The notes beneath the pieces are model-generated. The model was not told the origin of the DNA and made no database searches. It saw nothing but the letters and a program-made list of their open reading frames with translations. From Alphaproteobacteria bacterium (GTDB taxonomy: Bacteria > Pseudomonadota > Alphaproteobacteria > SHVP01): a stretch of DNA of 64,000 nt. The stretch is from positions 1-64,000 of the forward strand of contig VGES01000001.1 in the NCBI GenBank assembly GCA_016869765.1, read 5' to 3'. Each line of letters starts with the position of its first letter. Within the stretch, counting starts at the first letter, position 1. Below, piece by piece: positions 1 to 64,000 of the stretch. A program made the translations under genes and the position numbers.

Positions 1-55
1 CCGATACCGAGGCCACCACGCGGTTACGCAAATCCAGCGAATAGGGACGCGCCAT
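1..55 (-). mobile_element. IS630-family transposase, 5' end only (cut by window edge)
   Basis: Reading leftward from ATG at 55-53 gives MARPYSLDLRNRVVASVS. This matches the stereotyped N terminus of IS630/Tc1-type transposases, where PYSLDLRxRVV begins the helix-turn-helix DNA-binding domain. Only 18 residues lie inside the window, so the DDE catalytic domain cannot be seen. It sits 90 nt beyond the grpE stop in the same orientation, so an element has inserted just downstream of hrcA-grpE. The element end should lie between 56 and 144. The call rests on motif recognition of a short fragment. Confidence 0.72.
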
Positions 56-84
56 CGCTGCTGGCCTCCAATCCAGCCAGCATC

Positions 85-127
85 TTGAATCACGAATCCC
101 CGACCAAGGGAATCCCCGCCGATTCAA
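85..127. repeat. Possible IS630 end: short inverted and direct repeats
   Basis: Between the transposase start and the grpE stop, TTGAATC (85-91) is inverted as GATTCAA (121-127), and GAATCCCC occurs twice (94-101 and 110-117). This clustering fits the terminal region of the insertion sequence or a transposase binding site. The exact IS boundary and the expected TA target duplication cannot be fixed from one end. Confidence 0.3.
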
Positions 128-144
128 CCTTTCAGAAACGCGCT

Positions 145-768
145 CTAGGCCTTGGTATCGACGGCGCCCCCACCCGCGGCCGGAGCGGCACCCGCCGCCG
201 GGGGCCTCTTGACGACGCCCACCATCGCTGGCCGCAACAGACGGCCCGCAATGGTGTAGCCAGGCTGGATGACCTGGGCCACGGTGCCGGGTTCGCGGGT
301 CGGGTCGTCGATCTCGAGGAGCGCCTGGTGGAGGTTGTGATCGAATCGCTCCCCTAGGGGACTGACCCGCTTGATGCCGTGGCGTTCGAGAATAGCCAGA
401 CATTCCCGTTCGGCGAGCGACACGCCCTCGTGTAGCGCCTTGATCGTGTCGTTGCCCGCGATGGCCTCGGCCGAAATCGAGTCCAACGCGCGCCGCAGGT
501 TGTCGGGCAGGTTCACGACGTCGGTCGCGAACTTGGACATGGCGTATTTGGCCGTGTCTTCGACCTCGCGTTGGGCGCGGCGTCGCACGTTCTCGGTTTC
601 GGCCAGGGCCCGCAACAGCTGATCCTTGAGTTCGGTCACCTTGGTCTCGAGCTCGGCGATCTTGCCGACGTGATTGTCGTTCACTGCCGGGATCTCTCCC
701 GAAACCGTCGGATCGATCGGGGTGGAATCGTTGGCGGCCTTGCTGCCGTCGTTGTCGTTGTCGGTCAT
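145..768 (-). CDS. grpE: Nucleotide exchange factor GrpE
   Basis: GrpE releases ADP from DnaK in the DnaK-DnaJ-GrpE cytosolic chaperone cycle. The 207-aa product has the family layout: a variable acidic N terminus (about 1-35), a long coiled coil (about 36-95, with ELETKVTELKDQLLRALAE) and a C-terminal beta domain carrying VIQPGYTIAGRLLRPAMVGV, the GrpE signature. The last 20 residues are an Ala/Gly-rich tail. It lies 17 nt downstream of hrcA in the same direction, so the two are probably co-transcribed. No dnaK follows; the next thing downstream is an IS630 element. The family assignment is secure. Confidence 0.96.
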   Translation of the reverse strand: MTDNDNDGSKAANDSTPIDPTVSGEIPAVNDNHVGKIAELETKVTELKDQLLRALAETENVRRRAQREVEDTAKYAMSKFATDVVNLPDNLRRALDSISAEAIAGNDTIKALHEGVSLAERECLAILERHGIKRVSPLGERFDHNLHQALLEIDDPTREPGTVAQVIQPGYTIAGRLLRPAMVGVVKRPPAAGAAPAAGGGAVDTKA

Positions 769-785
769 GTTCGTCGTGTTGCTGG

Positions 786-1829
786 TTAGCCGACGTTGCG
801 GCTGATCAACTTGGCGGTGAAATCGACCATCGGAATGATTCGGGCGTAGTTCAGTCGGGTCGGGCCGATGACACCGATTGCGCCGACGATCCGGTCGCGC
901 TTGTCGAGGTAGGGCGCGATGATCACCGAGCAGCCGGCACGATTGAACAGGTTATCGGCCGCCCCGATATAGATGCGAACGCCCTCCGCGTCACGCGCCA
1001 TGTCGAGCAGGTTGACGAGCCCTTGCTTGGTTTCGAGCGATGCGAACAGTTCGCGCAACCGTTCGAGGTCGGCCGAGGCATTGACATCGTCCAGGAGATT
1101 GGCGCGGCCGCGGACGATCAGGGTCGGCTTGTTCTCCGGATTGCCGCCCCAGTCGGCCAGACCGTCGTGGATCAGACGGCCGGCGATGGCGTCGATATCG
1201 AGCCGGTGCTGTTTTTGTTCGGCGGCGATCTCGTCGCGCATCTCACCCAACGTCCGTCCCCGGACCCGGCGGTTGAGATAGTTCGTGGCCTCGATCAGCG
1301 CCGAGGGGGTCCAACCCTCCGGCGTCTCGATCAGCCGGTTTTCGACCTGACCGTCTTCGCCGACGATGACCACCAACACGCGATCGCGGGCGAGGCCGAC
1401 GAACTCGACGTGGCGAATGGCGCTGTTGCGCTTGGGCGCCACGACGACGCCGGCACAATGCGACAGCCCCGACAGGCCGTCGATCGTATCGGTCAAGACC
1501 TCCTCGATGGATCGTCCGCTCCCCTTGCAGCGCGCCTCGATGGTTTCGCGCTCGGCGCCCGTCAGGTTGCCGACCTCGAGCAAGCCGTCGACGAAAAACG
1601 CGAGCCCGAGCGGCGTTGGCACGCGTCCGGCCGAGGTGTGCGGCGCGTACAAGAGGCCCTGCCCCTGCAATTCCGCCATGACGTTGCGAATCGTGGCCGG
1701 CGACAGGCCGAGTTGCAGGCGCTGCGACAGCCGCTGCGAGCCGACGGGTTCGCCGGTCTCGACGTAGGCTTCGACGATCTGCCGGAATATCTCGCGGTTG
1801 CGTTCGCTAAGTTCTTGTATCATCGACAA
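786..1829 (-). CDS. hrcA: Heat-inducible transcription repressor HrcA
   Basis: HrcA represses chaperone operons, classically groESL, by binding the CIRCE element, and its folding depends on GroEL. The 347-aa protein starts with a winged helix (about 1-75, including SPATIRNVMAELQGQGLL), followed by the GAF-like and dimerisation region typical of the family and a C-terminal IGVIGPTRLNYARIIPMVDF motif. The ATG at 1829 is the usual family start. grpE follows at 17 nt and rph is divergent. I found no TTAGCACTC-N9-GAGTGCTAA element between 1830 and 1964, so this operon does not look autoregulated through CIRCE. Confidence 0.95.
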   Translation of the reverse strand: MSMIQELSERNREIFRQIVEAYVETGEPVGSQRLSQRLQLGLSPATIRNVMAELQGQGLLYAPHTSAGRVPTPLGLAFFVDGLLEVGNLTGAERETIEARCKGSGRSIEEVLTDTIDGLSGLSHCAGVVVAPKRNSAIRHVEFVGLARDRVLVVIVGEDGQVENRLIETPEGWTPSALIEATNYLNRRVRGRTLGEMRDEIAAEQKQHRLDIDAIAGRLIHDGLADWGGNPENKPTLIVRGRANLLDDVNASADLERLRELFASLETKQGLVNLLDMARDAEGVRIYIGAADNLFNRAGCSVIIAPYLDKRDRIVGAIGVIGPTRLNYARIIPMVDFTAKLISRNVG

Positions 1830-1964
1830 AATGTGCGCGGGCCCTCGGGCGGTCGCGCGGCTTCAATGTAGGAACCGGGGGCGAGAGCGTCAACGAAGGA
1901 CGCCCTGGACCGCGGCCCGCCCGCGGGCTATAGCGCGGGACCCATCACCGACATCATGGCGACC

Positions 1965-2705
1965 ATGAGCCGACCTTCGACGACGATCCGGCCCTCCGGC
2001 CGAAAACCGGACGAACTCCGACCGGTGACTCTGGAACTGGGTGCGGCCCGTTATGCCGAGGGATCGTGCCTGGCACGCTTCGGCCACACGCATGTGCTGT
2101 GCACGGCGAGCGTCGAGGACCGCGTGCCGCCGTTCCTGCGCAATAGCGGTCAGGGCTGGGTGACGGCCGAATACGGCATGCTGCCGAGGGCCACGGGCGA
2201 ACGCACCCAACGTGAGGCGGCTCGTGGCAAGCAGAGCGGCCGCACGCAAGAAATTCAGCGCCTGATCGGCCGCGCCCTGCGTGCCGTGGTCGACCTCAAG
2301 GCGTTCGGCGAACGCCAGATCACCATCGACTGCGACGTGTTGCAGGCCGATGGAGGAACACGAACTGCAGCGATCACAGGCTCCTATGTCGCGCTCTATG
2401 CCGCCTTCGATTGGATGGTCAAGCAGGGGAAGATCGAACGCGTGCCGATCGCCGACCAGGTGGCGGCGGTGTCGTGCGGGCTTTATCAGGGGACGGCCGT
2501 GCTCGATCTCGACTATGCCGAAGATTCAACGGCCGAGGCCGATGCCAATTTCGTGCTGACCTCGGGCGGCAAGATCGTCGAGATTCAGGGCACGGCGGAA
2601 CGTGAACCGTTCAGCGACGGCCAGTTCCGCGAACTGATGAAACTCGCCAAAGACGGGGTCGCCGACTTGGCCATTCTCCAGCGCAAGGCGCTCGGGATCG
2701 CGTGA
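1965..2705 (+). CDS. rph: Ribonuclease PH
   Basis: A phosphorolytic 3'-5' exoribonuclease that trims tRNA precursors as a hexameric ring. Family blocks are present in order: [13 protein letters not shown] near the N terminus, [24 protein letters not shown], the basic [18 protein letters not shown] stretch, and [20 protein letters not shown] at the phosphate site. The frame also has an ATG at 1956; 1965 gives a length nearer the usual ~240 aa, but either is possible. It is divergent from hrcA, and its TGA (2703-2705) overlaps the rdgB ATG by one base, implying coupled translation. Confidence 0.95.
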
Positions 2706-3319
2706 TGGGTCGTCGGTTCGACGCTTCGACGCTGGTCATTGCGACCCACAACCCAGGCAAGGTTCGCGAGTTCGATGATCTGTTTCGGCCCTTGGGCGTC
2801 ACGCTGAAGTCGGCGTCGGCCCTCGGACTTGCCGAACCCGAGGAAACCGGGACGACCTTTCGCGCCAATGCCGAGCTGAAGGCCTTGGCCGCGGCAAAGG
2901 CCAGCGGGCAGGTCGCGCTCTCCGATGATTCCGGCCTCGTCGTTCCGGCGCTCGACGGCGACCCGGGGATCCACTCGGCGCGGTGGGCCGGCCCGACCAA
3001 GGATTTTGCCGTCGCCATGCAGCGCGTTCACGACCAGTTGGTCGCGCGCAACGTTTCGTCTTCGCGCTGCCGGGCCCACTTCGTTGCGGCCTTGTCGCTC
3101 GCCTGGCCCGACGGTCACTGCGAGACCTTTCAAGGCGAAATTCACGGGCAACTGGTCTGGCCGCCACGGGGCGAACGTGGCTTCGGCTATGACCCGATGT
3201 TCATCCCGGAAGGGCACGCCGAGACCTTCGGTGAAATGGACCCGGCGGCCAAGCACGCGATGTCTCACCGCGCCCACGCCTTCCGCCAGTTGATCGATGG
3301 CTGTTTCCGCTCGCCCTGA
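2705..3319 (+). CDS. rdgB: XTP/dITP pyrophosphatase RdgB (HAM1 family)
   Basis: It hydrolyses dITP, XTP and related deaminated purine triphosphates to monophosphates, keeping them out of nucleic acids. Diagnostic motifs are [13 protein letters not shown] at the N terminus, [13 protein letters not shown] with the following [17 protein letters not shown], and a C-terminal [11 protein letters not shown]. The length (204 aa) is normal. The ATG at 2705 overlaps the rph stop; a GTG at 2702 is an alternative. The 3' end overlaps hemW by 23 nt, so rph-rdgB-hemW reads as one operon. Confidence 0.96.
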
Positions 3320-4490
3320 CGAGGGGCTCGGGGTCTATCTCCATTGGCCGTTTTGCGAGGCGGTCTGTCCCTATTGTGATTTCAACGTCCGGGTCGCGCG
3401 TAATATCGATCAGGGTGCCTGGGCCCACGGCTTTCGCCGCGTCATCGAACGACAGGCCTCCGACTGGGACGGCCCACGCCCTCCCGTGGCGTCGATCTAT
3501 TTCGGCGGCGGCACGCCGTCGCTGATGGCGCCGGCCCTGGTCGCCGCGATCATCGATTCGATCGGTCGGGTGTTCCGCTTGGCGCCGGACTGCGAAGTGA
3601 CGCTCGAAGCCAATCCGACATCGGCCGAACGAGCGCGCTTCGTCGATTTCCGGGCGGCCGGCATCAACCGCCTGTCGCTCGGCGTACAGGCGCTCGAGGA
3701 TGCCGCGCTGCGCTTTCTCGGACGCTGGCACGATGCGGCGGAGGCACGAGCGGCCATCGCCACGGCGCAAAAGGTCTTTGCGCGCTCGACGTTCGATCTC
3801 ATCTACGCACGGCCGGGCCAATCGCTTACCTCCTGGCGGCGTGAATTGGCGAGCGCGCTCCCCATGGCGCAGACTGGCGGCCATGTGTCGCTCTATCAGC
3901 TGAGTTTCGAGGAGGGCACGCCGTTCGGTCGCGCTGTGGCGCAGGGCGATATCGCTCCCCCCGACACCGACACGCAAGCGGACTTCTATTTGGCGGCGCA
4001 GGAAGCCTGCGAGCACGCCGGCCTTCCGGGCTACGAAATTTCCAATCACGCTCGGCCCGGCGAGGAAAGTCGGCACAATCTCGTCTACTGGCGTTATGGG
4101 CACTATCTGGGGATCGGGCCCGGCGCTCATGGCCGGGTGAGGCGCAACGTGGGTCGGCTCGCCACCGTGGAGACAGCTGATCCCGGAGCATGGCTAAAGC
4201 AGGCCTCGTCGACCGGCGAGGCGATTGCGGAGAAAACCGTGCTCGATCGCCGGGAGCAGGCGGAGGAACTCCTGTTCATGGGGCTCAGGTTGACCCCGGG
4301 GGTGGCTCGGGAACGCTTCGCGGCCGTGACCGGCGTCCCGCTCGCGTCAGCTCTCCGGCGAGACCAGTGTCACGACCTTATCACCGAGGGCTTGGTCGAA
4401 ATCGATGCGCCTGGTGTTCGGTTGACGGCTCGCGGACGGCCGCTTCTCAACACGGTCTATCGCACGATTGTCGATCGGCTCAATTGCTGA
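3297..4490 (+). CDS. hemW: Radical SAM heme chaperone HemW
   Basis: A member of the HemN/HemW radical SAM family. HemW proteins bind heme and deliver it to proteins; many are misannotated as coproporphyrinogen III dehydrogenase. The cluster motif CEAVCPYC (CxxxCxxC) lies about 20 residues in, within [16 protein letters not shown], followed by YFGGGTPS and LSLGVQ. The 397-aa length and the start directly at the radical SAM core favour HemW over the longer HemN. The rph-rdgB-hemW order is common in alphaproteobacteria. The 3' end overlaps the convergent lipoprotein gene by 11 nt. Confidence 0.92.
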
Positions 4491-5952
4491 CTTGGAAGGT
4501 CTCGGGCGCCTTGCTGAGGATGCGCATCCCACGCGGGCGCACTTCGAGGACGGAGAGGCCCCGCTCCGCGACGCCATCCGGGCGGAAGCGGAATATCCCG
4601 TCGACGCCCGCGAAGCCGGACGGATTGGTGAGCGCCTTCTCGGAGAAGTCGGCCCCACCCGGCAGGCGGGCCAAGACCGCGGCGAGCGCAGTCGCATCGT
4701 AGGCGAGGGTCGCCAGGCGCTGTGGCGCTTCGCCGAACGATCGCTCGTAGCGCGTTCGGAACTGCTCGCGCTCCTCCGCCGGCGGGGCGACATACCAGCC
4801 GCCGACCAAGGCGGGCTCGCGTCCCAGGGTCGGATCGTCCCACAGACCTGTGCCCAGGAACCGCACGCGGTTCGGGTTCACGTCGTAGAACGGCAGGAGC
4901 GAGGCGATCGCGCGCAGGCGCTCCCCGCCCTCGGCGATCAACACGCTGTCGAACCCGGCTTGACCGATGGCGCCTCGCTCTTCGAGGCGGTTGAGGGCCC
5001 GCCGTGCGACATCGCTGTCCTGGGTCTCGACGTCACGGCGCAGCGCGTCGAGTTCGTCGCGCCGACGGCGATAGTCGGCCAGCCGTTGCACGGGCTCGCT
5101 GAACTCTTGGGCGTTGCTGGCGTAGCGCTCGACCCGGACCACGGCGACGCCGGCACGGCTCGCGGCCGCCTGGAGACTGGTTTCGATCGTCGTCCCGTAT
5201 GGCGACGCAGGCACGATTGCGGCAAAGCGCGCCAACCCTTGAGATTTGGCGAAGGCGACGAGGCGTTCGACCTGCTGTTCGGGCGTAAAGCCGATCAGAT
5301 AGACTCCGTTGCCCGCGACCTCGCGATCGGTCGAGAACGCAACGATGTTGACGCCGCGGTCGCGTGCGATCGGCGCGATGGCCTGGACGGAGGCGCTGAA
5401 CACCGGTCCTAAGATCAGTTGGGCGCCTTCCTGCAGCGCCGAGTCGATCGCCTGGATCGCGCCCTCGGGCAGACCTTCGTCGTCCTTGGGCAGCAGCTGC
5501 AAACGCGTATCGCCCATGTCGAACAACGCCATGGTTGCGGCGTTGAGCAGGCTCTGGCCGAGGGCAGCATTCGGGCCCGAAAGCGGCAGCACCAGCCCGA
5601 CGCGAATCGGTTCCTGTCCGGGTGGCGGCAGCAACTGCGGTCCGCGCGGCAGGGCCGGTAGCCGCAGGGCCACGCGATCCTCTTCGGCACCCGGCGCGCG
5701 CGCGGGCGCCGGCTCGGGTGTTGGCGCCGGGGTGACGGTCACCGTCTCGACCGGGGCGGCCGGGGGCGGCGGGGCCTCGACGGCCGTAGGGCGCGGCGCC
5801 GTGACCGGGGCTGGCCCTGGCGTCAGCTGCTGCGGCTGGCCCAATATCGGGCGCAGTACGTTCGCGGCGAGCGCGTTGATCGCCGGATCGTTGCACCCGG
5901 TCAGGGCAACCATTACCAAGGCCAGGCATGCCCAAGAGGCGAAGCGTTTCAC
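4480..5952 (-). CDS. LpoA-like outer-membrane lipoprotein (periplasmic-binding-protein fold)
   Basis: The GTG start at 5952 has a GGAGG 7 nt upstream and directly precedes a lipoprotein signal ending in a lipobox (VALTGC), so the product should be exported and lipidated. A Pro/Ala/Thr-rich linker (about residues 40-90) leads into a type-I periplasmic-binding-protein domain (IRVGLVLPLSGPNAALGQSL onward). E. coli LpoA, which activates PBP1A, combines a lipoprotein anchor with this fold and lies next to rsmI-yraN-dolP, exactly the neighbours seen here. A role as a penicillin-binding-protein activator is inferred from fold plus synteny. A branched-chain amino-acid binding lipoprotein is the alternative. 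Confidence 0.8.
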   Translation of the reverse strand: MKRFASWACLALVMVALTGCNDPAINALAANVLRPILGQPQQLTPGPAPVTAPRPTAVEAPPPPAAPVETVTVTPAPTPEPAPARAPGAEEDRVALRLPALPRGPQLLPPPGQEPIRVGLVLPLSGPNAALGQSLLNAATMALFDMGDTRLQLLPKDDEGLPEGAIQAIDSALQEGAQLILGPVFSASVQAIAPIARDRGVNIVAFSTDREVAGNGVYLIGFTPEQQVERLVAFAKSQGLARFAAIVPASPYGTTIETSLQAAASRAGVAVVRVERYASNAQEFSEPVQRLADYRRRRDELDALRRDVETQDSDVARRALNRLEERGAIGQAGFDSVLIAEGGERLRAIASLLPFYDVNPNRVRFLGTGLWDDPTLGREPALVGGWYVAPPAEEREQFRTRYERSFGEAPQRLATLAYDATALAAVLARLPGGADFSEKALTNPSGFAGVDGIFRFRPDGVAERGLSVLEVRPRGMRILSKAPETFQVSN

Positions 5953-6881
5953 GGAAGGTCCTCCACCAATCGGCCGCGGAAGCGACACGCTCCGTCGGCC
6001 ACGGGGTCGAACGTCTGGATGCTAGCGAGCGGCCGGCGGCAAGTAAATTGGCCCCGGGCCTCTACGTCACCGCGACGCCGATCGGCAACCTGGGCGATGC
6101 CAGCGAGCGTATGCGATCCACGCTCGCCGCGGTCGATCGCATCCTCTGCGAGGATACGCGCGTCACTGGCGCCATGCTGGCCCGATTCGGCATCGCGACC
6201 CCGATGTTGCCCTATCATGACCACAATGCCGCCCGGGTCAGGCCGCAGGTTCTCGACATGTTGCATCGTGGCGAACGGGTGGCGCTCGTCTCCGACGCCG
6301 GAACGCCGCTCATTTCGGACCCCGGTTATCACCTCGTGCGGGCGGTGCGCGCCGCGGGACACCGCGTTTTCACGGTTCCCGGTCCGTCGGCCATCATCGC
6401 GGCGCTGGCCATTGCCGGGCTGCCCACCGATCGGTTCCTGTTTGCTGGATTCTTGCCGAGCAAGGCCGAGGCTCGTCGCAGCACGCTGACCGAGCTCCGG
6501 AGCGTCCCCGCGACGCTGGTGTTCTTCGAAGCCCCCGGCCGACTCGCGGCGAGCGTCCAGGCGATGGCCGAGGTGTTCGGTCGCCGCGAAGCCTCGATCT
6601 GTCGCGAACTGACCAAACTGTTCGAAGAGGTCCGGCACGGAACCCTGGACGATCTCGCAACGTCTCTTCGGGGTGCCGATGCGCCGCGGGGCGAAATCGT
6701 CGTGGTCATCGGACCACCCGAGGAGACACCGGTTAGCGATGCTGCTGTCGACACGTTGTTGCGCGAGGCCATGGTGACGGTCTCACTGCGCGAGGCGGTC
6801 GATCGGGTGACGGCCGCCACCGGCCGGACGCGCAAGGTGGTCTACGCGGCGGCCCTGGCGCTGCGCCGTGATGACGGCTGA
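5928..6881 (+). CDS. rsmI: 16S rRNA (cytidine1402-2'-O)-methyltransferase
   Basis: RsmI 2'-O-methylates C1402 in the decoding centre of 16S rRNA. The tetrapyrrole-methylase fold is clear: GLYVTATPIGNLGDASER, ILCEDTRVTG, the glycine-rich VSDAGTPLISDPGYHLV loop and VFTVPGPSAIIAALA. Homology begins only around residue 42. The ATG at 5928 would overlap the divergent lipoprotein start by 25 nt; the only later in-frame alternative before the conserved core is TTG at 6048. The start is therefore uncertain while the function is not. It runs into yraN with an 11-nt overlap. Confidence 0.93.
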   Translation: MPKRRSVSRKVLHQSAAEATRSVGHGVERLDASERPAASKLAPGLYVTATPIGNLGDASERMRSTLAAVDRILCEDTRVTGAMLARFGIATPMLPYHDHNAARVRPQVLDMLHRGERVALVSDAGTPLISDPGYHLVRAVRAAGHRVFTVPGPSAIIAALAIAGLPTDRFLFAGFLPSKAEARRSTLTELRSVPATLVFFEAPGRLAASVQAMAEVFGRREASICRELTKLFEEVRHGTLDDLATSLRGADAPRGEIVVVIGPPEETPVSDAAVDTLLREAMVTVSLREAVDRVTAATGRTRKVVYAAALALRRDDG

Positions 6882-7233
6882 TCGCCGCGCCGCCGAGGCT
6901 CGCGGACGCTGGGCCGAGCGCATCGCGGCCTTGGCCCTACGAATCAAGGGCTATCGCATCCTCGCCCGCCGCTTCCGGGTAGGTGCAGGCGAGATCGATC
7001 TGATCGCCCGCCGCGGTGGCCAGTTGGTGGCAGTCGAGGTCAAGGCCCGGTCCGACCTCGTGACCGCCCTCGAGTCGATCTCGCTGCGACAACGCCAGCG
7101 GATCAACGACGCCATGGAAATCTTCTGCCAGCGTCATCGGGCGTTGGCCGGGCTGCCTTGGCGGTTCGATGTCGTCGTCGTGCGACCGGGCCGCTGGCCG
7201 CGTCACATCGTCGACGCCTGGCGCGACGATTGA
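6871..7233 (+). CDS. yraN: YraN/UPF0102 family endonuclease-fold protein
   Basis: A small protein (about 120 aa) with the PD-(D/E)xK-like core of the YraN family: AEARGRWAERIAALAL, GYRILARRFRVGAGEIDLIA with the catalytic-type E-x-D, and VAVEVKAR supplying the E-x-K. The C terminus RFDVVVV is typical. The cellular role is not established; the fold suggests a nuclease, perhaps in Holliday-junction processing. The ATG at 6871 lies inside the 3' end of rsmI; GTG at 6868 is an alternative. It sits in the conserved rsmI-yraN pair. Confidence 0.9.
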   Translation: MTADRRAAEARGRWAERIAALALRIKGYRILARRFRVGAGEIDLIARRGGQLVAVEVKARSDLVTALESISLRQRQRINDAMEIFCQRHRALAGLPWRFDVVVVRPGRWPRHIVDAWRDD

Positions 7234-7307
7234 GGGCGGCGTGCAACGTGCGCGGCCCTCGTTATAAGATGGCCCCAGGGGCCGCTGGGCAAGAACGGAG
7301 GTTGCGC

Positions 7308-7898
7308 GTGGCTGCCACGGTTCGTCTGACAGTTTTGCTGATGCTGGGCTTGGCCCTCGGTGGGTGTGCGGGCGCCGTGATCGGCGCCGGTGCGACCGCG
7401 GGAATCGCCGCGATGCAGGAGCGCTCGGTCGGCGGCGCGATCGACGATGCCGGCATCAAGCTCGGGATCAAGGATCGCCTTCTCGCCGCGAGCGACAAGC
7501 TGTTCCTCACCGTCGGGGTCGAATCGGTCGAGGGCCGCGTGCTGCTCACGGGGAACGTCGCCAGGCCCGAGGATCGCGTCGAGGCCGGGCGTCTCGCCTG
7601 GCAGGTCCAGGGCGTGCGCGAGCTCTACAACGAGATCGAGGTGCGCGATCGTTCATCGCTCACCGACTATCTGCGCGACGTGCGCATCTCCAACGAACTG
7701 CGGTTCAAGATGATCGCCGATCGCGACGTTTCGGCGATCAACTTCAACGTCGAGACGGTCAACGCGGTGATCTATCTGACCGGCATCGCGCGGGATCAAC
7801 CGGAGCTCGAACGCGTGACCGGGCATGCCCGCGCCATCTCCGGGGTGCAGCGCGTGGTCAGTTACGTCGTGCTCAAGAACGATCAGCGGCGAAGCTGA
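7308..7898 (+). CDS. BON-domain outer-membrane lipoprotein (DolP/YraP-like)
   Basis: The GTG at 7308 is preceded by ACGGAGG with good spacing and begins a lipoprotein signal whose lipobox is LALGGC. The mature part has two BON-type repeats: the first around GIKDRLLAASDKLFLTVGVE / GRVLLTGNV, the second around ISNELRFKMIADRDVSAINF / AVIYLTGIA. This matches DolP (YraP), which maintains outer-membrane integrity in E. coli and sits beside lpoA-rsmI-yraN there too. DiaA, present between them in E. coli, is absent. Location and fold are well supported; the exact role is by analogy. Confidence 0.88.
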   Translation: MAATVRLTVLLMLGLALGGCAGAVIGAGATAGIAAMQERSVGGAIDDAGIKLGIKDRLLAASDKLFLTVGVESVEGRVLLTGNVARPEDRVEAGRLAWQVQGVRELYNEIEVRDRSSLTDYLRDVRISNELRFKMIADRDVSAINFNVETVNAVIYLTGIARDQPELERVTGHARAISGVQRVVSYVVLKNDQRRS

Positions 7899-7900
7899 GC

Positions 7901-8725
7901 GTGGCCCCGGACCGCGAAAGCCTCGAACAGCAACTTCGCGCCGTCGCCGATCTGCCGGATCACCGTATTCCCATCGGCCGCACGGCGTTGCTGCTCGCGG
8001 CCCTCGATCGGCCGCGCGTCGCCCTCGAACGCTATTGGGAACACCTGGCGCAGCTCGGCGAGGACATCCGGTCGAGCGGGGCGGAGTCGCTCGATGATCG
8101 TATTGCCGTGTTGCAGCGTGTGCTGATCGGGACCATGGGTTACGCCGGCGACACGCTGACCTACGACGACGAACAGAACGCCAACATGATGCGGGTGATC
8201 GATCGTCGCAAAGGATTACCCGTGGCGCTCGGGATTCTGTTCCTCGATGCCGCCGATTCGGCGGGTTGGCCGATGGTCGGGCTCACCTTTCCGTTCCATT
8301 TTCTGGTTCGGCTCGAGGTCGGCGCCGATCGGGTGGCCATTGATCCGTTCAACGGCGGCACGATCGTCGATAGCGGCGGCATGCGCGCGATGTTGAAGCG
8401 CTTCGCGGGTGAGGCCGACCTCAAGCCCGAATTCTACCAACCGGCCAGCCGCCGCGATGTGCTCGTCCGGTTGCAGAACAACATCAAGTCGCGGGCCGTG
8501 CAGGCCGGCGACCTCGCCCGTGCCAGCGAGGTGCTTCGCCGCATCCTGATGTTCGCGCCGGCGCTGCCGTTTTCCTGGCGCGAGCTCGCGAGCATCGAGG
8601 GCCACCTCGGAAATCTGCGCGATGCCATGGCCGCGGCCGAGCACTACCGCCGTCTGGCGCCCAACGATGCCATGCGCCACGAGGCCGCCAAGCTGCTGCA
8701 AAATCTCAAGTCCCGCCTGAACTAG
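7901..8725 (+). CDS. SirB1-family transglutaminase-like / TPR protein
   Basis: The GTG at 7901, 2 nt after the BON gene stop, opens a 274-aa protein of the SirB1 family. The N-terminal helical part is followed by the transglutaminase-like motif [20 protein letters not shown] and then [10 protein letters not shown] with a conserved His. The C terminus (about 200-270) resembles a TPR helical repeat ([23 protein letters not shown]). The biochemical function of SirB1 proteins is unknown; the cysteine of true transglutaminases is not evident. The tight spacing suggests co-transcription with the upstream lipoprotein and gshB downstream. Confidence 0.85.
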
Positions 8726-8739
8726 AAAGTGCGTTGCCC

Positions 8740-9705
8740 ATGAGTCTCGCGGTCGCGATCCAGATGGACCACATTTCCGGCATCAACATCGATGCCGACT
8801 CGACGTTCGTGCTCGCGCTCGAAGCGCAGGCCCGGCGGCATGCCCTGTTCCATTATCTGCCGCGGCAGCTGTTTCTCAAGGACGGCCGGGTGCTGGCGAC
8901 GATGCAACCGCTCGAGGTGCGCCGCGAGAAGGGCAACCATTTTTCGCTGGGCGCACCAGAGGTCGTCGACCTGGCCACGCTCGACGTCGTGTTGATGCGC
9001 CAGGACCCGCCCTTCGACATGGCCTACATCACGGCGACCCACCTCTTGGAACACGTCCACCCGCAGACCTTGGTGATCAACGATCCGGTGTGCGTGCGCA
9101 ACGCACCCGAAAAACTGTTCGTGACGCATTTCGAAGGCGTGATGCCGCCGACGTTGATCACCTCGGATGCCGCCCAGATCAGGGCGTTTCGCGAGCAGCA
9201 CCAGGACATCATCGTCAAGCCCTTGTTCGGCAACGGTGGCGCCGGCGTGTTCCACATCCGCCCGGGTGACGAGAACCTGAATGCGCTGCTCGAGATGTTC
9301 ACGCAGTTCTATCGCGAGCCGATCGTCGTGCAGCGTTACGTGCCCGAGGTGCGTCTGGGCGACAAACGCATCATCCTGGTCGAAGGTGAGCCCGCCGGTG
9401 CCGTCAACCGCGTGCCGGCCGAGGGCGAGGCGCGTTCCAACATGCATGTGGGCGGTCGACCGGTGAAGTCGAGCCTGAGCAAGCGGGAGCGCGAGATTTG
9501 CGAGGTTATCGGCCCGGCCCTCCGGGAGCGGGGCCTCGTGTTCGTCGGCATCGATGTGATCGGCGACTACCTGACCGAGATCAACGTCACCTCGCCCACG
9601 GGCATCCAAGAGATCAACCGCTTCGACGGCATCAAGATCGAAAGCCGGATCTGGGATGCGATCGAGCGCCGCCACGCCAAGCGGCATCGCGGCCCGAACA
9701 GCTGA
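8740..9705 (+). CDS. gshB: Glutathione synthase
   Basis: An ATP-grasp enzyme that joins glycine to gamma-glutamylcysteine, the last step of glutathione synthesis. The start [20 protein letters not shown] is the usual family N terminus. Further motifs are [18 protein letters not shown], the glycine-rich ATP-binding [14 protein letters not shown], and [12 protein letters not shown] near the C terminus. The length (321 aa) is normal. The ATG at 8740 is preferred over an in-frame TTG at 8734. A rsmI-yraN-...-gshB cluster is common in this class. Confidence 0.96.
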
Positions 9706-9721
9706 CCCGGGGACGAACGCC

Positions 9722-10195
9722 ATGTCGCTCGACAGCGTTCTGCTCACGCTTCACCTCCTGGCGGTCGTCGTCTGGGTCGGCGGCATGTTCTTCGCCTACG
9801 TGATGGTGCGTCCGGCCGCGGTGACCGCCCTCGAACCGCCGCAGCGCGGCGCGTTGTGGCAGGGCATTTTCGAGCGCTTCTTCGTCTACGTCTGGGTGGC
9901 GGTCATCGTGCTGCCGGCGACCGGCTATTGGATGATGTTCGAACGCATGGGCGGCTTCGCGGGCGCACCGCTCTACGTTCACCTCATGCAGGGGCTCGGG
10001 CTCGTGATGATCGCGCTGTTCCTGGTGCTCTACTTCCGGGCGTTCCCACGCTTCCGCGCCGCTCGCGCCGCCAAGGACCTGGCGGCCGCAGGCGCCAGGC
10101 TGGGCGACATCCGGCGCACCGTCGGCATCAACACGATCCTCGGCTTTGTGACGATCGTGGTGGCCGCCCTGGGCCGCGCCGGCGCCTTGGGGTGA
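9722..10195 (+). CDS. CopD-like integral membrane protein, four TM segments
   Basis: A 157-aa polytopic protein starting 16 nt after gshB. It has four predicted membrane helices: about 5-27 (LTLHLLAVVVWVGGMFFAYV), 55-75, 83-107 and 135-153. The LHLLAVVVWVGG motif resembles the CopD / DUF2269-type superfamily of heme- or copper-associated membrane proteins, with a conserved His in the first helix. No substrate can be inferred from context. The same general motif recurs in the three tandem proteins at 28.9-31.0 kb. Confidence 0.75.
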   Translation: MSLDSVLLTLHLLAVVVWVGGMFFAYVMVRPAAVTALEPPQRGALWQGIFERFFVYVWVAVIVLPATGYWMMFERMGGFAGAPLYVHLMQGLGLVMIALFLVLYFRAFPRFRAARAAKDLAAAGARLGDIRRTVGINTILGFVTIVVAALGRAGALG

Positions 10196-10237
10196 GGCCG
10201 GGAATGCCCGCCAGCCGACTCATGCGCGGGGAATGAC

Positions 10238-10909
10238 GTGCGCTGGCGTCGGGCGATCATCGTGGTTGTTGGGCTGGGCGCGCTCGCGCTCGGCCTCACG
10301 CTCCTGTTTCCGGAGAGTCTTGCGGGCGATGATCGGGCGCTCGGGGTCACGGCGGCGGTCCTGACGATCGCCTATCTGTTGGGCGTTGGTCGCTTCTCGT
10401 TCGGGCAGTTCTGGCGCGGTGCCGGGCTCTGGCTGCTGATCGCGCTCGTGATCGCGATCGGCTACGCCTTCCGTGAGGACGCGCGCCTCGTCGGCGAACG
10501 GCTTCTGGCCGAGCTGTTGCCCTATCGCGCCACGGCCAAGGGCGGCGCGGTCGTCATTCGGCGCAGTCAGGATCGCTCGTTCATCGTCGAGGCCGAGGTC
10601 GAGGGCAAGGCGATCCGCTTCCTGGTCGACACCGGCGCGAGTTCGGTGGCGCTCAGCCAGAGCGACGCCCGGCGCTTGGGCCTCGATCCCGACCGGCTCA
10701 CCTACAGCGTTCCGGTTCAAACGGCCGCTGGGCCGTCGGCCGCGGCGCCGATCCGGCTGCGCCGCATTCGGGTGGGCTCGATCGTCGTCGAGGACGTCCG
10801 CGCCCACGTCGCCCAGCGGCTCGAGGGCAGCTCCCTCCTCGGCATGACGTTCCTCTCCCGGCTCGGGAGCTACGAGGTCGTGGGCGATACCTTGACGCTC
10901 CGGCCCTAG
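10238..10909 (+). CDS. Membrane-anchored retropepsin-like aspartic protease (TIGR02281-type)
   Basis: A GTG start gives 223 aa with three hydrophobic stretches (about 4-24, 33-50, 62-80) followed by a soluble domain. That domain begins IVEAEVEGKAIRFLVDTGAS, where DTGAS is the catalytic aspartate motif of clan AA retropepsin-like proteases, and ends with the flap/second-lobe motif GSSLLGMTFLSRL. One Asp per chain means it should act as a homodimer. Alphaproteobacterial proteins of this type are common and uncharacterised. The stop abuts an inverted repeat that could terminate transcription. Confidence 0.85.
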   Translation: MRWRRAIIVVVGLGALALGLTLLFPESLAGDDRALGVTAAVLTIAYLLGVGRFSFGQFWRGAGLWLLIALVIAIGYAFREDARLVGERLLAELLPYRATAKGGAVVIRRSQDRSFIVEAEVEGKAIRFLVDTGASSVALSQSDARRLGLDPDRLTYSVPVQTAAGPSAAAPIRLRRIRVGSIVVEDVRAHVAQRLEGSSLLGMTFLSRLGSYEVVGDTLTLRP

Positions 10910-10935
10910 GCGGGCCGCGGCGCGGTAGGCCCGCC
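10909..10935 (+). terminator. GC-rich hairpin after the protease gene
   Basis: GGCGGGCC (10909-10916) and GGCCCGCC (10928-10935) form a perfect 8-bp stem with an 11-nt loop starting at the last base of the protease stop codon. No T-run follows, so it is either a weak terminator or a 3' end stabiliser. It also lies over the 3' part of the antisense zinc-ribbon ORF. Confidence 0.4.
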
Positions 10936-11128
10936 AATCGGGCCGGGCCTCGGCTTCGCGCCGGCCGCACCGGGTGCAGCGCAAAAATCGGTCTAATCCG
11001 CGGATAGGGAATCCAGGACCGAACCGCGCCCGAAGGGGCGCCAGCGCCAGGACCCGATGATGAAAACAGCGGTTGCACCAGACCAGGACGTCGAGCCCCT
11101 GCTCGGCCAACCATCGCAACGATGTCAC
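10910..11128 (-). CDS. Small zinc-ribbon protein, stop codon missing
   Basis: From GTG at 11128 the minus strand reads VTSLRWLAEQGLDVLVWCNR and continues for about 73 residues with two CxxC pairs (C18/C21 and C51/C54) and RFGPGFPI and EARPDW blocks. This looks like a family of short alphaproteobacterial zinc-ribbon proteins that I recognise by pattern but cannot name. Such proteins normally end near this point; here the frame stays open, antisense to the protease gene, to about 10220. The stop has therefore been lost or displaced, perhaps with the nearby IS3 insertion. It may be a relic rather than a working gene. Confidence 0.5.
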
Positions 11129-11237
11129 GCCGCACCATCTGAACCGGAATAGGAATAAAAACCTATGTCGGTTGCAGCAAGCCCGTGGGCGACTCAACCC
11201 ATCGTCGTAGCCGGGGGGCCGTGATGGTCGCGCGAAT

Positions 11238-11633
11238 TGCCACAACGGCACGGAGCTCACCAGCACGGCCATCCTACGTTGGTCGCAGGACGCCAACATC
11301 GAGTGGCACTACATCGCGCCCGGCAAGCCAACCCAGAACGCTTTCATCGAGAGTTTCAATGGCCGGCTGCGTGACGAGCTGCTGAACGAGACGCTGTTCA
11401 CCTCGCTCGCTCATGCTCGCGCGGTCCTGGAGGCCTGGAAGGACGACTACAACACCGTCAGACCGCACAGCGGGCTCGGCAACCTCCCACCGGCGGTCTA
11501 CGCAAAGCTCAGCGCTCCCGACATGCAACGGGATGGGGCGCCGCGCTCAGTCAGGGGCTTCGCGCCCCATCCCGTTGCATCACCGAGCCGCACAGGCTCA
11601 AATGACGAACGGACTCTATTCATCGCTGGATGA
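11238..11633 (+). pseudogene. IS3-family transposase (OrfB) C-terminal remnant
   Basis: This frame has no start codon. It reads CHNGTELTSTAILRWSQD, then WHYIAPGKPTQNAFIESFNG, NTVRPHSGLG and NLPPAVYAKLS: the C-terminal half of the rve integrase domain of IS3-group transposases. The glutamate of the DDE triad (NAFIESFNG) is kept, but the second aspartate, normally in DNGTEL, is a histidine (codon 11241-11243). Everything N-terminal is gone, with a stop at 11208-11210. The TGA is at 11631-11633. This is a dead fragment marking past insertion next to the accessory region. Confidence 0.88.
11523..11580. repeat. Perfect 19-bp inverted repeat inside the transposase tail
   Basis: ATGCAACGGGATGGGGCGC (11523-11541) is repeated exactly inverted at 11562-11580, with a 20-nt loop. 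It lies in the coding tail of the IS3 remnant (MQRDGAP ... APHPVA). From memory, related alphaproteobacterial IS3 transposases share this MQRDG...PVA tail, so the hairpin may be a conserved part of the element, for example blocking read-through transcription or acting at the transposon end. Confidence 0.85.
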
Positions 11634-11844
11634 AAGAAGGGGCTCAGGTCACTTTGTCAACAAAGGCATAAGCGCCGGGAATCGAATGAGAGGCAGGTCA
11701 CCCCCCGACCGCGATCCAACCCAGGGGACCCGTCGTCTCTAGAGGTCGTCATGGGAGGCGCGGGTCGAAGGACCGCGGCGTGAACCGAACCTCGGCACGA
11801 CCGGCAGGCGATTCGTGCGACCGTCACCCGACCACCCGGGGTCG
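11634..11844. other. Intergenic remnant between IS3 fragment and amidohydrolase
   Basis: This 211-nt stretch has no convincing gene. It probably contains the right end of the IS3 element. An 11-bp direct repeat, GGTCGTCATGG, occurs at 11744-11754 and 11840-11850, too short to call a target duplication. No promoter or RNA gene was recognised. Confidence 0.4.
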
Positions 11845-13578
11845 TCATGGCGTCGTCCCATTGCTTCGGGCTCTGCCGTTCCGTAACAGTCTTCCGGTCA
11901 GATGCTCGGCCCGACCGCCGGGCGGCGGCAGCTGGCGGCCGTTGACGATCACAGCGGCGACTCCGCTCGGTCGCGACACCAGGCGATCGGCGCCGGCCGG
12001 CAAATCGTGGATGCGTTCCAGCGGCCCGGCGCCCACGGTTGCCGGATCAAAGACGACGACGTCGGCCGGGCGGTCGAGCGCCAGGCGACCGCGATCCGTG
12101 ATGCCGAACACCTGCGCGGTGTGACCGGTGAGCCGGTGCACCGCCTGTTCCAGCGTCAGGACGCCGGTCTCGCGCACCCAATGGTCGAGCAGGTAGGTGG
12201 AATGACAGGCGTCGCACAGCTGGCTGAGATGCGCGCCGCCATCACCGAGCCCTAGCACGACCAGCGGATCGGAGACAATTTCGGCCATCTCGCCTTCGTC
12301 GAAATTGGCGCGCGGCATGCGGAAGCGCGCGCTGAGGTCGCTCTGCAGCGCGAGGTCGAGCATGACGTCGATCGGATGGGATCCGAGCTCCCGCGCCAAC
12401 TGGTCGAGCGGACGCTCGTTGAAGGCAGGATTGGGCGTGAAGGACGACACCACCATCCTGCGGAAGCCGGCCAGCATTCCGGCGGCCTCGCCGGTGCCAC
12501 CGGGAAAGTGCTGATGGTTGGTGCCGCGGCCGTCGACCTCGGCCTTGAAGGCGTCGCGAAAGCCGCGGTCGGCGTAGTGGCGGCGGAGCTCGTCGGCGCT
12601 CTGGGCCGTGCGCGCCGGCGCGAAATTGTGCCAGGTGTCGAATGCCATCGGCATGGCGAAATCGAACTCGAGTGTAATCGGCCGGGCGCCGCTCTGCGGA
12701 TGGATCGGCAGGCCGCGATCGCGCTGATCGTGGGCGCGGGCCAGGTGGTTGCGATGGGCGCCGGGGCCCATGCCGTAGGAAAGCAGCGAGGTCCACGACA
12801 GCGGCCGACCGGTCGCCGCTACGAGCGCCTCGTATTCGTCGAACCGCGGCAGCCGGCCGACGTTGTAGTGGATGATGCCCTGACCGCTCGCGGCCATCGC
12901 CTGGGACAACGCGAGTATCTCGTCGAAATCGGCGAGCCGCGACGGCACCGGCTTGCCGCCGAAGCCGTAGTGGACGTTGCTGACCGAGGTGGCGAAGCCG
13001 ATGGCGCCGGCGTCGATCGCGCCCCGTACCAGTTGCTTCATCACCGCCAGCTCGTCGGGCCGGGCGCGCCGCTCGGCGGCTTCTTCGCCCATCGCGAACA
13101 GGCGGATGGGCGTATGGCCGGCCATCACGGCGACGTTGATCGCGCTGCCGCGCGCCTCGATCGCGTCCATGTACTCGGTGAAGCTGACGAAGGGCCATTC
13201 TGCGCCCATCCCCGCGTCGAGGGCGTCGAGGGGCATGCCTTCGACCCGCTCGAGCGTCTGCAGGATCAGGCGGCGGTGGTCGGGCCGCGTCGGCGCCACG
13301 CCAAAGCCGCAGTTGCCGATCACAACGGTGGTGACGCCGTGCCACGGGGAGACGGTCAGCATCGGATCCCAGAAGATCTGAGCGTCGTAATGGGTATGGA
13401 CGTCGACGAAGCCGGGGGCAACGACCTGGCCGCCGGCATCGATGGTGCGGCGGGCTGCGTCGGTCGCCTGGCCGAGCGCGACGATCCGGCCGTCGGCGAT
13501 CCCGACATCCCCGCGGTAGCGCTCGGCGCCAGTGCCATCGATGATGGTGCCGCCAACGATCTTGAGGTCGTACGTCAT
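11845..13578 (-). CDS. N-acyl-D-amino-acid deacylase-like amidohydrolase (copy 1)
   Basis: A 577-aa metal-dependent amidohydrolase of the D-aminoacylase type. It has the N-terminal beta-sandwich strand (DLKIVGGTIIDGTG), the metal motif FVDVHTHYDAQ (H61, H63), the D-aminoacylase-type cysteine ligand in VIGNCGFG (C90), and GLGDGGAHLSQ with the catalytic aspartate. The segment where D-aminoacylase has a His ligand reads GQGIIHYNVG, so metal binding may differ. A substrate such as an N-acyl D-amino acid, hydantoin-like compound or amide cannot be fixed. A paralogue lies at 22850-24586. The neighbours are a methyltransferase and decayed genes, suggesting accessory catabolism. Confidence 0.82.
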   Translation of the reverse strand: MTYDLKIVGGTIIDGTGAERYRGDVGIADGRIVALGQATDAARRTIDAGGQVVAPGFVDVHTHYDAQIFWDPMLTVSPWHGVTTVVIGNCGFGVAPTRPDHRRLILQTLERVEGMPLDALDAGMGAEWPFVSFTEYMDAIEARGSAINVAVMAGHTPIRLFAMGEEAAERRARPDELAVMKQLVRGAIDAGAIGFATSVSNVHYGFGGKPVPSRLADFDEILALSQAMAASGQGIIHYNVGRLPRFDEYEALVAATGRPLSWTSLLSYGMGPGAHRNHLARAHDQRDRGLPIHPQSGARPITLEFDFAMPMAFDTWHNFAPARTAQSADELRRHYADRGFRDAFKAEVDGRGTNHQHFPGGTGEAAGMLAGFRRMVVSSFTPNPAFNERPLDQLARELGSHPIDVMLDLALQSDLSARFRMPRANFDEGEMAEIVSDPLVVLGLGDGGAHLSQLCDACHSTYLLDHWVRETGVLTLEQAVHRLTGHTAQVFGITDRGRLALDRPADVVVFDPATVGAGPLERIHDLPAGADRLVSRPSGVAAVIVNGRQLPPPGGRAEHLTGRLLRNGRARSNGTTP

Positions 13579-13647
13579 CCGCTCGCTCCTATGCTGGCGG
13601 GGGTATCGCTGAGGGCACGTACTACGGGAGGTCCAACGGTCGGCCGC

Positions 13648-14832
13648 CTAGAACTTGCGGCCGCCAAAGATCGTCGAACCGATGATCTTGCCGTCGTGAT
13701 CGGTCACCGGCTCGTAGCGAACCGTACCGTCGGGATTGCCGATCGGCCAGACCTCACGAATCGTCGAACGTGCAAAACCGGCGTCGATCAGCAGGGCCCG
13801 AGCGTCAGCGTGGTGCAGCGTGCCCCAGAAGGGTTCGCCGTTGTAGTGCGTGTCCCAGTCCCAATAGTAGGCGTCATAGTCGTCGAGCCCGCGCGCGAAC
13901 TGGGTGTCGATGTGCATGGTGACACCGCCCTTCTTCAGAACCCGGTAGCATTCAGCGAGGATGCGCGGGGTCGCCTTGGCCGAGGTCTCGTGGAACAGGC
14001 CGTGCGACACGACAAAGTCGAAGGACTCGTCGGCGAAGGACAGGGACTCGGCGTTTTCTTGGCGGAAGTGCACTTTCTCGCCTAGCGCCTCGGCACGGGC
14101 ATGGCCGTAGCGCAACTGCGGCGCGGCCACGTCGACGCCATAGACCTCGGCATCGGGGAAGCGCTCGGCATAGGCCACCGTCGAGCCGCCGATCGTGCAG
14201 CCGAGGTCGAGGATGCGGCGCGGCCGCAGGCCGGGGAACTCCTGGCGGATGTAGTCGATCGTCGTATAGCCCGGGATCGCCCGCTGGATACGCTCGCGCG
14301 TGTCGACATAGTTCAGGGCACTGCTGCCACGAATAGGCAAACCGTAGTAGTAGGCACCGCGGTCGAACATCGCCCCGGCAAAGATGTCGTCCGCAATGAT
14401 CTCGCTGTGATAGCCGCCCGGCATGCAGTGGATGTCGATCGCGGTGTTATAGCGCGGCACTTCGAGGTTGGGGTCGAGCCACAGGCTGCCACGCGGCCGT
14501 TTTACCTCGCTCTGCTCGAGCAGGCGCGGCATCTCGTGCATCACGATCTCACCCACCGTGTCCCAGTTCATTTCCTGGATGGTACGGGCGATCGAGCACC
14601 AAGCCTGGACGAAGGGATCCCGCTCCATGGCATGGCGCCATTCATGGCGGTCGCGCGGCGCGCGGCCGTGCTTGGCCTCGAATTTCGGTCCCACCCGTTT
14701 GGTCGCCACCAGGCGATCGCCAGGATAGACGTTGTCCTCCATGTGCATCTTGAGTGCGGCGATGAAGTTCTGCCGCGCCAGTTCGTCCATCGTCGGCAAC
14801 GGCATCATCGGATGGGCATAGGGTTGTTTCAT
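13648..14832 (-). CDS. Class I SAM-dependent methyltransferase with long N-terminal domain
   Basis: A 394-aa protein. The first ~200 residues are an unrecognised domain rich in aromatic and charged residues (for example HEWRHAMERDPFVQAW and FDRGAYYYGLPIRGSSALNY). Residues about 205-330 are a Rossmann methyltransferase: motif I RRILDLGCTIGGSTVAYA, acidic motif II VYGVDVAAPQL, then AESLSFADESFDFVVSHGL and ECYRVLKKGGVTMHID. The substrate is unknown. It runs in the same direction as the amidohydrolase downstream with 69 nt between, so the two may share a transcript. Confidence 0.8.
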   Translation of the reverse strand: MKQPYAHPMMPLPTMDELARQNFIAALKMHMEDNVYPGDRLVATKRVGPKFEAKHGRAPRDRHEWRHAMERDPFVQAWCSIARTIQEMNWDTVGEIVMHEMPRLLEQSEVKRPRGSLWLDPNLEVPRYNTAIDIHCMPGGYHSEIIADDIFAGAMFDRGAYYYGLPIRGSSALNYVDTRERIQRAIPGYTTIDYIRQEFPGLRPRRILDLGCTIGGSTVAYAERFPDAEVYGVDVAAPQLRYGHARAEALGEKVHFRQENAESLSFADESFDFVVSHGLFHETSAKATPRILAECYRVLKKGGVTMHIDTQFARGLDDYDAYYWDWDTHYNGEPFWGTLHHADARALLIDAGFARSTIREVWPIGNPDGTVRYEPVTDHDGKIIGSTIFGGRKF

Positions 14833-14911
14833 CGCGCAACTCCGGGCATCAGAGTGGAACCGGGAAAATTCATTGTAGTCGGGGAAACCGGCGGCCGACA
14901 GGGTCCGCCGG

Positions 14912-15311
14912 TCACCCCTCCGGTGGCACGGTCTGCCGCAGCGACGGTCGCGCCGAGATCATCTGCCGCCAAGCCCCGTCTTGGCGGATGCCACAAGGAT
15001 CGGCGAAAAGCCGCCGACCTGACCCTCGGCCGCGCGCTTCCCCGAGCTGCCCTCGGGGCTCGACGATCATGGGTGTGCTGCACCGCGGGGCGCCAGGGCT
15101 CGACGAGGGACAGGCCGTCCATCTTGCAGCCAACCGGCACCGCGGCGGCAATGCGCGCGGCGGCGTCGAGGTCCGCGATCGTGAACGGATTGCCGATCAG
15201 GTACCGGCGGTTGGCGCGCCAGAGGGACGTCGATCGCCGGCGACTCGGTCATCGTCAGGTCGCCATCTTGCATCGCCGGCACTTCGGGGCATCCCTCGCC
15301 GATCGATGCCG
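14912..15311 (-). pseudogene. Glutathione S-transferase relic, frameshifted and internally deleted
   Basis: Three pieces of a GST can be read on the minus strand in different frames. Near 15300-15225 is PEVPAMQDGDLTMTESPAI, the end of the thioredoxin-like domain. At 15218-15090 is RRYLIGNPFTIADLDAAARI and then LSLVEPWRP, the start of the C-terminal helical domain after a deletion of roughly 100 codons. Ending at 14912 is ISARPSLRQTVPPEG, a typical GST C terminus. No continuous frame or start remains. It is wedged between the methyltransferase and the acetoacetate-decarboxylase-like gene. Confidence 0.75.
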
Positions 15312-16133
15312 TCAAGCGGCGGTGGATGTCGTCCGCACGACTTTGTAAGGCCACGGCTTCTTCCACGATAGTTCGTGCCAGCGCGCCCCGAGGACGCGCG
15401 CTCCTCCAAGGAAGGTGAGCTCGGGCGCATGGACGTTCACCGTCGCCTGACCCGACCACAGTTTGCTCACTGCCGTATCGATCATGGAACTGACCGCCAA
15501 TCGCCGCACGATGGTGTGCTCGGTCAGATCGTGCAGCACGGTCTCGGTGAAGTGGTTGTTCGCTTTGGCCTGATCGGGAAACAGGCGAAGGCCGTCGACG
15601 ATCGGCGGCACGTCGCCAGCGCGCTCCAACACGATCGCAAAATCGAACACACTGCGGCGGCCACGAGAAAGAATAGCGCTAATCTTGTCGCCGGGGCGCC
15701 AATCTCGTCGCAATGGAGGACGGGACAGACACATTTCACCGAGCTTTTGCTGCCATCCGTAAAGCTCGCGCCCGACGGCAAACTCGGCGTCGCTCGAGCA
15801 CCACAGAAAGGGGCACCATTGGCCGACAAGTCCTCCGCCTTCGACCATGAAACCGAGGACGGCTTCGCCGAACTGTGCCTGGTCAGGGTTCTCCTGGACA
15901 AAGCGTTCTCCGAGACCGTAATCGCAAACCAAGTCGTGCAGGCTCAATCGGCAAACCGGATCGCCCACGAGTTTGAGCGGTGGCGGCAGAAGGTCGGCCA
16001 CCGCTGCTGGGTCGAACACCAGAAAAACCGAAGTGCTGTAGCCCTCAAAAGACCATGGTGGCGGTCCGTAGAGCGAGTGCCTCCCGCCGCCGCCAAGGGG
16101 CGCAGAAAAACCGCGCCAAGGTGTTGTTGCCAT
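15312..16133 (-). CDS. Acetoacetate decarboxylase-fold protein lacking the Schiff-base lysine
   Basis: The 273-aa sequence matches the acetoacetate decarboxylase superfamily: PPPWSFEGYSTSVFLVF at the N terminus, FGEAVLGFMVEGGGLVGQW, and VGRELYGWQQKLGE. In the clostridial enzyme the active-site peptide is ELSAYPKKLG, with the first Lys as nucleophile and the second lowering its pKa. Here the nucleophile position is Gln129, while Lys130 is kept. It is therefore unlikely to be a classical decarboxylase; other superfamily members act as hydratases, aldolases or cyclodehydratases. A GYD-like gene lies upstream and a GST relic downstream. Confidence 0.78.
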   Translation of the reverse strand: MATTPWRGFSAPLGGGGRHSLYGPPPWSFEGYSTSVFLVFDPAAVADLLPPPLKLVGDPVCRLSLHDLVCDYGLGERFVQENPDQAQFGEAVLGFMVEGGGLVGQWCPFLWCSSDAEFAVGRELYGWQQKLGEMCLSRPPLRRDWRPGDKISAILSRGRRSVFDFAIVLERAGDVPPIVDGLRLFPDQAKANNHFTETVLHDLTEHTIVRRLAVSSMIDTAVSKLWSGQATVNVHAPELTFLGGARVLGARWHELSWKKPWPYKVVRTTSTAA

Positions 16134-16226
16134 GTCTGCTCCCTCGCGAAATTGGGTTGGAATGGTGCGTCGACAAGGGCGCCTTGTCCGAGCGCTCCGC
16201 CATCGACAAACGTCGAACTATGGCGA

Positions 16227-16541
16227 TCAGGTCTTCGCCTTGATTCCACCCGCGGCACCCGTGACCGCGTCGGTCGCCTTTTGCATGTCGTCGTAGTCGA
16301 TGGCCGGCATGGTTACGACGGTGCCAAAGCCTTGCAACCGGTACCAAACCGAAAAGGCGAGGACCGCCGAGGGTGTCGCGGCCTCAACGACGTCGACGAA
16401 ATCCCACTCGCCAAACACGTAGGTTCCGAACACCCGCTTGACGCCGAGCTTCTCCAGCATGGCGCGCGCGAGATCACGCCGCTCTATCGGGCGATCCATC
16501 CCGTGGGCGTTGTGTTTTCCAATGAGCACGTAACGCATCAT
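16227..16541 (-). CDS. Small GYD-like alpha/beta protein
   Basis: A 104-aa protein (ATG at 16541; a second ATG follows at 16538) preceded by AGGTTC close to the start. It contains a Lys/Arg-rich first half (RRDLARAMLEKLGVKRVFGT) and then FGEWDFVDVVEAATPSAVLA with LQGFGTVVTMPAI. This layout resembles the GYD-domain and related dimeric alpha-beta barrel proteins, whose function is mostly unknown. It is 93 nt upstream of the acetoacetate-decarboxylase-like gene in the same direction, so the two are probably one transcript. Confidence 0.6.
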   Translation of the reverse strand: MMRYVLIGKHNAHGMDRPIERRDLARAMLEKLGVKRVFGTYVFGEWDFVDVVEAATPSAVLAFSVWYRLQGFGTVVTMPAIDYDDMQKATDAVTGAAGGIKAKT

Positions 16542-16770
16542 CGTGAACCTCCGGTTGCGGCAACTCCGAGATGAATGGATGTCGGAACTGCGATGTCCTC
16601 AGTTTCTGTCGGCAGACATTCGCGGCGGGATCGGATCGCAGCCGTCCGTCGACGATGTCGTTCCGATTGCAATTCTTGGAAAGAAGAATAGCACGCATCC
16701 GAAGTGAGGCCATTGGGACCCGCGTAGCATTGACGTTTCGTGTCGTGGGCTTCCGCTCGCTCTTATGCTG

Positions 16771-16798
16771 TTGACGGCTCTTGACCGTTGGCTATCCT
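16771..16798 (+). promoter_or_regulatory. Candidate sigma70 promoter of the ABC importer operon
   Basis: TTGACG (16771-16776) matches the -35 consensus in 5 of 6 positions. After a 16-nt spacer comes TATCCT (16793-16798), 4 of 6 for the -10. It lies about 85 nt before the substrate-binding protein start. This is a consensus match only. Confidence 0.4.
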
Positions 16799-16830
16799 GA
16801 TATCGACAATTTGTACGGATCGAAGCACAG

Positions 16831-16852
16831 CCGGAGACCGTGACGGCTCCGG
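16831..16852 (+). promoter_or_regulatory. Leader hairpin upstream of the ABC importer operon
   Basis: CCGGAG (16831-16836) pairs with CTCCGG (16847-16852) and CCG (16838-16840) with CGG (16844-16846). This gives a 9-bp stem with one bulged A and a TGA loop, between the putative promoter and the ribosome binding site. It could be an operator or an RNA leader structure. Confidence 0.35.
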
Positions 16853-16883
16853 AACCGATGCCGTCTAAAAGGGGGAAACGCTC

Positions 16884-17861
16884 ATGCCGCGCTTTGTTGG
16901 AACTCTGCTTTGGGTCTTTTGCGGTCTCGTGCTGTCGCTTTCCACTGTCGCGAACGCCCAGTCGTCCGCGCCGATCGGGTCGTTGATCCTGGGTGTCGGC
17001 CCGGACGCGTCGGCGGGCTCGGTTTTGGCGGGCGTCAGGAAAGGGATTTTTCAGAAACACGGCGTCACGGTACAACTCAAAGTCTTCAATTCGGGACAGG
17101 AGTCTCTGGAGGCCGTACTGACCGGCCAAGCTGATACCACGATCAACGGGCCATTCAACATTCCGCCGGTCGCGGCGCGTGGGGGCAAGATCAAGATCCT
17201 CGCTGAATTGGAACGATCAGATCAGCAGTTTGGTGTCGCCGCGAAAACCGGAATCAAGGGGCCCCAGGACTTGATCGGCAAGAAGGTCGGGACTCAATTC
17301 AATACCTCACCTGACTACTACTATCGCCTTTACACGAAGAAGTACGGCCTTGATGAAGGCAAGATCACGCTCCAGAACATCGCCTTCGCGCAATTGGTTC
17401 CCGCGCTTGCCAAAGGCGACATCGACGCGTTCTTCGCGTTCGAACCACATATCACGCGTGCCGTCGAAGCAGTACCAGGCGCGACCATCATCCATCGTTC
17501 GGGCCAGGAGGGCGTAATGCCGCTCCTCGTGTACCTCGGCGCATCCGAAAAGCTCTATTCCAACAAGGCGCTTGCGGTCGCTTTCATGAAGGGGCTCGTC
17601 GAGGCCGGCGACTGGGTCAACAGCAATCGCGATGAGGCGGCGGCAATGCTGGTAGCCGAATTCTCGCTCAAGCCGGAAGACGCGAAGCGGTTCAACTCCT
17701 ACTTCGACTATTCGGTTCGGTGGAACAGAAAGTCGATGGCCGAACTCGAAGCGGTGAATCAGTTCATGAGCGACAGAAAGTTGCTGCCGCAGACCGCTGA
17801 CCTATCCAAACTCGTGGCTGTTGAGTTCCTGAAGGAGGCTGCGCCTGGTCGGGTCGAGTGA
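16884..17861 (+). CDS. ABC transporter substrate-binding protein (SsuA/TauA/NMT1-like)
   Basis: A 325-aa periplasmic binding protein with a Sec signal peptide (about 1-25, cleaved near VANAQS). The body matches the NMT1/SsuA-like family: GPDASAGSVLAGVRKGIFQK, then GQADTTINGPFNIPPVAARG, DLIGKKVGTQFN, and FAQLVPALAKGDIDAFFAFE, the hinge region that senses ligand. Such proteins bind sulfonates, taurine, nitrate or pyrimidine precursors; the ligand cannot be chosen from sequence. It overlaps the ATPase fragment by 4 nt and is followed by two permeases. Confidence 0.88.
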   Translation: MPRFVGTLLWVFCGLVLSLSTVANAQSSAPIGSLILGVGPDASAGSVLAGVRKGIFQKHGVTVQLKVFNSGQESLEAVLTGQADTTINGPFNIPPVAARGGKIKILAELERSDQQFGVAAKTGIKGPQDLIGKKVGTQFNTSPDYYYRLYTKKYGLDEGKITLQNIAFAQLVPALAKGDIDAFFAFEPHITRAVEAVPGATIIHRSGQEGVMPLLVYLGASEKLYSNKALAVAFMKGLVEAGDWVNSNRDEAAAMLVAEFSLKPEDAKRFNSYFDYSVRWNRKSMAELEAVNQFMSDRKLLPQTADLSKLVAVEFLKEAAPGRVE

Positions 17862-18073
17862 CGCCCATTGTGCAGTCTGATACCCGCATTGCCTTCGACG
17901 GAATATCGTTCGCCTACGAACATGGTGGACCGCCGGTCGTCTCCGATACCGAACTGACGATCGGCAAGGGGGAGTTTGTCCTCCTGTTGGGTCCGGGCGG
18001 TTGCGGCAGGACGACCGTGCTCGTCCGCCGAACGATGAACCGTGAGGCAGTGGCTATTGGCCAGAAGCACTGA
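17858..18073 (+). pseudogene. Truncated ABC transporter ATPase, only the N-terminal 71 aa
   Basis: From GTG at 17858, overlapping the binding-protein stop, the frame reads an ABC ATPase start: ISFAYEHGGPPVVSDTELTI, then GKGEFVLLLGPGGCGRTTVL. The Walker A lysine is replaced by Arg51 (GPGGCGRTT instead of GPSGCGKTT). Homology ends just after it, and the frame stops at 18073, where about 250 aa would be expected. The Q-loop, signature LSGGQ, Walker B and H-loop are all absent. The permease begins 10 nt later, so roughly 190 codons were deleted. The transporter must borrow an ATPase or be dead. Confidence 0.87.
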
Positions 18074-18083
18074 GCCTTTGGTC

Positions 18084-18896
18084 ATGGGCACGGCGCGTGT
18101 GCGTACGCGGCTGTCCGACCGAAACCGTTGGAATTGGTCGAGTCGGCTCGGAAGGATTTTCCTTTCGGGGATCTCCGTTGCTGCCGCTCTGACGGTTTGG
18201 CAGCTCTTGAGCACGACTGTTCTGATTTCGATCGTGTTTCCGCCCTTTACGTCGACGCTCCGGGCGCTGACAGAGGGGATCGCTTCGGGCGAACTGCTTG
18301 GACATCTGAGCATCACGATCCGTCGCGTCATCTTCGGATTCCTGATTGGCAGTGCGGCGGGGGCCTTCATCGGTTTGCTGATGGGGTCATTCGGATTCGT
18401 TCGAAAATTCCTGGACCCATACATCAACTTCCTTCGTTTTGTGACCCCGATCGCTTGGATCACTCCGGCCGTTATTTGGTTTGGCGTCAATGAGGGCTCG
18501 AAGCTGTTCCTCATCATCTATGCGACGGTGTTCATCGTCCTCCTGAATACGATGGCTGGGGTGATCCATATTCATCGTGATCGGTTGCGAATGGCGAATG
18601 CCTTCGGCGCCCGCTCGTGGCAGATATTCCTCTACATCACTTTGCCTGGCGCCGTCGGTTTCATACTCACGGGCATGCGTGTCGCCTTGGGCAATTCGTT
18701 CATGACCGTCATCGGTGCCGAAATACTCTCGGCGAGCAGCGGTCTAGGCTACTTGATCTATACGTCTCGAGTTTTTTTTGAAGCCGATGTGATGTTTGCG
18801 GCGATCCTGGTTCTAGGACTATTGGGTTTCGCGACCGATCGGCTCTTCGCGACTGTCCAACATCGCGTCTTTTGGCGCTATCAGGCCGGACGCTAG
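18084..18896 (+). CDS. ABC transporter permease, copy 1 (SsuC/TauC-like)
   Basis: The ATG at 18084 gives 270 aa with about six membrane helices. The EAA loop that docks the ATPase is present (NAFGARSWQIFLYITLPGAV), followed by GMRVALGNSFMTVIGAEIL, as in SsuC/TauC permeases. An in-frame ATG at 18042 would start inside the ATPase fragment and is less likely. The gene is intact although its partner ATPase is not. It is 3 nt upstream of the second permease. Confidence 0.86.
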   Translation: MGTARVRTRLSDRNRWNWSSRLGRIFLSGISVAAALTVWQLLSTTVLISIVFPPFTSTLRALTEGIASGELLGHLSITIRRVIFGFLIGSAAGAFIGLLMGSFGFVRKFLDPYINFLRFVTPIAWITPAVIWFGVNEGSKLFLIIYATVFIVLLNTMAGVIHIHRDRLRMANAFGARSWQIFLYITLPGAVGFILTGMRVALGNSFMTVIGAEILSASSGLGYLIYTSRVFFEADVMFAAILVLGLLGFATDRLFATVQHRVFWRYQAGR

Positions 18897-18899
18897 GTC

Positions 18900-19742
18900 A
18901 TGACGACGAGTTCATTGAACCGAGAAACTGTCGAACGGCTGTTCGTCGCCGTGATCGGCAGCAAGCGCGGTCGTGAACGCCTGAAATCCTTCGGCATCTA
19001 TCTACTCTCGGTCGCGTCCGTCTTGGTGCTGTGGGAGTGGGCGGCTCGTGCATTCGGATTGCTGATTCTGTTTCCGCCGCCGAGTACGGTATTGGGCACG
19101 CTGTCGGGGCTTGTTCTTGACGGGTCGATCGGGCTGGCCGCGCTCTTCAGCGCCGGCCGAATTCTCTCCGGTTTCCTGATCGGGAGCCTGATCGGCGTGT
19201 TTCTCGGACTGCTAATGGGCACTTCTGCGGTGGTTCGTGCCCTCGCCGAGCCGTACGTACACTTCTTGCGATTTGTCCCGCCGCTGGCCTGGTTCGCGCC
19301 CGTGTTGCTTTGGTTCGGCACCGGTGAGACGACGCGTATCCTGTTGATCACATACACGACGGTGTTCGTCGTAACGCTGAATACGATAGCGGGGGTGTCG
19401 GCCGTTGCAATCAACAAGGCCCGCATGGCCCGCACCCTCGGTGCCGATCACAGGCAGGTATTTTTTCTTGTCACCTTGCCGGCAAGCATGCCGTTCATAT
19501 TCACGGGGATGCGGCTGGCGATGGGGAACTCGTTTGCGACCGTCGTTGCAGCGGAGATGTTGGCGGCCGACAATGGTCTTGGCTACATGATCACCAGTTC
19601 CCAGCTCTCTCTCGACATTCCCAAGATTTTTTCGTCGGTCATTGCGCTCGGGGTGCTTGGCTTTGCCGCCGACCGGCTGTTTCGAGCGCTGATCGATCGC
19701 TTCGGCGGTCGCTATACCGTACGGCAGTCGGCCTTCGAGTAA
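18900..19742 (+). CDS. ABC transporter permease, copy 2 (SsuC/TauC-like)
   Basis: A 280-aa paralogue of the preceding permease with the same layout: helices around SVASVLVLWEWAARAFGLL, GFLIGSLIGVFLGLLMG and PPLAWFAPVLLWFGTGE, then the EAA loop RTLGADHRQVFFLVTLPASM and GMRLAMGNSFATVVAAEML. Two different permeases in tandem suggest a heterodimeric channel, which is unusual in the SsuBC/TauBC group, where one permease normally homodimerises. It ends the ABC cluster; a 171-nt gap follows. Confidence 0.86.
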   Translation: MTTSSLNRETVERLFVAVIGSKRGRERLKSFGIYLLSVASVLVLWEWAARAFGLLILFPPPSTVLGTLSGLVLDGSIGLAALFSAGRILSGFLIGSLIGVFLGLLMGTSAVVRALAEPYVHFLRFVPPLAWFAPVLLWFGTGETTRILLITYTTVFVVTLNTIAGVSAVAINKARMARTLGADHRQVFFLVTLPASMPFIFTGMRLAMGNSFATVVAAEMLAADNGLGYMITSSQLSLDIPKIFSSVIALGVLGFAADRLFRALIDRFGGRYTVRQSAFE

Positions 19743-19913
19743 GTTGGTGCCGACCGGCTGTAGCAACTACCCGTCCGCTTCGAGGGCCGGTTCACCCTCT
19801 AGGGCGCGACGGTCGATTGGACGGGCAGCCTTTTCGACCCTCGACATCGTCGTCACCCCGGTACGTTCGGGTGAAGCGAGCCCGCATCGCCGTAACGGCG
19901 TGATCTCGTTCCT

Positions 19914-20399
19914 ATGACCGCCGCCATCACGGTCGATCTTGTGCTGGCGCCGACACCGGCGGTCCGTGAACTTGTAGGCGAACTCGAAGCCGAGTTGTCG
20001 CGGCACTACCCCGCCGAACAACGCCACGGCTTGGCGCTCGATGCGATCTTCGCGCCGCACATCCGGTTCTTCGTGGCGGCGGTCGGTGGTCGGCCGGCGG
20101 GTTGCGGCGGGGTGGCGCTCCTTGAGGACTTTGCCGAACTGAAACGCATGTACGTTCGCCCAGAGTTTCGTGGACGAGGGGTGGCAGACGCCATCCTCGA
20201 TCGGCTGACCCGCGCGGCCGTCGCGGCGGGGCATTCGTTGTTCCGGCTCGAAACCGGTACCAAGCAGGACGCCGCGATGCGGTTCTACGCCCGCCACGGC
20301 TTCGAACGTCGCGGCCCGTTCGAGCCCTATGCGTCCATGCCCACGGCCTCGATTTTGGGCAGTGTGTTCATGGAAAAGCGAACTTCTTCCGCGACGTGA
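19914..20399 (+). CDS. GNAT-family N-acetyltransferase
   Basis: The 161-aa sequence has the GNAT fold: the acetyl-CoA loop MYVRPEFRGRGVADAILDRL (RGRGVA), preceded by a beta-hairpin (HIRFFVAAVGGRPAGCGGVA) and followed by LFRLETGTKQDAAMRFYARH, the motif B region. The substrate is unknown. It stands alone on the plus strand, convergent with the leftward membrane-protein set; only 16 nt separate the stops. Confidence 0.85.
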   Translation: MTAAITVDLVLAPTPAVRELVGELEAELSRHYPAEQRHGLALDAIFAPHIRFFVAAVGGRPAGCGGVALLEDFAELKRMYVRPEFRGRGVADAILDRLTRAAVAAGHSLFRLETGTKQDAAMRFYARHGFERRGPFEPYASMPTASILGSVFMEKRTSSAT

Positions 20400-20415
20400 G
20401 CCGAGCCAACTCTTG

Positions 20416-21402
20416 TCAACCCGCTCGCTCCACGCTCGCGCCTTGCTCTTGAGGCCCAGGCAGGGATACCCCTCGGGGCTGGTTCGAGCTCCACAAAGTG
20501 AGCACCCTTTCGATTTCGCGTTGTTCGCGGCGCGACGCCGAACCAAAGTCGATTTGTGAACTCTGGCGCGAACGGGGCACAACGTTGACTGTGTCGCTCC
20601 CAGCCGCCCAAGTCGGGGCGAACGGCTGTCCGGACGTTCGGTGCTGCTCGATCAGCGCCAGGAACTCGGCATGATCGATGTTCCAGGTCTGGACCAGGGT
20701 GCGGCTGAAGCCGGTTGCGATCCATGGCGCGACCGCCCGTAAGCGGTTTAGCGCTTCTGGCGCGTCCAATACATGGATCGGCAGGATCACGGCGTGTGCG
20801 TCGCGGTTCCAGATCGCGAGCTGGTACCAGTATATGGTCTGTTCACCATACGCCCATACCAACTGATCGATGTCCTGATACAGGAGCACGTTGTTGAGCG
20901 GGTAATAGATGCGCGGCCCGACGACGACGAAGGGGATCACGGCGAAGGGATCGGTGTCGACGATTGGTCCGCCGACCGCGTACGTCCGCAGATCGTGGAC
21001 CATACGTTGGCGTCTCCGCCAGCGCTGCCCCGCTCGGAACAGGCACCAGCCGAGCGGAGCGGCCACCAGGAACAGCCCGATGCCCACGATAACTGGCTCG
21101 TCTTCCTCAAGAAGCCCCATGAACAGGAAAAGGCTTCCGAACAAGACACCGGGGATCGCGAGGCCGATCGTCAGGGGCGAGTGGTGCATGTCCCGCCATA
21201 GACGAGGCAGACCCACGCGGATCGCCAGCCAAGGCAATGTGGCGCCGATCAGGATCGCTCCCGCGATCATCATCTCTACGTTGGTGTCGTCACCCTCGAA
21301 CAAACCGCCGGCAATCATAAGACTGCCAACCAGCCAAGGTGGTGTTAGCAGCACGATCCATAGAATGCGAAGTCTGCGCCCCGTTCTCGACGTCTTAAAC
21401 AC
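20416..21402 (-). CDS. Four-TM membrane protein with C-terminal soluble domain
   Basis: The GTG start at 21402 (GTGTTTAA) overlaps the stop of the upstream TIR-like gene by 8 nt, so translation is probably coupled. The 328-aa product has four predicted membrane helices (about 12-34, 42-62, 77-98, 103-122). A soluble C-terminal half follows, containing RIYYPLNNVLLYQDIDQLVW and YWYQLAIWNRDAHAVILPI, a beta-rich pattern reminiscent of bacterial PH-like membrane-associated domains. I do not recognise a named family. Longer in-frame starts up to 21576 overlap the upstream gene and look spurious. Confidence 0.7.
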   Translation of the reverse strand: MFKTSRTGRRLRILWIVLLTPPWLVGSLMIAGGLFEGDDTNVEMMIAGAILIGATLPWLAIRVGLPRLWRDMHHSPLTIGLAIPGVLFGSLFLFMGLLEEDEPVIVGIGLFLVAAPLGWCLFRAGQRWRRRQRMVHDLRTYAVGGPIVDTDPFAVIPFVVVGPRIYYPLNNVLLYQDIDQLVWAYGEQTIYWYQLAIWNRDAHAVILPIHVLDAPEALNRLRAVAPWIATGFSRTLVQTWNIDHAEFLALIEQHRTSGQPFAPTWAAGSDTVNVVPRSRQSSQIDFGSASRREQREIERVLTLWSSNQPRGVSLPGPQEQGASVERAG

Positions 21403-22264
21403 GGACGCCTCCGCGATTGGGCTCGAGCGATTGCACCTGGGCCACGAAGGGCGCCAACGCGCCCCGCCGCAGCACGTTAAGGGGCGACGGCCTGGCATTG
21501 GCGTCGAACATGAATCCGTCCGCCTCCGTGCAGTCGCTGGGTAGCGGCACCGGAAAATCCGCCGCAATCGCCGCACGGATTCGGGCGTAGCCGAGCGGCC
21601 GATCGGCAGAATTGGGTACGATCAACAAGACGCGGCGCGGGTCAATGGCGCTGGCGACGCGCATGACTTCCCAGCGCGTGCCGGCGCTAGTTTCCGGCTG
21701 CAGCACGACGGCGGCGGCCCGGATGAGCAATTCATCAACCTTCGCCTGCCATTCCTCGTCGCCCACGTACATGCGGGCCGCCCCGAGCGTGGCGAATTTT
21801 TCGCCCGGCGCCCCAATGGCGACGAACGGGCCGATCTCACGGAGGCCCCGTGCGAGAGTCTCTTCGGTCGGATCGCTTGATATCAGAGACTCGATCGCCC
21901 GCCCGCCGTGGCGAAGACCGAGCGGCATGCCACTCTGCAATCGTTCATCGGCGCGGAATGGCCGCAGGTAAACGACGGGCGGGCGTGAGTCGGCCGCAAG
22001 TACTTCGGCCGCATCGCGCGTCCTCAGCTTGCGGCCGCGCTTTACCATCCAAAACGAGAGGGTAACGGCGAGCGCGATCAACAGGAGATCGACCGGTCTG
22101 GGATCGTCGCCCAGATAGAAGATCGAGAACCAGGCTTGGGCGAGCGCCGCGAGCGGCGGCACCGCCGCGCCGACGAGCAGCAGCAGGCCGAGCGGCCGCG
22201 ATCGGAACGGTTGGTGGACGACGTTGGTGGGCGGCGGTGCGGCGGGCGGCAGTTCGTCGCTCAT
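21395..22264 (-). CDS. Membrane-anchored TIR-like protein
   Basis: The ATG at 22264 gives 289 aa. Two hydrophobic helices (about 24-46 and 58-74) precede a cytoplasmic alpha/beta domain. That domain begins PPVVYLRPFRADE (residues 96-107) and contains GPFVAIGAPGEKFATLGAAR and ETSAGTRWEVMRVASAIDPR (191-210), followed by VLLIVPN. The order strand / PFRxDE / VVLxP / SxxxRWE / strand is that of TIR domains, where the Glu after Trp (E199) is the NAD-cleaving residue in active members. This is inferred from pattern, not a confirmed match. It lies between a NUDIX gene (10 nt) and a four-TM gene (8-nt overlap). Confidence 0.65.
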   Translation of the reverse strand: MSDELPPAAPPPTNVVHQPFRSRPLGLLLLVGAAVPPLAALAQAWFSIFYLGDDPRPVDLLLIALAVTLSFWMVKRGRKLRTRDAAEVLAADSRPPVVYLRPFRADERLQSGMPLGLRHGGRAIESLISSDPTEETLARGLREIGPFVAIGAPGEKFATLGAARMYVGDEEWQAKVDELLIRAAAVVLQPETSAGTRWEVMRVASAIDPRRVLLIVPNSADRPLGYARIRAAIAADFPVPLPSDCTEADGFMFDANARPSPLNVLRRGALAPFVAQVQSLEPNRGGVRV

Positions 22265-22274
22265 GATGCGGAAT

Positions 22275-22829
22275 CTACTTCCGGCCGCCCTGCTCGATCC
22301 ACGCCTGCGAAAACGACGGCTGGAGCGTTGCGCTGGGGCCGTCCCCCCAAAGGTCGAGACAGGCGAGTGCACGCTCGAAGAACCACACGCCATCTCCGCC
22401 CTCGCCGGGCTCCGGCACGATGATCCGGTGCTTTCGTTCACGCAGCTCGTCGAGGCTCAACCAACGAAATTCGCTTCCGGCCATGTCGCTTCCCGTCGCG
22501 ACCACGGCATTCGTTGCCTGCAGCAGAAAACACGCACTTACGATCGCCGGTATGGTGTCGTCATAGCGGACCGAATAGGCGTGAAAGATGCCGAGCGGTC
22601 GCACGTTCAACGCCTCGCCTGCTTCCTCGCGGATTTCGCGAAGGACGGCATCGACCAGGGTCTCGCCCTGATCGACGAGACCTGCGACGACCTCCAGAGC
22701 GGGGCCTCGTTTCGGGTGCCTGAGCAACAAAAACTGGCGCGACGGATCGACGATGAAGGCGCACACCGAGACCGGGAAGAGCGCGAACTCGCGTCCCGCC
22801 GAATCGACGATGGTCGGGTGGCGCGCCAA
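22275..22829 (-). CDS. NUDIX hydrolase
   Basis: The conserved domain starts near RHPTIVDSAGREFALFPVSV and includes the NUDIX box GLVDQGETLVDAVLREIREE (Gx5Ex7REVxEExGx form), followed by AGEALNVRPLG. NUDIX enzymes cleave nucleoside-diphosphate-X substrates such as ADP-ribose, NADH or 8-oxo-dGTP; which one is unknown here. The TTG at 22829 gives 184 aa; the frame is open further upstream only as antisense-free overlap with the previous gene. The next gene, TIR-like, starts 10 nt after the stop, and the upstream amidohydrolase ends 20 nt before the start. Confidence 0.82.
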   Translation of the reverse strand: MARHPTIVDSAGREFALFPVSVCAFIVDPSRQFLLLRHPKRGPALEVVAGLVDQGETLVDAVLREIREEAGEALNVRPLGIFHAYSVRYDDTIPAIVSACFLLQATNAVVATGSDMAGSEFRWLSLDELRERKHRIIVPEPGEGGDGVWFFERALACLDLWGDGPSATLQPSFSQAWIEQGGRK

Positions 22830-22849
22830 TCGGGTTTCGCCGCGGCGCC

Positions 22850-24586
22850 TCAGCCCGCCGGTGCCTTCTGTTCGCCGCGGACGAGCTTGCCCGGGAACGT
22901 GCCGGTCACCTGCCCGCCGCGGAACGTGACCTTGCCCGAGAGCACCGTCGCTTCGTAGCCCTCGGCCTTCTGCGAGAGGCGCATCGCGCCCCCGGGCAGG
23001 TCGTGGGTGGCGCGCGCTGCCCGCAATGTCAGCCGGTCGTAGTCGATGACGTTGAGGTCGGCCTTGTAGCCGGGCTTCACGAGGCCGCGGTCGTGAAAGC
23101 CGATGATACCGGCATTGCGGCTCGTCAGCGCCCGCACCACCCACGGTATCGGCATCCGCTCGCCCTGGCGATCGCGGGTCCAATAGGTGAGCAAGAATGT
23201 GGGCATGCTCGAATCGCAGATGCGCCCCAGGTGCGCGCCGGCATCGCCGAGGCCGATCACCGCCTCGTCGCGCCGCAGCATGTCGAGAACGACGTCCAGG
23301 TTGTGCGCCGCGAAGTTGCGCGCCGGGTGATAGAGAATCCCGTTGCCGTCGTGTTCGAGGAGCGTGTCGTAGGCCACTTCGAGCGCGCTCCGCCCGGTGC
23401 GCTTGCCGATATGGTCGAGGCGGTCCTCGATCCGCGGTGAATAGTTGGGCGGATCACCCATCGGGTACTGCGCCTCGACCATGCGCGCCATGGTCATGAC
23501 GCGAACCTCCTTGGGTTCGGCCTGGGGCGCCTCGGCCAGGAGCTTGGCGCGCAGCTCCGGGGATTTCATGCGCGCCACGCGCTCCGCCAGACTCAGACGC
23601 GCGATCGCCTTGTAGCTCGGGCAGTAGCTGAACGGATGCGAGGTGAGTTCGAGCCCGAACAACACGCCGACCGGTCGGGCCACGACCTGCCCATACATCC
23701 GGGCGCCGTCCTTCTTCGCCGCGGCCGCCGCTTCGGCGAGTTCGCGCCATTGATTGGGCCGATCCTTGGCCTGCAGCATCGGGAAATGCACCGGCCGGCC
23801 GCTCGCCTTCGCGATGCGGGTCAGCATCGCGAACTCGGGCGAATAGCCGAGCGAGGTGTCGAGGTCGCTCGCCGACATGAAACTGCCCTGGCCGAGATCT
23901 TTCAGCGCGAGCGCAATCGCCATCAACTCGTCTTCGCCCGCCGTGGTCGAGGGGACGACATCGCCCGTGCCCGAGCGATGGCCGACGGCGCGCGAGGTCG
24001 AGAAGCCCATGCCGCCCGCCGCGACGCCTTCCTTGACGATCGCCGCCATGCGTTTGATGTCGTCGGGCGAGGCCGGCTCACGCCGCTCGCCGCGCCGGCC
24101 CATGACGAAGATGCGCACCGGCACGTGCGGCACCATGGTCGCGAAGTCGACGTCGACGCGACGGGTCTCCAGGGCATCGAGGTATTCCGGGAACGTCGTC
24201 CAATTCCACTTCAGGCCGAGGTTGAGCGCGGCCGCCGGGATGTCTTCGACCCCCTCCATGACATCGACCATGATGGCGCGATGCTCGGGCAGGCTGGGCG
24301 CGAAGCCGACGCCGCAGTTGCCCATGAGGATCGTCGTGACGCCATGGTCCGAGGACGGTGTCATGCGCTGATCCCACATCACCTGGCCGTCGAAGTGGGT
24401 ATGGATGTCGACGAACCCGGGCGTGACGAGTTTGCCTTTGGCGGCGATCTCCTCGCGGCCCGCATCGGACACTTTGCCGACGGCGGCGATACGGTCGCCC
24501 TGGATCGCGACGTCGCCTTCGAACGTCGCATTACCGCTGCCGTCCGCGATGGTGCCGCCGCGGATCACGAGATCGTATTTCGCCAT
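22850..24586 (-). CDS. N-acyl-D-amino-acid deacylase-like amidohydrolase (copy 2)
   Basis: A 578-aa paralogue of the enzyme at 11845-13578: DLVIRGGTIADGSGNATFEG at the N terminus, the metal motif VDIHTHFDGQ (H62, H64), the cysteine ligand in LMGNCGVG (C91), and GLGDAGAHLGRICDSSM with the catalytic-type Asp. In place of the His ligand of D-aminoacylase it reads GQGSFMSASD, so its metal site probably differs from the founding enzyme. The substrate is unknown; N-acyl-D-amino acids are the family default. It may lead the transcript that continues into the NUDIX and TIR-like genes. Confidence 0.82.
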   Translation of the reverse strand: MAKYDLVIRGGTIADGSGNATFEGDVAIQGDRIAAVGKVSDAGREEIAAKGKLVTPGFVDIHTHFDGQVMWDQRMTPSSDHGVTTILMGNCGVGFAPSLPEHRAIMVDVMEGVEDIPAAALNLGLKWNWTTFPEYLDALETRRVDVDFATMVPHVPVRIFVMGRRGERREPASPDDIKRMAAIVKEGVAAGGMGFSTSRAVGHRSGTGDVVPSTTAGEDELMAIALALKDLGQGSFMSASDLDTSLGYSPEFAMLTRIAKASGRPVHFPMLQAKDRPNQWRELAEAAAAAKKDGARMYGQVVARPVGVLFGLELTSHPFSYCPSYKAIARLSLAERVARMKSPELRAKLLAEAPQAEPKEVRVMTMARMVEAQYPMGDPPNYSPRIEDRLDHIGKRTGRSALEVAYDTLLEHDGNGILYHPARNFAAHNLDVVLDMLRRDEAVIGLGDAGAHLGRICDSSMPTFLLTYWTRDRQGERMPIPWVVRALTSRNAGIIGFHDRGLVKPGYKADLNVIDYDRLTLRAARATHDLPGGAMRLSQKAEGYEATVLSGKVTFRGGQVTGTFPGKLVRGEQKAPAG

Positions 24587-24702
24587 GGTCTACTCCTGTT
24601 GGGCGCGGATCACCGGCGCGCCAGAGCCAGTGTGCGCCTCGGTTCGGGGCAGGGCAACCGGAGCCGCTTCAGGCTTGAGCGTTGCGGGAGGGATAACCCC
24701 AG

Positions 24703-26139
24703 CTATTGATGAGACGCCGGTAGATCGAAACCGTCGGCCGCGCCTTTGAGGCGCCCCTCGGCGGCGAGCTGCGCCCAGATTTTTTCGGCAACGCGAGCCC
24801 CCTCGGAGATCACCTGGCGTTCGTCGTCAACGATAAGCGCTCCGTCGAAGACCTGAAAACGCCCGTCGGTGGCGACGTGGCGCACGCTCAGGCCGTTGGC
24901 ATAGAGCAGATGGTGCAGCGGGTCTGGCGGCAACGCGCCGGCGCCGACCAGGAATCCGGCGAGATCGATCACGGCGAAGTCGGCCCGGGCGCCCGGGGCG
25001 AGCCGGCCGAGGTCCGGTCGTCCGAGCGCGTCGGCCGCGACGATCGTTGCGCCCGCGAGCGCGTCCCACACGGTGGGTGCGATCACCGGCCCCGGATGGC
25101 GGCCCGATACCAGGCCGGCGCGGATGCGCCCGCCGATCACCGCGAGCTTCAGGTTCTCGAGGTAGTCGTTGGAATGGGTGTCGATGCCGATATTGACCAG
25201 GAGCCCCGCCCCGAGCGCTTCCGGGTACGGTTGGCTCGTCCGGCTGGCGCCGCCCGCCGAAGGGCAATGCACGTAAACCACCCCGTGACGGCGCAGGATG
25301 GCCGGATCGCTCGTCCAATCGAGCGCCATCATGTGGGCGCCGAACACCGGCATGTCGAGGAGACCCAAGTGTTCGAGCCAGGCTGCGGGCGTCATCTGCC
25401 AAAGTCGCCGCACAGCGGCGGTTTCCGACTCGCCCTGGGCCAAATGAAGGTGGAGTCCGGTGCCCAGCTCGAGGGCGGCCGCGCGCAGTGCCGCCATCGT
25501 CTTCGGCGTGTGCGTGTCGGTGGCGTGGGGCGACATCATAGGCCGCAGCCGTCCGTCACCCGCGTTCATGTGGCGGCGGCCGAAATCCAGGTTGGCCGCA
25601 ATTTCTCGAAGCGTGTCTGCCTCCGAGGCGAACAGCACCGCATCGTCGGTGCGGGCCCAGATCGCATCGACCCGCGGCGTCGCCGGGATCATCGCACCGG
25701 GATAGCCGCGCACGCCCCAACGTTTGGCGATGCGCACGTAGGACTCGGCCTGGCGCAACGTCTGGCTCATCTCGAGTTGCGTGGTGCAGCCCGAGCGCAG
25801 GATTTCGGCCAGGTTGTAGGCGGTGAGCGCATCGAGGTCGTCGTCATCGAGGGCGGCGACGAGGCCCGCCGAACGCCGCGCCGAGCGCCCACCTTCGATC
25901 AAGCCCCGCGTCGGCGTCGCACTCGCCACGTGCGTATGCCCCGAGACGAATCCGGGCACGATCAACGCCTCGGGCACCGCGACCACCGGCCAGTCGCCGA
26001 CGTAGCGGCCCTCGACGATCGCTTTGATTACCCCGGAATCGACGATCAAATGGGCGTTGCGCCGCAGCGTGAGTCGGCGGCCCTCGGCCGCGACGATCCA
26101 TCCGCCCTGGACGACGTACTGCGAGGCGCGCGGCGTCAT
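24703..26139 (-). CDS. Amidohydrolase of the TrzN/SsnA/cytosine-deaminase type
   Basis: The ATG at 26139 overlaps the TfoX-N gene stop (ATGA) and gives 478 aa. Features of the Amidohydro_1 deaminase/chlorohydrolase group are IVPGFVSGHTHVASATPTRG (HxH metal ligands), LGTGLHLHLAQGESE, VFGAHMMALD and NIGIDTHSNDYLENLK with the catalytic Asp. Relatives include S-adenosylhomocysteine deaminase, guanine deaminase and s-triazine hydrolases; the substrate cannot be chosen. It is separated from the copy-2 D-aminoacylase-like gene by 116 nt. Confidence 0.82.
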   Translation of the reverse strand: MTPRASQYVVQGGWIVAAEGRRLTLRRNAHLIVDSGVIKAIVEGRYVGDWPVVAVPEALIVPGFVSGHTHVASATPTRGLIEGGRSARRSAGLVAALDDDDLDALTAYNLAEILRSGCTTQLEMSQTLRQAESYVRIAKRWGVRGYPGAMIPATPRVDAIWARTDDAVLFASEADTLREIAANLDFGRRHMNAGDGRLRPMMSPHATDTHTPKTMAALRAAALELGTGLHLHLAQGESETAAVRRLWQMTPAAWLEHLGLLDMPVFGAHMMALDWTSDPAILRRHGVVYVHCPSAGGASRTSQPYPEALGAGLLVNIGIDTHSNDYLENLKLAVIGGRIRAGLVSGRHPGPVIAPTVWDALAGATIVAADALGRPDLGRLAPGARADFAVIDLAGFLVGAGALPPDPLHHLLYANGLSVRHVATDGRFQVFDGALIVDDERQVISEGARVAEKIWAQLAAEGRLKGAADGFDLPASHQ

Positions 26140-26522
26140 GCCGGCCGACGTCGACGCACGATCGGGCGTGCGCCGCGCCGCGTCCGCTTCTTCTTGGACG
26201 GGCTGGCCGATTTGGCGAACTCCGCGCTCCAGTCGAGCCACCGGGCGAGCGCGGCCTTGGTTTTCAATCCGGCCGGGGCGACGTAGACGAATCCCGTCAT
26301 CGGCCGGCCGGTGAAATCCATCGCGCGCACGTGGGGCTTGGTGAGGGCCGCGTCGTAGCGTTCCGGCCCGACCCGGGCACAGAGGTCGTTGCCCACGATG
26401 CCGCAGCACATCTTGCCGTGCAGCATGAAGCAGAGTCCGCCGAACATCCGGCGTTCGCTCACGCCGGATCGGCGGGCAAAGTGGGCGCGAATGCGTGCGG
26501 AGAGTCGTTCGTCGTAGGCCAT
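26136..26522 (-). CDS. TfoX N-terminal-domain protein
   Basis: A 128-aa protein with the TfoX/Sxy N-terminal domain: RRMFGGLCFMLHGKMCCGIV, then NDLCARVGPERYDAAL, MDFTGRPMTGFVYVAP and a basic C-terminal tail (SKKKRTRRGARPIVRRRRPA). Full-length TfoX regulates competence in gammaproteobacteria; stand-alone N-domain proteins in alphaproteobacteria are uncharacterised. The 4-nt overlap with the downstream amidohydrolase suggests a bicistronic unit. Confidence 0.85.
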   Translation of the reverse strand: MAYDERLSARIRAHFARRSGVSERRMFGGLCFMLHGKMCCGIVGNDLCARVGPERYDAALTKPHVRAMDFTGRPMTGFVYVAPAGLKTKAALARWLDWSAEFAKSASPSKKKRTRRGARPIVRRRRPA

Positions 26523-26597
26523 CGGCCGGCAGTGTAGCAGCCGGTCACGACGAAGGGGCCGGCCAGATGCGGCGCGGCCCCCTGGTTCGTGCGAGGC

Positions 26598-27245
26598 TTA
26601 GCTCGTTGGCGCCGTGCGGGCGAGGTTCTCCACCTTGCCGGCGAGTTCCTTCATCAACGGTGCGACCTTTTCGAGCGAGATGGCCATCGCCGCCTTCTCG
26701 ACCGGCATCTGGCAGTCGCCGCCGTACTCGTTGAGCACGGTGCTCGACAGCTTGATGATCGCGACGTAGCGCTCCTGGCCGGGGATGACCGACTCGGTCA
26801 TGGGCTTCAGGTATTCGGTCTGGAGCCGGACCGCGATCTTCTCGTAGGCCGGCCAATAGCCGGCGGTCACCGCGCCGTGGCGGGCGCCGAGCGTCCGCTC
26901 CTCTTCGGCCAGGGCCTGGCGGGTGCCCTCGAGTTCCGTCCGCTGGCGGGCGATGGCGCGCCGGGCGCCCTCGGCCGTGCGGCGATAGTTCTCGAGATCG
27001 CTGAGCACGCCGGTGTAGGCGCGTGCCCAGGGACCGGATTTGCACTGGGCGGCCTTTTCGGTGGCGCTGCGATAGGTCTCTTCCACCGCGCGATGGTCGG
27101 CGGCCGACGCGCGCATGGCGAGCTGGGCCTCCACGATCGATTGACGGAGCGCGGACAGGTCTTGTTTACCGAACGCAAGGGTAAGCGTGGGGGCGGCGAA
27201 GGCGATGGCCAGGGCTGCACCGGTGCACAGAAGCGTCTTTTTCAT
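26598..27245 (-). CDS. Exported helical protein of unknown function
   Basis: The ATG at 27245 has GGAGGGG about 6 nt upstream and begins a clear signal peptide (MKKTLLCTGAALAIAFAAP, cleaved near LAFG). The mature protein (about 190 aa) is largely alpha-helical, with a probable coiled coil (LENYRRTAEGARRAIARQRT, then LEGTRQALAEEERTL). Two cysteines (in AAQCKSG and GGDCQMP) could form a periplasmic disulfide. I recognise no family. It is divergent from the AmpG-like gene. Confidence 0.72.
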   Translation of the reverse strand: MKKTLLCTGAALAIAFAAPTLTLAFGKQDLSALRQSIVEAQLAMRASAADHRAVEETYRSATEKAAQCKSGPWARAYTGVLSDLENYRRTAEGARRAIARQRTELEGTRQALAEEERTLGARHGAVTAGYWPAYEKIAVRLQTEYLKPMTESVIPGQERYVAIIKLSSTVLNEYGGDCQMPVEKAAMAISLEKVAPLMKELAGKVENLARTAPTS

Positions 27246-27471
27246 GATGACCCCTCCCGAGGTGTTTGACGCTGGCACCCTAGGGACGGATTGGGGCCGA
27301 AATTTCGCGCGATCATGGCGTAATCGTGATTTTTTTCATGCGCCCCGAAATGCATCGTCCGCTGGTGTTCGTCGAGAGCACCGCAGGTCCTTTGGCCGGC
27401 ACCCCGACCCGTCTACCGACCCCGATGCGTCACGGGCGCGAAAGCCCCATTGTCGCCGTCATCACCGATGT

Positions 27472-28830
27472 ATGATTCGGCCGGTGAGCGTCAGGGACCT
27501 CAGCGAAACCAAGCCGAGTTGGCGACGCGGCCTCGGGGTCTATCTCGAGCGGCCGGTGCTGGCGATCATCTTTCTCGGGTTCTCCGCCGGCATTCCACTG
27601 GCCCTCACCGGCCAGACCCTGTCGGTGTGGATGAAAGAAGCCGGCGTGTCGCTAACGACCATCGGCCTCTTCGCCCTGGTTGGAACGCCCTACGTGTTCA
27701 AGTTCCTCTGGGCGCCATTGATCGATGCGACGCGCGTGCCCTTGCTCGGTTGCTGGCTCGGTCGCCGCCGCGGCTGGCTGGTGGCGACGCAACTGCTGTT
27801 GATCGCTGCGATCGTCGGCCTCGGCGCCGTCGATCCGGTCGCCGAGCCGGTCCTGACCGTGATGCTGGCCCTCCTCGTGGCGTTCGCTTCGGCGAGCCAG
27901 GACATCGTCATCGACGCGTTTCGCGTCGAGTATCTCGCGGAGCATCAACAGGCGGCTGGCGTGGCGACGTACTCCGCCGGCTATCGTGTGGCCATGCTGG
28001 TTTCGACCGCTGGCATGTTCGAGATCGTCAGCTATTTTCAAGATAGCGGTCTTGCCGGGAACGCGGGTTGGGCGTTCGGCTACCTCGTCATGGCGGCCTT
28101 CGTCGTCATTGGCATCTTTACCGTCTTCTCACTGCCCGAACCGCCGCCGCCAACCATCGCCGACGCGAGTCCGTCCATCGGTCAACGCCTCAGCAATGCC
28201 GTATGGGCACCGTTTGCCGAGTTCCTGTCGCGGGACGGTTGGCTCGCAATCCTCTTGTTCGTTACGCTGTTCAAGTTCGGCGATGCGTTCGCCGGAATCA
28301 TGACCGCGCCGTTCGTGCTCGACATCGGGTTCGACAAGACCGACTACGGGCGTATCGTCAAAGTGTTCGGCCTGTTCGCGACGATGGTCGGGGCCCTCCT
28401 CGGTGGATGGGCTGTCGCCGCCTTGGGCACGCGCGCGAGTCTCTGGATCGCAGCGATTGTCCAGGCGCTCTCGAATCTGATGTTCGTCGCGCTGGCCTAC
28501 GTCGGCGCCGACTACACCATGCTGGTGGCGACGATCGCGGTCGAGAACTCGACCGGGAGCTTCGGTTCGATCGTGTTCGTCGCCTATCTCGCCGGCCTGT
28601 GCCGTGATCGTGCCTTCACGGCAACCCAATACGCACTGCTCTCGGCGCTCGCCGCCGTGGGTCGGACGATCCTTTCGTCTTCGGCCGGTGTTTTCGCGGA
28701 GGGGTTGGGCTGGCCTTTGTTCTTCGTGCTCACGACCGCAGCGGCGATCCCGGGCATTCTTTTCCTCGCCTGGATCAGCCGCCAGCGGCTCGGGTTCGTG
28801 GCCGCCGACCCGGCGACACCCCGCCCCTGA
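27472..28830 (+). CDS. AmpG-family muropeptide MFS permease
   Basis: A 452-aa transporter with about 12 membrane helices. AmpG signatures are FLGFSAGIPLALTGQTLSVW near the N terminus, TPYVFKFLWAPLIDATRVPL, FASASQDIVIDAFRVEYL in the middle, and FKFGDAFAGIMTAPF. AmpG imports GlcNAc-anhydro-muropeptides released during wall turnover; the SQDI and FKFGD motifs separate this group from other MFS proteins. The ATG at 27472 is chosen; GTG at 27484 is possible. A peptidoglycan-recycling role fits the VanX-like dipeptidase and glucosaminidase elsewhere in the window. Confidence 0.88.
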   Translation: MIRPVSVRDLSETKPSWRRGLGVYLERPVLAIIFLGFSAGIPLALTGQTLSVWMKEAGVSLTTIGLFALVGTPYVFKFLWAPLIDATRVPLLGCWLGRRRGWLVATQLLLIAAIVGLGAVDPVAEPVLTVMLALLVAFASASQDIVIDAFRVEYLAEHQQAAGVATYSAGYRVAMLVSTAGMFEIVSYFQDSGLAGNAGWAFGYLVMAAFVVIGIFTVFSLPEPPPPTIADASPSIGQRLSNAVWAPFAEFLSRDGWLAILLFVTLFKFGDAFAGIMTAPFVLDIGFDKTDYGRIVKVFGLFATMVGALLGGWAVAALGTRASLWIAAIVQALSNLMFVALAYVGADYTMLVATIAVENSTGSFGSIVFVAYLAGLCRDRAFTATQYALLSALAAVGRTILSSSAGVFAEGLGWPLFFVLTTAAAIPGILFLAWISRQRLGFVAADPATPRP

Positions 28831-28901
28831 ACGCCCGCTTTCCGGCGACACGCCGCCGGCAAATCTGCTAGAGAGGCGGGGTCCTCCGGGGGGAGTTCAT
28901 T

Positions 28902-29579
28902 ATGCATCTGGAATTTTGGTACGCGCTGCTCGTCTTCTTGCACGCGCTTCTCTTCGTCTATTGGCTTGGTGGCGATCTCGGCGTGTTTTACGCCAGTCGC
29001 TTCCGCAACAACTCGGCGTACGACATCAAGACGCGGCAGGTGGTCGGTAAGATCACCGCCGACATCGACATGGCACCACGCACGACGCTCGTGCTGATGC
29101 TGCCGGTCGGCTTTTCGGTGGCCGTGGCCAGCAACCGCATCGCCATGGATGCCCTGTGGCTGATCCCGTTGTGGGTCGGGTCGCTCGCCTGGCTGGCGTT
29201 GGTGTGGTGGCTCCACATCGAGAAGGACACGGCCAAGAAACAGCCGTGGGCCAAGAACGATCTTCGCTTGCGCCTGCTGTTGCTGGCCGTGCTTACCGTC
29301 TTGGGTGTCTACAGTTTGGCGACGCGCGAGCCGATCGCCGACGGCTGGTTGGCCATCAAGGTGCTGATCTTCGCTGCCTGCATCTTCTGCGGCTACATGA
29401 TCCGGGTCACCGGTCGGCCGTTCTTCGAAGCGACGCAGCGCATGAACAAAGAGGGTCCCTCGCCCGAATTGGACGCCATCCTGCGCGCCACCGCGAGCAA
29501 GCCGCGGCTCTGGGTGAAGTTCATCTGGGGCTTCGTGGCGCTCGCCGCGTTCATCGGGTTGTGGAAGCCCATTCTCTGA
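28902..29579 (+). CDS. CopD-like membrane protein, tandem copy 1
   Basis: A 225-aa polytopic protein preceded by a strong GGGGGGAG ribosome binding site. The N terminus ALLVFLHALLFVYWLGGDLG has the motif H-x5-YWLGxDxxVF shared with the next two genes. About five to six membrane helices follow, with a C-terminal half ILRATASKPRLWVKFIWGFV. The pattern (His in helix 1, WLGG) is like CopD/DUF2269 membrane proteins that may bind heme or copper. The sequences of the three copies are clearly diverged, so the duplication is old. Two strong hairpins separate it from copy 2. Confidence 0.78.
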   Translation: MHLEFWYALLVFLHALLFVYWLGGDLGVFYASRFRNNSAYDIKTRQVVGKITADIDMAPRTTLVLMLPVGFSVAVASNRIAMDALWLIPLWVGSLAWLALVWWLHIEKDTAKKQPWAKNDLRLRLLLLAVLTVLGVYSLATREPIADGWLAIKVLIFAACIFCGYMIRVTGRPFFEATQRMNKEGPSPELDAILRATASKPRLWVKFIWGFVALAAFIGLWKPIL

Positions 29580-29586
29580 CGCGATA

Positions 29587-29636
29587 GCCGGGTGAGGTCG
29601 GCCTCACCCGGCGTTGTTCCGGGGGCCCAAGCCCCC
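29587..29636 (+). terminator. Two consecutive hairpins between tandem copies 1 and 2
   Basis: GCCGGGTGAGG (29587-29597) and CCTCACCCGGC (29602-29612) form a perfect 11-bp stem with a TCGG tetraloop, 7 nt after the copy-1 stop. GGGGGC (29621-29626) and GCCCCC (29631-29636) form a second 6-bp stem with loop CCAA. The first is followed by GTTGTT, a weak U-rich tail. This looks like a terminator or differential-expression element within the cluster. Confidence 0.6.
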
Positions 29637-29670
29637 TAGGATTTGGGCCGGGGTTGCAAGGGGCCGTTCC

Positions 29671-30339
29671 ATGGACTGGCAAGTTTTTTGGATATTCATC
29701 CACGTCGCCCTGCTCGTGTACTGGCTCGGCGCCGATATCTCGGTGTTTCTCACCTCGCTCCGCGTCAAGAACGCCAACTACTCGAAAGAGACGCGGATGG
29801 CGCTCGTCAAGGTGCTGAATTTCGTCAACTGGTTTCCGAGCGGCGCCAACATGTTCATGCTGCCGGTGGGCCTGATGCTTGCCGACGGCCTCGGCCATTC
29901 GCCGGTCACCGGCTGGTGGTTGGTCCTGGTGTGGGTCGCGGCGTTCGCCTGGCTGCGCCTGATCTGGGTCGCCGGCAACAAGCGCGGCACGCCCGAGGGC
30001 AAGCGCCTGTCGACGATCGATCTCTACCTGCGCTACGCCCTCATCGCGTTGCTGGTCGTCGTCGGCGTGATGTCGCTCGCGACCGGCGAACCGTTCACGG
30101 CCGCCTGGCTCGCCGTAAAGCTCCTGCTGTTCGCCTACGTGCTCTGCATGGGCCTCGGGATCCGGTTCTCGTTCGCCAACTTCGGCCCGACCTTCGGCCG
30201 CATCATGGCGCAGGGTTCGACCCCGGAACTCGAGAAGGAGATCACGCGCCTCACCTACGCGGTGAAGCCGTGGGTGCTGCTCTTGTGGGGTGGGCTCGTG
30301 GTGATGGGCTACATCGGCATCGCCCAGCCGCAATTCTGA
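29671..30339 (+). CDS. CopD-like membrane protein, tandem copy 2
   Basis: The ATG at 29671 gives 222 aa starting MDWQVFWIFIHVALLVYWLG, with the same H-x5-YWLGADxxVF helix-1 motif as its neighbours. It carries six hydrophobic segments, FSFANFGPTFGRIMAQGSTP in the loop before the last helix, and KPWVLLLWGGLVVMGYIGIA at the C terminus. The MDWQ start is shared with copy 3, so copies 2 and 3 are the closer pair. Copy 3 starts 11 nt after the stop. The function is unknown. Confidence 0.78.
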   Translation: MDWQVFWIFIHVALLVYWLGADISVFLTSLRVKNANYSKETRMALVKVLNFVNWFPSGANMFMLPVGLMLADGLGHSPVTGWWLVLVWVAAFAWLRLIWVAGNKRGTPEGKRLSTIDLYLRYALIALLVVVGVMSLATGEPFTAAWLAVKLLLFAYVLCMGLGIRFSFANFGPTFGRIMAQGSTPELEKEITRLTYAVKPWVLLLWGGLVVMGYIGIAQPQF

Positions 30340-30350
30340 CGGGGACGACC

Positions 30351-31031
30351 ATGGACTGGCAAAGCGTCTTGAAACTGCTCCACGTCGTCACCTTCGTCTA
30401 TTGGGTGGGCGCGGATCTCGGCGTCTTCTACTCGGCGCGACTCATTATCAACAACCCACAGTATTCGGTTGCCACGCGGCAGGTGCTGCTGCACAACCTC
30501 GGGATCATCGACATGATCCCGCGCTACATGCTGCTCCTGACCTTCCCGGTCGGCGCGCAACTGGCGGCGGGGCTCGATGCCTCGCCTCTCACGGGCGGAT
30601 GGCTATGGCTGATCTGGATCGCGTCGATCGCGTGGATCGTCTTCGTGACCATCATTCACCAGCGCGAAGGCCAGCCGATTGCAAAAACCATGGCGCGTAT
30701 CGACCTGATGTTGCGTTATGCGTTCCTCGCGTTTCTCGTCGTCACGGCGATCATGACCATCGCCGGCGGCGGCTTCTACAAATACGAGTGGATCGGCTGG
30801 AAGGTGCTGGGCTTCGCCGCGGCGGTGTCGTGCGGCATCGGCATTCGCCTGTCGTTCACGCCGTTCATCGTCGGCTTCGGTCGCCTGGTCAAAGAAGGCT
30901 CGAACCCCGAGGTCGAGGGCCTGCTGCGCAAAGGTCTCAACGGCGCGGTTCCCTGGGTGCTCGGCATTTGGGTGTTCGCGGCGATCGTCGCCTTCATCGG
31001 GCTCAGCCACGAACGCCTGTTCGGCACCTGA
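30351..31031 (+). CDS. CopD-like membrane protein, tandem copy 3
   Basis: The ATG at 30351, with GGGGACG just upstream, opens a 226-aa product starting MDWQSVLKLLHVVTFVYWVG. It has the helix-1 motif (HVVTFVYWVGADLGVF), six hydrophobic segments, the loop FTPFIVGFGRLVKEGSNPEV and the last helix VPWVLGIWVFAAIVAFIGLS. The conserved pattern in all three is a helix-1 His, an acidic residue after the WxG, and GSxPELE or GSNPEVE before the final helix. It ends 4 nt from the convergent methyltransferase stop. Confidence 0.78.
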   Translation: MDWQSVLKLLHVVTFVYWVGADLGVFYSARLIINNPQYSVATRQVLLHNLGIIDMIPRYMLLLTFPVGAQLAAGLDASPLTGGWLWLIWIASIAWIVFVTIIHQREGQPIAKTMARIDLMLRYAFLAFLVVTAIMTIAGGGFYKYEWIGWKVLGFAAAVSCGIGIRLSFTPFIVGFGRLVKEGSNPEVEGLLRKGLNGAVPWVLGIWVFAAIVAFIGLSHERLFGT

Positions 31032-31035
31032 CCGG

Positions 31036-31794
31036 CTAGCGGCGTCGCGCCAGCACCTTGATTCCCGGCTTCCAGTTGAACAACCGTCGTTCGACGGGCA
31101 GGCCGTGCTTGGCCAGGAGCTGGGCCAAGGCGCGGTAGGTGAAGTAGAGGCAATGCGAGGGTGGCGCGAAGGCGTCCCAGTCTTTCAGCATCTTCGGCCG
31201 TCGCCAATGGCCGATGTCCGGCGTCGTGAGAAAGAGGATCGCGCCCGGTGCGAGGCAGCGCGCCAACGCAGCGACGAACCCGTTCACGTCGGTGACGTGT
31301 TCGATCACCTCCGAGCAATAGGCGGCATCGAAGCTCGCGCCCGACCAGACCGCGGCGAACGCTTCGATCGTGCCGAGAAAGTAGTCGTTGGACGGGTAGG
31401 TGCGACGCGCATAGTCGACCGAAACGGGATCGATCTCGACTCCGGTCGCCGTGAACCCTTCGCGACGCGCGGCCTCGACCATGAAGCCGCCGCTCGATCC
31501 GACGTCGAGGAGCGTCAAGCCGGGCCGCGCGCCCATCGCCCGAAACAGCGTGCGGGCCCGTCGCCGGGACCGGCGGAGTTTTTTCTCTGCCTTGGCGAAA
31601 TACCCGGCCGTGGCGCCTTGATACGCGTCGCGATACAGGCGGGCGACCTCCTCCGCCGTCGGCAGGTGCTCCATGGCCACCAGCCCGCACGTCAGACACT
31701 CGCGGAGGGCGTGCCCGCATTCCGGGGCATAGGGTCGACGTTCGGATGATCCGCAGGACGGGCACTGGCTGGACACGGCCCCACGTTCGGTCAT
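31036..31794 (-). CDS. SAM-dependent methyltransferase with N-terminal zinc ribbon
   Basis: A 252-aa protein. An N-terminal zinc ribbon has two CxxC pairs (CPSCGSSERR and ECLTCGLVAM). Residues about 85-200 form a class I methyltransferase: motif I LTLLDVGSSGGFMVEAA, TGVEIDPVSVDYAR, FDAAYCSEVIEHVTDVNGFV and GAILFLTTPDIGHW. Such zinc-ribbon methyltransferases often occur in sugar or lipid modification clusters, but nothing nearby specifies the substrate. It is divergent from the OlsB gene, sharing a 169-nt upstream region. Confidence 0.83.
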   Translation of the reverse strand: MTERGAVSSQCPSCGSSERRPYAPECGHALRECLTCGLVAMEHLPTAEEVARLYRDAYQGATAGYFAKAEKKLRRSRRRARTLFRAMGARPGLTLLDVGSSGGFMVEAARREGFTATGVEIDPVSVDYARRTYPSNDYFLGTIEAFAAVWSGASFDAAYCSEVIEHVTDVNGFVAALARCLAPGAILFLTTPDIGHWRRPKMLKDWDAFAPPSHCLYFTYRALAQLLAKHGLPVERRLFNWKPGIKVLARRR

Positions 31795-31885
31795 GGCGGT
31801 ATCCGAATCAAGCGACGGACTTGAGTTGATCGAGAGCTCTCCCTAGGTTGCGGGGCGGAATCGTCGATTGCGACGGAAGGTTGGC

Positions 31886-31914
31886 TTGGTGCCTCTGCCG
31901 TGCGCCGGTACAAT
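31886..31914 (+). promoter_or_regulatory. Candidate promoter of the OlsB gene
   Basis: TTGGTG (31886-31891), a 17-nt spacer and TACAAT (31909-31914; 5 of 6 for the -10) lie 50 nt before the GTG at 31964. The placement argues against the longer in-frame starts at 31868-31889, which would fall within or before the promoter. Confidence 0.4.
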
Positions 31915-31963
31915 CGTGACCGGCCAAAGGGGGGCCGAGCGTTGGGTCAGGAGAGAAGCGGAC

Positions 31964-32752
31964 GTGCTGTCATCTGACGGCCGGCTGGAAGTCAGGCTCG
32001 CCGCGGGCGCCGATGACGTGCGCGCGGCGCAGGCACTGCGCTATCGCGTCTTCTATGACGAGATGGGTGCGGAGCCGACGCCGGCGATGGCCAAGGCGCG
32101 CCTCGACTTCGATCGTTTCGATTCGATCTGCGACCATATGTTGGTGATCGACCACAGCCGACCCAAGGAAGACGCCGTGGTCGGGACGTACCGCCTGCTG
32201 CGATCGGACGTCGAGGCCAAGGCCGGCTGCGGCTACTACTCGGCCGACGAATACGACCTGTCCCCGATCATCCGCCAGCTACAGAAGCACAACGGTTGCG
32301 AGGTCGGACGCTCGTGCGTCCACCGCGAACACCGCAACAACGTGACCATCCAATTCCTGTGGCGCGGCCTGGCGCGTTACTACCTCGACCACAACACGAC
32401 CCGGATCTTCGGGTGCGCCAGCTTCTTCGGTACCGACCCCAGCGTTCACGCCCTGCCGCTCTCCTACCTTCACCACTATCACCTGGCACCGGCCGACGCC
32501 CGGGTGCGGGCGGTGCCCGGCCGTTACCAACGCATGGACTATCTGTCCAAGGACGAAATCGACGTGCGCGCGGCGATTCGTGCCGTGCCGCCGCTGATCC
32601 GGGCGTATCTGCGGCTGGGCGGCGTGTGCGGCGACGGCGCGGTCATCGATCGGCAATTCCGGACGACGGACGTGTTCGTCGCGCTGTTCATGGAAGACGT
32701 GCCGGAGAAGTATCACGACTTCTACGAGCGGGAAGTTGCCCAGGCTTCCTGA
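31964..32752 (+). CDS. olsB: OlsB-type ornithine/lysolipid N-acyltransferase (GNAT fold)
   Basis: The GTG at 31964 has AGGAGA 9 nt upstream and gives 262 aa. The protein matches OlsB, which acylates ornithine with a 3-hydroxyacyl chain from ACP to make lyso-ornithine lipid at the inner membrane. Blocks seen are QALRYRVFYDEMGAEPTP, FDSICDHMLVIDHSRP, GTYRLLRSDVEAK, EVGRSCVHREHRN and FGCASFFGTDPS. The second acyltransferase (OlsA) is not adjacent; the PlsC-family gene at 56264 is more likely the phospholipid enzyme. This lipid class is common in alphaproteobacteria. Confidence 0.87.
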   Translation: MLSSDGRLEVRLAAGADDVRAAQALRYRVFYDEMGAEPTPAMAKARLDFDRFDSICDHMLVIDHSRPKEDAVVGTYRLLRSDVEAKAGCGYYSADEYDLSPIIRQLQKHNGCEVGRSCVHREHRNNVTIQFLWRGLARYYLDHNTTRIFGCASFFGTDPSVHALPLSYLHHYHLAPADARVRAVPGRYQRMDYLSKDEIDVRAAIRAVPPLIRAYLRLGGVCGDGAVIDRQFRTTDVFVALFMEDVPEKYHDFYEREVAQAS

Positions 32753-32789
32753 CCGATCGGCCTCCGACCGCGCCGACAGATAACCTCCG

Positions 32790-35453
32790 ATGAGTGTCTC
32801 CCCCATCGACGATCCGCTCGGCGAGTCGGCCTCGCCGATGATGGCGCAGTACCTGGCGATCAAGCGCGAACAGGCCGACTACCTGCTGTTCTATCGCATG
32901 GGCGACTTCTACGAACTGTTCTTCGACGATGCCGCCAAGGCCGCAAAAGCTCTGGGCATCGCCCTGACCAAGCGCGGTCGCCACGCCGGTGAAGAGATTC
33001 CGATGTGCGGCGTCCCGGTGCATGCCGCCGACAATTACCTCGCCAAGCTCATTCGCCAGGGTTTCAAGGTGGCCGTCTGCGAGCAGGTCGAAGACCCGGC
33101 CGAGGCCAAGAAGCGCGGCAGCAAAGCCGTGGTTCGGCGCGAGGTCGTGCGTCTGGTCACACCGGGCACGCTGACCGAAGAAACGCTGCTCGACTCGCGA
33201 CGCAACAACTATCTCGCTGCCGTGGCGCGGGCGGCCAACCGCACGAGCCTGGCCTGGCTCGACATGTCGACCGGCGAGTTCTTCGTGCAGGAGGTCGACG
33301 CCGGCACGCTGGAGACCGAACTCGCACGCGTGGCGCCGGGCGAATTACTGGTGTCCGAAGCGCCTGACGCGGGGATCGAGCAGGCGCTGACGTCGTTCGG
33401 CGGTACTGAAACCCGCCTGCCGCGGGGCGTGATCGACAGCACCAAAGGGGAACGGCGCCTGAAGGAGGTCTTCGGCGTCGCCGCCTTGGATGCGTTCGGC
33501 GACTTTTCGCGAGCCGACCTCGCGGCTTGCGGCGCGTTGATCGACTACGTCGATCTCACCCAGCGTGGACGGCTGCCGGCGCTTCGTCCACCCCGGCGCC
33601 ACGAGGCGAGCGGAACGATGATCATCGATGCCGCGACACGGCGAAACCTCGAGATCACCGAGAGCCTTCAAGGCGGTATCGAGGGCAGCCTGCTGTCGGC
33701 GATCGACCGCACGGTGACGAGCGGCGGGGCGCGGCTGTTGGCCGCCCGGTTGAAGGCGCCGCTTACCGATCCGGTCGCCATTGCCGACCGCCTGGATGGG
33801 GTCGAGTTCTTTGTCGCTGCATCCGGCGCCAGGGCCGAGGTGCGTGATCGCCTGCGCCGCGCGCCGGACATCGAACGGGCCCTCGCCCGCCTTTCGCTCA
33901 ATCGCGCGGGGCCACGCGATTTGGCGGCCGTCCGCCTCGGACTCGACGTTGGCACCGCGTTGCGCCAACTCGTGCAGCCGCCCGAGAGCCACCCGCTCGC
34001 TGTTCAACTCGTGGCACTCGGCGCCCACGACCGGCTGGTCGGCCTTTTGGCTGGCGCGTTGGCGACCGAGCTGCCCCTGTTGGCGCGCGATGGCGGCTTC
34101 ATCACGCCGGGTTTTCGTTCTGATCTCGACGAACTCCGGGCCCTGCGGGACGGGAGCCGACGACTGATCGCCGAACTCCAGCAGCGCTATGTCGAGCAGA
34201 CGGGGATTGCGAGCCTCAAGGTCCGGCACAACAATGTGCTCGGGTATTTCGTCGAAATCACCGTCACCAATCTGTCCAAGCTCGACCGCGAACTACCCGA
34301 GGAAATCCGTCGCACGTTCATTCACCGCCAAACGTTGGCCAACGTCGTCCGCTACACGACGGTCGAGTTGGGCGAACTCGAGGGCAAGATCACCAGCGCC
34401 GCCGACCGTGCTTTGGCGCTCGAGCTTGCCCTGTTCGACGAACTCGCACGAGCCGTGCTCGGCGAGGCCGACGGTATCGCACTAGCGGCCGAGGCGATCG
34501 CGGCGTTCGACGTTGCTACAGCGCTCGCCGACCTCGCCGTCGAGCAGACCTACGTGCGGCCCACCGTCGATCGCTCCCTTGCCTTCGAGGTGGTCGAGGG
34601 ACGCCACCCCGTGGTCGAAGCGGCGTTGCAGGCGGGACGCGCGAAGGCGTTCGTTGCCAACAACTGTGACTTGGGGCCCGATCACCGGCTGTGGCTGGTA
34701 ACGGGTCCCAACATGGCCGGCAAAAGCACCTACCTGCGCCAGAATGCGTTGGTCGCCGTGTTGGCGCAAATGGGTGCGTTCGTGCCTGCCGCCAAGGCGC
34801 ATCTCGGCGTCGTCGATCGGTTGTTCAGCCGGGTCGGGGCCTCCGACGATCTCGCCCGTGGGCGATCGACGTTCATGGTGGAAATGGTCGAAACCGCGGC
34901 GATCCTGCACCGCGCGGGCGAGCGCTCGCTGGTCATTCTCGATGAGATCGGTCGTGGGACGGCGACGTTCGATGGCTTGTCGATCGCCTGGGCGACGGTC
35001 GAACACTTGCACGGCGTCAACCGCTGCCGCGGCCTGTTCGCAACGCACTACCACGAACTTACCTTGCTCGCATCGAGACTCACGCGCCTCGCCAATCACA
35101 CGATGCAAATCAAGGAGTGGGAAGGGAACGTCGTATTCCTTCACCGGGTCGTGCCGGGGGTGGCCGATCGATCCTATGGCATTGCCGTCGCAAAACTGGC
35201 CGGGCTTCCGCCCGAGGTGCTCAAGCGCGCCACGGCAGTCCTGGCGACGCTGGAGCAGGGCGAACAGTCCGGGGCGATCGCGCGGCTGACCCAGGAGCTG
35301 CCGTTGTTCGCCTCGGCCCGGCGGCCCGAGACTGCGTCGCCGCCGCCCGCCCTTGCCGCGTTGGCGGCGCTCGATCCCGATGCCCTATCGCCCAAAGAGG
35401 CCCTCGAAGCGCTCTATCGTCTCAAAGCCCTGATCGATTCGTCGAAGGCCTGA
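32790..35453 (+). CDS. mutS: DNA mismatch repair protein MutS
   Basis: An 887-aa mismatch sensor. The N-terminal mismatch-binding motif is present ([12 protein letters not shown]; the F-x-E that wedges into the mismatch). It is followed by the connector, core and clamp domains and the C-terminal ATPase with Walker [14 protein letters not shown], Walker [19 protein letters not shown] and the composite-site motif [13 protein letters not shown]. It starts 37 nt after olsB. In many alphaproteobacteria glnD follows close by; here six transporter genes intervene. Confidence 0.98.
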
Positions 35454-35540
35454 TGCCGTTGCATGGGTCACATGCGCCCGCGATGGTTGTAATTCGGCCA
35501 GCGCTCTGCGATGCCTTTCTCCCCGCTCGTCGTCTCGCCT

Positions 35541-36473
35541 ATGCCTGAGTCTTCGATCTCTCGAACCACGGCGTACCTGTTGTTGATCGTCGCGATGGCG
35601 ATTGCGGCGGGTAACCCCGTCGTCGGCCGCGCCGTGATCGAAGACGTGCCCCCAATGGCGCTGACGTTCTGGCGATTCGTTGCTGCGGCGATTGCGTTGC
35701 TCCCCTTCGGCGCGGCGGCCATGTGGCGGGATCGGGCGCTGTTGCGGCGTCACGCCCCGCTAATCGGTGTGTTGGGTGTCCTCGGCGTCGGGGTCTACAA
35801 CGCGTTCCTCTATCTCGGCGTTCAAACGACCACGGCGATCAACGCCTCGCTGATCGTCGGCGCAGTTCCCGTCGCCGCAGCGCTTCTCACGGTGGTCATG
35901 TTGCGCGAGACCCCGCACTGGCGTCGCGCCGTCGGCGTGGCACTCGGTTTCCTTGGGATCGTCGTGACCATCGCGCGAGGCGACCTTTCGGTCGTTCTCG
36001 ATCTGGCTTTCGTACTCGGTGATCTGCTCATGCTGATCTCCGCCCTCGGGTTCGCCTCCTACTCCGTGCTTCTGCGCAAGCTACCGCGAGGTCTTCACCC
36101 CGTCGGGTTCATGCTGATCATCGATCTCGTCGCCCTCGCGGGGACTACACCGTTCTATGCGGCCGAGGTCGCCATGGGCCATCGTTTCGACGTCACGCCG
36201 GATGTGATCGGGGCGATCCTCTACGTCGGGGTCATGGCGACGGCCGTGTCGTTCAGCCTCTACAACGTCGGGGTCGCGGCAGTCGGCTCGCCGACAGCAT
36301 CGCAATTCGTCTACCTCGCTCCGGTGTTCACATCGTTGATGGCCGTGGTCTTCCTCGGCGAGAACCTGCGCCTCTATCATGGCGCGGGGATCGCACTGAT
36401 TTTCGCCGGCATCTACCTGTCGACCACGGCCGATCGGCGCCAATCGGCGAACCGCGAGACGACCGGCCCATGA
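35541..36473 (+). CDS. DMT-superfamily EamA transporter, array copy 1
   Basis: First of five tandem drug/metabolite transporters. About ten helices form two EamA repeats: GNPVVGRAVIEDVPPMALTF in repeat 1 and ASQFVYLAPVFTSLMAVVFL in repeat 2, plus the hallmark TTTAINASLIVGAVPVAAAL. Such proteins export small metabolites such as amino acids. The ATG at 35541 aligns with the starts of the other copies; ATG at 35511 would add 10 residues. The TGA overlaps the next ATG (ATGA), so the array is translationally coupled. Confidence 0.87.
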   Translation: MPESSISRTTAYLLLIVAMAIAAGNPVVGRAVIEDVPPMALTFWRFVAAAIALLPFGAAAMWRDRALLRRHAPLIGVLGVLGVGVYNAFLYLGVQTTTAINASLIVGAVPVAAALLTVVMLRETPHWRRAVGVALGFLGIVVTIARGDLSVVLDLAFVLGDLLMLISALGFASYSVLLRKLPRGLHPVGFMLIIDLVALAGTTPFYAAEVAMGHRFDVTPDVIGAILYVGVMATAVSFSLYNVGVAAVGSPTASQFVYLAPVFTSLMAVVFLGENLRLYHGAGIALIFAGIYLSTTADRRQSANRETTGP

Positions 36474-37399
36474 TCTCGGCCTCGGGCTGGCGCACCGTCT
36501 TCCTGTCGCCCCATGCGTTCATCGTCTATTCGGTGCTGCTCGGTTCGGCCAACAACGTGATCGGGCGCGCGATCGTCGACGAAATGCCCCCGTTCACGTT
36601 GTCGGCGATTCGCTTTCTCACGGCTGTCATTGCACTGGTCCCCCTTGCCCTGCCGGCTCTGATGCGACAGCGCGAGGTGTTCCTCCGGCACTGGAAGTTC
36701 ATGGTCGTGATGTCGGTCCTCGGCATCAGCGTCTACAACCCCGCGGTCTATTACGCCTTGCGTACGACGACCGCGGTCAACGCGTCGCTTCTGAGCGCGT
36801 CCATGCCGGTCATCTGTCTGCTGTTGTCCTGGCTGTTTTTTCGCGAACGAGCGACCTGGCTGCGCGGGCTCGGCATCGTCGTCAGTCTCGTGGGCGTGTT
36901 GGCGACGGTGACGCGAGGTGACCCGGCGCTCTTGATCTCGCTGCAAATCAACGAGGGCGATCTTCTCGTCCTCGTCGGGCTTCTCTCCTGGTGCGTTTTC
37001 ACGGTCAATCTGCGCCGCTTACCCGCGGGCCTCGATCCATTCGCGTTCATGCAGGTGACAATGGTCATCGGCCTCCTCGCCATGTCGCCCCTGGTTGTTC
37101 TCGAACTCGAGAATGGGCCGACGCCAAATTTCAGTACCGACAACATCGTGGCCGTGCTCTATCTCGGGATCGGCGTCGCGGTCGGGGCGTATTACTGCTG
37201 GAACCGCGGGGTGGCCGGGGTCGGTGCGACCGTAGCGGCGCAATACGCGTATTTGAGTCCGATCTACGCCAGCCTTTTGGCGGTCATCTTCCTCGGCGAG
37301 GCGGTTCACGGTTTTCACCTGGTTTCGATCGTCTTGATCTTCCTGGGAATTTTCCTGTCCACGCGCCCGGCCGCCGAATCGAAAACCGCGGTGCCATGA
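36470..37399 (+). CDS. DMT-superfamily EamA transporter, array copy 2
   Basis: A 309-aa EamA-pair transporter with GSANNVIGRAIVDEMPPFTL in helix 1-2 and TTTAVNASLLSASMPVICLL in repeat 1, then AAQYAYLSPIYASLLAVIFL in repeat 2. It starts and ends with 4-nt ATGA overlaps with copies 1 and 3. The identity between copies is concentrated in these motifs; the loops differ, so they are ancient paralogues rather than a fresh amplification. Confidence 0.87.
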   Translation: MISASGWRTVFLSPHAFIVYSVLLGSANNVIGRAIVDEMPPFTLSAIRFLTAVIALVPLALPALMRQREVFLRHWKFMVVMSVLGISVYNPAVYYALRTTTAVNASLLSASMPVICLLLSWLFFRERATWLRGLGIVVSLVGVLATVTRGDPALLISLQINEGDLLVLVGLLSWCVFTVNLRRLPAGLDPFAFMQVTMVIGLLAMSPLVVLELENGPTPNFSTDNIVAVLYLGIGVAVGAYYCWNRGVAGVGATVAAQYAYLSPIYASLLAVIFLGEAVHGFHLVSIVLIFLGIFLSTRPAAESKTAVP

Positions 37400-38316
37400 G
37401 CGAGCCGCTTCCAGGGCTCCGGCGGTGGATCGTCAACCCTTACGTCGTGCTGACCCTGAGCATGCTTGTCGGTTCGGGAACGTTGGTCGTGGGACGCGGC
37501 GCCGTCGGGGAGATTCCGCCCATAGCGCTCACCTTCTGGCGTTGGGCTGTCGCCGTGGCCGTCCTGATTCCGATCGGGATAGGCCCATTGCTGAGGCAAC
37601 GCCGCGTACTTTTGCGGCATTGGCTTTTGCTGCTCGGCATGGGGGCCACCGCCTGTTCGTCGCATCACGTATTTTTGTTCTATGGCTTGGAGAGCACGAC
37701 CGCGATCAACGCCTCGATTCAGATCGGTGGGATGCCGGTGGCCACGGTCGCCCTGGCCGTGTTGCTCACGCGCGAGCGCGTCGATTGGCGAGTTCTCGCC
37801 GGCATGGCGCTCGGCTTCGCTGGGGTGGGCCTAGTCATTGCGCGCGGCGACCCAGCCGCCCTCCTGCGGCTCGAAATCAACACCGGAGATGCGCTCGTCA
37901 TGGCGGCTGTTTGGTCCTGGGCTGCCTATTGCGTGATGCTCGGTCGGCTTCCCCATGGCATTGACGGCCGCGGCCTGCTGCTGGCAATGGCTGTGATCGG
38001 CCTCGTGATCCTGACGCCGTTGTACATCGCGGAGTTGGCGAGCGGTGACCACATGGTGATCTCGACGGCGACCGTCCTCTCCATTCTCTATGTCGGAATT
38101 TTCCCGTCCGTGATCGGCAACATGCTCTGGCAATACGGCGTGCGGTTGCTCGGACCGTCACGGGCGAGTCAGTTCACCTATCTCGGCCCGATCTTCAGCG
38201 CGACATGGGCGTTCGCCCTGTTGGATGAAACGCTTGCTCCCTACCATGCGGCGCTGCTGCTCATATTTCTCGGCATTTATCTCGCGACACGGGCTCCCCG
38301 TCGGGCGGTGGAGTGA
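37396..38316 (+). CDS. DMT-superfamily EamA transporter, array copy 3
   Basis: The ATG at 37396 lies in the stop of copy 2 and gives 306 aa. Shared motifs are GSGTLVVGRGAVGEIPPIAL, ESTTAINASIQIGGMPVATV and ASQFTYLGPIFSATWAFALL. A longer frame starting at 36991 is only an overlap with copy 2. It ends with an ATGA overlap with copy 4. The substrate is unknown. Confidence 0.86.
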   Translation: MSEPLPGLRRWIVNPYVVLTLSMLVGSGTLVVGRGAVGEIPPIALTFWRWAVAVAVLIPIGIGPLLRQRRVLLRHWLLLLGMGATACSSHHVFLFYGLESTTAINASIQIGGMPVATVALAVLLTRERVDWRVLAGMALGFAGVGLVIARGDPAALLRLEINTGDALVMAAVWSWAAYCVMLGRLPHGIDGRGLLLAMAVIGLVILTPLYIAELASGDHMVISTATVLSILYVGIFPSVIGNMLWQYGVRLLGPSRASQFTYLGPIFSATWAFALLDETLAPYHAALLLIFLGIYLATRAPRRAVE

Positions 38317-39218
38317 TGGTCGGACGCTGGAATCCCTATCTCGTCCTCGTGCTCGCGATGCTCGCGGGCTCGGCGAACCAAGTGGTTGGGCGCAGCGCGG
38401 TCGGAGAGATCCCGCCGATCACGCTGGCTCTCGCGCGATGGTCGGTCGCCTTGCTCGTGTTGCTGCCACTTGCCGGCGGGGCGCTGTGGCGGGCGCGCCG
38501 ATCGTTGCGCCGTTCCTGGCTTGTCGTCCTGGCGCTAGCGGCGACGGCGATTGCGCCGTTCAACACGCTGCTCTATCTCGGGCTCGAGCACACGACGTCG
38601 ATCAACGCCTCGCTGGTGCTGGCCTCCATCCCGCTGATCACGATCGCCTGTTCCTGGCTCTTCCTAGGCCACCGGGCCGCGAAGACGGTCGTGCTCGGGG
38701 TCCTGATCGGCCTGGGCGGGGTTCTCGTCATCATCTCCCGCGGCGACCCCACGAGCCTCGCCGATCTCGCCCTCCACCGTGGCGATCTTCTCGTGTTGCT
38801 CGCATCGATCTGCTGGGGGCTCTACGGAATTCTCCTGACCAAAATGCCCGGACCAATCGATCCTATGGCGCTGCTTCTCGCCATGGTGGCGTGCGGCGTC
38901 GTGATGATCGCACCCTTCTTCGCTTGGGAGCGTATCTATGGCCCGCCGGTCGTTTGGAGTTCCGAAGGCGTGGTCGGCATCCTGTACATCGGCGTCGTCG
39001 CGTCGGTCGTCGGCTTCGGCCTCTGGAATCTCGGTGTCGCCAAGGTGGGACCCAACGTCGCCAGTCAATTCATCTATCTGCAGCCCGTGTTCGGCGGCTT
39101 CTGGGCGATCGTCCTCCTTGGCGAGCCGCTCGAAACCCACCATCTCGGAATCCTGCTGGTTTTCCTCGGCATCTTTCTCGCTACTCGTGAGCGGACAGGA
39201 AAGGCGGGTCGAGCATGA
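38313..39218 (+). CDS. DMT-superfamily EamA transporter, array copy 4
   Basis: A 301-aa transporter with about ten helices, beginning MVGRWNPYLVLVLAMLAGSA. It has the array motifs GSANQVVGRSAVGEIPPITL, EHTTSINASLVLASIPLITI and ASQFIYLQPVFGGFWAIVLL. The start overlaps copy 3 and the stop overlaps copy 5, each by 4 nt. Copies 3 and 4 share VGRxAVGEIPPI and look like the closest pair. Confidence 0.87.
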   Translation: MMVGRWNPYLVLVLAMLAGSANQVVGRSAVGEIPPITLALARWSVALLVLLPLAGGALWRARRSLRRSWLVVLALAATAIAPFNTLLYLGLEHTTSINASLVLASIPLITIACSWLFLGHRAAKTVVLGVLIGLGGVLVIISRGDPTSLADLALHRGDLLVLLASICWGLYGILLTKMPGPIDPMALLLAMVACGVVMIAPFFAWERIYGPPVVWSSEGVVGILYIGVVASVVGFGLWNLGVAKVGPNVASQFIYLQPVFGGFWAIVLLGEPLETHHLGILLVFLGIFLATRERTGKAGRA

Positions 39219-40114
39219 ACCGCGTCTTGCAGGGGTTGCAGTCGCCCGCCGTGCTCCTCTGCCTCGCCACGCTGTTCTGGGCCGGGAACAACGTGGTCGT
39301 TCGCGCGGTCATCAGCGATATCCCGCCGATCGCGCTGTCCTTCTGTCGCTGGTCGTTCGCCTTCGTGCTGCTCACGCCCTTTGTGCTGCCACATTTGCGT
39401 CGCCAATGGCCGATCATTCGATCGAACTGGCGACTGCTCGTGCTCCTCGGTTTTCTCGGGGTGGCGATCTACAACACGTTCGTCAACCTGGCCGTCGTGA
39501 CCACGACCGCGATCAACGTTTCGCTCGTCAATGCGGTTACGCCGGCCGTGACGGTCTTCATCGCCTGGGTCATGGTGGGGGCGGTCGTCACCCGGCGAGT
39601 CGTGCTCGGCATGGCCCTCTCGTTCCTCGGCGTCGGCTTCATCGTCGCCAAGGGAGACCTCGGCACGCTGCTCGAGTTCACGTTCACGCCCGGGGACATC
39701 CTGATGCTGCCAGCCGTGATCGGGTGGGCGATCTATACCGTGGGTCTTCGCTTCCGGCCGGTCGAGCTTCACCCGTTGGTGCTGGTGTGGGTCACGTTCT
39801 TCGTCGGCTCGGTCATCGTTGGATTCGGGGCGATCGGCGAGTGGCTGATCGAGGGCAGGGGTTTCGAGCTTACGACCGCCAACCTGGCCGCGATCGGCTA
39901 CGTCGGCGTATTCCCGTCCCTGCTCGCGTTCGTCTTCTGGAACCGCGGCGTCGAGCGCCTGGGGGCCGATGTCGGCGCGCAGTTCCAGAATCTGACGCCG
40001 ATCTGGGGCACGTTGGGCGGGGTGGCGATTCTCGGCGAGGCGCTGTACTCCTTTCACCTCGTCGGAATCGCCCTCATTTTCGCCGGCGTGTTCCTCGCGA
40101 CCCGCCGATCCTGA
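39215..40114 (+). CDS. DMT-superfamily EamA transporter, array copy 5
   Basis: The last of the five, 299 aa: FWAGNNVVVRAVISDIPPIA, TTTAINVSLVNAVTPAVTVF and GAQFQNLTPIWGTLGGVAIL mark the two EamA repeats. It starts with an ATGA overlap with copy 4. Its TGA (40112-40114) directly abuts the stop of the convergent sixth transporter in the palindrome TGATCA, so the two transcripts end on the same bases with no visible terminator. Confidence 0.87.
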   Translation: MNRVLQGLQSPAVLLCLATLFWAGNNVVVRAVISDIPPIALSFCRWSFAFVLLTPFVLPHLRRQWPIIRSNWRLLVLLGFLGVAIYNTFVNLAVVTTTAINVSLVNAVTPAVTVFIAWVMVGAVVTRRVVLGMALSFLGVGFIVAKGDLGTLLEFTFTPGDILMLPAVIGWAIYTVGLRFRPVELHPLVLVWVTFFVGSVIVGFGAIGEWLIEGRGFELTTANLAAIGYVGVFPSLLAFVFWNRGVERLGADVGAQFQNLTPIWGTLGGVAILGEALYSFHLVGIALIFAGVFLATRRS

Positions 40115-41041
40115 TCAGGATTTGGCCGATGCCTCGCGGATCGAGGCGTTGGCCCCCTGAGTCGCGAATACCAACCCGATGACCATCGCGACGAGCGCGG
40201 CCCAGACCCACAGGCTCGGCAGTTCCTGGAACAACACGAGGGCCCAAAGCGAGCCCGAGCCGACGCTCACGTAGTTGAACTGCGAGAAGAACACGGGGCC
40301 CGCCAGACGAATGATCTCGAACAGGAACCAGAATGTGATCGCGTTCACGAGCGCGGCCCATAGGACACCCCACACCGCTCCGCTGGCCAGGGTCCAAAAC
40401 GGCACGAAGCCTTCGAACACCAGCATGATCACGAACATCACCGCCGAGGCGACGAGCAGGACACCGCCGCTGAGTCCGATCGAGGTGCTGGCGGGCGGTC
40501 GCAGTACGGCCACCGAAACGTTGTTGGCCGCGAACCCGATCGGGGCTAGGAGCGCCAAGATCAGCCACCCGGCCGCCTCTGGGGACGGCAAGCTGCCCTC
40601 CGGCAGCACGATCAAGAGAATGCCGATGAAGCCGAACACGACGCCCATGATCGAGGCCTGACGGAACTTCTCGAGTCGCATGATGAAGGCAAAGAGGTAG
40701 GTCAAGGCCGGCGTCAGGGCGAGAAGCAACGTCAAGACCAATGGTGGGACCTTTGCCGCGACGTACGCAAAGACGATGAACGGGATTATGTAACCGAACA
40801 GCGCCGTGAAACCGTACTGCCTCAGGTGGGCCGTGCTCATCTGGGGCAGGCTCTTGGTCGCGCCGCCGATCACGAGAACAGCGAGCGCAGCGATCAGGGC
40901 CTGCCAGAACGTGTAGGCGATGAACGGAAATCCGGCCTCGATCGCGATCTTGTTGGCCGAGAACACGCTGCCATAGACGACCCCGCCCACCACCAACAGC
41001 ACCAGCGGCAACGTCCGGGACGTCGCGGGATTCTCGGCCAT
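40115..41041 (-). CDS. DMT-superfamily EamA transporter, convergent sixth copy
   Basis: The ATG at 41041 follows AAGGAG by about 7 nt and gives 308 aa with ten helices. It is more distant from the five-gene array: GVVYGSVFSANKIAIEAGFP, PFIVFAYVAAKVPPLVLTLL and FSQFNYVSVGSGSLWALVLF. The SQFNYVSVGSG motif suggests a different EamA subgroup. It shares its 5' region with glnD (divergent) and was probably acquired separately from the array. Confidence 0.86.
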   Translation of the reverse strand: MAENPATSRTLPLVLLVVGGVVYGSVFSANKIAIEAGFPFIAYTFWQALIAALAVLVIGGATKSLPQMSTAHLRQYGFTALFGYIIPFIVFAYVAAKVPPLVLTLLLALTPALTYLFAFIMRLEKFRQASIMGVVFGFIGILLIVLPEGSLPSPEAAGWLILALLAPIGFAANNVSVAVLRPPASTSIGLSGGVLLVASAVMFVIMLVFEGFVPFWTLASGAVWGVLWAALVNAITFWFLFEIIRLAGPVFFSQFNYVSVGSGSLWALVLFQELPSLWVWAALVAMVIGLVFATQGANASIREASAKS

Positions 41042-41144
41042 CGCAGGCTCCTTTCCTTGGGAATCAAGGGGTTCACGGTAGTCGCTGGGCGGGCGTCGGT
41101 CAAACAACGGAGGGCTTGCGCTACCGGCCCAAGCGGGGCACCTA

Positions 41145-43907
41145 GTGCGCATGGACGGGATCGCCCAGCCGCGAGATATCGTCTCGCGCCGCCATCTGCT
41201 CGCAACGCTCGATGCGCTGGCCGAGGACGGTGACCCACGCGGGGCTGCAGCCCGGCAAAAGGCCAACGCGGCGTTGGCCGCGGCGCTCGCCGATGGTCGC
41301 AGCGAAATCCGCCGCCGGTTTGAGGCTGGCGCGAGCGGGCTCGAAGCGGCCCGCATGACGACCCATCTCGTGGATCAACTGGTGCGAGCGATCTATGACT
41401 TTGCGACGCGCCACGTCTATCGCGTCACCAACCCGACCGAAAACGAGCGGCTGTCGGTCATCGCCGTCGGCGGCTACGGGCGTGCCGAGATGGCGCCGTA
41501 CTCGGACGTCGATCTTCTGTTCGTGCATCCCTACAAATTGACGGGCTGGGGCGAGCAGGTCGTCGAATACGTACTGTACGCGCTCTGGGATCTCGGCCTC
41601 AAAGTCGGCCAGGCGGTGCGCTCGATCGACGAATGTGTTCGGATCGCCCGGTCCGACGTCAGTGTGCGCACGGCCTTGCTCGAGGCCCGTTACTTGTGGG
41701 GCGATCAGGCGCTTTGCGACGAACTCCGGCGGCGATTCCAGAACGACGTGGTCCGTGACACAGCCTCCGAGTTCGTCGCTGCCAAGCTTACCGAGCGCGA
41801 AGTTCGTCACAGGCGGTTGGGCGATTCCCGATATCTCGTCGAACCGAACGTCAAGGACGGCAAAGGAGGCTTGCGCGACCTCCATACGCTGTTCTGGATC
41901 GGCAAATATCTCTACGGCCTGTCAAGCGTCGATCAGTTGGTCGACGAGGGGGTCCTGACGCGGGGGGAGCTTGCCCGCTTCCGCCGTGCCGAGGCGTTTC
42001 TCTGGACCATTCGGTTCCATTTGCACTACCTGGCCGATCGCGCCGAAGAACGGTTGACCTTCGACGTGCAGACCGAGATCAGCCTTCGTCTCCGCTATCG
42101 ACAGCGCGGCAAGACGAGCGCCGTCGAGCGCTTCATGAAACACTACTTCCTGGTGGCCAAGACCGTGGGTGATCTCACCCGCATCTTCTGTGCCGCCATC
42201 GAATCGCAGCACAAGATGCAGAAGCCGCGTTTCGGCCTATTGCGCCTCGGGTTGTTTCGCCGCGAGATCGACGGGTTCGTGGACGAGGGCGGCCGGCTCT
42301 CGGTGGCCGACGAGCAGGAGTTCGAACGCGATCCGGCGGCGATGGTCCGTCTGTTCCGGGTCGCCCAGGTGCACGACCGCGACATCCACCCCCACGCACT
42401 CAAGCTCATCACGCGCAGTCTCCGCCTCCTCGATCACGCCCGCCGTGACCCGGCCGCCAACGGCACGTTCCTGGAGATTCTCACCTCGACCCAGGATCCC
42501 GAGACGGCCCTGCGCCGAATGAACGAGGCCGGCGTCTTCGGTCGTTTCATTCCCGACTTCGGCCGCGTCGTCGCCCAGATGCAGCACGACATGTACCACG
42601 TGTACACGGTCGACGAGCACACGATCCGGGCGATCGGAATCTTGAGTCAGATCGAGCGGGGCGTGCTCAAAGACGACCATCCATTGGCGACCGAGATTCT
42701 GCCGCAGATTCTGTCACGACGCGTACTGTATCTGGCGGTCCTGTTGCATGACATCGCCAAAGGACGTGGTGGCGATCACTCGACGCTGGGCGCTGAAATC
42801 GCCGAATCGCTGTGCCCGCGACTCGGGCTCGCGAGCGAGGAGACCGAGACCGTCGCCTGGCTCGTGCGTCACCACCTCGCCATGAGTCACACCGCCTTCA
42901 AACGCGACGTCCACGACCCCAAGACGATCAGCGACTTCCAGGCCCTGGTGCAGAGTCCGGAACGCCTGAGACTGCTTCTGGTGCTGACCGTGGCCGATAT
43001 CCGGGCCGTGGGCCCGGGTCGATGGAACGGCTGGAAGGGGGAGTTGCTGCGCGATCTCTATCACGCCACGGCGGAGGCTTTGGCGGGAGGGAGTGAACGG
43101 GCGACGACGGCGCACCGGATCAACGCGGCGCGCGACGCATTGCGGCTGGCCCTCGCCGATTGGACGAACGAAGAGTTCTCCCGGCACGCCGAGCGCTTCT
43201 ACCGTCGCTATTGGACGGGCACGGACACCCAGACGCAGGCGCGCCACGCGCGGCTGATGCGGCGTGCCGACGCCGCTCAGTTGGCGGTGACGATGGACTC
43301 ATCGCCGGACCGTTTTCGCGCCGTGACCGAGTTCACGGTGTACACCGCCGATCATCCCGGACTGTTCTCGCGGCTGGCCGGCGCGATCGCGGCGAGTGGC
43401 GCCAATATCGTCGATGCCAAGATCCATACGACCTCGGACGGCATGGCCATCGACACCTTCTGGCTGCAAAACGAGGATCGCCTGCCGTTCGACGAGCCCG
43501 ACCGTATCGCTCGCCTCGAACGCAACGTCGGTCTTGCCTTGGCTGGCCGGCTGCGCATCGACCAGATTCTCCGGGAACGTGGCGCGTGGCCGAGCCGGAC
43601 GCGCGTGTTCGCGGTGTCGCCCCGCGTGCTCATCGACAACAACGCCTCGAACATGCACACCGTCGTCGAGGTCAACACGCGCGATCGACCGGGGCTGTTG
43701 TACGACGTGACGCGAGCACTGACCGAGCTCGGCCTGTCGATCGCGAGCGCACACATCACGACCTACGGCGAACGGGCGGTCGACGTGTTTTACGTCAAGG
43801 ACGTGTTCGGGCTGAAGATCACGCACGACGGGAAACTCGAGCGCATCCGGTCGCAGCTCCTCGACGTGCTGTCGTCCGGGACGCGTTCGGGCGAGGCTGC
43901 GGCCTAA
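41145..43907 (+). CDS. glnD: Bifunctional [PII] uridylyltransferase / uridylyl-removing enzyme GlnD
   Basis: A 920-aa nitrogen sensor that uridylylates PII when glutamine is low and removes UMP when it is high. Domains in order: nucleotidyltransferase with GGYGRAEMAPYSDVDLLFVH (about 105-125), a helical linker, the HD hydrolase with LLHDIAKGRGGDHS (about 535-550), and two C-terminal ACT domains beginning FTVYTADHPGLFSRLAGAIA and VVEVNTRDRPGLLYDVTRAL that bind glutamine. GTG at 41145 or ATG at 41151 may be the start. The stop overlaps that of the convergent MFS gene. Confidence 0.97.
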   Translation: MRMDGIAQPRDIVSRRHLLATLDALAEDGDPRGAAARQKANAALAAALADGRSEIRRRFEAGASGLEAARMTTHLVDQLVRAIYDFATRHVYRVTNPTENERLSVIAVGGYGRAEMAPYSDVDLLFVHPYKLTGWGEQVVEYVLYALWDLGLKVGQAVRSIDECVRIARSDVSVRTALLEARYLWGDQALCDELRRRFQNDVVRDTASEFVAAKLTEREVRHRRLGDSRYLVEPNVKDGKGGLRDLHTLFWIGKYLYGLSSVDQLVDEGVLTRGELARFRRAEAFLWTIRFHLHYLADRAEERLTFDVQTEISLRLRYRQRGKTSAVERFMKHYFLVAKTVGDLTRIFCAAIESQHKMQKPRFGLLRLGLFRREIDGFVDEGGRLSVADEQEFERDPAAMVRLFRVAQVHDRDIHPHALKLITRSLRLLDHARRDPAANGTFLEILTSTQDPETALRRMNEAGVFGRFIPDFGRVVAQMQHDMYHVYTVDEHTIRAIGILSQIERGVLKDDHPLATEILPQILSRRVLYLAVLLHDIAKGRGGDHSTLGAEIAESLCPRLGLASEETETVAWLVRHHLAMSHTAFKRDVHDPKTISDFQALVQSPERLRLLLVLTVADIRAVGPGRWNGWKGELLRDLYHATAEALAGGSERATTAHRINAARDALRLALADWTNEEFSRHAERFYRRYWTGTDTQTQARHARLMRRADAAQLAVTMDSSPDRFRAVTEFTVYTADHPGLFSRLAGAIAASGANIVDAKIHTTSDGMAIDTFWLQNEDRLPFDEPDRIARLERNVGLALAGRLRIDQILRERGAWPSRTRVFAVSPRVLIDNNASNMHTVVEVNTRDRPGLLYDVTRALTELGLSIASAHITTYGERAVDVFYVKDVFGLKITHDGKLERIRSQLLDVLSSGTRSGEAAA

Positions 43908-45109
43908 CTCGCAGCGTTCGTCGCCGGCCGGATCATCAGGGTCCGGCACAGCAGACCGCTCACGCCGGCGATGCCCAGCAGCAGGGCCATAATCGTGGGT
44001 GTCCCGTCGTGCAGCATCCCGACCAGCGCCCCCGACGCCGCACCGATGAGGAACTGCAATCCGCCCATCAGGGAGGACGCCGTTCCGATCATGGTCGGAA
44101 ATTCGGATAGCGCTCCCGCGGTCGCGTTGGTGTTGGTCATGCTGATCGACGGCATGAAGAGATAGAGCGGAATCATCGTCGCGATCAGCCCGCCCGACAG
44201 GCCGAAGGTCACGACGGCGACCGCGCATCCCATGCTCGCGGCCAGGATCGTACTGACCATCAGGAGGCGATCGCTTCCCCAGCGCCGGACCAGCAAGCCG
44301 TTGGCGAAGGCGCCCAGCATGAAGCCCGTGACGTTGAACCCGAAGGCCAGGGTGTAAGCGATCGGAGAGAGCCCGAAGTACTCGATGAAGACGAGGGGTG
44401 AGCTCGCGATATAGGCGAACAGACTGGCCGAACTGAATCCGGCACACAGGGTGTAGCCCAGGAAGCGGCGGCGCGCGAGCATCGTCGCAAAGTTCCGCAG
44501 CATGGCTGCCATGCCGAACGGCACGCGACGTTCCTGCGCCAATGTCTCGGGAATGGCGAGTTTGGTGCCAGCCCAGGTCGCGAGGGCAAACACCGCGAGC
44601 GCATAGAAGATCGATCGCCAGCCCCACTCGACCAGTAGCAATCCGCCGGCAAAAGGCGCCAGCATGGGGGCGAGGCCCATGATCAACGTGATCAAGGAGA
44701 GCATGCGGGCCGCCTCGTCGCGCCCGAACATGTCCCGGACCATGGCGCGCGCCAACACCGGGCCGGCGGCTCCCCCGATCCCTTGCGCGAAGCGCCATGC
44801 GGCCAACGAATCGATGTCGTTCGCGAAGGCGGCCCCGACACTCGCGCCGGCGAACACCAGCATCCCGAGCGTGAGCGGCAGCAGTCGGCCCCACTGATCC
44901 GAGATCGGCCCGTAGAGGATCTGGCCGGCGGCAAATCCGACCATGAAGACGCTAAGGGTGAACGGCACGCGGCCGGAATCCACCGCCATCTCGTCGGCGA
45001 TGGCCGGAAAGGCCGGCAGGTACATGTCGACCGTCAATGGCGCGATCGCCGACATGGATGCCAGCAGGATCAGGTGGATGACAGAAACGCGCGCGGTGGC
45101 CGTCGTCAT
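43904..45109 (-). CDS. Bcr/CflA-family MFS drug exporter, copy 1
   Basis: A 401-aa 12-helix MFS protein with the Bcr/CflA signatures PLTVDMYLPAFPAIADEMAV in helix 1, GQILYGPISDQWGRLLPLTL (motif A) and RFAQGIGGAAGPVLARAMVR in helix 4. The family exports bicyclomycin, chloramphenicol or sulfathiazole, and also amino-acid derivatives. The ATG overlaps the stop of the upstream copy 2 by 4 nt, so the pair is coupled. Confidence 0.88.
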   Translation of the reverse strand: MTTATARVSVIHLILLASMSAIAPLTVDMYLPAFPAIADEMAVDSGRVPFTLSVFMVGFAAGQILYGPISDQWGRLLPLTLGMLVFAGASVGAAFANDIDSLAAWRFAQGIGGAAGPVLARAMVRDMFGRDEAARMLSLITLIMGLAPMLAPFAGGLLLVEWGWRSIFYALAVFALATWAGTKLAIPETLAQERRVPFGMAAMLRNFATMLARRRFLGYTLCAGFSSASLFAYIASSPLVFIEYFGLSPIAYTLAFGFNVTGFMLGAFANGLLVRRWGSDRLLMVSTILAASMGCAVAVVTFGLSGGLIATMIPLYLFMPSISMTNTNATAGALSEFPTMIGTASSLMGGLQFLIGAASGALVGMLHDGTPTIMALLLGIAGVSGLLCRTLMIRPATNAAS

Positions 45110-46299
45110 TCGGGGCGCGGCCGGAGGAGTGCGAGGCGCGTGAGGAAGGCCGCCAGACCCGAGCAGCCAATCGCGAGCGCCATCGACACCGTCGGGTCAG
45201 GATGCAGCTTGCCGACGATGTAGCCGGTCAGGCTCCCGATGCCAAACTGTGCGGCGCCCAGCAACGCCGAAGCGGTGCCCGCGAGCTTGGGGAATTCCGA
45301 CATGCCGCCAGCCGCGGCGTTGGCGCCCACCATGGTGACGCTCGACATGAACATCCAGGACGTGATGATGAGTGCGACGATTCCACCCAGCCCGGTTGAT
45401 CCGACGACGATCACCACGCACCCCATGCTTGCGGCGACCACCGTGCCGACGGTGAGCATCCGGTCGGCGCCATACCGCGGCAAGAGACGGCTGTTGATGG
45501 TGGCCCCGATCATGAGCCCGGTGACGTGGAAGGCGAACAGCAGCCCATAGTAGTCGGGGGGAACGCCGAACACCTCGATGAACACGAACGGGGATCCCGA
45601 AATGTAAGCGAACATCCCGGAGAACACGAACCCGCCGCACAGGATGTATCCGACGAAGCGCGGGTTCTGCAGCAGCGTGAAGTAGCTCGCGGCCATCGCC
45701 GTGACGCCGTAACGGGTGCGTGCCTCCCTGGGAAGCGACTCGCGAAGCGCGAAGAACACGAGGGCGAGGCAAATCGCCCCGAACCCCGTCAACACCCAGA
45801 ACACGGCACGCCATCCGGCGTAGGTCAGGACCTGACCGCCGATGATGGGCGCGAACATCGGTGCCAACCCGGTCACGAGGATCATCATCGACATCAAACG
45901 CGCGGTCTCGTCCTTGCCGAACAGATCGCGGATCATCGCCCGAGCCAGCACTGTTCCGGCGCAGGCGCCCAAGGCTTGTAGCGCCCGCATGACGATGAGA
46001 AGATCGATGCTCCAGGCCACCGCACACCCGGCGCTCGTGATCATGTAGACGATGACGCCGATGCCGAGCGGAACCCTGCGGCCGAAACGATCCGACAGCG
46101 GCCCGTAGACCAACTGTCCGACGGCGTAGCCGACGAGGAACGTGCTGAGCGAAAGCTGGACTTGGCTCGGGTCGACCCGAAAGTCGGAAGCGATCGTCGG
46201 CAACGCCGGCAAGTACATGTCGACCGACAGCGGCGCGAACGTCGTCAAGGCGGCGAGCGTCAGGACGAGGCGCGAGAACAGCGAGGCTTTCGGTTGCAC
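45106..46299 (-). CDS. Bcr/CflA-family MFS drug exporter, copy 2
   Basis: A 397-aa paralogue of copy 1: PLSVDMYLPALPTIASDFRV, GQLVYGPLSDRFGRRVPLGI and QALGACAGTVLARAMIRDLF. It is the first gene of the leftward pair. The two copies interrupt the usual closeness of glnD and murJ. The exported substrate cannot be inferred; tandem Bcr/CflA genes may act on different compounds. Confidence 0.88.
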   Translation of the reverse strand: MQPKASLFSRLVLTLAALTTFAPLSVDMYLPALPTIASDFRVDPSQVQLSLSTFLVGYAVGQLVYGPLSDRFGRRVPLGIGVIVYMITSAGCAVAWSIDLLIVMRALQALGACAGTVLARAMIRDLFGKDETARLMSMMILVTGLAPMFAPIIGGQVLTYAGWRAVFWVLTGFGAICLALVFFALRESLPREARTRYGVTAMAASYFTLLQNPRFVGYILCGGFVFSGMFAYISGSPFVFIEVFGVPPDYYGLLFAFHVTGLMIGATINSRLLPRYGADRMLTVGTVVAASMGCVVIVVGSTGLGGIVALIITSWMFMSSVTMVGANAAAGGMSEFPKLAGTASALLGAAQFGIGSLTGYIVGKLHPDPTVSMALAIGCSGLAAFLTRLALLRPRPE

Positions 46300-46409
46300 G
46301 GAGGGGGTGGTTCGGTGCCTGCGGGCGGGAACCCGACCATATCAGGCCAGCTCCGGTTGCGTCATAACGTTTGCGCTGGCTCGACTTCCGTCGCACCTTT
46401 CGTTCCGAG

Positions 46410-47951
46410 ATGAACCTGTCGCGCGCGATTGCCACCGTGGGTGGCTACACCATGGTGAGCCGAATCCTGGGCTTCGCGCGCGACATCCTCGTGGCGGCGG
46501 TCCTTGGTGCCGGCCTCGTCGCCGATGCCTTCTTTGTCGCTTTCAAGCTACCCAATTTCTTTCGTCGGCTCTTTGCCGAGGGCGCCTTCAACGCAGCGTT
46601 TGTGCCGACGTTCTCGGAGGCAAATGCAAGTATCGGCGCGGCCGCGGCGGCACGATTGGCCGGTGAGGTCCTGAGCGTCCTCGTCGTGTTCCTTTTTTTC
46701 CTAGTGACCCTCGCTCAGATTTTCATGCCGCTCGCCATGTACGGATTGGCGCCCGGGTTTGCCGATGAACCGGTGAAATTCGATCTGGCGGTCGAGCTGA
46801 CTCAGATCACGTTCCCGTATCTGCTCTTCATCAGCCTCGTCTCGCTGCAAGGCGGCATCTTGAACAGCCTCGGCCGGTTTGCCGCAGCCGCGGCAGCACC
46901 GATCCTGCTCAATCTCTGTCTCATCGGCGCGTTGCTCCTGGCCCATCGCGGGTTTCCGACGCCGGGCCACGCGCTGGCCTGGGGTGTGGCGCTGGCCGGC
47001 GTCGTGCAGTTCCTGTGGCTCGCGTTCGAGCTAAAGCGGGCCGGCTTCGTTCTGCGCTTTCCGCGACCGCGCTGGACGCCGGGCGTTCGCAATGTCCTGC
47101 GGCTCATGGCACCGGGGGCGCTTGGCGCGGGCGTCGTCCAGATCAATCTGTTCATCGACGTGATCATCGCCTCGCTGCTCCCCGAGGGGTCGATTTCGTT
47201 TCTCTACTTTGCCGATCGCATCAACCAACTGCCCGTTGGCGTGATCGGTGTTGCGGTCGGTACGGCGCTGCTGCCGATTCTCTCGCGACATCTCGCGGCA
47301 AACGATGCTGGTGCAGCCTCGGCGGCTCAGAACCGGTCCATCGAGGCCGCTCTCCTGCTCACGCTGCCGGCGGCAGCGGGACTCATGGTGCTGGCGCATC
47401 CGATCGTCGCCGTGCTCTACCAGCGCGGCGCCTTCGATGCGGTCGCCGCCGCGGCGACGGCCGAAGCCCTGATCGCGTTTTCGTTCGGACTACCGGCCTA
47501 CGTGCTCATCAAGGTTCTCACGCCCGCGTATTTTGCCCGCAAGGACACCCGAACCCCGGTTCGAATCGCGATTGCCGCGGTGTTGGTCAACGTCGCGTTG
47601 AATCTGGCGCTGATGGGACCGCTGCTCCACGTCGGCCTGGCCCTCGCCACGGCGGTGGCCGCATGGCTGAACGCCGGGCTGTTGGCGGTCGGCCTGCGCC
47701 GCCGCGGCTACTGGGTGGCCGATCCGAGGCTCACGGCGCGCTTGCCGCGGACTCTGGCGGCCACCGCGATCATGACGCTGGGCCTGTTTGCCGCGAGATC
47801 GCTATGGGCCGACGGCGGGGCGTCCGGGATCGTTACCCTCGCTACCATGATCGCGGCCGGAGGACTGGTGTTTGCCGTGTCGGCCAATCTTCTCGGTGCC
47901 GCGACGCTTGGCGAATTTCGTTCCTTACTCGCGCGCCGGCGCTCACCTTGA
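46410..47951 (+). CDS. murJ: Lipid II flippase MurJ (MviN)
   Basis: A 513-aa inner-membrane MOP-superfamily flippase with about 14 helices that moves lipid II to the periplasm for peptidoglycan synthesis. Diagnostic motifs are RILGFARDILVAAVLGAGLV, DAFFVAFKLPNFFRRLFAEG and AFNAAFVP at the N terminus, and FADRINQLPVGVIGVAVGTA in the middle. The ATG at 46410 fits the family start (MNLSRAIATVGGYTMVSR); upstream in-frame codons are not conserved. trpS follows at about 50 nt, a usual alphaproteobacterial pair. Confidence 0.96.
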   Translation: MNLSRAIATVGGYTMVSRILGFARDILVAAVLGAGLVADAFFVAFKLPNFFRRLFAEGAFNAAFVPTFSEANASIGAAAAARLAGEVLSVLVVFLFFLVTLAQIFMPLAMYGLAPGFADEPVKFDLAVELTQITFPYLLFISLVSLQGGILNSLGRFAAAAAAPILLNLCLIGALLLAHRGFPTPGHALAWGVALAGVVQFLWLAFELKRAGFVLRFPRPRWTPGVRNVLRLMAPGALGAGVVQINLFIDVIIASLLPEGSISFLYFADRINQLPVGVIGVAVGTALLPILSRHLAANDAGAASAAQNRSIEAALLLTLPAAAGLMVLAHPIVAVLYQRGAFDAVAAAATAEALIAFSFGLPAYVLIKVLTPAYFARKDTRTPVRIAIAAVLVNVALNLALMGPLLHVGLALATAVAAWLNAGLLAVGLRRRGYWVADPRLTARLPRTLAATAIMTLGLFAARSLWADGGASGIVTLATMIAAGGLVFAVSANLLGAATLGEFRSLLARRRSP

Positions 47952-48003
47952 CCCCGCTAGGGGCGTCACGCCATAACTCGCAGCGACAGCCAGGACCGTG
48001 ACG

Positions 48004-49002
48004 ATGAAACGAATCTTCTCCGGCGTGCAGCCGACCGGGAATCTTCATCTCGGAAACTATCTTGGCGCGATTCGCAACTGGGTGCGGCTCCAGGCCGACT
48101 ACGAGTGCCTCTACTGCGTGGTCGACCTGCACGCGATCACGATGCCGCAAGATCCCGTGGCGCTGAAGAACGCGACTCGCGAAGTGGCGGCCAGTCTGCT
48201 CGCCGCGGGGATCGATCCGGCCCACAGCATCGTCTTCAACCAGAGCCAGGTCGGAGCCCATGCCGAGTTGGCGTGGATCTTCAACTGCATCGCGCGTATC
48301 GGCTGGCTCAATCGCATGACGCAGTTCAAAGAGAAGGCTGGCAAGCAGCGCGACAGCGCGTCCGCCGGGCTCTACATCTATCCCAACCTGATGGCCGCCG
48401 ACATTCTGCTCTACAAAGCGACTCACGTTCCGGTGGGAGAGGACCAGAAGCAGCATCTCGAACTCACCCGTCAGATCGCCGGGTCGTTCAACTCGACGTA
48501 TGGCGTCGAGTTGTTCCCGATGGTCGAACCGTTGATCTTGGGGGCCGCGACGCGCGTCATGAATCTCCGCGACGGCACGAAGAAGATGAGCAAGTCGGAT
48601 GCATCGGACTTCACGCGCATCAACCTCACGGATTCGCCCGATGCGATCGTGCAGAAGATCCGCAAGGCCAAGACCGATCCAAACCCGCTGCCCGAAGCGG
48701 CCCAGGGACTCGAGGAACGTCCGGAGGCGGCGAACCTCATCGGGATCTTCGCGGCGCTGTCCGACGACAGCGTCGAATCGGTGTGCCGGCGGTTCGCCGG
48801 GGCCCAGTTCTCGGCGTTCAAGGAGCAACTGGCGACGCTCGCGATCGATACCTTGGCTCCGATCACCGGAGAAATGCGCCGCCTGCTCGCCGACGTCAGC
48901 TATATCGATCGCACGCTGCGCGAAGGCGCCGAAAAAGCGCGCGCGATCGCGGATCCGATCCTGCGGGAAACCCAATCGATCGTCGGTTTTCTCCGACCGT
49001 AG
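48004..49002 (+). CDS. trpS: Tryptophanyl-tRNA synthetase
   Basis: A class I aminoacyl-tRNA synthetase that charges tRNA-Trp. The HIGH-like motif is in [18 protein letters not shown], the KMSKS loop is [11 protein letters not shown], and the tryptophan-site region [14 protein letters not shown] is present. The length (332 aa) is typical of bacterial TrpS. ATG at 48004 is preferred over GTG at 47998 because AGGA lies 8 nt upstream of the ATG. Confidence 0.97.
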
Positions 49003-49059
49003 GTCGTTGATAGTCGATCGCCGCGGCCTATCTTAGGGGGACACGGCCGGAGGACACGC

Positions 49060-50067
49060 ATGGTTCAACCAGCGCCCCAGGATTCGGTGGGCCCGGAGGT
49101 CTACGACATCGACGAGGAACGCCAGGCCCCGCCGGCTGGGCGGTGGTCCGCGCGAGGTTTGGCACGCTGGGTGTGGCGCGGCACTATCGCTCTCGTTGCC
49201 ACGCTCGCGCTCTACTACGTCGCGGGGATGGCCATCATCCATACCATCGACGACAACCTCGCTTTCGAGCCGGCGGCCGCGAACGAGCGCGGCAGCCGGA
49301 GTGTCGCCATCGCCGCCGCCCTGATCGATCGCGAGGTGAACGATCACGGCTGGACGGCCAACGATCCTTTCTTCATGCCGTCCGCCCTGCTAGACAACAT
49401 GCCGAATTTCCAGCAGGGCATCGTGGCGGCGTTGGCCCGCTTCGCCTTCGAGCTCACCGATCAGATCGGTCGTACGCGAGGGTCGAGCCAGGCCGACGCC
49501 GACCTGCAGGAGGCGGCGGGTTTGCTGCAATATGCGGGCACGAAGTGGGTATTCGATTTCTCCACGTCGCTGGCACCCACGGCCACTTCGGAGGCCCAAT
49601 ACCGCAAGGCGCGCCGGGCGCTTCTCAACTACAACGAACGCCTATCGCGGGGGGAAGCCGTCTTCGAGCGTCGTGCCGACAATCTGTTGGCGACACTCGA
49701 TCGCATCGCCGCCGATCTCGGCTCATCTTCGGCGGCGCTGCAGACGCGGATCGACAATGGGCCTGCTGTGTTCGATACCGAGGCCGACGACGTCTTCTAT
49801 CACGTCAAGGGGCAGCTCTACGCCTACCACCTGATCCTGCGCGAACTCGAGCACGACTATCATCGCGTGATCCGAGAACGCGATTTGACGACGGCGTGGC
49901 GCCAATTGCTCGAGTCGACATCTCATGCCGCAAGACTGCAGCCGATCGTGATCATGAACGGTGCGCCGGACAGTCAGTGGATTCCGAGTCATCTTGCGGG
50001 CCAGGGCTTCTATTTGCTGCGCGCCCGCACCCAGCTACGCGAAATCACCAACATTCTGCTCAAGTAG
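49060..50067 (+). CDS. DUF2333-family membrane-anchored protein
   Basis: A 335-aa protein with one membrane helix (about 38-58, ALVATLALYYVAGMAIIHTI) and a long periplasmic, mostly helical region. It contains RSVAIAAALIDREVNDHGWT, FMPSALLDNMPNFQQGIVAA, FDTEADDVFYHVKGQLYAYH and a C-terminal LRARTQLREITNILLK, all typical of DUF2333. The function is unknown. It sits between trpS and uspA, a place often held by uspA alone, and precedes uspA by 65 nt. Confidence 0.87.
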   Translation: MVQPAPQDSVGPEVYDIDEERQAPPAGRWSARGLARWVWRGTIALVATLALYYVAGMAIIHTIDDNLAFEPAAANERGSRSVAIAAALIDREVNDHGWTANDPFFMPSALLDNMPNFQQGIVAALARFAFELTDQIGRTRGSSQADADLQEAAGLLQYAGTKWVFDFSTSLAPTATSEAQYRKARRALLNYNERLSRGEAVFERRADNLLATLDRIAADLGSSSAALQTRIDNGPAVFDTEADDVFYHVKGQLYAYHLILRELEHDYHRVIRERDLTTAWRQLLESTSHAARLQPIVIMNGAPDSQWIPSHLAGQGFYLLRARTQLREITNILLK

Positions 50068-50132
50068 CCTCGCCTTGCGGCGAACCGGCAATCGGGGCAA
50101 GGTGGGTGCCGGACAACACCACCCGACCATCG

Positions 50133-50606
50133 ATGACCGGACCCACTGGAAAGCGAAAATTCCTGATCGTCGTCGACGACACACCGGAGTGTCACAAGGC
50201 GCTGCGGTTCGCTTGGCGTCGTGCCAAGCACACCGGAGGCGCAGTAACCTTGCTGCGGGTGACACCGACGGCCGATTCCGAGTGGATGGCCGTCAAGGAG
50301 AAGATGCGCGAAGAGGCCCAGGCCGAGGCCGAGGAGTTGCTGCGCAATCTGGCGGCGCTCGTGAACCAGGAGTCGGGAATGCTCCCCGAGCTCGTGGTTC
50401 GTGAAGGCGACTCCCGCGATGTCGTGCTCAAGCTCATCGACGAGGATCGCGACATTCGGGTGCTCGTTTTGGGGGCTTCCAGCAGCGACGAGGGGCCGGG
50501 GCCCCTGGTCAGCTACATCGCGGGTAAGATTTCCGGGTCGATGCATATTCCAGTGACGATCGTGCCGGGATCGCTCACCGACGTGCAGATCGACGAGCTG
50601 ACCTAA
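50133..50606 (+). CDS. Universal stress protein (UspA family)
   Basis: The ATG at 50133 gives 157 aa with the UspA alpha/beta fold: RKFLIVVDDTPECHKALRFA, LLRVTP, VVREGDSRDVVLKLIDEDRD and LVLGASSSDEGPGPLVSYIA, ending in MHIPVTIVPG. The classical ATP-binding G-2x-G-9x-G(S/T) spacing is only partly met, so nucleotide binding is uncertain. A UspA gene after trpS is conserved in alphaproteobacteria, where nfuA usually follows; here it does not. Confidence 0.87.
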   Translation: MTGPTGKRKFLIVVDDTPECHKALRFAWRRAKHTGGAVTLLRVTPTADSEWMAVKEKMREEAQAEAEELLRNLAALVNQESGMLPELVVREGDSRDVVLKLIDEDRDIRVLVLGASSSDEGPGPLVSYIAGKISGSMHIPVTIVPGSLTDVQIDELT

Positions 50607-50731
50607 CGCCCATTTTTTCGCCACACTTCACCGCCATGGTCGCAACGGCGTGCCGGGATAACGTGTGGATAACCTTCACGTCACTTAGCGCATGATTGTT
50701 CACACCGTCGTCGACAAACGGGTCTTGACCA

Positions 50732-50760
50732 TTGACAAACAACGATTCGATGGGGCTTAT
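50732..50760 (+). promoter_or_regulatory. Weak candidate promoter upstream of the glucosaminidase gene
   Basis: A perfect -35 TTGACA (50732-50737), a 17-nt spacer and GCTTAT (50755-50760; 3 of 6 for the -10) lie 140 nt before the ATG at 50900, in a 293-nt intergenic stretch that holds no other recognisable feature. Confidence 0.25.
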
Positions 50761-50899
50761 GTGCCGCCCGGCGGTGTCCCCGATCGTTGCCGCGATTCCA
50801 CTCTGCGCCCGCGTCGTTCGTCGTAGCGAGAGATATTCCTTGTTGCCACATTCTGCCGTCGCAATAGTGCCTCGACGATCAACCAGTTGGGACGGAAGG

Positions 50900-51904
50900 A
50901 TGCGCTTCAGTCTTTCCCGGTTTGGTCTCTCGTTCGAGCGTGCGGGTCTCGGACTTATCGCCTGCGCCGTGCTTGCGCTCTACATCGGGGTTATCGGTTC
51001 TCAGCCCTGGGTGGCGCGCGGTAGCAGCAAGCCCGGGTTTGCCGTGGTCGCCCTGAACTGGGACCTACTCGGCGGTTCACCCCAAACCGAAGGTGTCGCC
51101 CGGGATTCCGGTCACGATACGCTCGGCAACTGGGCGTGGCTCGCATTGTCGCCGCCCACCCGCGCGCGCGAGGTGCCCTGGGCATCGGCCCAGCCCGCCA
51201 AGCTGTCGCCGGTTTCGTACCGTCCCGTCGTTGCCCAGAGCGAGGACACTTCGGTTTCGCCCCAGGAACGCAAGGAACAATTCATCGCGGGACTGTTGCC
51301 GCTTATCATCCGGGTCAACGAGGGGATTCTTCAGGATCGTAGCCGGATCACCCGCATTCGCCTGCGCGAGGGGTCCGGCGTCGGCCCCAACAGCGAAGAA
51401 CGGGCCTGGCTCGGCAGTTTGTTCGATGTCTACGAGATCGAGGCAGGCGATTACGCCGAGCTGTTGCGCCGGCACGACATCGTGCCGCCGTCTTTGGCCA
51501 TCGCCCAAGGCGCCGAAGAGTCGGGTTGGGGCACGTCGCGCTTTGCCGTGGAGGGCAATGCCCTATTCGGCCGTGTCACCGTGACCAAGGGTGCCGGAAT
51601 CGTGCCGGCTCGTCGCGATCCCGATCAGGCGTTCGAGATTCGGGCCTTCGACGATTTCGAAGATTCGGTCGCCGATTATGTTCGAAATCTCAACCGGCAT
51701 GCGGCCTACCGCGAATTTCGCGCCCGCCGCGAGGCGATGCGTGTCCGTGGCGTTGCGCTCGACAGCCATGCCCTCGCCACTACGCTAAACCGCTATTCGG
51801 AACGCCGCGAGAAGTACATCCAGACCATTCGGACGATCATTCGCAGCAACGACCTGACGGTCTACGACAGCTATCGCCTGTCCGATCTCGATCGCGACGG
51901 CTAA
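50900..51904 (+). CDS. Bax-like glucosaminidase with N-terminal membrane anchor
   Basis: The ATG at 50900 gives 334 aa; the frame is open back to 50732, but the upstream codons show no domain. A hydrophobic anchor (about 16-36, AGLGLIACAVLALYIGVIGS) precedes a variable region, then the glucosaminidase (lysozyme-like) domain: VPPSLAIAQGAEESGWGTSR with the catalytic-type Glu, FAVEGNALFGRVT and SVADYVRNLNRHAAYREFRA. This is the Bax/FlgJ group of peptidoglycan N-acetylglucosaminidases. It converges on the aldolase gene with 3 nt between stops. Confidence 0.84.
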   Translation: MRFSLSRFGLSFERAGLGLIACAVLALYIGVIGSQPWVARGSSKPGFAVVALNWDLLGGSPQTEGVARDSGHDTLGNWAWLALSPPTRAREVPWASAQPAKLSPVSYRPVVAQSEDTSVSPQERKEQFIAGLLPLIIRVNEGILQDRSRITRIRLREGSGVGPNSEERAWLGSLFDVYEIEAGDYAELLRRHDIVPPSLAIAQGAEESGWGTSRFAVEGNALFGRVTVTKGAGIVPARRDPDQAFEIRAFDDFEDSVADYVRNLNRHAAYREFRARREAMRVRGVALDSHALATTLNRYSERREKYIQTIRTIIRSNDLTVYDSYRLSDLDRDG

Positions 51905-51907
51905 CCC

Positions 51908-52669
51908 TCAGGTCTTGGCGAGGTCGGTCAGCAGCTTTCTTGCGCCGTCCCGCAACAGATTCAGGTCCGACGTCACGAATACCGCATCGTACCCCCGTTT
52001 CAGGAGACGGTCGCTGGCGCCGAGTTCGATCCCGCCCAGCCATTTTCCGGACGCTTTGATCGCGCGCTCAGCGCGATCCAGCAGGGCGGCGACCTCGGGG
52101 TCGTCGAATTGTCCTGGTTTTCCAATGCTGGCGGATAGGTCGAGCGGGCCAATGAACAACATGTCGATGCCCTCGACCCGGGCGATCTCGGGTACCCGTT
52201 CGACCGCGGCGGCCGATTCGATCTGGACGATGATCATCAGTTCGGCGACGTGCTGGCGAAGATAGTCGGTCCACCCCCGCCCATAGTCGCCGGCTCGAAC
52301 CATGCCCGCCGCGCCGCGCCGCCCCGCTGGGGGGTAGCGACAAGCGTCGACGACGGCCCGCGCTTGCTCTGCCGATTCGACCCCCGGAACGATGACGCCC
52401 TCGAAACCGGCGTCGAGGACGCGCTTGATTCCGGCAGGGTCATGGGAGGCCACGCGGACGAGCATCGTGGTCGGGAATGGTGCGGCTGCGCGCAACTGCG
52501 GCAACGCTTCGCTCAGGGCCCCCTGGCCGTGTTCCTGGTCGACGAGAAATGCATCGAACCCCGCGCTCCCAAGAACCTCGGTGATCGACGCCTCACCGAG
52601 ATAGAGCCAGCAACCGACCGCCTGGCGCCTGGTGCGAAGCTTCGCCTTGAACGTGTTTGCTCGAATCAC
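51908..52669 (-). CDS. HpcH/HpaI-family aldolase
   Basis: GTG at 52669 is favoured because AGGAGG (52680-52675), which overlaps the stop of the preceding gene, is then 5 nt away; TTG at 52672 is too close. The 253-aa TIM barrel has GFDAFLVDQEHGQGALSEAL, GVIVPGVESAEQARAVV with the metal-site region, IIVQIESAAAVERVPEIA and DMLFIGPLDLSASIGKPGQF. Family members cleave 2-keto-3-deoxy diacids to pyruvate and an aldehyde; the actual substrate is unknown. It is the last gene of a leftward three-gene set. Confidence 0.87.
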   Translation of the reverse strand: MIRANTFKAKLRTRRQAVGCWLYLGEASITEVLGSAGFDAFLVDQEHGQGALSEALPQLRAAAPFPTTMLVRVASHDPAGIKRVLDAGFEGVIVPGVESAEQARAVVDACRYPPAGRRGAAGMVRAGDYGRGWTDYLRQHVAELMIIVQIESAAAVERVPEIARVEGIDMLFIGPLDLSASIGKPGQFDDPEVAALLDRAERAIKASGKWLGGIELGASDRLLKRGYDAVFVTSDLNLLRDGARKLLTDLAKT

Positions 52670-52678
52670 CAAGACCTC

Positions 52679-53719
52679 CTACGGCCGTCCGCCGGGCACA
52701 TAGTACTGCATGCTGAACCACCGAAACCGGTCGCTGCCAGCGGGGACGGTGCAGTTGATGCGGGCTCGTCCGGCGGGGAGCGGGGCGGCGAAGCGCCCCT
52801 CGAAGCGCCGCTCTTCGAGTGCGACAAACGTGAACCCCGACTCCGAGGCGTAACATCTTAGGTTCCGGGGATTGGGGACGGACGGGGCGACGGTCAGCGC
52901 AAACACCGGCGGGTTTTGTGTCAACGTCGGATCGCTCGGCGACACCGTCTCGATCGGGAGCGGTAACGCGTTGATCACCATCCGGACACGCTCCTGGGCT
53001 CCATAGTTCTCGTTGAGGGCAAACCGCGGCCAATAGAAATGATCCGAGGTCATGTGCAGGGCGCCGGAATGCTGTCCGAAGGCCGCTTTGAAGCCCAATT
53101 CCCGAACGATGCCGACGGCCACGGTGCTTGCCTCGCCGTAGGGGTAGGCAAACAACGTTGGAGCCTGCCCGAGTTCGGCGACGAAGCGCGCCTGCGCCTC
53201 GAGAATTTCCCGCCGGATCCGTTCGGCCGACAGCGCCGGCAGGTGCGGGTGGCTCACCGTGTGGTTTCCGATCGTGACTCCCGCACGGGCGAGTTCTCGC
53301 ACCTGATCCCAGGTCATGTAGGCGTCGCTCTTTTGTTCCAAGTCCTTGGTCGCTACGAAGAGCGTAAACGGCAGATTGGCTTGGCGCAGCCGCGGCCAAC
53401 CCTCGGTGTAAACCGAACGCACCGCATCATCGATTGTGATCGCCACCGTCCGATCGGGTAGCGGACGCCCGGATTGCAACGCTTCGACGATCTCGGGCAG
53501 CGGCAGGACTCGGTAGCGTCCGCTCGACAGCTCCGCGAGATGTCCCTCGAACTGGTCGAGCCGAACATTGGTGGCCGGGTATCGCGACTCGCCAAAGCGG
53601 TGGTACATGATGACCGAAGCGCCGTCGGCGGCCGCGCTGGGGCCGGCTTCGGCGGCGAGCACACTCGCAAATAGTGCGATTCCGAGAACGTGCCGCGAAA
53701 ACGCGATGCGGGCCCTCAC
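52679..53719 (-). CDS. Polysaccharide deacetylase (CE4/NodB fold), exported
   Basis: The GTG at 53719 overlaps the dipeptidase stop (GTGA) and begins a signal peptide (about 1-33, ending near PSAAADG). The CE4 domain follows: VIMYHRFGESRYPATNV, AITIDDAVRSVYTEGWPRL at the usual TFDDG site (both Asp kept, Gly replaced by Ala), and GVTIGNHTVSHPHLPAL with the H-x3-H zinc motif. About 110 C-terminal residues form an extra beta-rich domain. It may deacetylate peptidoglycan or an exopolysaccharide. Confidence 0.85.
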   Translation of the reverse strand: MRARIAFSRHVLGIALFASVLAAEAGPSAAADGASVIMYHRFGESRYPATNVRLDQFEGHLAELSSGRYRVLPLPEIVEALQSGRPLPDRTVAITIDDAVRSVYTEGWPRLRQANLPFTLFVATKDLEQKSDAYMTWDQVRELARAGVTIGNHTVSHPHLPALSAERIRREILEAQARFVAELGQAPTLFAYPYGEASTVAVGIVRELGFKAAFGQHSGALHMTSDHFYWPRFALNENYGAQERVRMVINALPLPIETVSPSDPTLTQNPPVFALTVAPSVPNPRNLRCYASESGFTFVALEERRFEGRFAAPLPAGRARINCTVPAGSDRFRWFSMQYYVPGGRP

Positions 53720-54285
53720 GCCATTAACTCCGTTCCCGCCGCCGAGTCGCTCAGCAGCGGATAGCGACGCGCGTCGAACAGCTGATAGTGCCACCATTCA
53801 TTGCGGTAGAAGTCCCATCCCGCCGTGGTCATGACGCCCAACAACAGCAATCGGTTGCGATGGGCCGTGGCGGAAACGTCTGGGGCGCCATGATGGGATC
53901 TTGGGGTGAAGGCGTCGAACGGGGTTCCCATGTCGAGTTCGTTCTCACTCGGGTCGACCAACGTAAGATCGACGGCGACACCCCGCGAATGGGGCGATCC
54001 GCGCCGGGGATCGGCCAGGAAGTCGGGGTCCGGCGTGTGCTGCCACAGTCGCCACTGGGCTTCGCTCGGACGAAACGCATCGAAAATCTTGAGCTTGAAC
54101 CCGAGCCGCGCCGCGTGAACGATCGCTTCCTCGAGCCGCTCGGCGGCATCGGGATGCAGAAAACACCCGGGTCGACGATACACGGCCCGGCCCGTGAAGT
54201 TGCGAGCGTCGGCATAGATCATGTCGATGGCCAGATCGCGACGAGCGTGGCTAATCTCGACCAGGCAGGAAGATGCGTTGTCCAT
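53716..54285 (-). CDS. D-alanyl-D-alanine dipeptidase (VanX/DdpX family)
   Basis: A 189-aa zinc peptidase: KIFDAFRPSEAQWRLW with the substrate-binding Arg, SPHSRGVAVDLTLVD giving the S-x-H-x2-G-x-A-x-D zinc motif, and NEWWHYQLF giving the E-x-W-H with the second zinc His. VanX-type enzymes hydrolyse free D-Ala-D-Ala. Without vanA or vanH neighbours the role is more likely wall-dipeptide recycling than glycopeptide resistance. The ATG at 54285 is chosen over 54303, which would lie within the divergent tsaB upstream region. Confidence 0.9.
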   Translation of the reverse strand: MDNASSCLVEISHARRDLAIDMIYADARNFTGRAVYRRPGCFLHPDAAERLEEAIVHAARLGFKLKIFDAFRPSEAQWRLWQHTPDPDFLADPRRGSPHSRGVAVDLTLVDPSENELDMGTPFDAFTPRSHHGAPDVSATAHRNRLLLLGVMTTAGWDFYRNEWWHYQLFDARRYPLLSDSAAGTELMA

Positions 54286-54309
54286 GATCGTCCAGACTAG
54301 CACGTTGCC

Positions 54310-55014
54310 ATGAACATCTTGGCCCTCGATACGGCGATGGCGTCCTGCGGGGTGGCATTCATGCGCGCCGGCGCGATCGTCGCCGAGCGCTCGCTCCTGC
54401 AGTCACGCGGCCACGCCGAGACCCTGATGCCGCTACTCGAGGAATTTCGGCACGAGACGGGATTTGCCTATCGCGATCTGGCCGCCATCGCGGTCACTAT
54501 CGGGCCGGGAACCTTCGCGGGAATCCGTGTTGGGTTGGCGGCCGCTCGCGCCATCGCCCTGCCCACAGCGGCGGCAATCGTTGGCCTGACCTCGCTCGAG
54601 GTGCTGGCCGCCGAGGCGATGGAGCGGACCTCGCCGGTTACCACTGGTGCCGTTGCGGCCATAACCGATGCGCGCAACGGCAAAGTCTATCTCCAAGTCG
54701 TCGGGGTCGACCGACTCACCCGGATCGAGGCACGTCTGGTTGCGATCGACGAGGCGGCGCGCCTGATCGACGGCGTTGCCGGAGTGCTTTGTGGCGACGG
54801 CGCGCCGCTCGTGGCGACCCACCTCGCGGCACCGCGGGTGATCGTCACCCGGGCGTCGGGCGATGCTCTGCAGCCCAGTCCACGATTGCTGGCGCTGCTT
54901 GCGGCGGACGCGATTGCGCGGCGGGGGCTTTCCGCCTTTCGCCGGCCACCGCGCCCTCTCTATTTACGTTCACCCGACGCAAAGCTGCCGACCGAACGCC
55001 GGCGACCACCGTGA
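54310..55014 (+). CDS. tsaB: tRNA threonylcarbamoyladenosine biosynthesis protein TsaB
   Basis: TsaB is the scaffold partner of TsaD and TsaE in making t6A37 on ANN-decoding tRNAs. The 234-aa protein has the ASKHA fold starts NILALDTAMASCGVAFMRAG and the family motif IGPGTFAGIRVGLAAARAIA, then LTSLEVLAAEA and ITDARNGKVYLQVV. It is divergent from the dipeptidase gene and its TGA overlaps the rimI GTG. Confidence 0.94.
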   Translation: MNILALDTAMASCGVAFMRAGAIVAERSLLQSRGHAETLMPLLEEFRHETGFAYRDLAAIAVTIGPGTFAGIRVGLAAARAIALPTAAAIVGLTSLEVLAAEAMERTSPVTTGAVAAITDARNGKVYLQVVGVDRLTRIEARLVAIDEAARLIDGVAGVLCGDGAPLVATHLAAPRVIVTRASGDALQPSPRLLALLAADAIARRGLSAFRRPPRPLYLRSPDAKLPTERRRPP

Positions 55015-55475
55015 ACATCGACCAGGCGCAATTGGCCGATGCCGCGACGATCAGTCGCCTGCACGGTGCGTGCTTCGTGCGGGGTTGGTCGGAAAGAGAC
55101 GTGGCGAATTTTCTCGCCTCGCCCGGAGCGATCGCCCTGATCGCTTCCACCGAAAAGCCGGTCGGGTTCGTTCTGGCTCGCCTGGTCCTCGATGAAGCCG
55201 AGCTTGTGTCGATCGGCGTTTGCCACGCCGGCCGGCGCAGCGGGGTCGGCCGCGCACTGGTCGAACGTCTGCGATCACTGCTTGGCGAACGAGGGGTTCG
55301 GGTGATTTTTCTCGAGGTTGCCGCCGACAACGCGTCGGCCATCGCTCTCTATGGGCAGGTCGGCTTCCGATCATCGTCGCGGCGATCGCACTACTACCCG
55401 CGCGAAAACGCTGCGCCCATCGACGCTATCGTCATGCGTCTCGATCTGCCTTGGCGGGCCCCTTGCGGATCATGA
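55011..55475 (+). CDS. rimI: Ribosomal protein S18-alanine N-acetyltransferase RimI
   Basis: GTG at 55011 overlaps the tsaB stop and gives 154 aa. The GNAT core is SIGVCHAGRRSGVGRALVER with the acetyl-CoA loop RRSGVG, then IFLEVAADNASAIALYGQVG and FRSSSRRSHYY, the RimI-type end. RimI acetylates the N terminus of S18, and tsaB-rimI is a widely conserved pair. Its last 44 nt overlap the antisense TusA-like gene. Confidence 0.92.
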   Translation: MNIDQAQLADAATISRLHGACFVRGWSERDVANFLASPGAIALIASTEKPVGFVLARLVLDEAELVSIGVCHAGRRSGVGRALVERLRSLLGERGVRVIFLEVAADNASAIALYGQVGFRSSSRRSHYYPRENAAPIDAIVMRLDLPWRAPCGS

Positions 55476-55692
55476 CGCAGTGGACATCCGAGATTGCGTC
55501 CTCGCGCTCGATGGCGACGATCTCATGTCCCTCCTCGCGAGCCGAACGTGGAACGTTCTCCAGCGGTTCGCGGCCCCTCAGTCGAACGCGCAGAAGTTCG
55601 CCGACCGCCATCTTCTCGATCTGCAGCTTCGTGCGTACGAAGGTAATGGGACACGTATCGCGCGTGATATCGAGTTGATACTGGGCTTCCAC
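55432..55692 (-). CDS. TusA-like sulfur-carrier protein
   Basis: An 86-aa protein of the TusA/SirA fold: YQLDITRDTCPITFVRTKLQ contains the active Cys in CPIT, where the family has CPxP, and EEGHEIVAIEREDAISDVHC closes the fold. It could carry persulfide sulfur for tRNA thiolation or molybdenum cofactor. The second Pro is Thr here. Its 3' end is antisense to the rimI end and it is divergent from fur with about 107 nt between starts, so it may be coordinated with iron regulation. Confidence 0.83.
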   Translation of the reverse strand: MEAQYQLDITRDTCPITFVRTKLQIEKMAVGELLRVRLRGREPLENVPRSAREEGHEIVAIEREDAISDVHCVMIRKGPAKADRDA

Positions 55693-55763
55693 GGGCGGTT
55701 CGCCTGCCTTGGGTCGACGGCCCTATTTCTAGCATGCGTGCGGCCCGCGGGTTCGCGCCGCGA

Positions 55764-55793
55764 TTGGAGGATGCGGCGAGATTCGGATATAAA
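55764..55793 (+). promoter_or_regulatory. Candidate fur promoter with -10 next to the start codon
   Basis: TATAAA (55788-55793; 5 of 6 for the -10) ends 6 nt before the fur ATG, with TTGGAG (55764-55769) 18 nt upstream as a weak -35. If used, the transcript would be leaderless or nearly so. There is no good Shine-Dalgarno at this start. Confidence 0.3.
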
Positions 55794-55799
55794 GCGCGA

Positions 55800-56258
55800 A
55801 TGTCCGATCGCCTAGAGCGTCTATGCGCCGACAAAGGGCTGAAGATGACCGGTCAGCGGCGGGTCATCGCCCGAGTGCTGTCCGAGGCCGCCGACCATCC
55901 GGACGTCGAGGAATTGCACGCTCGCGCGGCGAAACTTGATCCTGGGATTTCGATCGCCACGGTCTATCGGACCGTTCGCCTGTTCGAAGAGGCGGGAATT
56001 CTGTCTCGTCACGACTTCGGCGACGGGCGCTCGCGTTACGAGGAGAGTCGCGAGGCCCATCACGACCACCTGATCGACCTCAAGTCTGGGCGGGTGGTCG
56101 AGTTCCAGGATCCCGAGATCGAAGAATTGCAACGGCGTATCGCGGCGCGTCTCGGCTTCCGCCTCGTCGATCATCGCCTGGAGTTGTTTGGTGTCCCGCT
56201 TGATCCGGTGAACGCCGACGGCTCTGAGAAAGACCCGGCCAAGACTCGCGGTCGCTGA
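55800..56258 (+). CDS. fur: Fur-family transcriptional regulator
   Basis: A 152-aa Fur protein: winged-helix part LCADKGLKMTGQRRVIARVL and ISIATVYRTVRLFEEAGILS, and the metal-sensing HHDHLIDLKSGRVVEFQ region. The CxxC pairs that bind structural zinc in E. coli Fur are absent (HDHLICLDCG is HDHLIDLKSG here) and only one cysteine is present, as in many alphaproteobacterial Fur/Mur proteins. It regulates iron or manganese homeostasis in response to Fe2+ or Mn2+. It is followed by plsC at 5 nt. Confidence 0.93.
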   Translation: MSDRLERLCADKGLKMTGQRRVIARVLSEAADHPDVEELHARAAKLDPGISIATVYRTVRLFEEAGILSRHDFGDGRSRYEESREAHHDHLIDLKSGRVVEFQDPEIEELQRRIAARLGFRLVDHRLELFGVPLDPVNADGSEKDPAKTRGR

Positions 56259-56263
56259 CCGCC

Positions 56264-57127
56264 ATGACGCACCTTCGCGCCGCCTGGAGTCTGGTTCTCA
56301 TCGTCGCCGTTACGGTCGTCTGCCTGATCGCGCAGATTATCGTCTTCTATCTGCGCAGCCCCCTGTCCCGCCAAATTCCTCGCCTCTACCACGGCTTGGC
56401 ACTCAAGGTGATCGGCCTGCGCGTGGTGCACCACGGCGAGATTGCGGCCGAGCGACCGATTTTGTTCGTCGCCAATCACTCATCGTGGCTCGACATTCTC
56501 GTTCTCAACACGCTGACGACGGTCAGTTTCGTGACCAAGGCCGAAGTCCGTACTTGGCCTCTGATCGGCTATTTCGCCGTGCTCCAGCACAGCGTGTTTG
56601 TCGAACGCCGCGCGGCCCGGACCGCCGATACCAAGGATGAAATTACCCGCCGGCTCGAGATGGGCGATCGGCTGGTGTTGTTCCCCGAAGGCACCAGCAG
56701 CGACGGTAATCGCGTGCTCCCGTTCAAGAGTGCGTTCTTCGCGGTGGCGGAACGGCCGATCAACGGCCGGCCGTTGCTGGTACAGCCGGTCTCGGTCGCC
56801 TATACGGCGCTGGATGGCATTCCCCTGGGTCGGCAACTGCGACCGATTTTCACGTGGTTTGCCGACATGGATTTGTTCTCCCATCTCTGGGGTGTCATGG
56901 GTGCAGGCCCGGGCACGGTCGAGGTGCAGTTTCATCCGCCGGTCACGATCGAGGCCTTTGCCGATCGCAAGGCCTTGGCAAAGGCCTGCGAAGCGCAGAT
57001 CGCGCAGGGTCTTTCGGACTCGCTTTCGGGCCGAACCCGCGACCCCAAACCCCGGCGCTACTGGCTGGTTCGCCCCGAACGCCGGCGTCGCCTTGACTCG
57101 AAGAGTGCGGGTGTTAACGTCGCCTAG
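56264..57127 (+). CDS. plsC: 1-acyl-sn-glycerol-3-phosphate acyltransferase
   Basis: Makes phosphatidic acid from lysophosphatidic acid at the inner membrane. The 287-aa protein has an N-terminal membrane helix (about 6-30), the catalytic H(x)4D motif in VANHSSWLDILVLN, and FPEGTSSDGNRVLPFKS, the glycerophosphate-binding motif, followed by QPVSVAYTALDG. The start is 5 nt after fur. An OlsA-type role with OlsB is possible, since OlsA proteins belong to the same family, but context favours phospholipid synthesis. Confidence 0.9.
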   Translation: MTHLRAAWSLVLIVAVTVVCLIAQIIVFYLRSPLSRQIPRLYHGLALKVIGLRVVHHGEIAAERPILFVANHSSWLDILVLNTLTTVSFVTKAEVRTWPLIGYFAVLQHSVFVERRAARTADTKDEITRRLEMGDRLVLFPEGTSSDGNRVLPFKSAFFAVAERPINGRPLLVQPVSVAYTALDGIPLGRQLRPIFTWFADMDLFSHLWGVMGAGPGTVEVQFHPPVTIEAFADRKALAKACEAQIAQGLSDSLSGRTRDPKPRRYWLVRPERRRRLDSKSAGVNVA

Positions 57128-57172
57128 CGCTGCGGCCACGGCCAGCGCCGTTTACGCCGGAGCCGAGGAGCA

Positions 57173-58531
57173 TTGACGAAGAAACTGTTCATCAAGACCT
57201 ACGGTTGCCAAATGAACGTTTACGACTCCGCCCGCATGGCGGAGTTGCTGGCGCCGATAGGTTACGAGGTGGTGGAAACGGCTGAAGGCGCCGATCTGGC
57301 CATCTTGAACACCTGCCACATTCGTGAACGAGCGGCGGAAAAGGTGTTCTCCGACATCGGGCGGTTGCGCGAGCACCAAGAACAGAAGGTCCGTTCCGGA
57401 GGCCGGATGCTGCTGGCCGTGGCCGGTTGCGTCGCGCAGGCCGAGGGGGAAGAAATCCGGCGTCGTGCCCGCAACGTGGACATCATTGTCGGGCCCCAGA
57501 GCTATCACCGTTTGCCGGAACTCATTGCGCGTGCGAGCCGGACGGCCGGCGTCGCCCTGGACACGACGTTCCCGGCCGATTCGAAGTTCGATCACTTGCC
57601 CGGGGAACGGACGGCAGCGGGGCCGACCGCATTCCTGACCGTTCAAGAGGGCTGCGACAAATTCTGCACATTTTGCGTCGTCCCCTATACGCGTGGTGCC
57701 GAGCATTCGCGGCCGGTTGCGGAAATTCTCACCGAAGCGAGTCGTTTGGCCGAGTCTGGTGTTCGCGAAATCACCGTGCTGGGCCAGAACGTCAACGCGT
57801 ATCACGGCTCCGATGAAACAGGTGGGACGCTATCGCTTGGGGCTCTGCTGCGCTGCCTCGCCGAAATTCCAGGCGTAGCGAGGTTGCGCTACACGACCTC
57901 GCATCCGCTCGACATGCACGACGAGCTGATCGCAGCCCATCGCGAGGTTCCGGCCGTGATGCCGTTCCTGCATCTGCCCGTTCAGAGCGGCTCCGACCGC
58001 ATCCTGGCAGCGATGAATCGTCGCCATGACGTCGATACCTATCGTCGGGTCGTCGATCGGCTCCGGCGGGCCCGCCCGGACGTGGCGTTGTCGAGCGACT
58101 TCATCGTTGGCTACCCCGGCGAGACTCGTGCCGATTTCACGGCCACGCTCGATCTCGTGCGCGAGATCGGGTTCGCTCAGGCGTTCTCCTTCAAGTTCAG
58201 CCCGCGGCCCGGGACACCGGCCGCAGCCCTCGGGGATCCTGTGGCCGAGCCCGAAAAGCTGGCTCGTCTATACGAGCTGCAGGAACTCCTGAACTCGCAG
58301 CAACGCGAGTTCAACCGCGCCATGGTCGGCCGGCGATTGCCCGTGCTGCTGGAGGCGCCGGGCCGCCATCCGGGGCAGCTCGTTGGTCGTTCGCCCTACC
58401 TGCAGGCGGTTCATCTCGACGCCCCCCGCGACAAGATCGGCACCGTCGTCGAGGCCGTCATCGTCGCCGAAGCGCCGAATAGTCTGGTTGGGCGCCTTGC
58501 CGATACGGCCGGCCGGGCCGCTGCGGCCTAG
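57173..58531 (+). CDS. miaB: tRNA-2-methylthio-N6-dimethylallyladenosine synthase MiaB
   Basis: A radical SAM methylthiotransferase that adds the ms2 group to i6A37 of tRNA. The TTG start at 57173 with GAGGAG just upstream gives [19 protein letters not shown]. The N-terminal domain's three cysteines are in [15 protein letters not shown] and VAGCVAQ; the radical SAM cluster is in [16 protein letters not shown]; a TRAM domain (about 380-450) ends the 452-aa protein. phoH follows at 8 nt, as in most alphaproteobacteria. Confidence 0.97.
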
Positions 58532-58539
58532 GACGTCGA

Positions 58540-59526
58540 TTGACTCACAGCGAATCCCCCGAATCCGCTGCTTCGCAGGTCGTTGCTTTCGAGGACAACG
58601 CCTTGCTCCCGGCGCTGTTCGGTCGCCACGATCAGCACCTCGCCCGCATCGAGCAAGCCCTCGGGGTGTCGATTTCCTCACGCGGCAATCGCTTGGCGAT
58701 CAAGGGGGATCCGGCCGCGCAGGCGACCGCGCGACAGGTGCTCGAGACCCTATATCGACGCCTGAAGGCAGGCGAAGAAGTCGCCATGGGCGATGTCGAG
58801 GGGGTCCTGAGGTTTGCGGCCAGCGACGATGGCGGCGACGGGCTGACGATTCGCACCAAGCGCCGGACAATCGCGCCGCGCTCGCTTGGTCAACGCGCCT
58901 ACCTCGAGGCCCTCGAGGAATACGACTTGGTGTTTGGGCTCGGTCCGGCCGGGACGGGCAAGACGTATCTGGCGGTGGCCAAGGCGGTCTCGCTGCTCAT
59001 GCGGGGAGAGGTTGCGCGCATCGTATTGTCGCGCCCCGCGGTCGAGGCGGGCGAACGCCTTGGCTTCCTCCCGGGCGACCTCAAGGAGAAGGTGGACCCC
59101 TACCTGCGGCCGCTTTACGACGCGCTGTACGATATGTTGCCTGCAGAGCAGGTCTATCGTCGCCTGGAGAGCGGTGAGATCGAAATTGCCCCCCTCGCCT
59201 TCATGCGTGGTCGTACCCTCTCGCATGCCTTCGTCATTTTGGACGAAGCCCAGAACACGACCCCGATGCAGATGAAAATGCTGCTGACGCGCCTCGGCGA
59301 GGGCTCGCGCATGGTGGTGACCGGGGACCTGTCGCAAATCGACCTGCCGGTGGGCGGTCAGTCGGGCCTGCGCAACGCGTTGGCTATTCTGCGCGGCGTC
59401 GAGGGTATTGCCTTCGTCGAGTTTACGGATGCCGACGTCGTCCGTCACCCGCTGGTGTCGCGCATGGTGCGCGCGTACGAACGACACGAGGCTAACCAGC
59501 CCCAACGCGGGAAACCCTCGCCGTGA
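58540..59526 (+). CDS. PhoH-family ATPase (PhoL)
   Basis: A 328-aa protein. An N-terminal KH-like part (HLARIEQALGVSISSRGNRL) precedes the PhoH helicase-like domain with Walker A LGPAGTGKTYLAVAKA, RPAVEAGERLGFLPGDLKEK and Walker B FVILDEAQNTTPMQMKMLLT, then MVVTGDLSQIDLP. It is linked by context to YbeY and RNA processing. The TTG at 58540 is the assumed start. The 3' end overlaps ybeY by 4 nt. Confidence 0.95.
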   Translation: MTHSESPESAASQVVAFEDNALLPALFGRHDQHLARIEQALGVSISSRGNRLAIKGDPAAQATARQVLETLYRRLKAGEEVAMGDVEGVLRFAASDDGGDGLTIRTKRRTIAPRSLGQRAYLEALEEYDLVFGLGPAGTGKTYLAVAKAVSLLMRGEVARIVLSRPAVEAGERLGFLPGDLKEKVDPYLRPLYDALYDMLPAEQVYRRLESGEIEIAPLAFMRGRTLSHAFVILDEAQNTTPMQMKMLLTRLGEGSRMVVTGDLSQIDLPVGGQSGLRNALAILRGVEGIAFVEFTDADVVRHPLVSRMVRAYERHEANQPQRGKPSP

Positions 59527-60032
59527 CCACGGCCATCCTCGTCACGTGTCGGACCGAACGCTGGCGCACGTCGCTGCCTGGGGTCGAGGCGTTGGGCCGT
59601 CGTGCGGCGTTGGCAGCGATCCGAGGGGTCGCTGGCCGTAGGTTGTCAGGGGAGCTCGGCATCGTTTTGGCCGATGATCGGTTCGTGCGCCGCCTCAATC
59701 GCGAATACCGTGGCCAGGACCATCCGACCAACGTGCTGTCGTTTCCGCTCGACCGTGCGGCAACGGTCGGCGATCGCCTGCTCGGCGACGTGGTGCTGGC
59801 CCTCGGGACCCTGAGGCGTGAAGCCCGTCAACAGAGGAAGACCTTGCGATCGCATTTTCTGCATCTCGTGGTTCACGGCGTTCTCCACCTCCTCGGTTTT
59901 GATCACGATCGGTCACGAGCCGCGAAGCGAATGGAGACCTTGGAGCGACGAATCCTCGCCGGGCTCGGGGTCGACGACCCCTACGCAGAAAAAGCGGTGC
60001 GACCGGCGGCGAAAGCGCGAAAACCGCGATGA
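59523..60032 (+). CDS. ybeY: Endoribonuclease YbeY
   Basis: YbeY takes part in 16S rRNA 3' maturation and ribosome quality control. The 169-aa protein has the zinc motif HFLHLVVHGVLHLLGFDHDR (HGxLHLxGxDH) and the preceding NREYRGQDHPTNVLSFPLD, both diagnostic. GTG at 59523 overlaps the phoH stop, and its own stop overlaps the next gene's ATG, so phoH-ybeY-corC-lnt is one coupled operon. Confidence 0.96.
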   Translation: MTTAILVTCRTERWRTSLPGVEALGRRAALAAIRGVAGRRLSGELGIVLADDRFVRRLNREYRGQDHPTNVLSFPLDRAATVGDRLLGDVVLALGTLRREARQQRKTLRSHFLHLVVHGVLHLLGFDHDRSRAAKRMETLERRILAGLGVDDPYAEKAVRPAAKARKPR

Positions 60033-60949
60033 GCGATAACGACCCGTCAGACCAGCAACCCGAACGAACCTCCAGTGTCATTCGATCGTTGCGCGGCCTC
60101 CTGCGCTCCATCGGAGTCAGTCGGGGCGAGGAGGTGTCGCTGCGCGAGGAATTGCTCGCGGTCCTGCGCGATTACAGTGGCGAGGAGACGATGGACCCGC
60201 AGGAACGGGCCATCCTGTTCAATCTGGTTCGCATCGGCGAATTGCGGGTCGGGGACGTCATGGTCCCGCGCGTCGATATTGTCGGTATCGACGCCACCGT
60301 CAGTCTGGAAAATCTCGTCCGAATCTTTCGCGAGCAGTTCCACTCGCGTCTTCCGGTCTACCGCGCCTCGCTAGACCACGTGATCGGGATGGTTCACGTC
60401 AAGGACCTGCTCGCTACGTGGGGACGAACCGAGGGGTTCGATTTGCGCAAGATCCTGCGCGAAGTGTTGTTCTGCCCACGATCGATGCCGGTCCTCGACC
60501 TTTTCGTCCGCATGCGCCAGCGCCGCATTCACATGGCGGTCGTCGTCGATGAGTACGGCGGGACCGATGGCTTGGTCACGATCGAAGACATCGTCGAAGT
60601 CATCGTCGGCGAGATCGACGACGAACACGACGAGGTCGAACGCCCGCGCATCGTCACGATCAGTCCGGGAGTCTTTGAAGCCGACGGCCGGGCGTTGCTG
60701 GCCGATCTCGAAGCGGTCCTGGGCGTCGATCTGCTACCCGCCGAACGAGACGAAAGTGTCGAAACGGTTGCTGGGGCCGTCGCAGCATTGGCTGGCCGGA
60801 TGCCGCAACGTGGCGAGGTCATCGGCCATGCGACGGGAACGACGATCGAGGTCGTCGAGGCGGACGCCCGCCGTGTGAGACGGGTCCGTGTTCGGAAGTC
60901 GCACGATCATCCGATCGACGAGAAGGCGGGGGCTGCGACCCTCCCATGA
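60029..60949 (+). CDS. CorC/HlyC-family CBS-domain protein
   Basis: The 306-aa soluble protein has two CBS domains (IGELRVGDVMVPRVDIVGID and VLFCPRSMPVLDLFVRMRQR) and a CorC_HlyC transporter-associated domain (about 205-290) with DGLVTIEDIVEVIVGEIDDE before it. Relatives are annotated as magnesium/cobalt efflux protein CorC or hemolysin. The ATG overlaps the ybeY stop by 4 nt, and lnt overlaps its end by 4 nt. Confidence 0.93.
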   Translation: MSDNDPSDQQPERTSSVIRSLRGLLRSIGVSRGEEVSLREELLAVLRDYSGEETMDPQERAILFNLVRIGELRVGDVMVPRVDIVGIDATVSLENLVRIFREQFHSRLPVYRASLDHVIGMVHVKDLLATWGRTEGFDLRKILREVLFCPRSMPVLDLFVRMRQRRIHMAVVVDEYGGTDGLVTIEDIVEVIVGEIDDEHDEVERPRIVTISPGVFEADGRALLADLEAVLGVDLLPAERDESVETVAGAVAALAGRMPQRGEVIGHATGTTIEVVEADARRVRRVRVRKSHDHPIDEKAGAATLP

Positions 60950-62499
60950 TCGCCCTGGCGAGCCGCCTGCGCGGCCTTAGTGGCTGGCGGCGCTGGTTGG
61001 CGGCCTGGCTCGCAGGGGCGTTGGCGGCGACGGCCTTTGCGCCCTGGCACATCACCGTTGCGCTGTTCCTCGCTTTTCCCGTGTTGATCTGGTTGCTCGA
61101 CGGATGTCGTTCCCGGCGCGCCGGGTTCGCCACAGCGTGGGCCTTTGGCCTCGGGTGTTTCATGGTGAGCCTTCACTGGCTCGCGTACCCGATGCTCGTC
61201 GATCCGGTGCGCTTCGCGTGGATGATCCCCTTTGCCGTCACGGGCCTGCCCGCCCTGCTCGCGGTGCTTCCCGGTATTGCCGGTGCCGCGTGCACATGGA
61301 GGCGCCCAGCGGGGTGGCGCCGACTGCTTTGGTTCGCGGTGTTATGGGCCGTCGGGGAGTGGCTGCGCGGGCACCTGTTCTCTGGTTTTCCGTGGAACCT
61401 GGTCGGTTACGTATGGACCGGCCACGACGCCATGATGCAAGGCGCGGCCGTCCTTGGAATTCATGGCCTCAGTCTGATTACGATAATGCTTGCGACGGCC
61501 TTAGCGGCCCTCGGGGATGAGGGGCCCCGGCGTTGGGCCCCGCCGCTCCTCGCCATCATCGCAATCGGTGTCCTGTGGCTAGGGGGAGAGGGCCGCCTGA
61601 CGACGGCCGAAGCGAACGCGGGCGGCCCGGTCATCCGCATCGTACAGCCCAACATCGAGCAGCGCCTCAAATGGCTCGCCGGCGAGCGCGAGCGCAACCT
61701 CGCCAAGCACGTGGCCCTCAGTCAGCGCGCCGGCTGGGACCACGTCGCAATTCTGGTTTGGCCCGAAACGGCGTCGAGCTTTGCGCTCGAGAACGATTCC
61801 AACGCGCTTCGCTATGTGGCGGCGGCCATCCCGCCGGGCGGCCACTTGCTCACCGGGACTCCGCGAATCGAGGGCGAGGGCGAAGGCCTTCGAGTTTTCA
61901 ACAGCCTCATCGTCGTCGACGAGCAAGCGAAGTTGCTGGGGCGCTATGACAAGCACCACCTCGTTCCGTTCGGCGAGTATCTGCCTTGGCGAACCATCCT
62001 CGGCGTCATTGGCCTCGACAAACTGGTTTCGAGTTCACCGGTCGACTTCTCTCCGGGGCCGGGCCCCGCCACACTGATGACCGACTCGATTCCACCGTTC
62101 AGCCCGTTGATTTGCTATGAGGCCATTTTTCCGGGGAACGCCGTCGCCATGGGAATGAGGCCTGCGTGGCTCCTGGGGATCACCAATGACGCTTGGTTCG
62201 GTCCCGACGCGGGGCCGGCGCAACACCTGGCAATGGCGCGACTCCGCGCCGTCGAGCAGGGGCTCCCCCTTGTCCGAGCGGCCAACACGGGAATTTCGGC
62301 GATCATCGACGGCTACGGTCGGGTGCTGGCGCAGCTTCCGATCGGTCACGAAGGCGTCATCGACCGGAATCTACCGCCGGCGCTGTCGCCGACGCCGTTC
62401 TCCCGCTTCGGGGACCGCGGTTTTCTGGCCCTGGTGCTATTGGGTCTCGGTGTCAGCCAATTGGGCCTGCGGCGCGAACCGCGTCAACAGGCGCATTGA
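60946..62499 (+). CDS. lnt: Apolipoprotein N-acyltransferase Lnt
   Basis: Lnt adds the third acyl chain to lipoproteins in the inner membrane, the step before Lol sorting; the window encodes several lipoproteins. A membrane part of about 6-8 helices (1-200) precedes a nitrilase-fold domain with the catalytic triad residues: Glu in ILVWPETASSFAL, Lys in GRYDKHHLVPFGEYLPWR and Cys in SPLICYEAIFPG. The 517-aa length is typical. It starts with an ATGA overlap with the CorC-like gene. Confidence 0.96.
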   Translation: MIALASRLRGLSGWRRWLAAWLAGALAATAFAPWHITVALFLAFPVLIWLLDGCRSRRAGFATAWAFGLGCFMVSLHWLAYPMLVDPVRFAWMIPFAVTGLPALLAVLPGIAGAACTWRRPAGWRRLLWFAVLWAVGEWLRGHLFSGFPWNLVGYVWTGHDAMMQGAAVLGIHGLSLITIMLATALAALGDEGPRRWAPPLLAIIAIGVLWLGGEGRLTTAEANAGGPVIRIVQPNIEQRLKWLAGERERNLAKHVALSQRAGWDHVAILVWPETASSFALENDSNALRYVAAAIPPGGHLLTGTPRIEGEGEGLRVFNSLIVVDEQAKLLGRYDKHHLVPFGEYLPWRTILGVIGLDKLVSSSPVDFSPGPGPATLMTDSIPPFSPLICYEAIFPGNAVAMGMRPAWLLGITNDAWFGPDAGPAQHLAMARLRAVEQGLPLVRAANTGISAIIDGYGRVLAQLPIGHEGVIDRNLPPALSPTPFSRFGDRGFLALVLLGLGVSQLGLRREPRQQAH

Positions 62500-62614
62500 C
62501 CTGCCCGGCGTGTCTGCCCTAAAACTCGAAACGCTGGTCGGTTAGTCAGCACAAGTGCATTGGCTCGCGTCCTTTTTGGGGGAGGTCGGGAGCACGTCAA
62601 TAAGGTCTAAGCCA

Positions 62615-63058
62615 GTGCCCCCAAAATCCTCTTCGACGAGACTCGATCCTATCGATGCGCACGTCGGCGGCCGTGTTCGCCTCCGTCGCACGCTTCTCGG
62701 GATGAGTCAGGAAAAGCTCGGCCAAGCGGTCGGGTTGACGTTTCAGCAGATTCAGAAATACGAACGCGGCCTCAACCGCATCGGGTCGAGCCGCCTATTT
62801 CAGTTCAGCCGAGTCCTCGATGTACCGGTGTCGTTCTTCTTCGACGACATGCAGCTCGATCAGGGAAAGCCCCGGGTCGATGTTGCGACGACGGGCATGG
62901 ACGACGACGACGATAGCTTGTCGCGCCGAGAGACACTCGAGCTCATTCGCGCCTACTATCGGATTACCGACCGCGGAATGCGCCGACGGGTCTATGAGCT
63001 GATCAAAGCGATCGGGGGTGAATCGATCGAGACCTCCGGCAATACGTCCTCGGCTTGA
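62615..63058 (+). CDS. XRE-family transcriptional regulator
   Basis: GTG at 62615 gives 147 aa; an in-frame start at 62555 is possible but adds unconserved residues. The helix-turn-helix is VGGRVRLRRTLLGMSQEKLG and VGLTFQQIQKYERGLNRIGS, followed by VLDVPVSFFFDDM and an acidic linker (DDDDDS). This xre-metK pair is common in alphaproteobacteria, so it may regulate metK or one-carbon metabolism, but its target is unproven. Confidence 0.88.
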   Translation: MPPKSSSTRLDPIDAHVGGRVRLRRTLLGMSQEKLGQAVGLTFQQIQKYERGLNRIGSSRLFQFSRVLDVPVSFFFDDMQLDQGKPRVDVATTGMDDDDDSLSRRETLELIRAYYRITDRGMRRRVYELIKAIGGESIETSGNTSSA

Positions 63059-63158
63059 CCTCGCGGCCCAGACCCGAATAAATCAGCCGCCCGTCTGAGC
63101 GGCCGGCGCCCTGGCGTCGCCGCCCGGCCGATTCCTGGAGCCGCCAAGGAGGCGCTGA

Positions 63159-64000
63159 ATGGCCCGTACCGACTACCTGTTCACGAGCGAATCGGTTTCC
63201 GAGGGCCACCCGGACAAGGTCTGCGACCGCATTTCCGATGCCGTGGTCGATGCCTACCTGAAGGCCGACCCGTACGCGCGTGTCGCGGTCGAGACGCTGT
63301 GCACGACCAATCGCATCGTCATCGCCGGTGAGGTGCGGGGCCCGGCCTCGATCCTCAAGTCGATCGAGGGCCTCGCCCGCGAGGCCGTGCGCGACATCGG
63401 TTACGAACAGGACGGTTTCCACTGGAAGAAGGCGGTCGTCGAGATTTACGTGCACGCCCAGTCGCCCGATATCGCCCTGGGCGTTGATGCCGCCGGCAAC
63501 AAGGACGAGGGCGCCGGTGATCAAGGCCTGATGTTCGGATACGCTTGCCGCGAAACGGAATCGTTGATGCCGGCGCCGATCTATTACTCGCATCGCATCC
63601 TTCAGGATCTGGCGAACGCACGAAAGGGCGGCAAAGTTCGCGGCCTTGGGCCCGATGCCAAGAGCCAAGTGACACTGCGCTACAAGAACGGAAAACCGGT
63701 GGGCGCGGCGTCTGTCGTTGTTTCGACCCAGCACGACGAGAACCTGAGCCAGGACGACGTCCGTGCCATCGTTCGGCCATTCGTCGTCAGCGCGTTGCCA
63801 TCCGGCTGGATGTGCTCCGAAGAGTCGTTCTACGTGAATCCGACTGGGAAGTTCGTCGTCGGAGGCCCCGATGGCGATACCGGGCTGACCGGGCGCAAGA
63901 TCATCGTCGACACCTACGGTGGCGCAGCGCCCCACGGCGGCGGTGCCTTCTCGGGCAAGGACCCGACCAAGGTGGACCGTTCAGCGGCCTACGCCGCCCG
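63159..64000 (+). CDS. metK: S-adenosylmethionine synthetase, 5' part (cut by window edge)
   Basis: The ATG at 63159 has AAGGAGG 6 nt upstream. The first 280 residues are present: [20 protein letters not shown] with the ATP-site His, [34 protein letters not shown], and further on [20 protein letters not shown] and [17 protein letters not shown]. The enzyme makes SAM from methionine and ATP. The C-terminal third lies beyond the window. The GC-rich leader (63059-63158) has only a 7-bp stem (63100-63106 with 63124-63130); I do not see a SAM riboswitch. Confidence 0.97.

What the first reader, a model, noticed from the sequence alone, without database searches (positions are those of the whole stretch)
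20416..22829. NUDIX hydrolase, membrane-anchored TIR-like protein and four-TM protein in one tight gene set
Seen: a NUDIX gene, then 10 nt later a two-TM protein with a TIR-like pattern (PPVVYLRPFRADE, VVLQPETSAGTRWEVMRVAS, VLLIVP), then an 8-nt overlap into a four-TM protein with a soluble C-terminal domain. Known: active TIR domains cleave NAD, and many NUDIX enzymes hydrolyse ADP-ribose or NAD derivatives. Inference: the set may be a membrane-bound NAD/nucleotide signalling or defence module that I cannot match to a named system. E199 after W198 sits where the catalytic Glu is expected.
Basis: partly seen in the sequence, partly recalled or inferred. Interest (0 to 1): 0.62.

Follow-up and report, generated by a model that had tools for sequence, protein, structure and literature searches.

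The report
Membrane TIR-like and PH-domain gene pair
Two overlapping genes, which travel together in a few distantly related bacteria, encode a membrane-anchored TIR-like protein with an invariant active-site glutamate and a membrane partner with a PH-like domain; the NUDIX gene beside them is a bystander, and the function of the pair is still unproven.

Summary
The three ORFs exist as described, all on the minus strand. The three-gene set does not hold up; a two-gene set does. The TIR-like gene (A, 21395-22264) and the four-TM gene (B, 20416-21402) recur side by side with overlapping ends in four other alphaproteobacterial genomes. In a 385-genome sample of the class, B was found in exactly the four genomes that carry close A. 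No NUDIX gene was found in those flanks; a homologue sits in a sister genome without A-B.
A belongs to a broad family of TM-anchored proteins with no Pfam, NCBIfam, PHROGs or PADLOC match. Its best profile match is TIR (0 of 400 column shuffles reach the score; a CheY control is at chance). E199 aligns with the TIR catalytic Glu and is invariant in 13 divergent members. The family's mark is a conserved insertion at the BB-loop position. The moderate-confidence model is alpha/beta; DNPH1, a TIR relative, is among its best domain-covering PDB matches. B's C-terminal part models as a PH-like domain. The flanks are metabolic, not a defence island. Most likely this is a membrane-bound TIR-like glycosidase with a PH-domain partner; activity is untested.

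The parts
21395..22264 (-). Gene A: membrane-anchored TIR-like protein, 289 aa
   Evidence: ORF; orthologues at 75, 51 and 44% identity
22040..22195 (-). A: two TM segments (residues 24-42 and 57-75)
   Evidence: Hydropathy; helices 23-49 and 57-80 in the model
21470..21991 (-). A: TIR-like alpha/beta domain, residues 92-265
   Evidence: Profile comparison to TIR; AlphaFold2 model
21761..21814 (-). A: conserved insertion at the TIR BB-loop position, residues 151-168 (GAPGEKFATLGAARMYVG)
   Evidence: Invariant G151, P153, G161, R164 in 13 members; 11-column gap in the TIR alignment
21668..21673 (-). A: codons of W198 and E199, putative catalytic Glu
   Evidence: E199 invariant in 13 of 13 members; aligned with a Glu that is E in 15 of 15 TIR sequences
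20416..21402 (-). Gene B: four-TM protein with a PH-like C-terminal domain, 328 aa, GTG start, overlapping A by 8 nt
   Evidence: ORF; in 385 class genomes found in exactly the four genomes with close A
20728..20940 (-). B: PH-like domain, about residues 155-225
   Evidence: AlphaFold2 model; structural matches almost all PH-type domains, best Z 7.2; weak DUF6709 matches
22275..22829 (-). NUDIX gene: neighbour only, judged not part of the A-B unit
   Evidence: PF00293 E 3e-17; not found near A-B elsewhere; homologue in G001, which lacks A

Best explanation
A and B form a translationally coupled two-gene membrane module. A holds a TIR-superfamily domain at the cytoplasmic face of the inner membrane through two TM helices. 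It most likely cleaves an N-glycosidic bond (in NAD or a related nucleotide) using E199, and is controlled through a family-specific BB-loop insertion. B is its membrane partner, with a PH-like domain on the same face; it most likely senses, anchors the complex, or carries out the output at the membrane. Shown: gene pairing, hydrophobic anchors, TIR-like profile, invariance of E199. Model-based: the PH-like fold of B. Inferred: topology, enzymatic activity, substrate, physical A-B contact and biological role (stress or defence effector).
For: Adjacent A-B pair in five genomes with overlapping ends; two-way co-occurrence in 385 class genomes, four of four; purifying selection on both. TIR is the best profile match, 0 of 400 shuffles, same-topology CheY control at chance. 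E199 invariant in 13 of 13 and aligned with the catalytic Glu, which PMC10022894 says all examined enzymatic TIRs need. DNPH1 among the best structural matches, covering most of its chain; PMC11204291 links some TIR active sites with NDT and DNPH1. B models as PH-like.
Against: TIR probability is only 38-50% and falls to 4% with the four close members alone. The A model is mediocre (pLDDT 69) and no TIR structure is in the displayed PDB list. Some TIR domains are non-enzymatic scaffolds. No experiment bears on activity, and the distribution is sparse (4 of 385 class genomes).
Confidence: 0.5

Rival explanations
1. A is a DNPH1/NDT-like nucleotide N-glycosidase tethered to the membrane, doing nucleotide clean-up or salvage, rather than an NAD-cleaving TIR.
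For: DNPH1 chains at Z 8.2-8.4 over 115-128 residues and MilB at 7.1; the GTxWE motif resembles the NDT GTxxE motif, aligned by hhalign.
Against: Profile match to NDT is weak (1 of 100 shuffles) and below TIR. Glycosyltransferases score as high in the structure list. A membrane anchor and a PH partner are unusual for a salvage enzyme.
Confidence: 0.2
2. A is a catalytically dead TIR-like scaffold that relays a membrane signal by self-association, with B as receptor or adaptor.
For: Non-enzymatic TIR scaffolds are well known (own knowledge); both proteins are membrane-bound; the TIR match is distant.
Against: E199 and W198 with R101, D106, E134, R164 and W172 are invariant or nearly so in 13 divergent members, which looks like an active site.
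Confidence: 0.2
3. One reading: NUDIX, A and B form one three-gene NAD/nucleotide signalling or defence module.
For: Tight co-directional spacing in the window: 10 nt from NUDIX to A.
Against: No P0003 homologue near A-B in four other loci and no NUDIX box in their ORFs. No P0003 homologue at E 1e-4 in G034 or G332, and in G321 only a weak one on another contig. G001 has a homologue but no A. The gene before NUDIX is an amidohydrolase, 20 nt away.
Confidence: 0.04

Closest known systems
TIR domains (Pfam TIR_2, PF13676)
   Same: Best profile match of the A family; E199 on the catalytic Glu; alpha/beta order before it matches
   Different: Below any Pfam threshold; conserved insertion at the BB-loop; extra C-terminal strands; two-TM anchor
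DNPH1 and nucleoside deoxyribosyltransferases (PF05014, PF15891)
   Same: Similar fold in the structural comparison, Z 8.2-8.4; Glu in a GTxxE-like motif
   Different: Weak profile similarity (1 of 100 shuffles); NDT enzymes are soluble (own knowledge)
Thoeris with TM-macro ThsA (PMC11204291)
   Same: Two genes, a TIR protein and a TM protein with a soluble C-terminal domain
   Different: Here the TIR-like protein itself is membrane-anchored; the partner has a PH-like and not a macro domain; no PADLOC match
DUF6709 (PF20456)
   Same: C-terminal part of B orthologues matches the last quarter of the DUF6709 profile (best E 2.4e-5)
   Different: All scores are below the family cut-off (best 23.9 against 27 bits); the N-terminal part is unmatched; no paper in the held library mentions DUF6709

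Membership tests
TIR domain superfamily | Match to a curated TIR model | tested here: not met
   No Pfam or NCBIfam match for A or any of 13 family members
TIR domain superfamily | Profile similarity above chance | tested here: met
   hhalign score 28.2; 0 of 400 column shuffles reach it; CheY control 45 of 100
TIR domain superfamily | Catalytic Glu in the helix after the third strand | tested here: met
   E199 aligned with a Glu conserved in 15 of 15 TIR sequences and invariant in the A family
TIR domain superfamily | Five-stranded TIR fold | tested here: inconclusive
   Alternating alpha/beta model with pLDDT 69; displayed structural matches do not include TIR chains
TIR domain superfamily | NADase or other enzymatic activity | not testable with these tools
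   Needs an assay
DNPH1/NDT | Fold of the family | tested here: inconclusive
   DNPH1 Z 8.2-8.4, near background and tied with glycosyltransferases
DNPH1/NDT | Profile similarity | tested here: inconclusive
   1 of 100 shuffles reaches the score for each of PF05014 and PF15891
Thoeris | ThsA partner with SIR2-SLOG or TM-macro architecture | tested here: not met
   B has TM helices and a PH-like domain, no SIR2, SLOG or macro match
Known defence systems (PADLOC) | Match to a model | tested here: not met
   A and B: no match; only the NUDIX protein hits a candidate model, PDC-S07
DUF6709 | Score above the Pfam cut-off | tested here: not met
   Best orthologue 23.9 bits against 27; window protein 12.4
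NUDIX hydrolases | NUDIX domain and box GX5EX7REUXEEXGU | tested here: met
   PF00293 63.3 bits against cut-off 21.1; box GLVDQGETLVDAVLREIREEAGE read directly in the translation

The most novel reading that the evidence does not exclude
A-B is an undescribed two-gene membrane effector system. A membrane-anchored TIR-like glycosidase with a distinctive BB-loop insertion is switched by, or signals to, a PH-like-domain membrane partner. It would be one lineage of a large unnamed family of membrane TIR-like enzymes spread over Alphaproteobacteria, Streptomyces, Planctomycetes, Eremiobacterota and a deltaproteobacterium.
Probability: 0.25. Interest if true: 0.65.

Novelty: new variant of a known kind. 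Interest (0 to 1): 0.45.

Why it matters
If A is an active enzyme, it defines a membrane-bound branch of the TIR/NDT superfamily that curated libraries do not detect, together with a conserved partner that carries a PH-like domain. That gives concrete, testable residues (E199, R101, D106, R164, W172) and a partner gene for asking what membrane-bound TIR-like enzymes do outside defence islands.

Tried and rejected
NUDIX as a system member: rejected on co-occurrence. Phage-borne copies: none in viral contigs with P0001 as query, nor in phage records with the domain of L020. Sequence search of solved structures with A1, A5 and A6 gave only chance or designed-protein hits. Foldseek of A against BFVD gave nothing below E 0.01. 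Profile comparison of A with SLOG: 1 of 100 shuffles, weaker than TIR. TIR structures do not appear among the displayed structural matches of A, which does not exclude them. A broad alignment could not be used to scan viral contigs. The search with L020 in the phylum mostly returned TM2 domains. Papers: no description of this family found, within an open-access library only.

Full report
Observation. The three ORFs are present on the minus strand: NUDIX 22275-22829, A 21395-22264, B 20416-21402. Spacing is as reported: 10 nt between NUDIX and A, and an 8-nt overlap of A and B. NUDIX matches PF00293 at E 3e-17; A matches nothing in Pfam, NCBIfam, PADLOC or PHROGs; B has only sub-threshold Pfam matches and one weak NCBIfam match.

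Relatives and pairing. A search of 385 genomes of the class found close A in four genomes from four families (the three besides the window at 76%, 51% and 45% identity) and distant ones in one further genome and as a second copy in G034. Nine same-family genomes lack it. A genome-contig scan re-found three of these and added a Baikal MAG (L019), as well as distant relatives in Streptomyces, a Gemmataceae MAG, an Eremiobacterota MAG and a deltaproteobacterial MAG; Streptomyces and Embleya plasmids carry more. In every close locus B follows A directly with overlapping ends. A separate profile search for B over a class sample of the same size returned exactly the four A-bearing genomes. This two-way match, with adjacency, is strong evidence for a functional unit. 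Nucleotide change between the window and L016 is strongly biased to silent sites in both genes.

NUDIX is not part of it. No P0003 homologue lies near A-B in L011, L012, L013 or L019, and a motif scan of their ORFs finds no NUDIX box. Flank lengths vary, and L019 has only 0.8 kb upstream. Across the A-B genomes, G034 and G332 have no P0003 homologue at E 1e-4, and G321 has a weak one on another contig. A 50-64% identical homologue is in G001, a sister genome without A. In the window NUDIX follows an amidohydrolase by 20 nt. Neighbours are amidohydrolases, a GNAT, an NMT1-type ABC importer, an acetoacetate decarboxylase-like protein and an MFS transporter. The other A-B loci sit by asnS, xseA, a 2'-5' RNA ligase-like gene and similar genes, named by eye from the translations. 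There is no sign of a defence island.

What A is. Thirteen diverse members share L100, R101, F103, D106, E134, G151, P153, G161, R164, W172 and E199, with W198 nearly invariant. The members examined carry hydrophobic segments before this domain, judged from the translations. I built profiles of TIR_2, two NDT families, SLOG (LDcluster4) and CheY receivers from alphaproteobacterial genomes and compared them with the A-family profile by hhalign. TIR scores 28.2 (probability 38%); no column shuffle reaches this (0 of 100, then 0 of 400, maximum 21.0). NDT, NDT2 and SLOG score 17-19 (1 of 100 shuffles each); CheY, chosen as a same-topology control, scores 11.8 (45 of 100). As a yardstick, NDT2 against TIR gives probability 83%, and NDT against TIR 15%. 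In the A-TIR alignment E199 sits on the TIR catalytic Glu, which is E in 15 of 15 TIR sequences, and the A family has an 11-column insertion where TIR domains have the BB-loop. The insertion holds the conserved GxPGExLPxLGAARxY motif. The signal is carried mainly by the nine distant members (29.7); the four close ones alone give 19.6.

Fold of A. AlphaFold2 with nine sequences gives mean pLDDT 69, with strands at 97-100, 147-150, 185-188, 212-215, 250-253 and 259-262 alternating with helices. Foldseek finds nothing at E 0.001. VIA-align ranks GtfD-type glycosyltransferases (Z 8.8-9.2) and DNPH1 (Z 8.2-8.4; 115-128 residues, nearly the whole DNPH1 chain) near the top, with MilB and ThsA at 7.1. 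These Z values are near background, so this is support for a Rossmann-like alpha/beta domain compatible with TIR/NDT, not proof. PMC11204291 notes that some ThsB TIR domains share an active-site tyrosine-glutamate arrangement with NDT and DNPH1, and PMC10022894 that all examined enzymatic TIRs need the conserved Glu and have a BB-loop thought to regulate access.

What B is. AlphaFold2 (pLDDT 59; soluble part mostly 74-81) gives TM helices, then six strands and a helix. The structural match list is nearly all PH and PH-like domains (best Z 7.2), a consistent but modest signal. Three orthologues match the last quarter of DUF6709 at E 2.4e-5 to 4.6e-4, below the cut-off, and the window protein matches only at 0.076. 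Orthologues in L017-L019 lack the first pair of TM helices, so the conserved core is two TM plus the PH-like domain.

Mechanism. Positive residues follow the last TM of both proteins, so both soluble domains should face the cytoplasm (inference from the sequence). The best reading is a membrane complex in which A is a TIR-like glycosidase using E199 and B senses, anchors or executes at the membrane. The pairing, anchors and invariant Glu are shown; the enzyme activity, substrate, contact and role are inferred. A scaffold role for A, or a DNPH1-like nucleotide hydrolase, remain open.

Verdict. It is a conserved but rare two-gene membrane module in an unnamed family, of moderate interest.

Noticed in passing
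L014:5192-6970 (+) beside L014:6998-8929 (-): A distant A-family gene in G361 lies tail to tail with a 593-aa protein with a DUF4231 / weak SLATT_3 match, a 2TM domain that associates with SLOG and SMODS proteins.
   Followed up: partly
L020:771-2141: A-family domain followed by a C-terminal TM2 domain (PF05154, E 5.9e-12) in a deltaproteobacterial MAG.
   Followed up: partly
L024:4410-6527: A-family domain in one 705-aa ORF with a C-terminal part that looks by eye like a dipeptide-type ABC permease; Pfam gives no match at E up to 1.
   Followed up: partly
L015:2706-4037: The genome G034 carries a second, distant A-family gene without a B neighbour.
   Followed up: no
L019:780-1669: The A gene of this MAG is split over two frames, while B beside it is open for most of its length; sequencing error or decay cannot be told apart.
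   Followed up: no
window 22275-22829: The NUDIX protein weakly matches the PADLOC candidate model PDC-S07 (E 1.8e-6), most likely a generic NUDIX similarity.
   Followed up: partly
window 28902-31031: Three successive plus-strand ORFs encode similar multi-TM proteins that look like diverged tandem copies (by eye).
   Followed up: no
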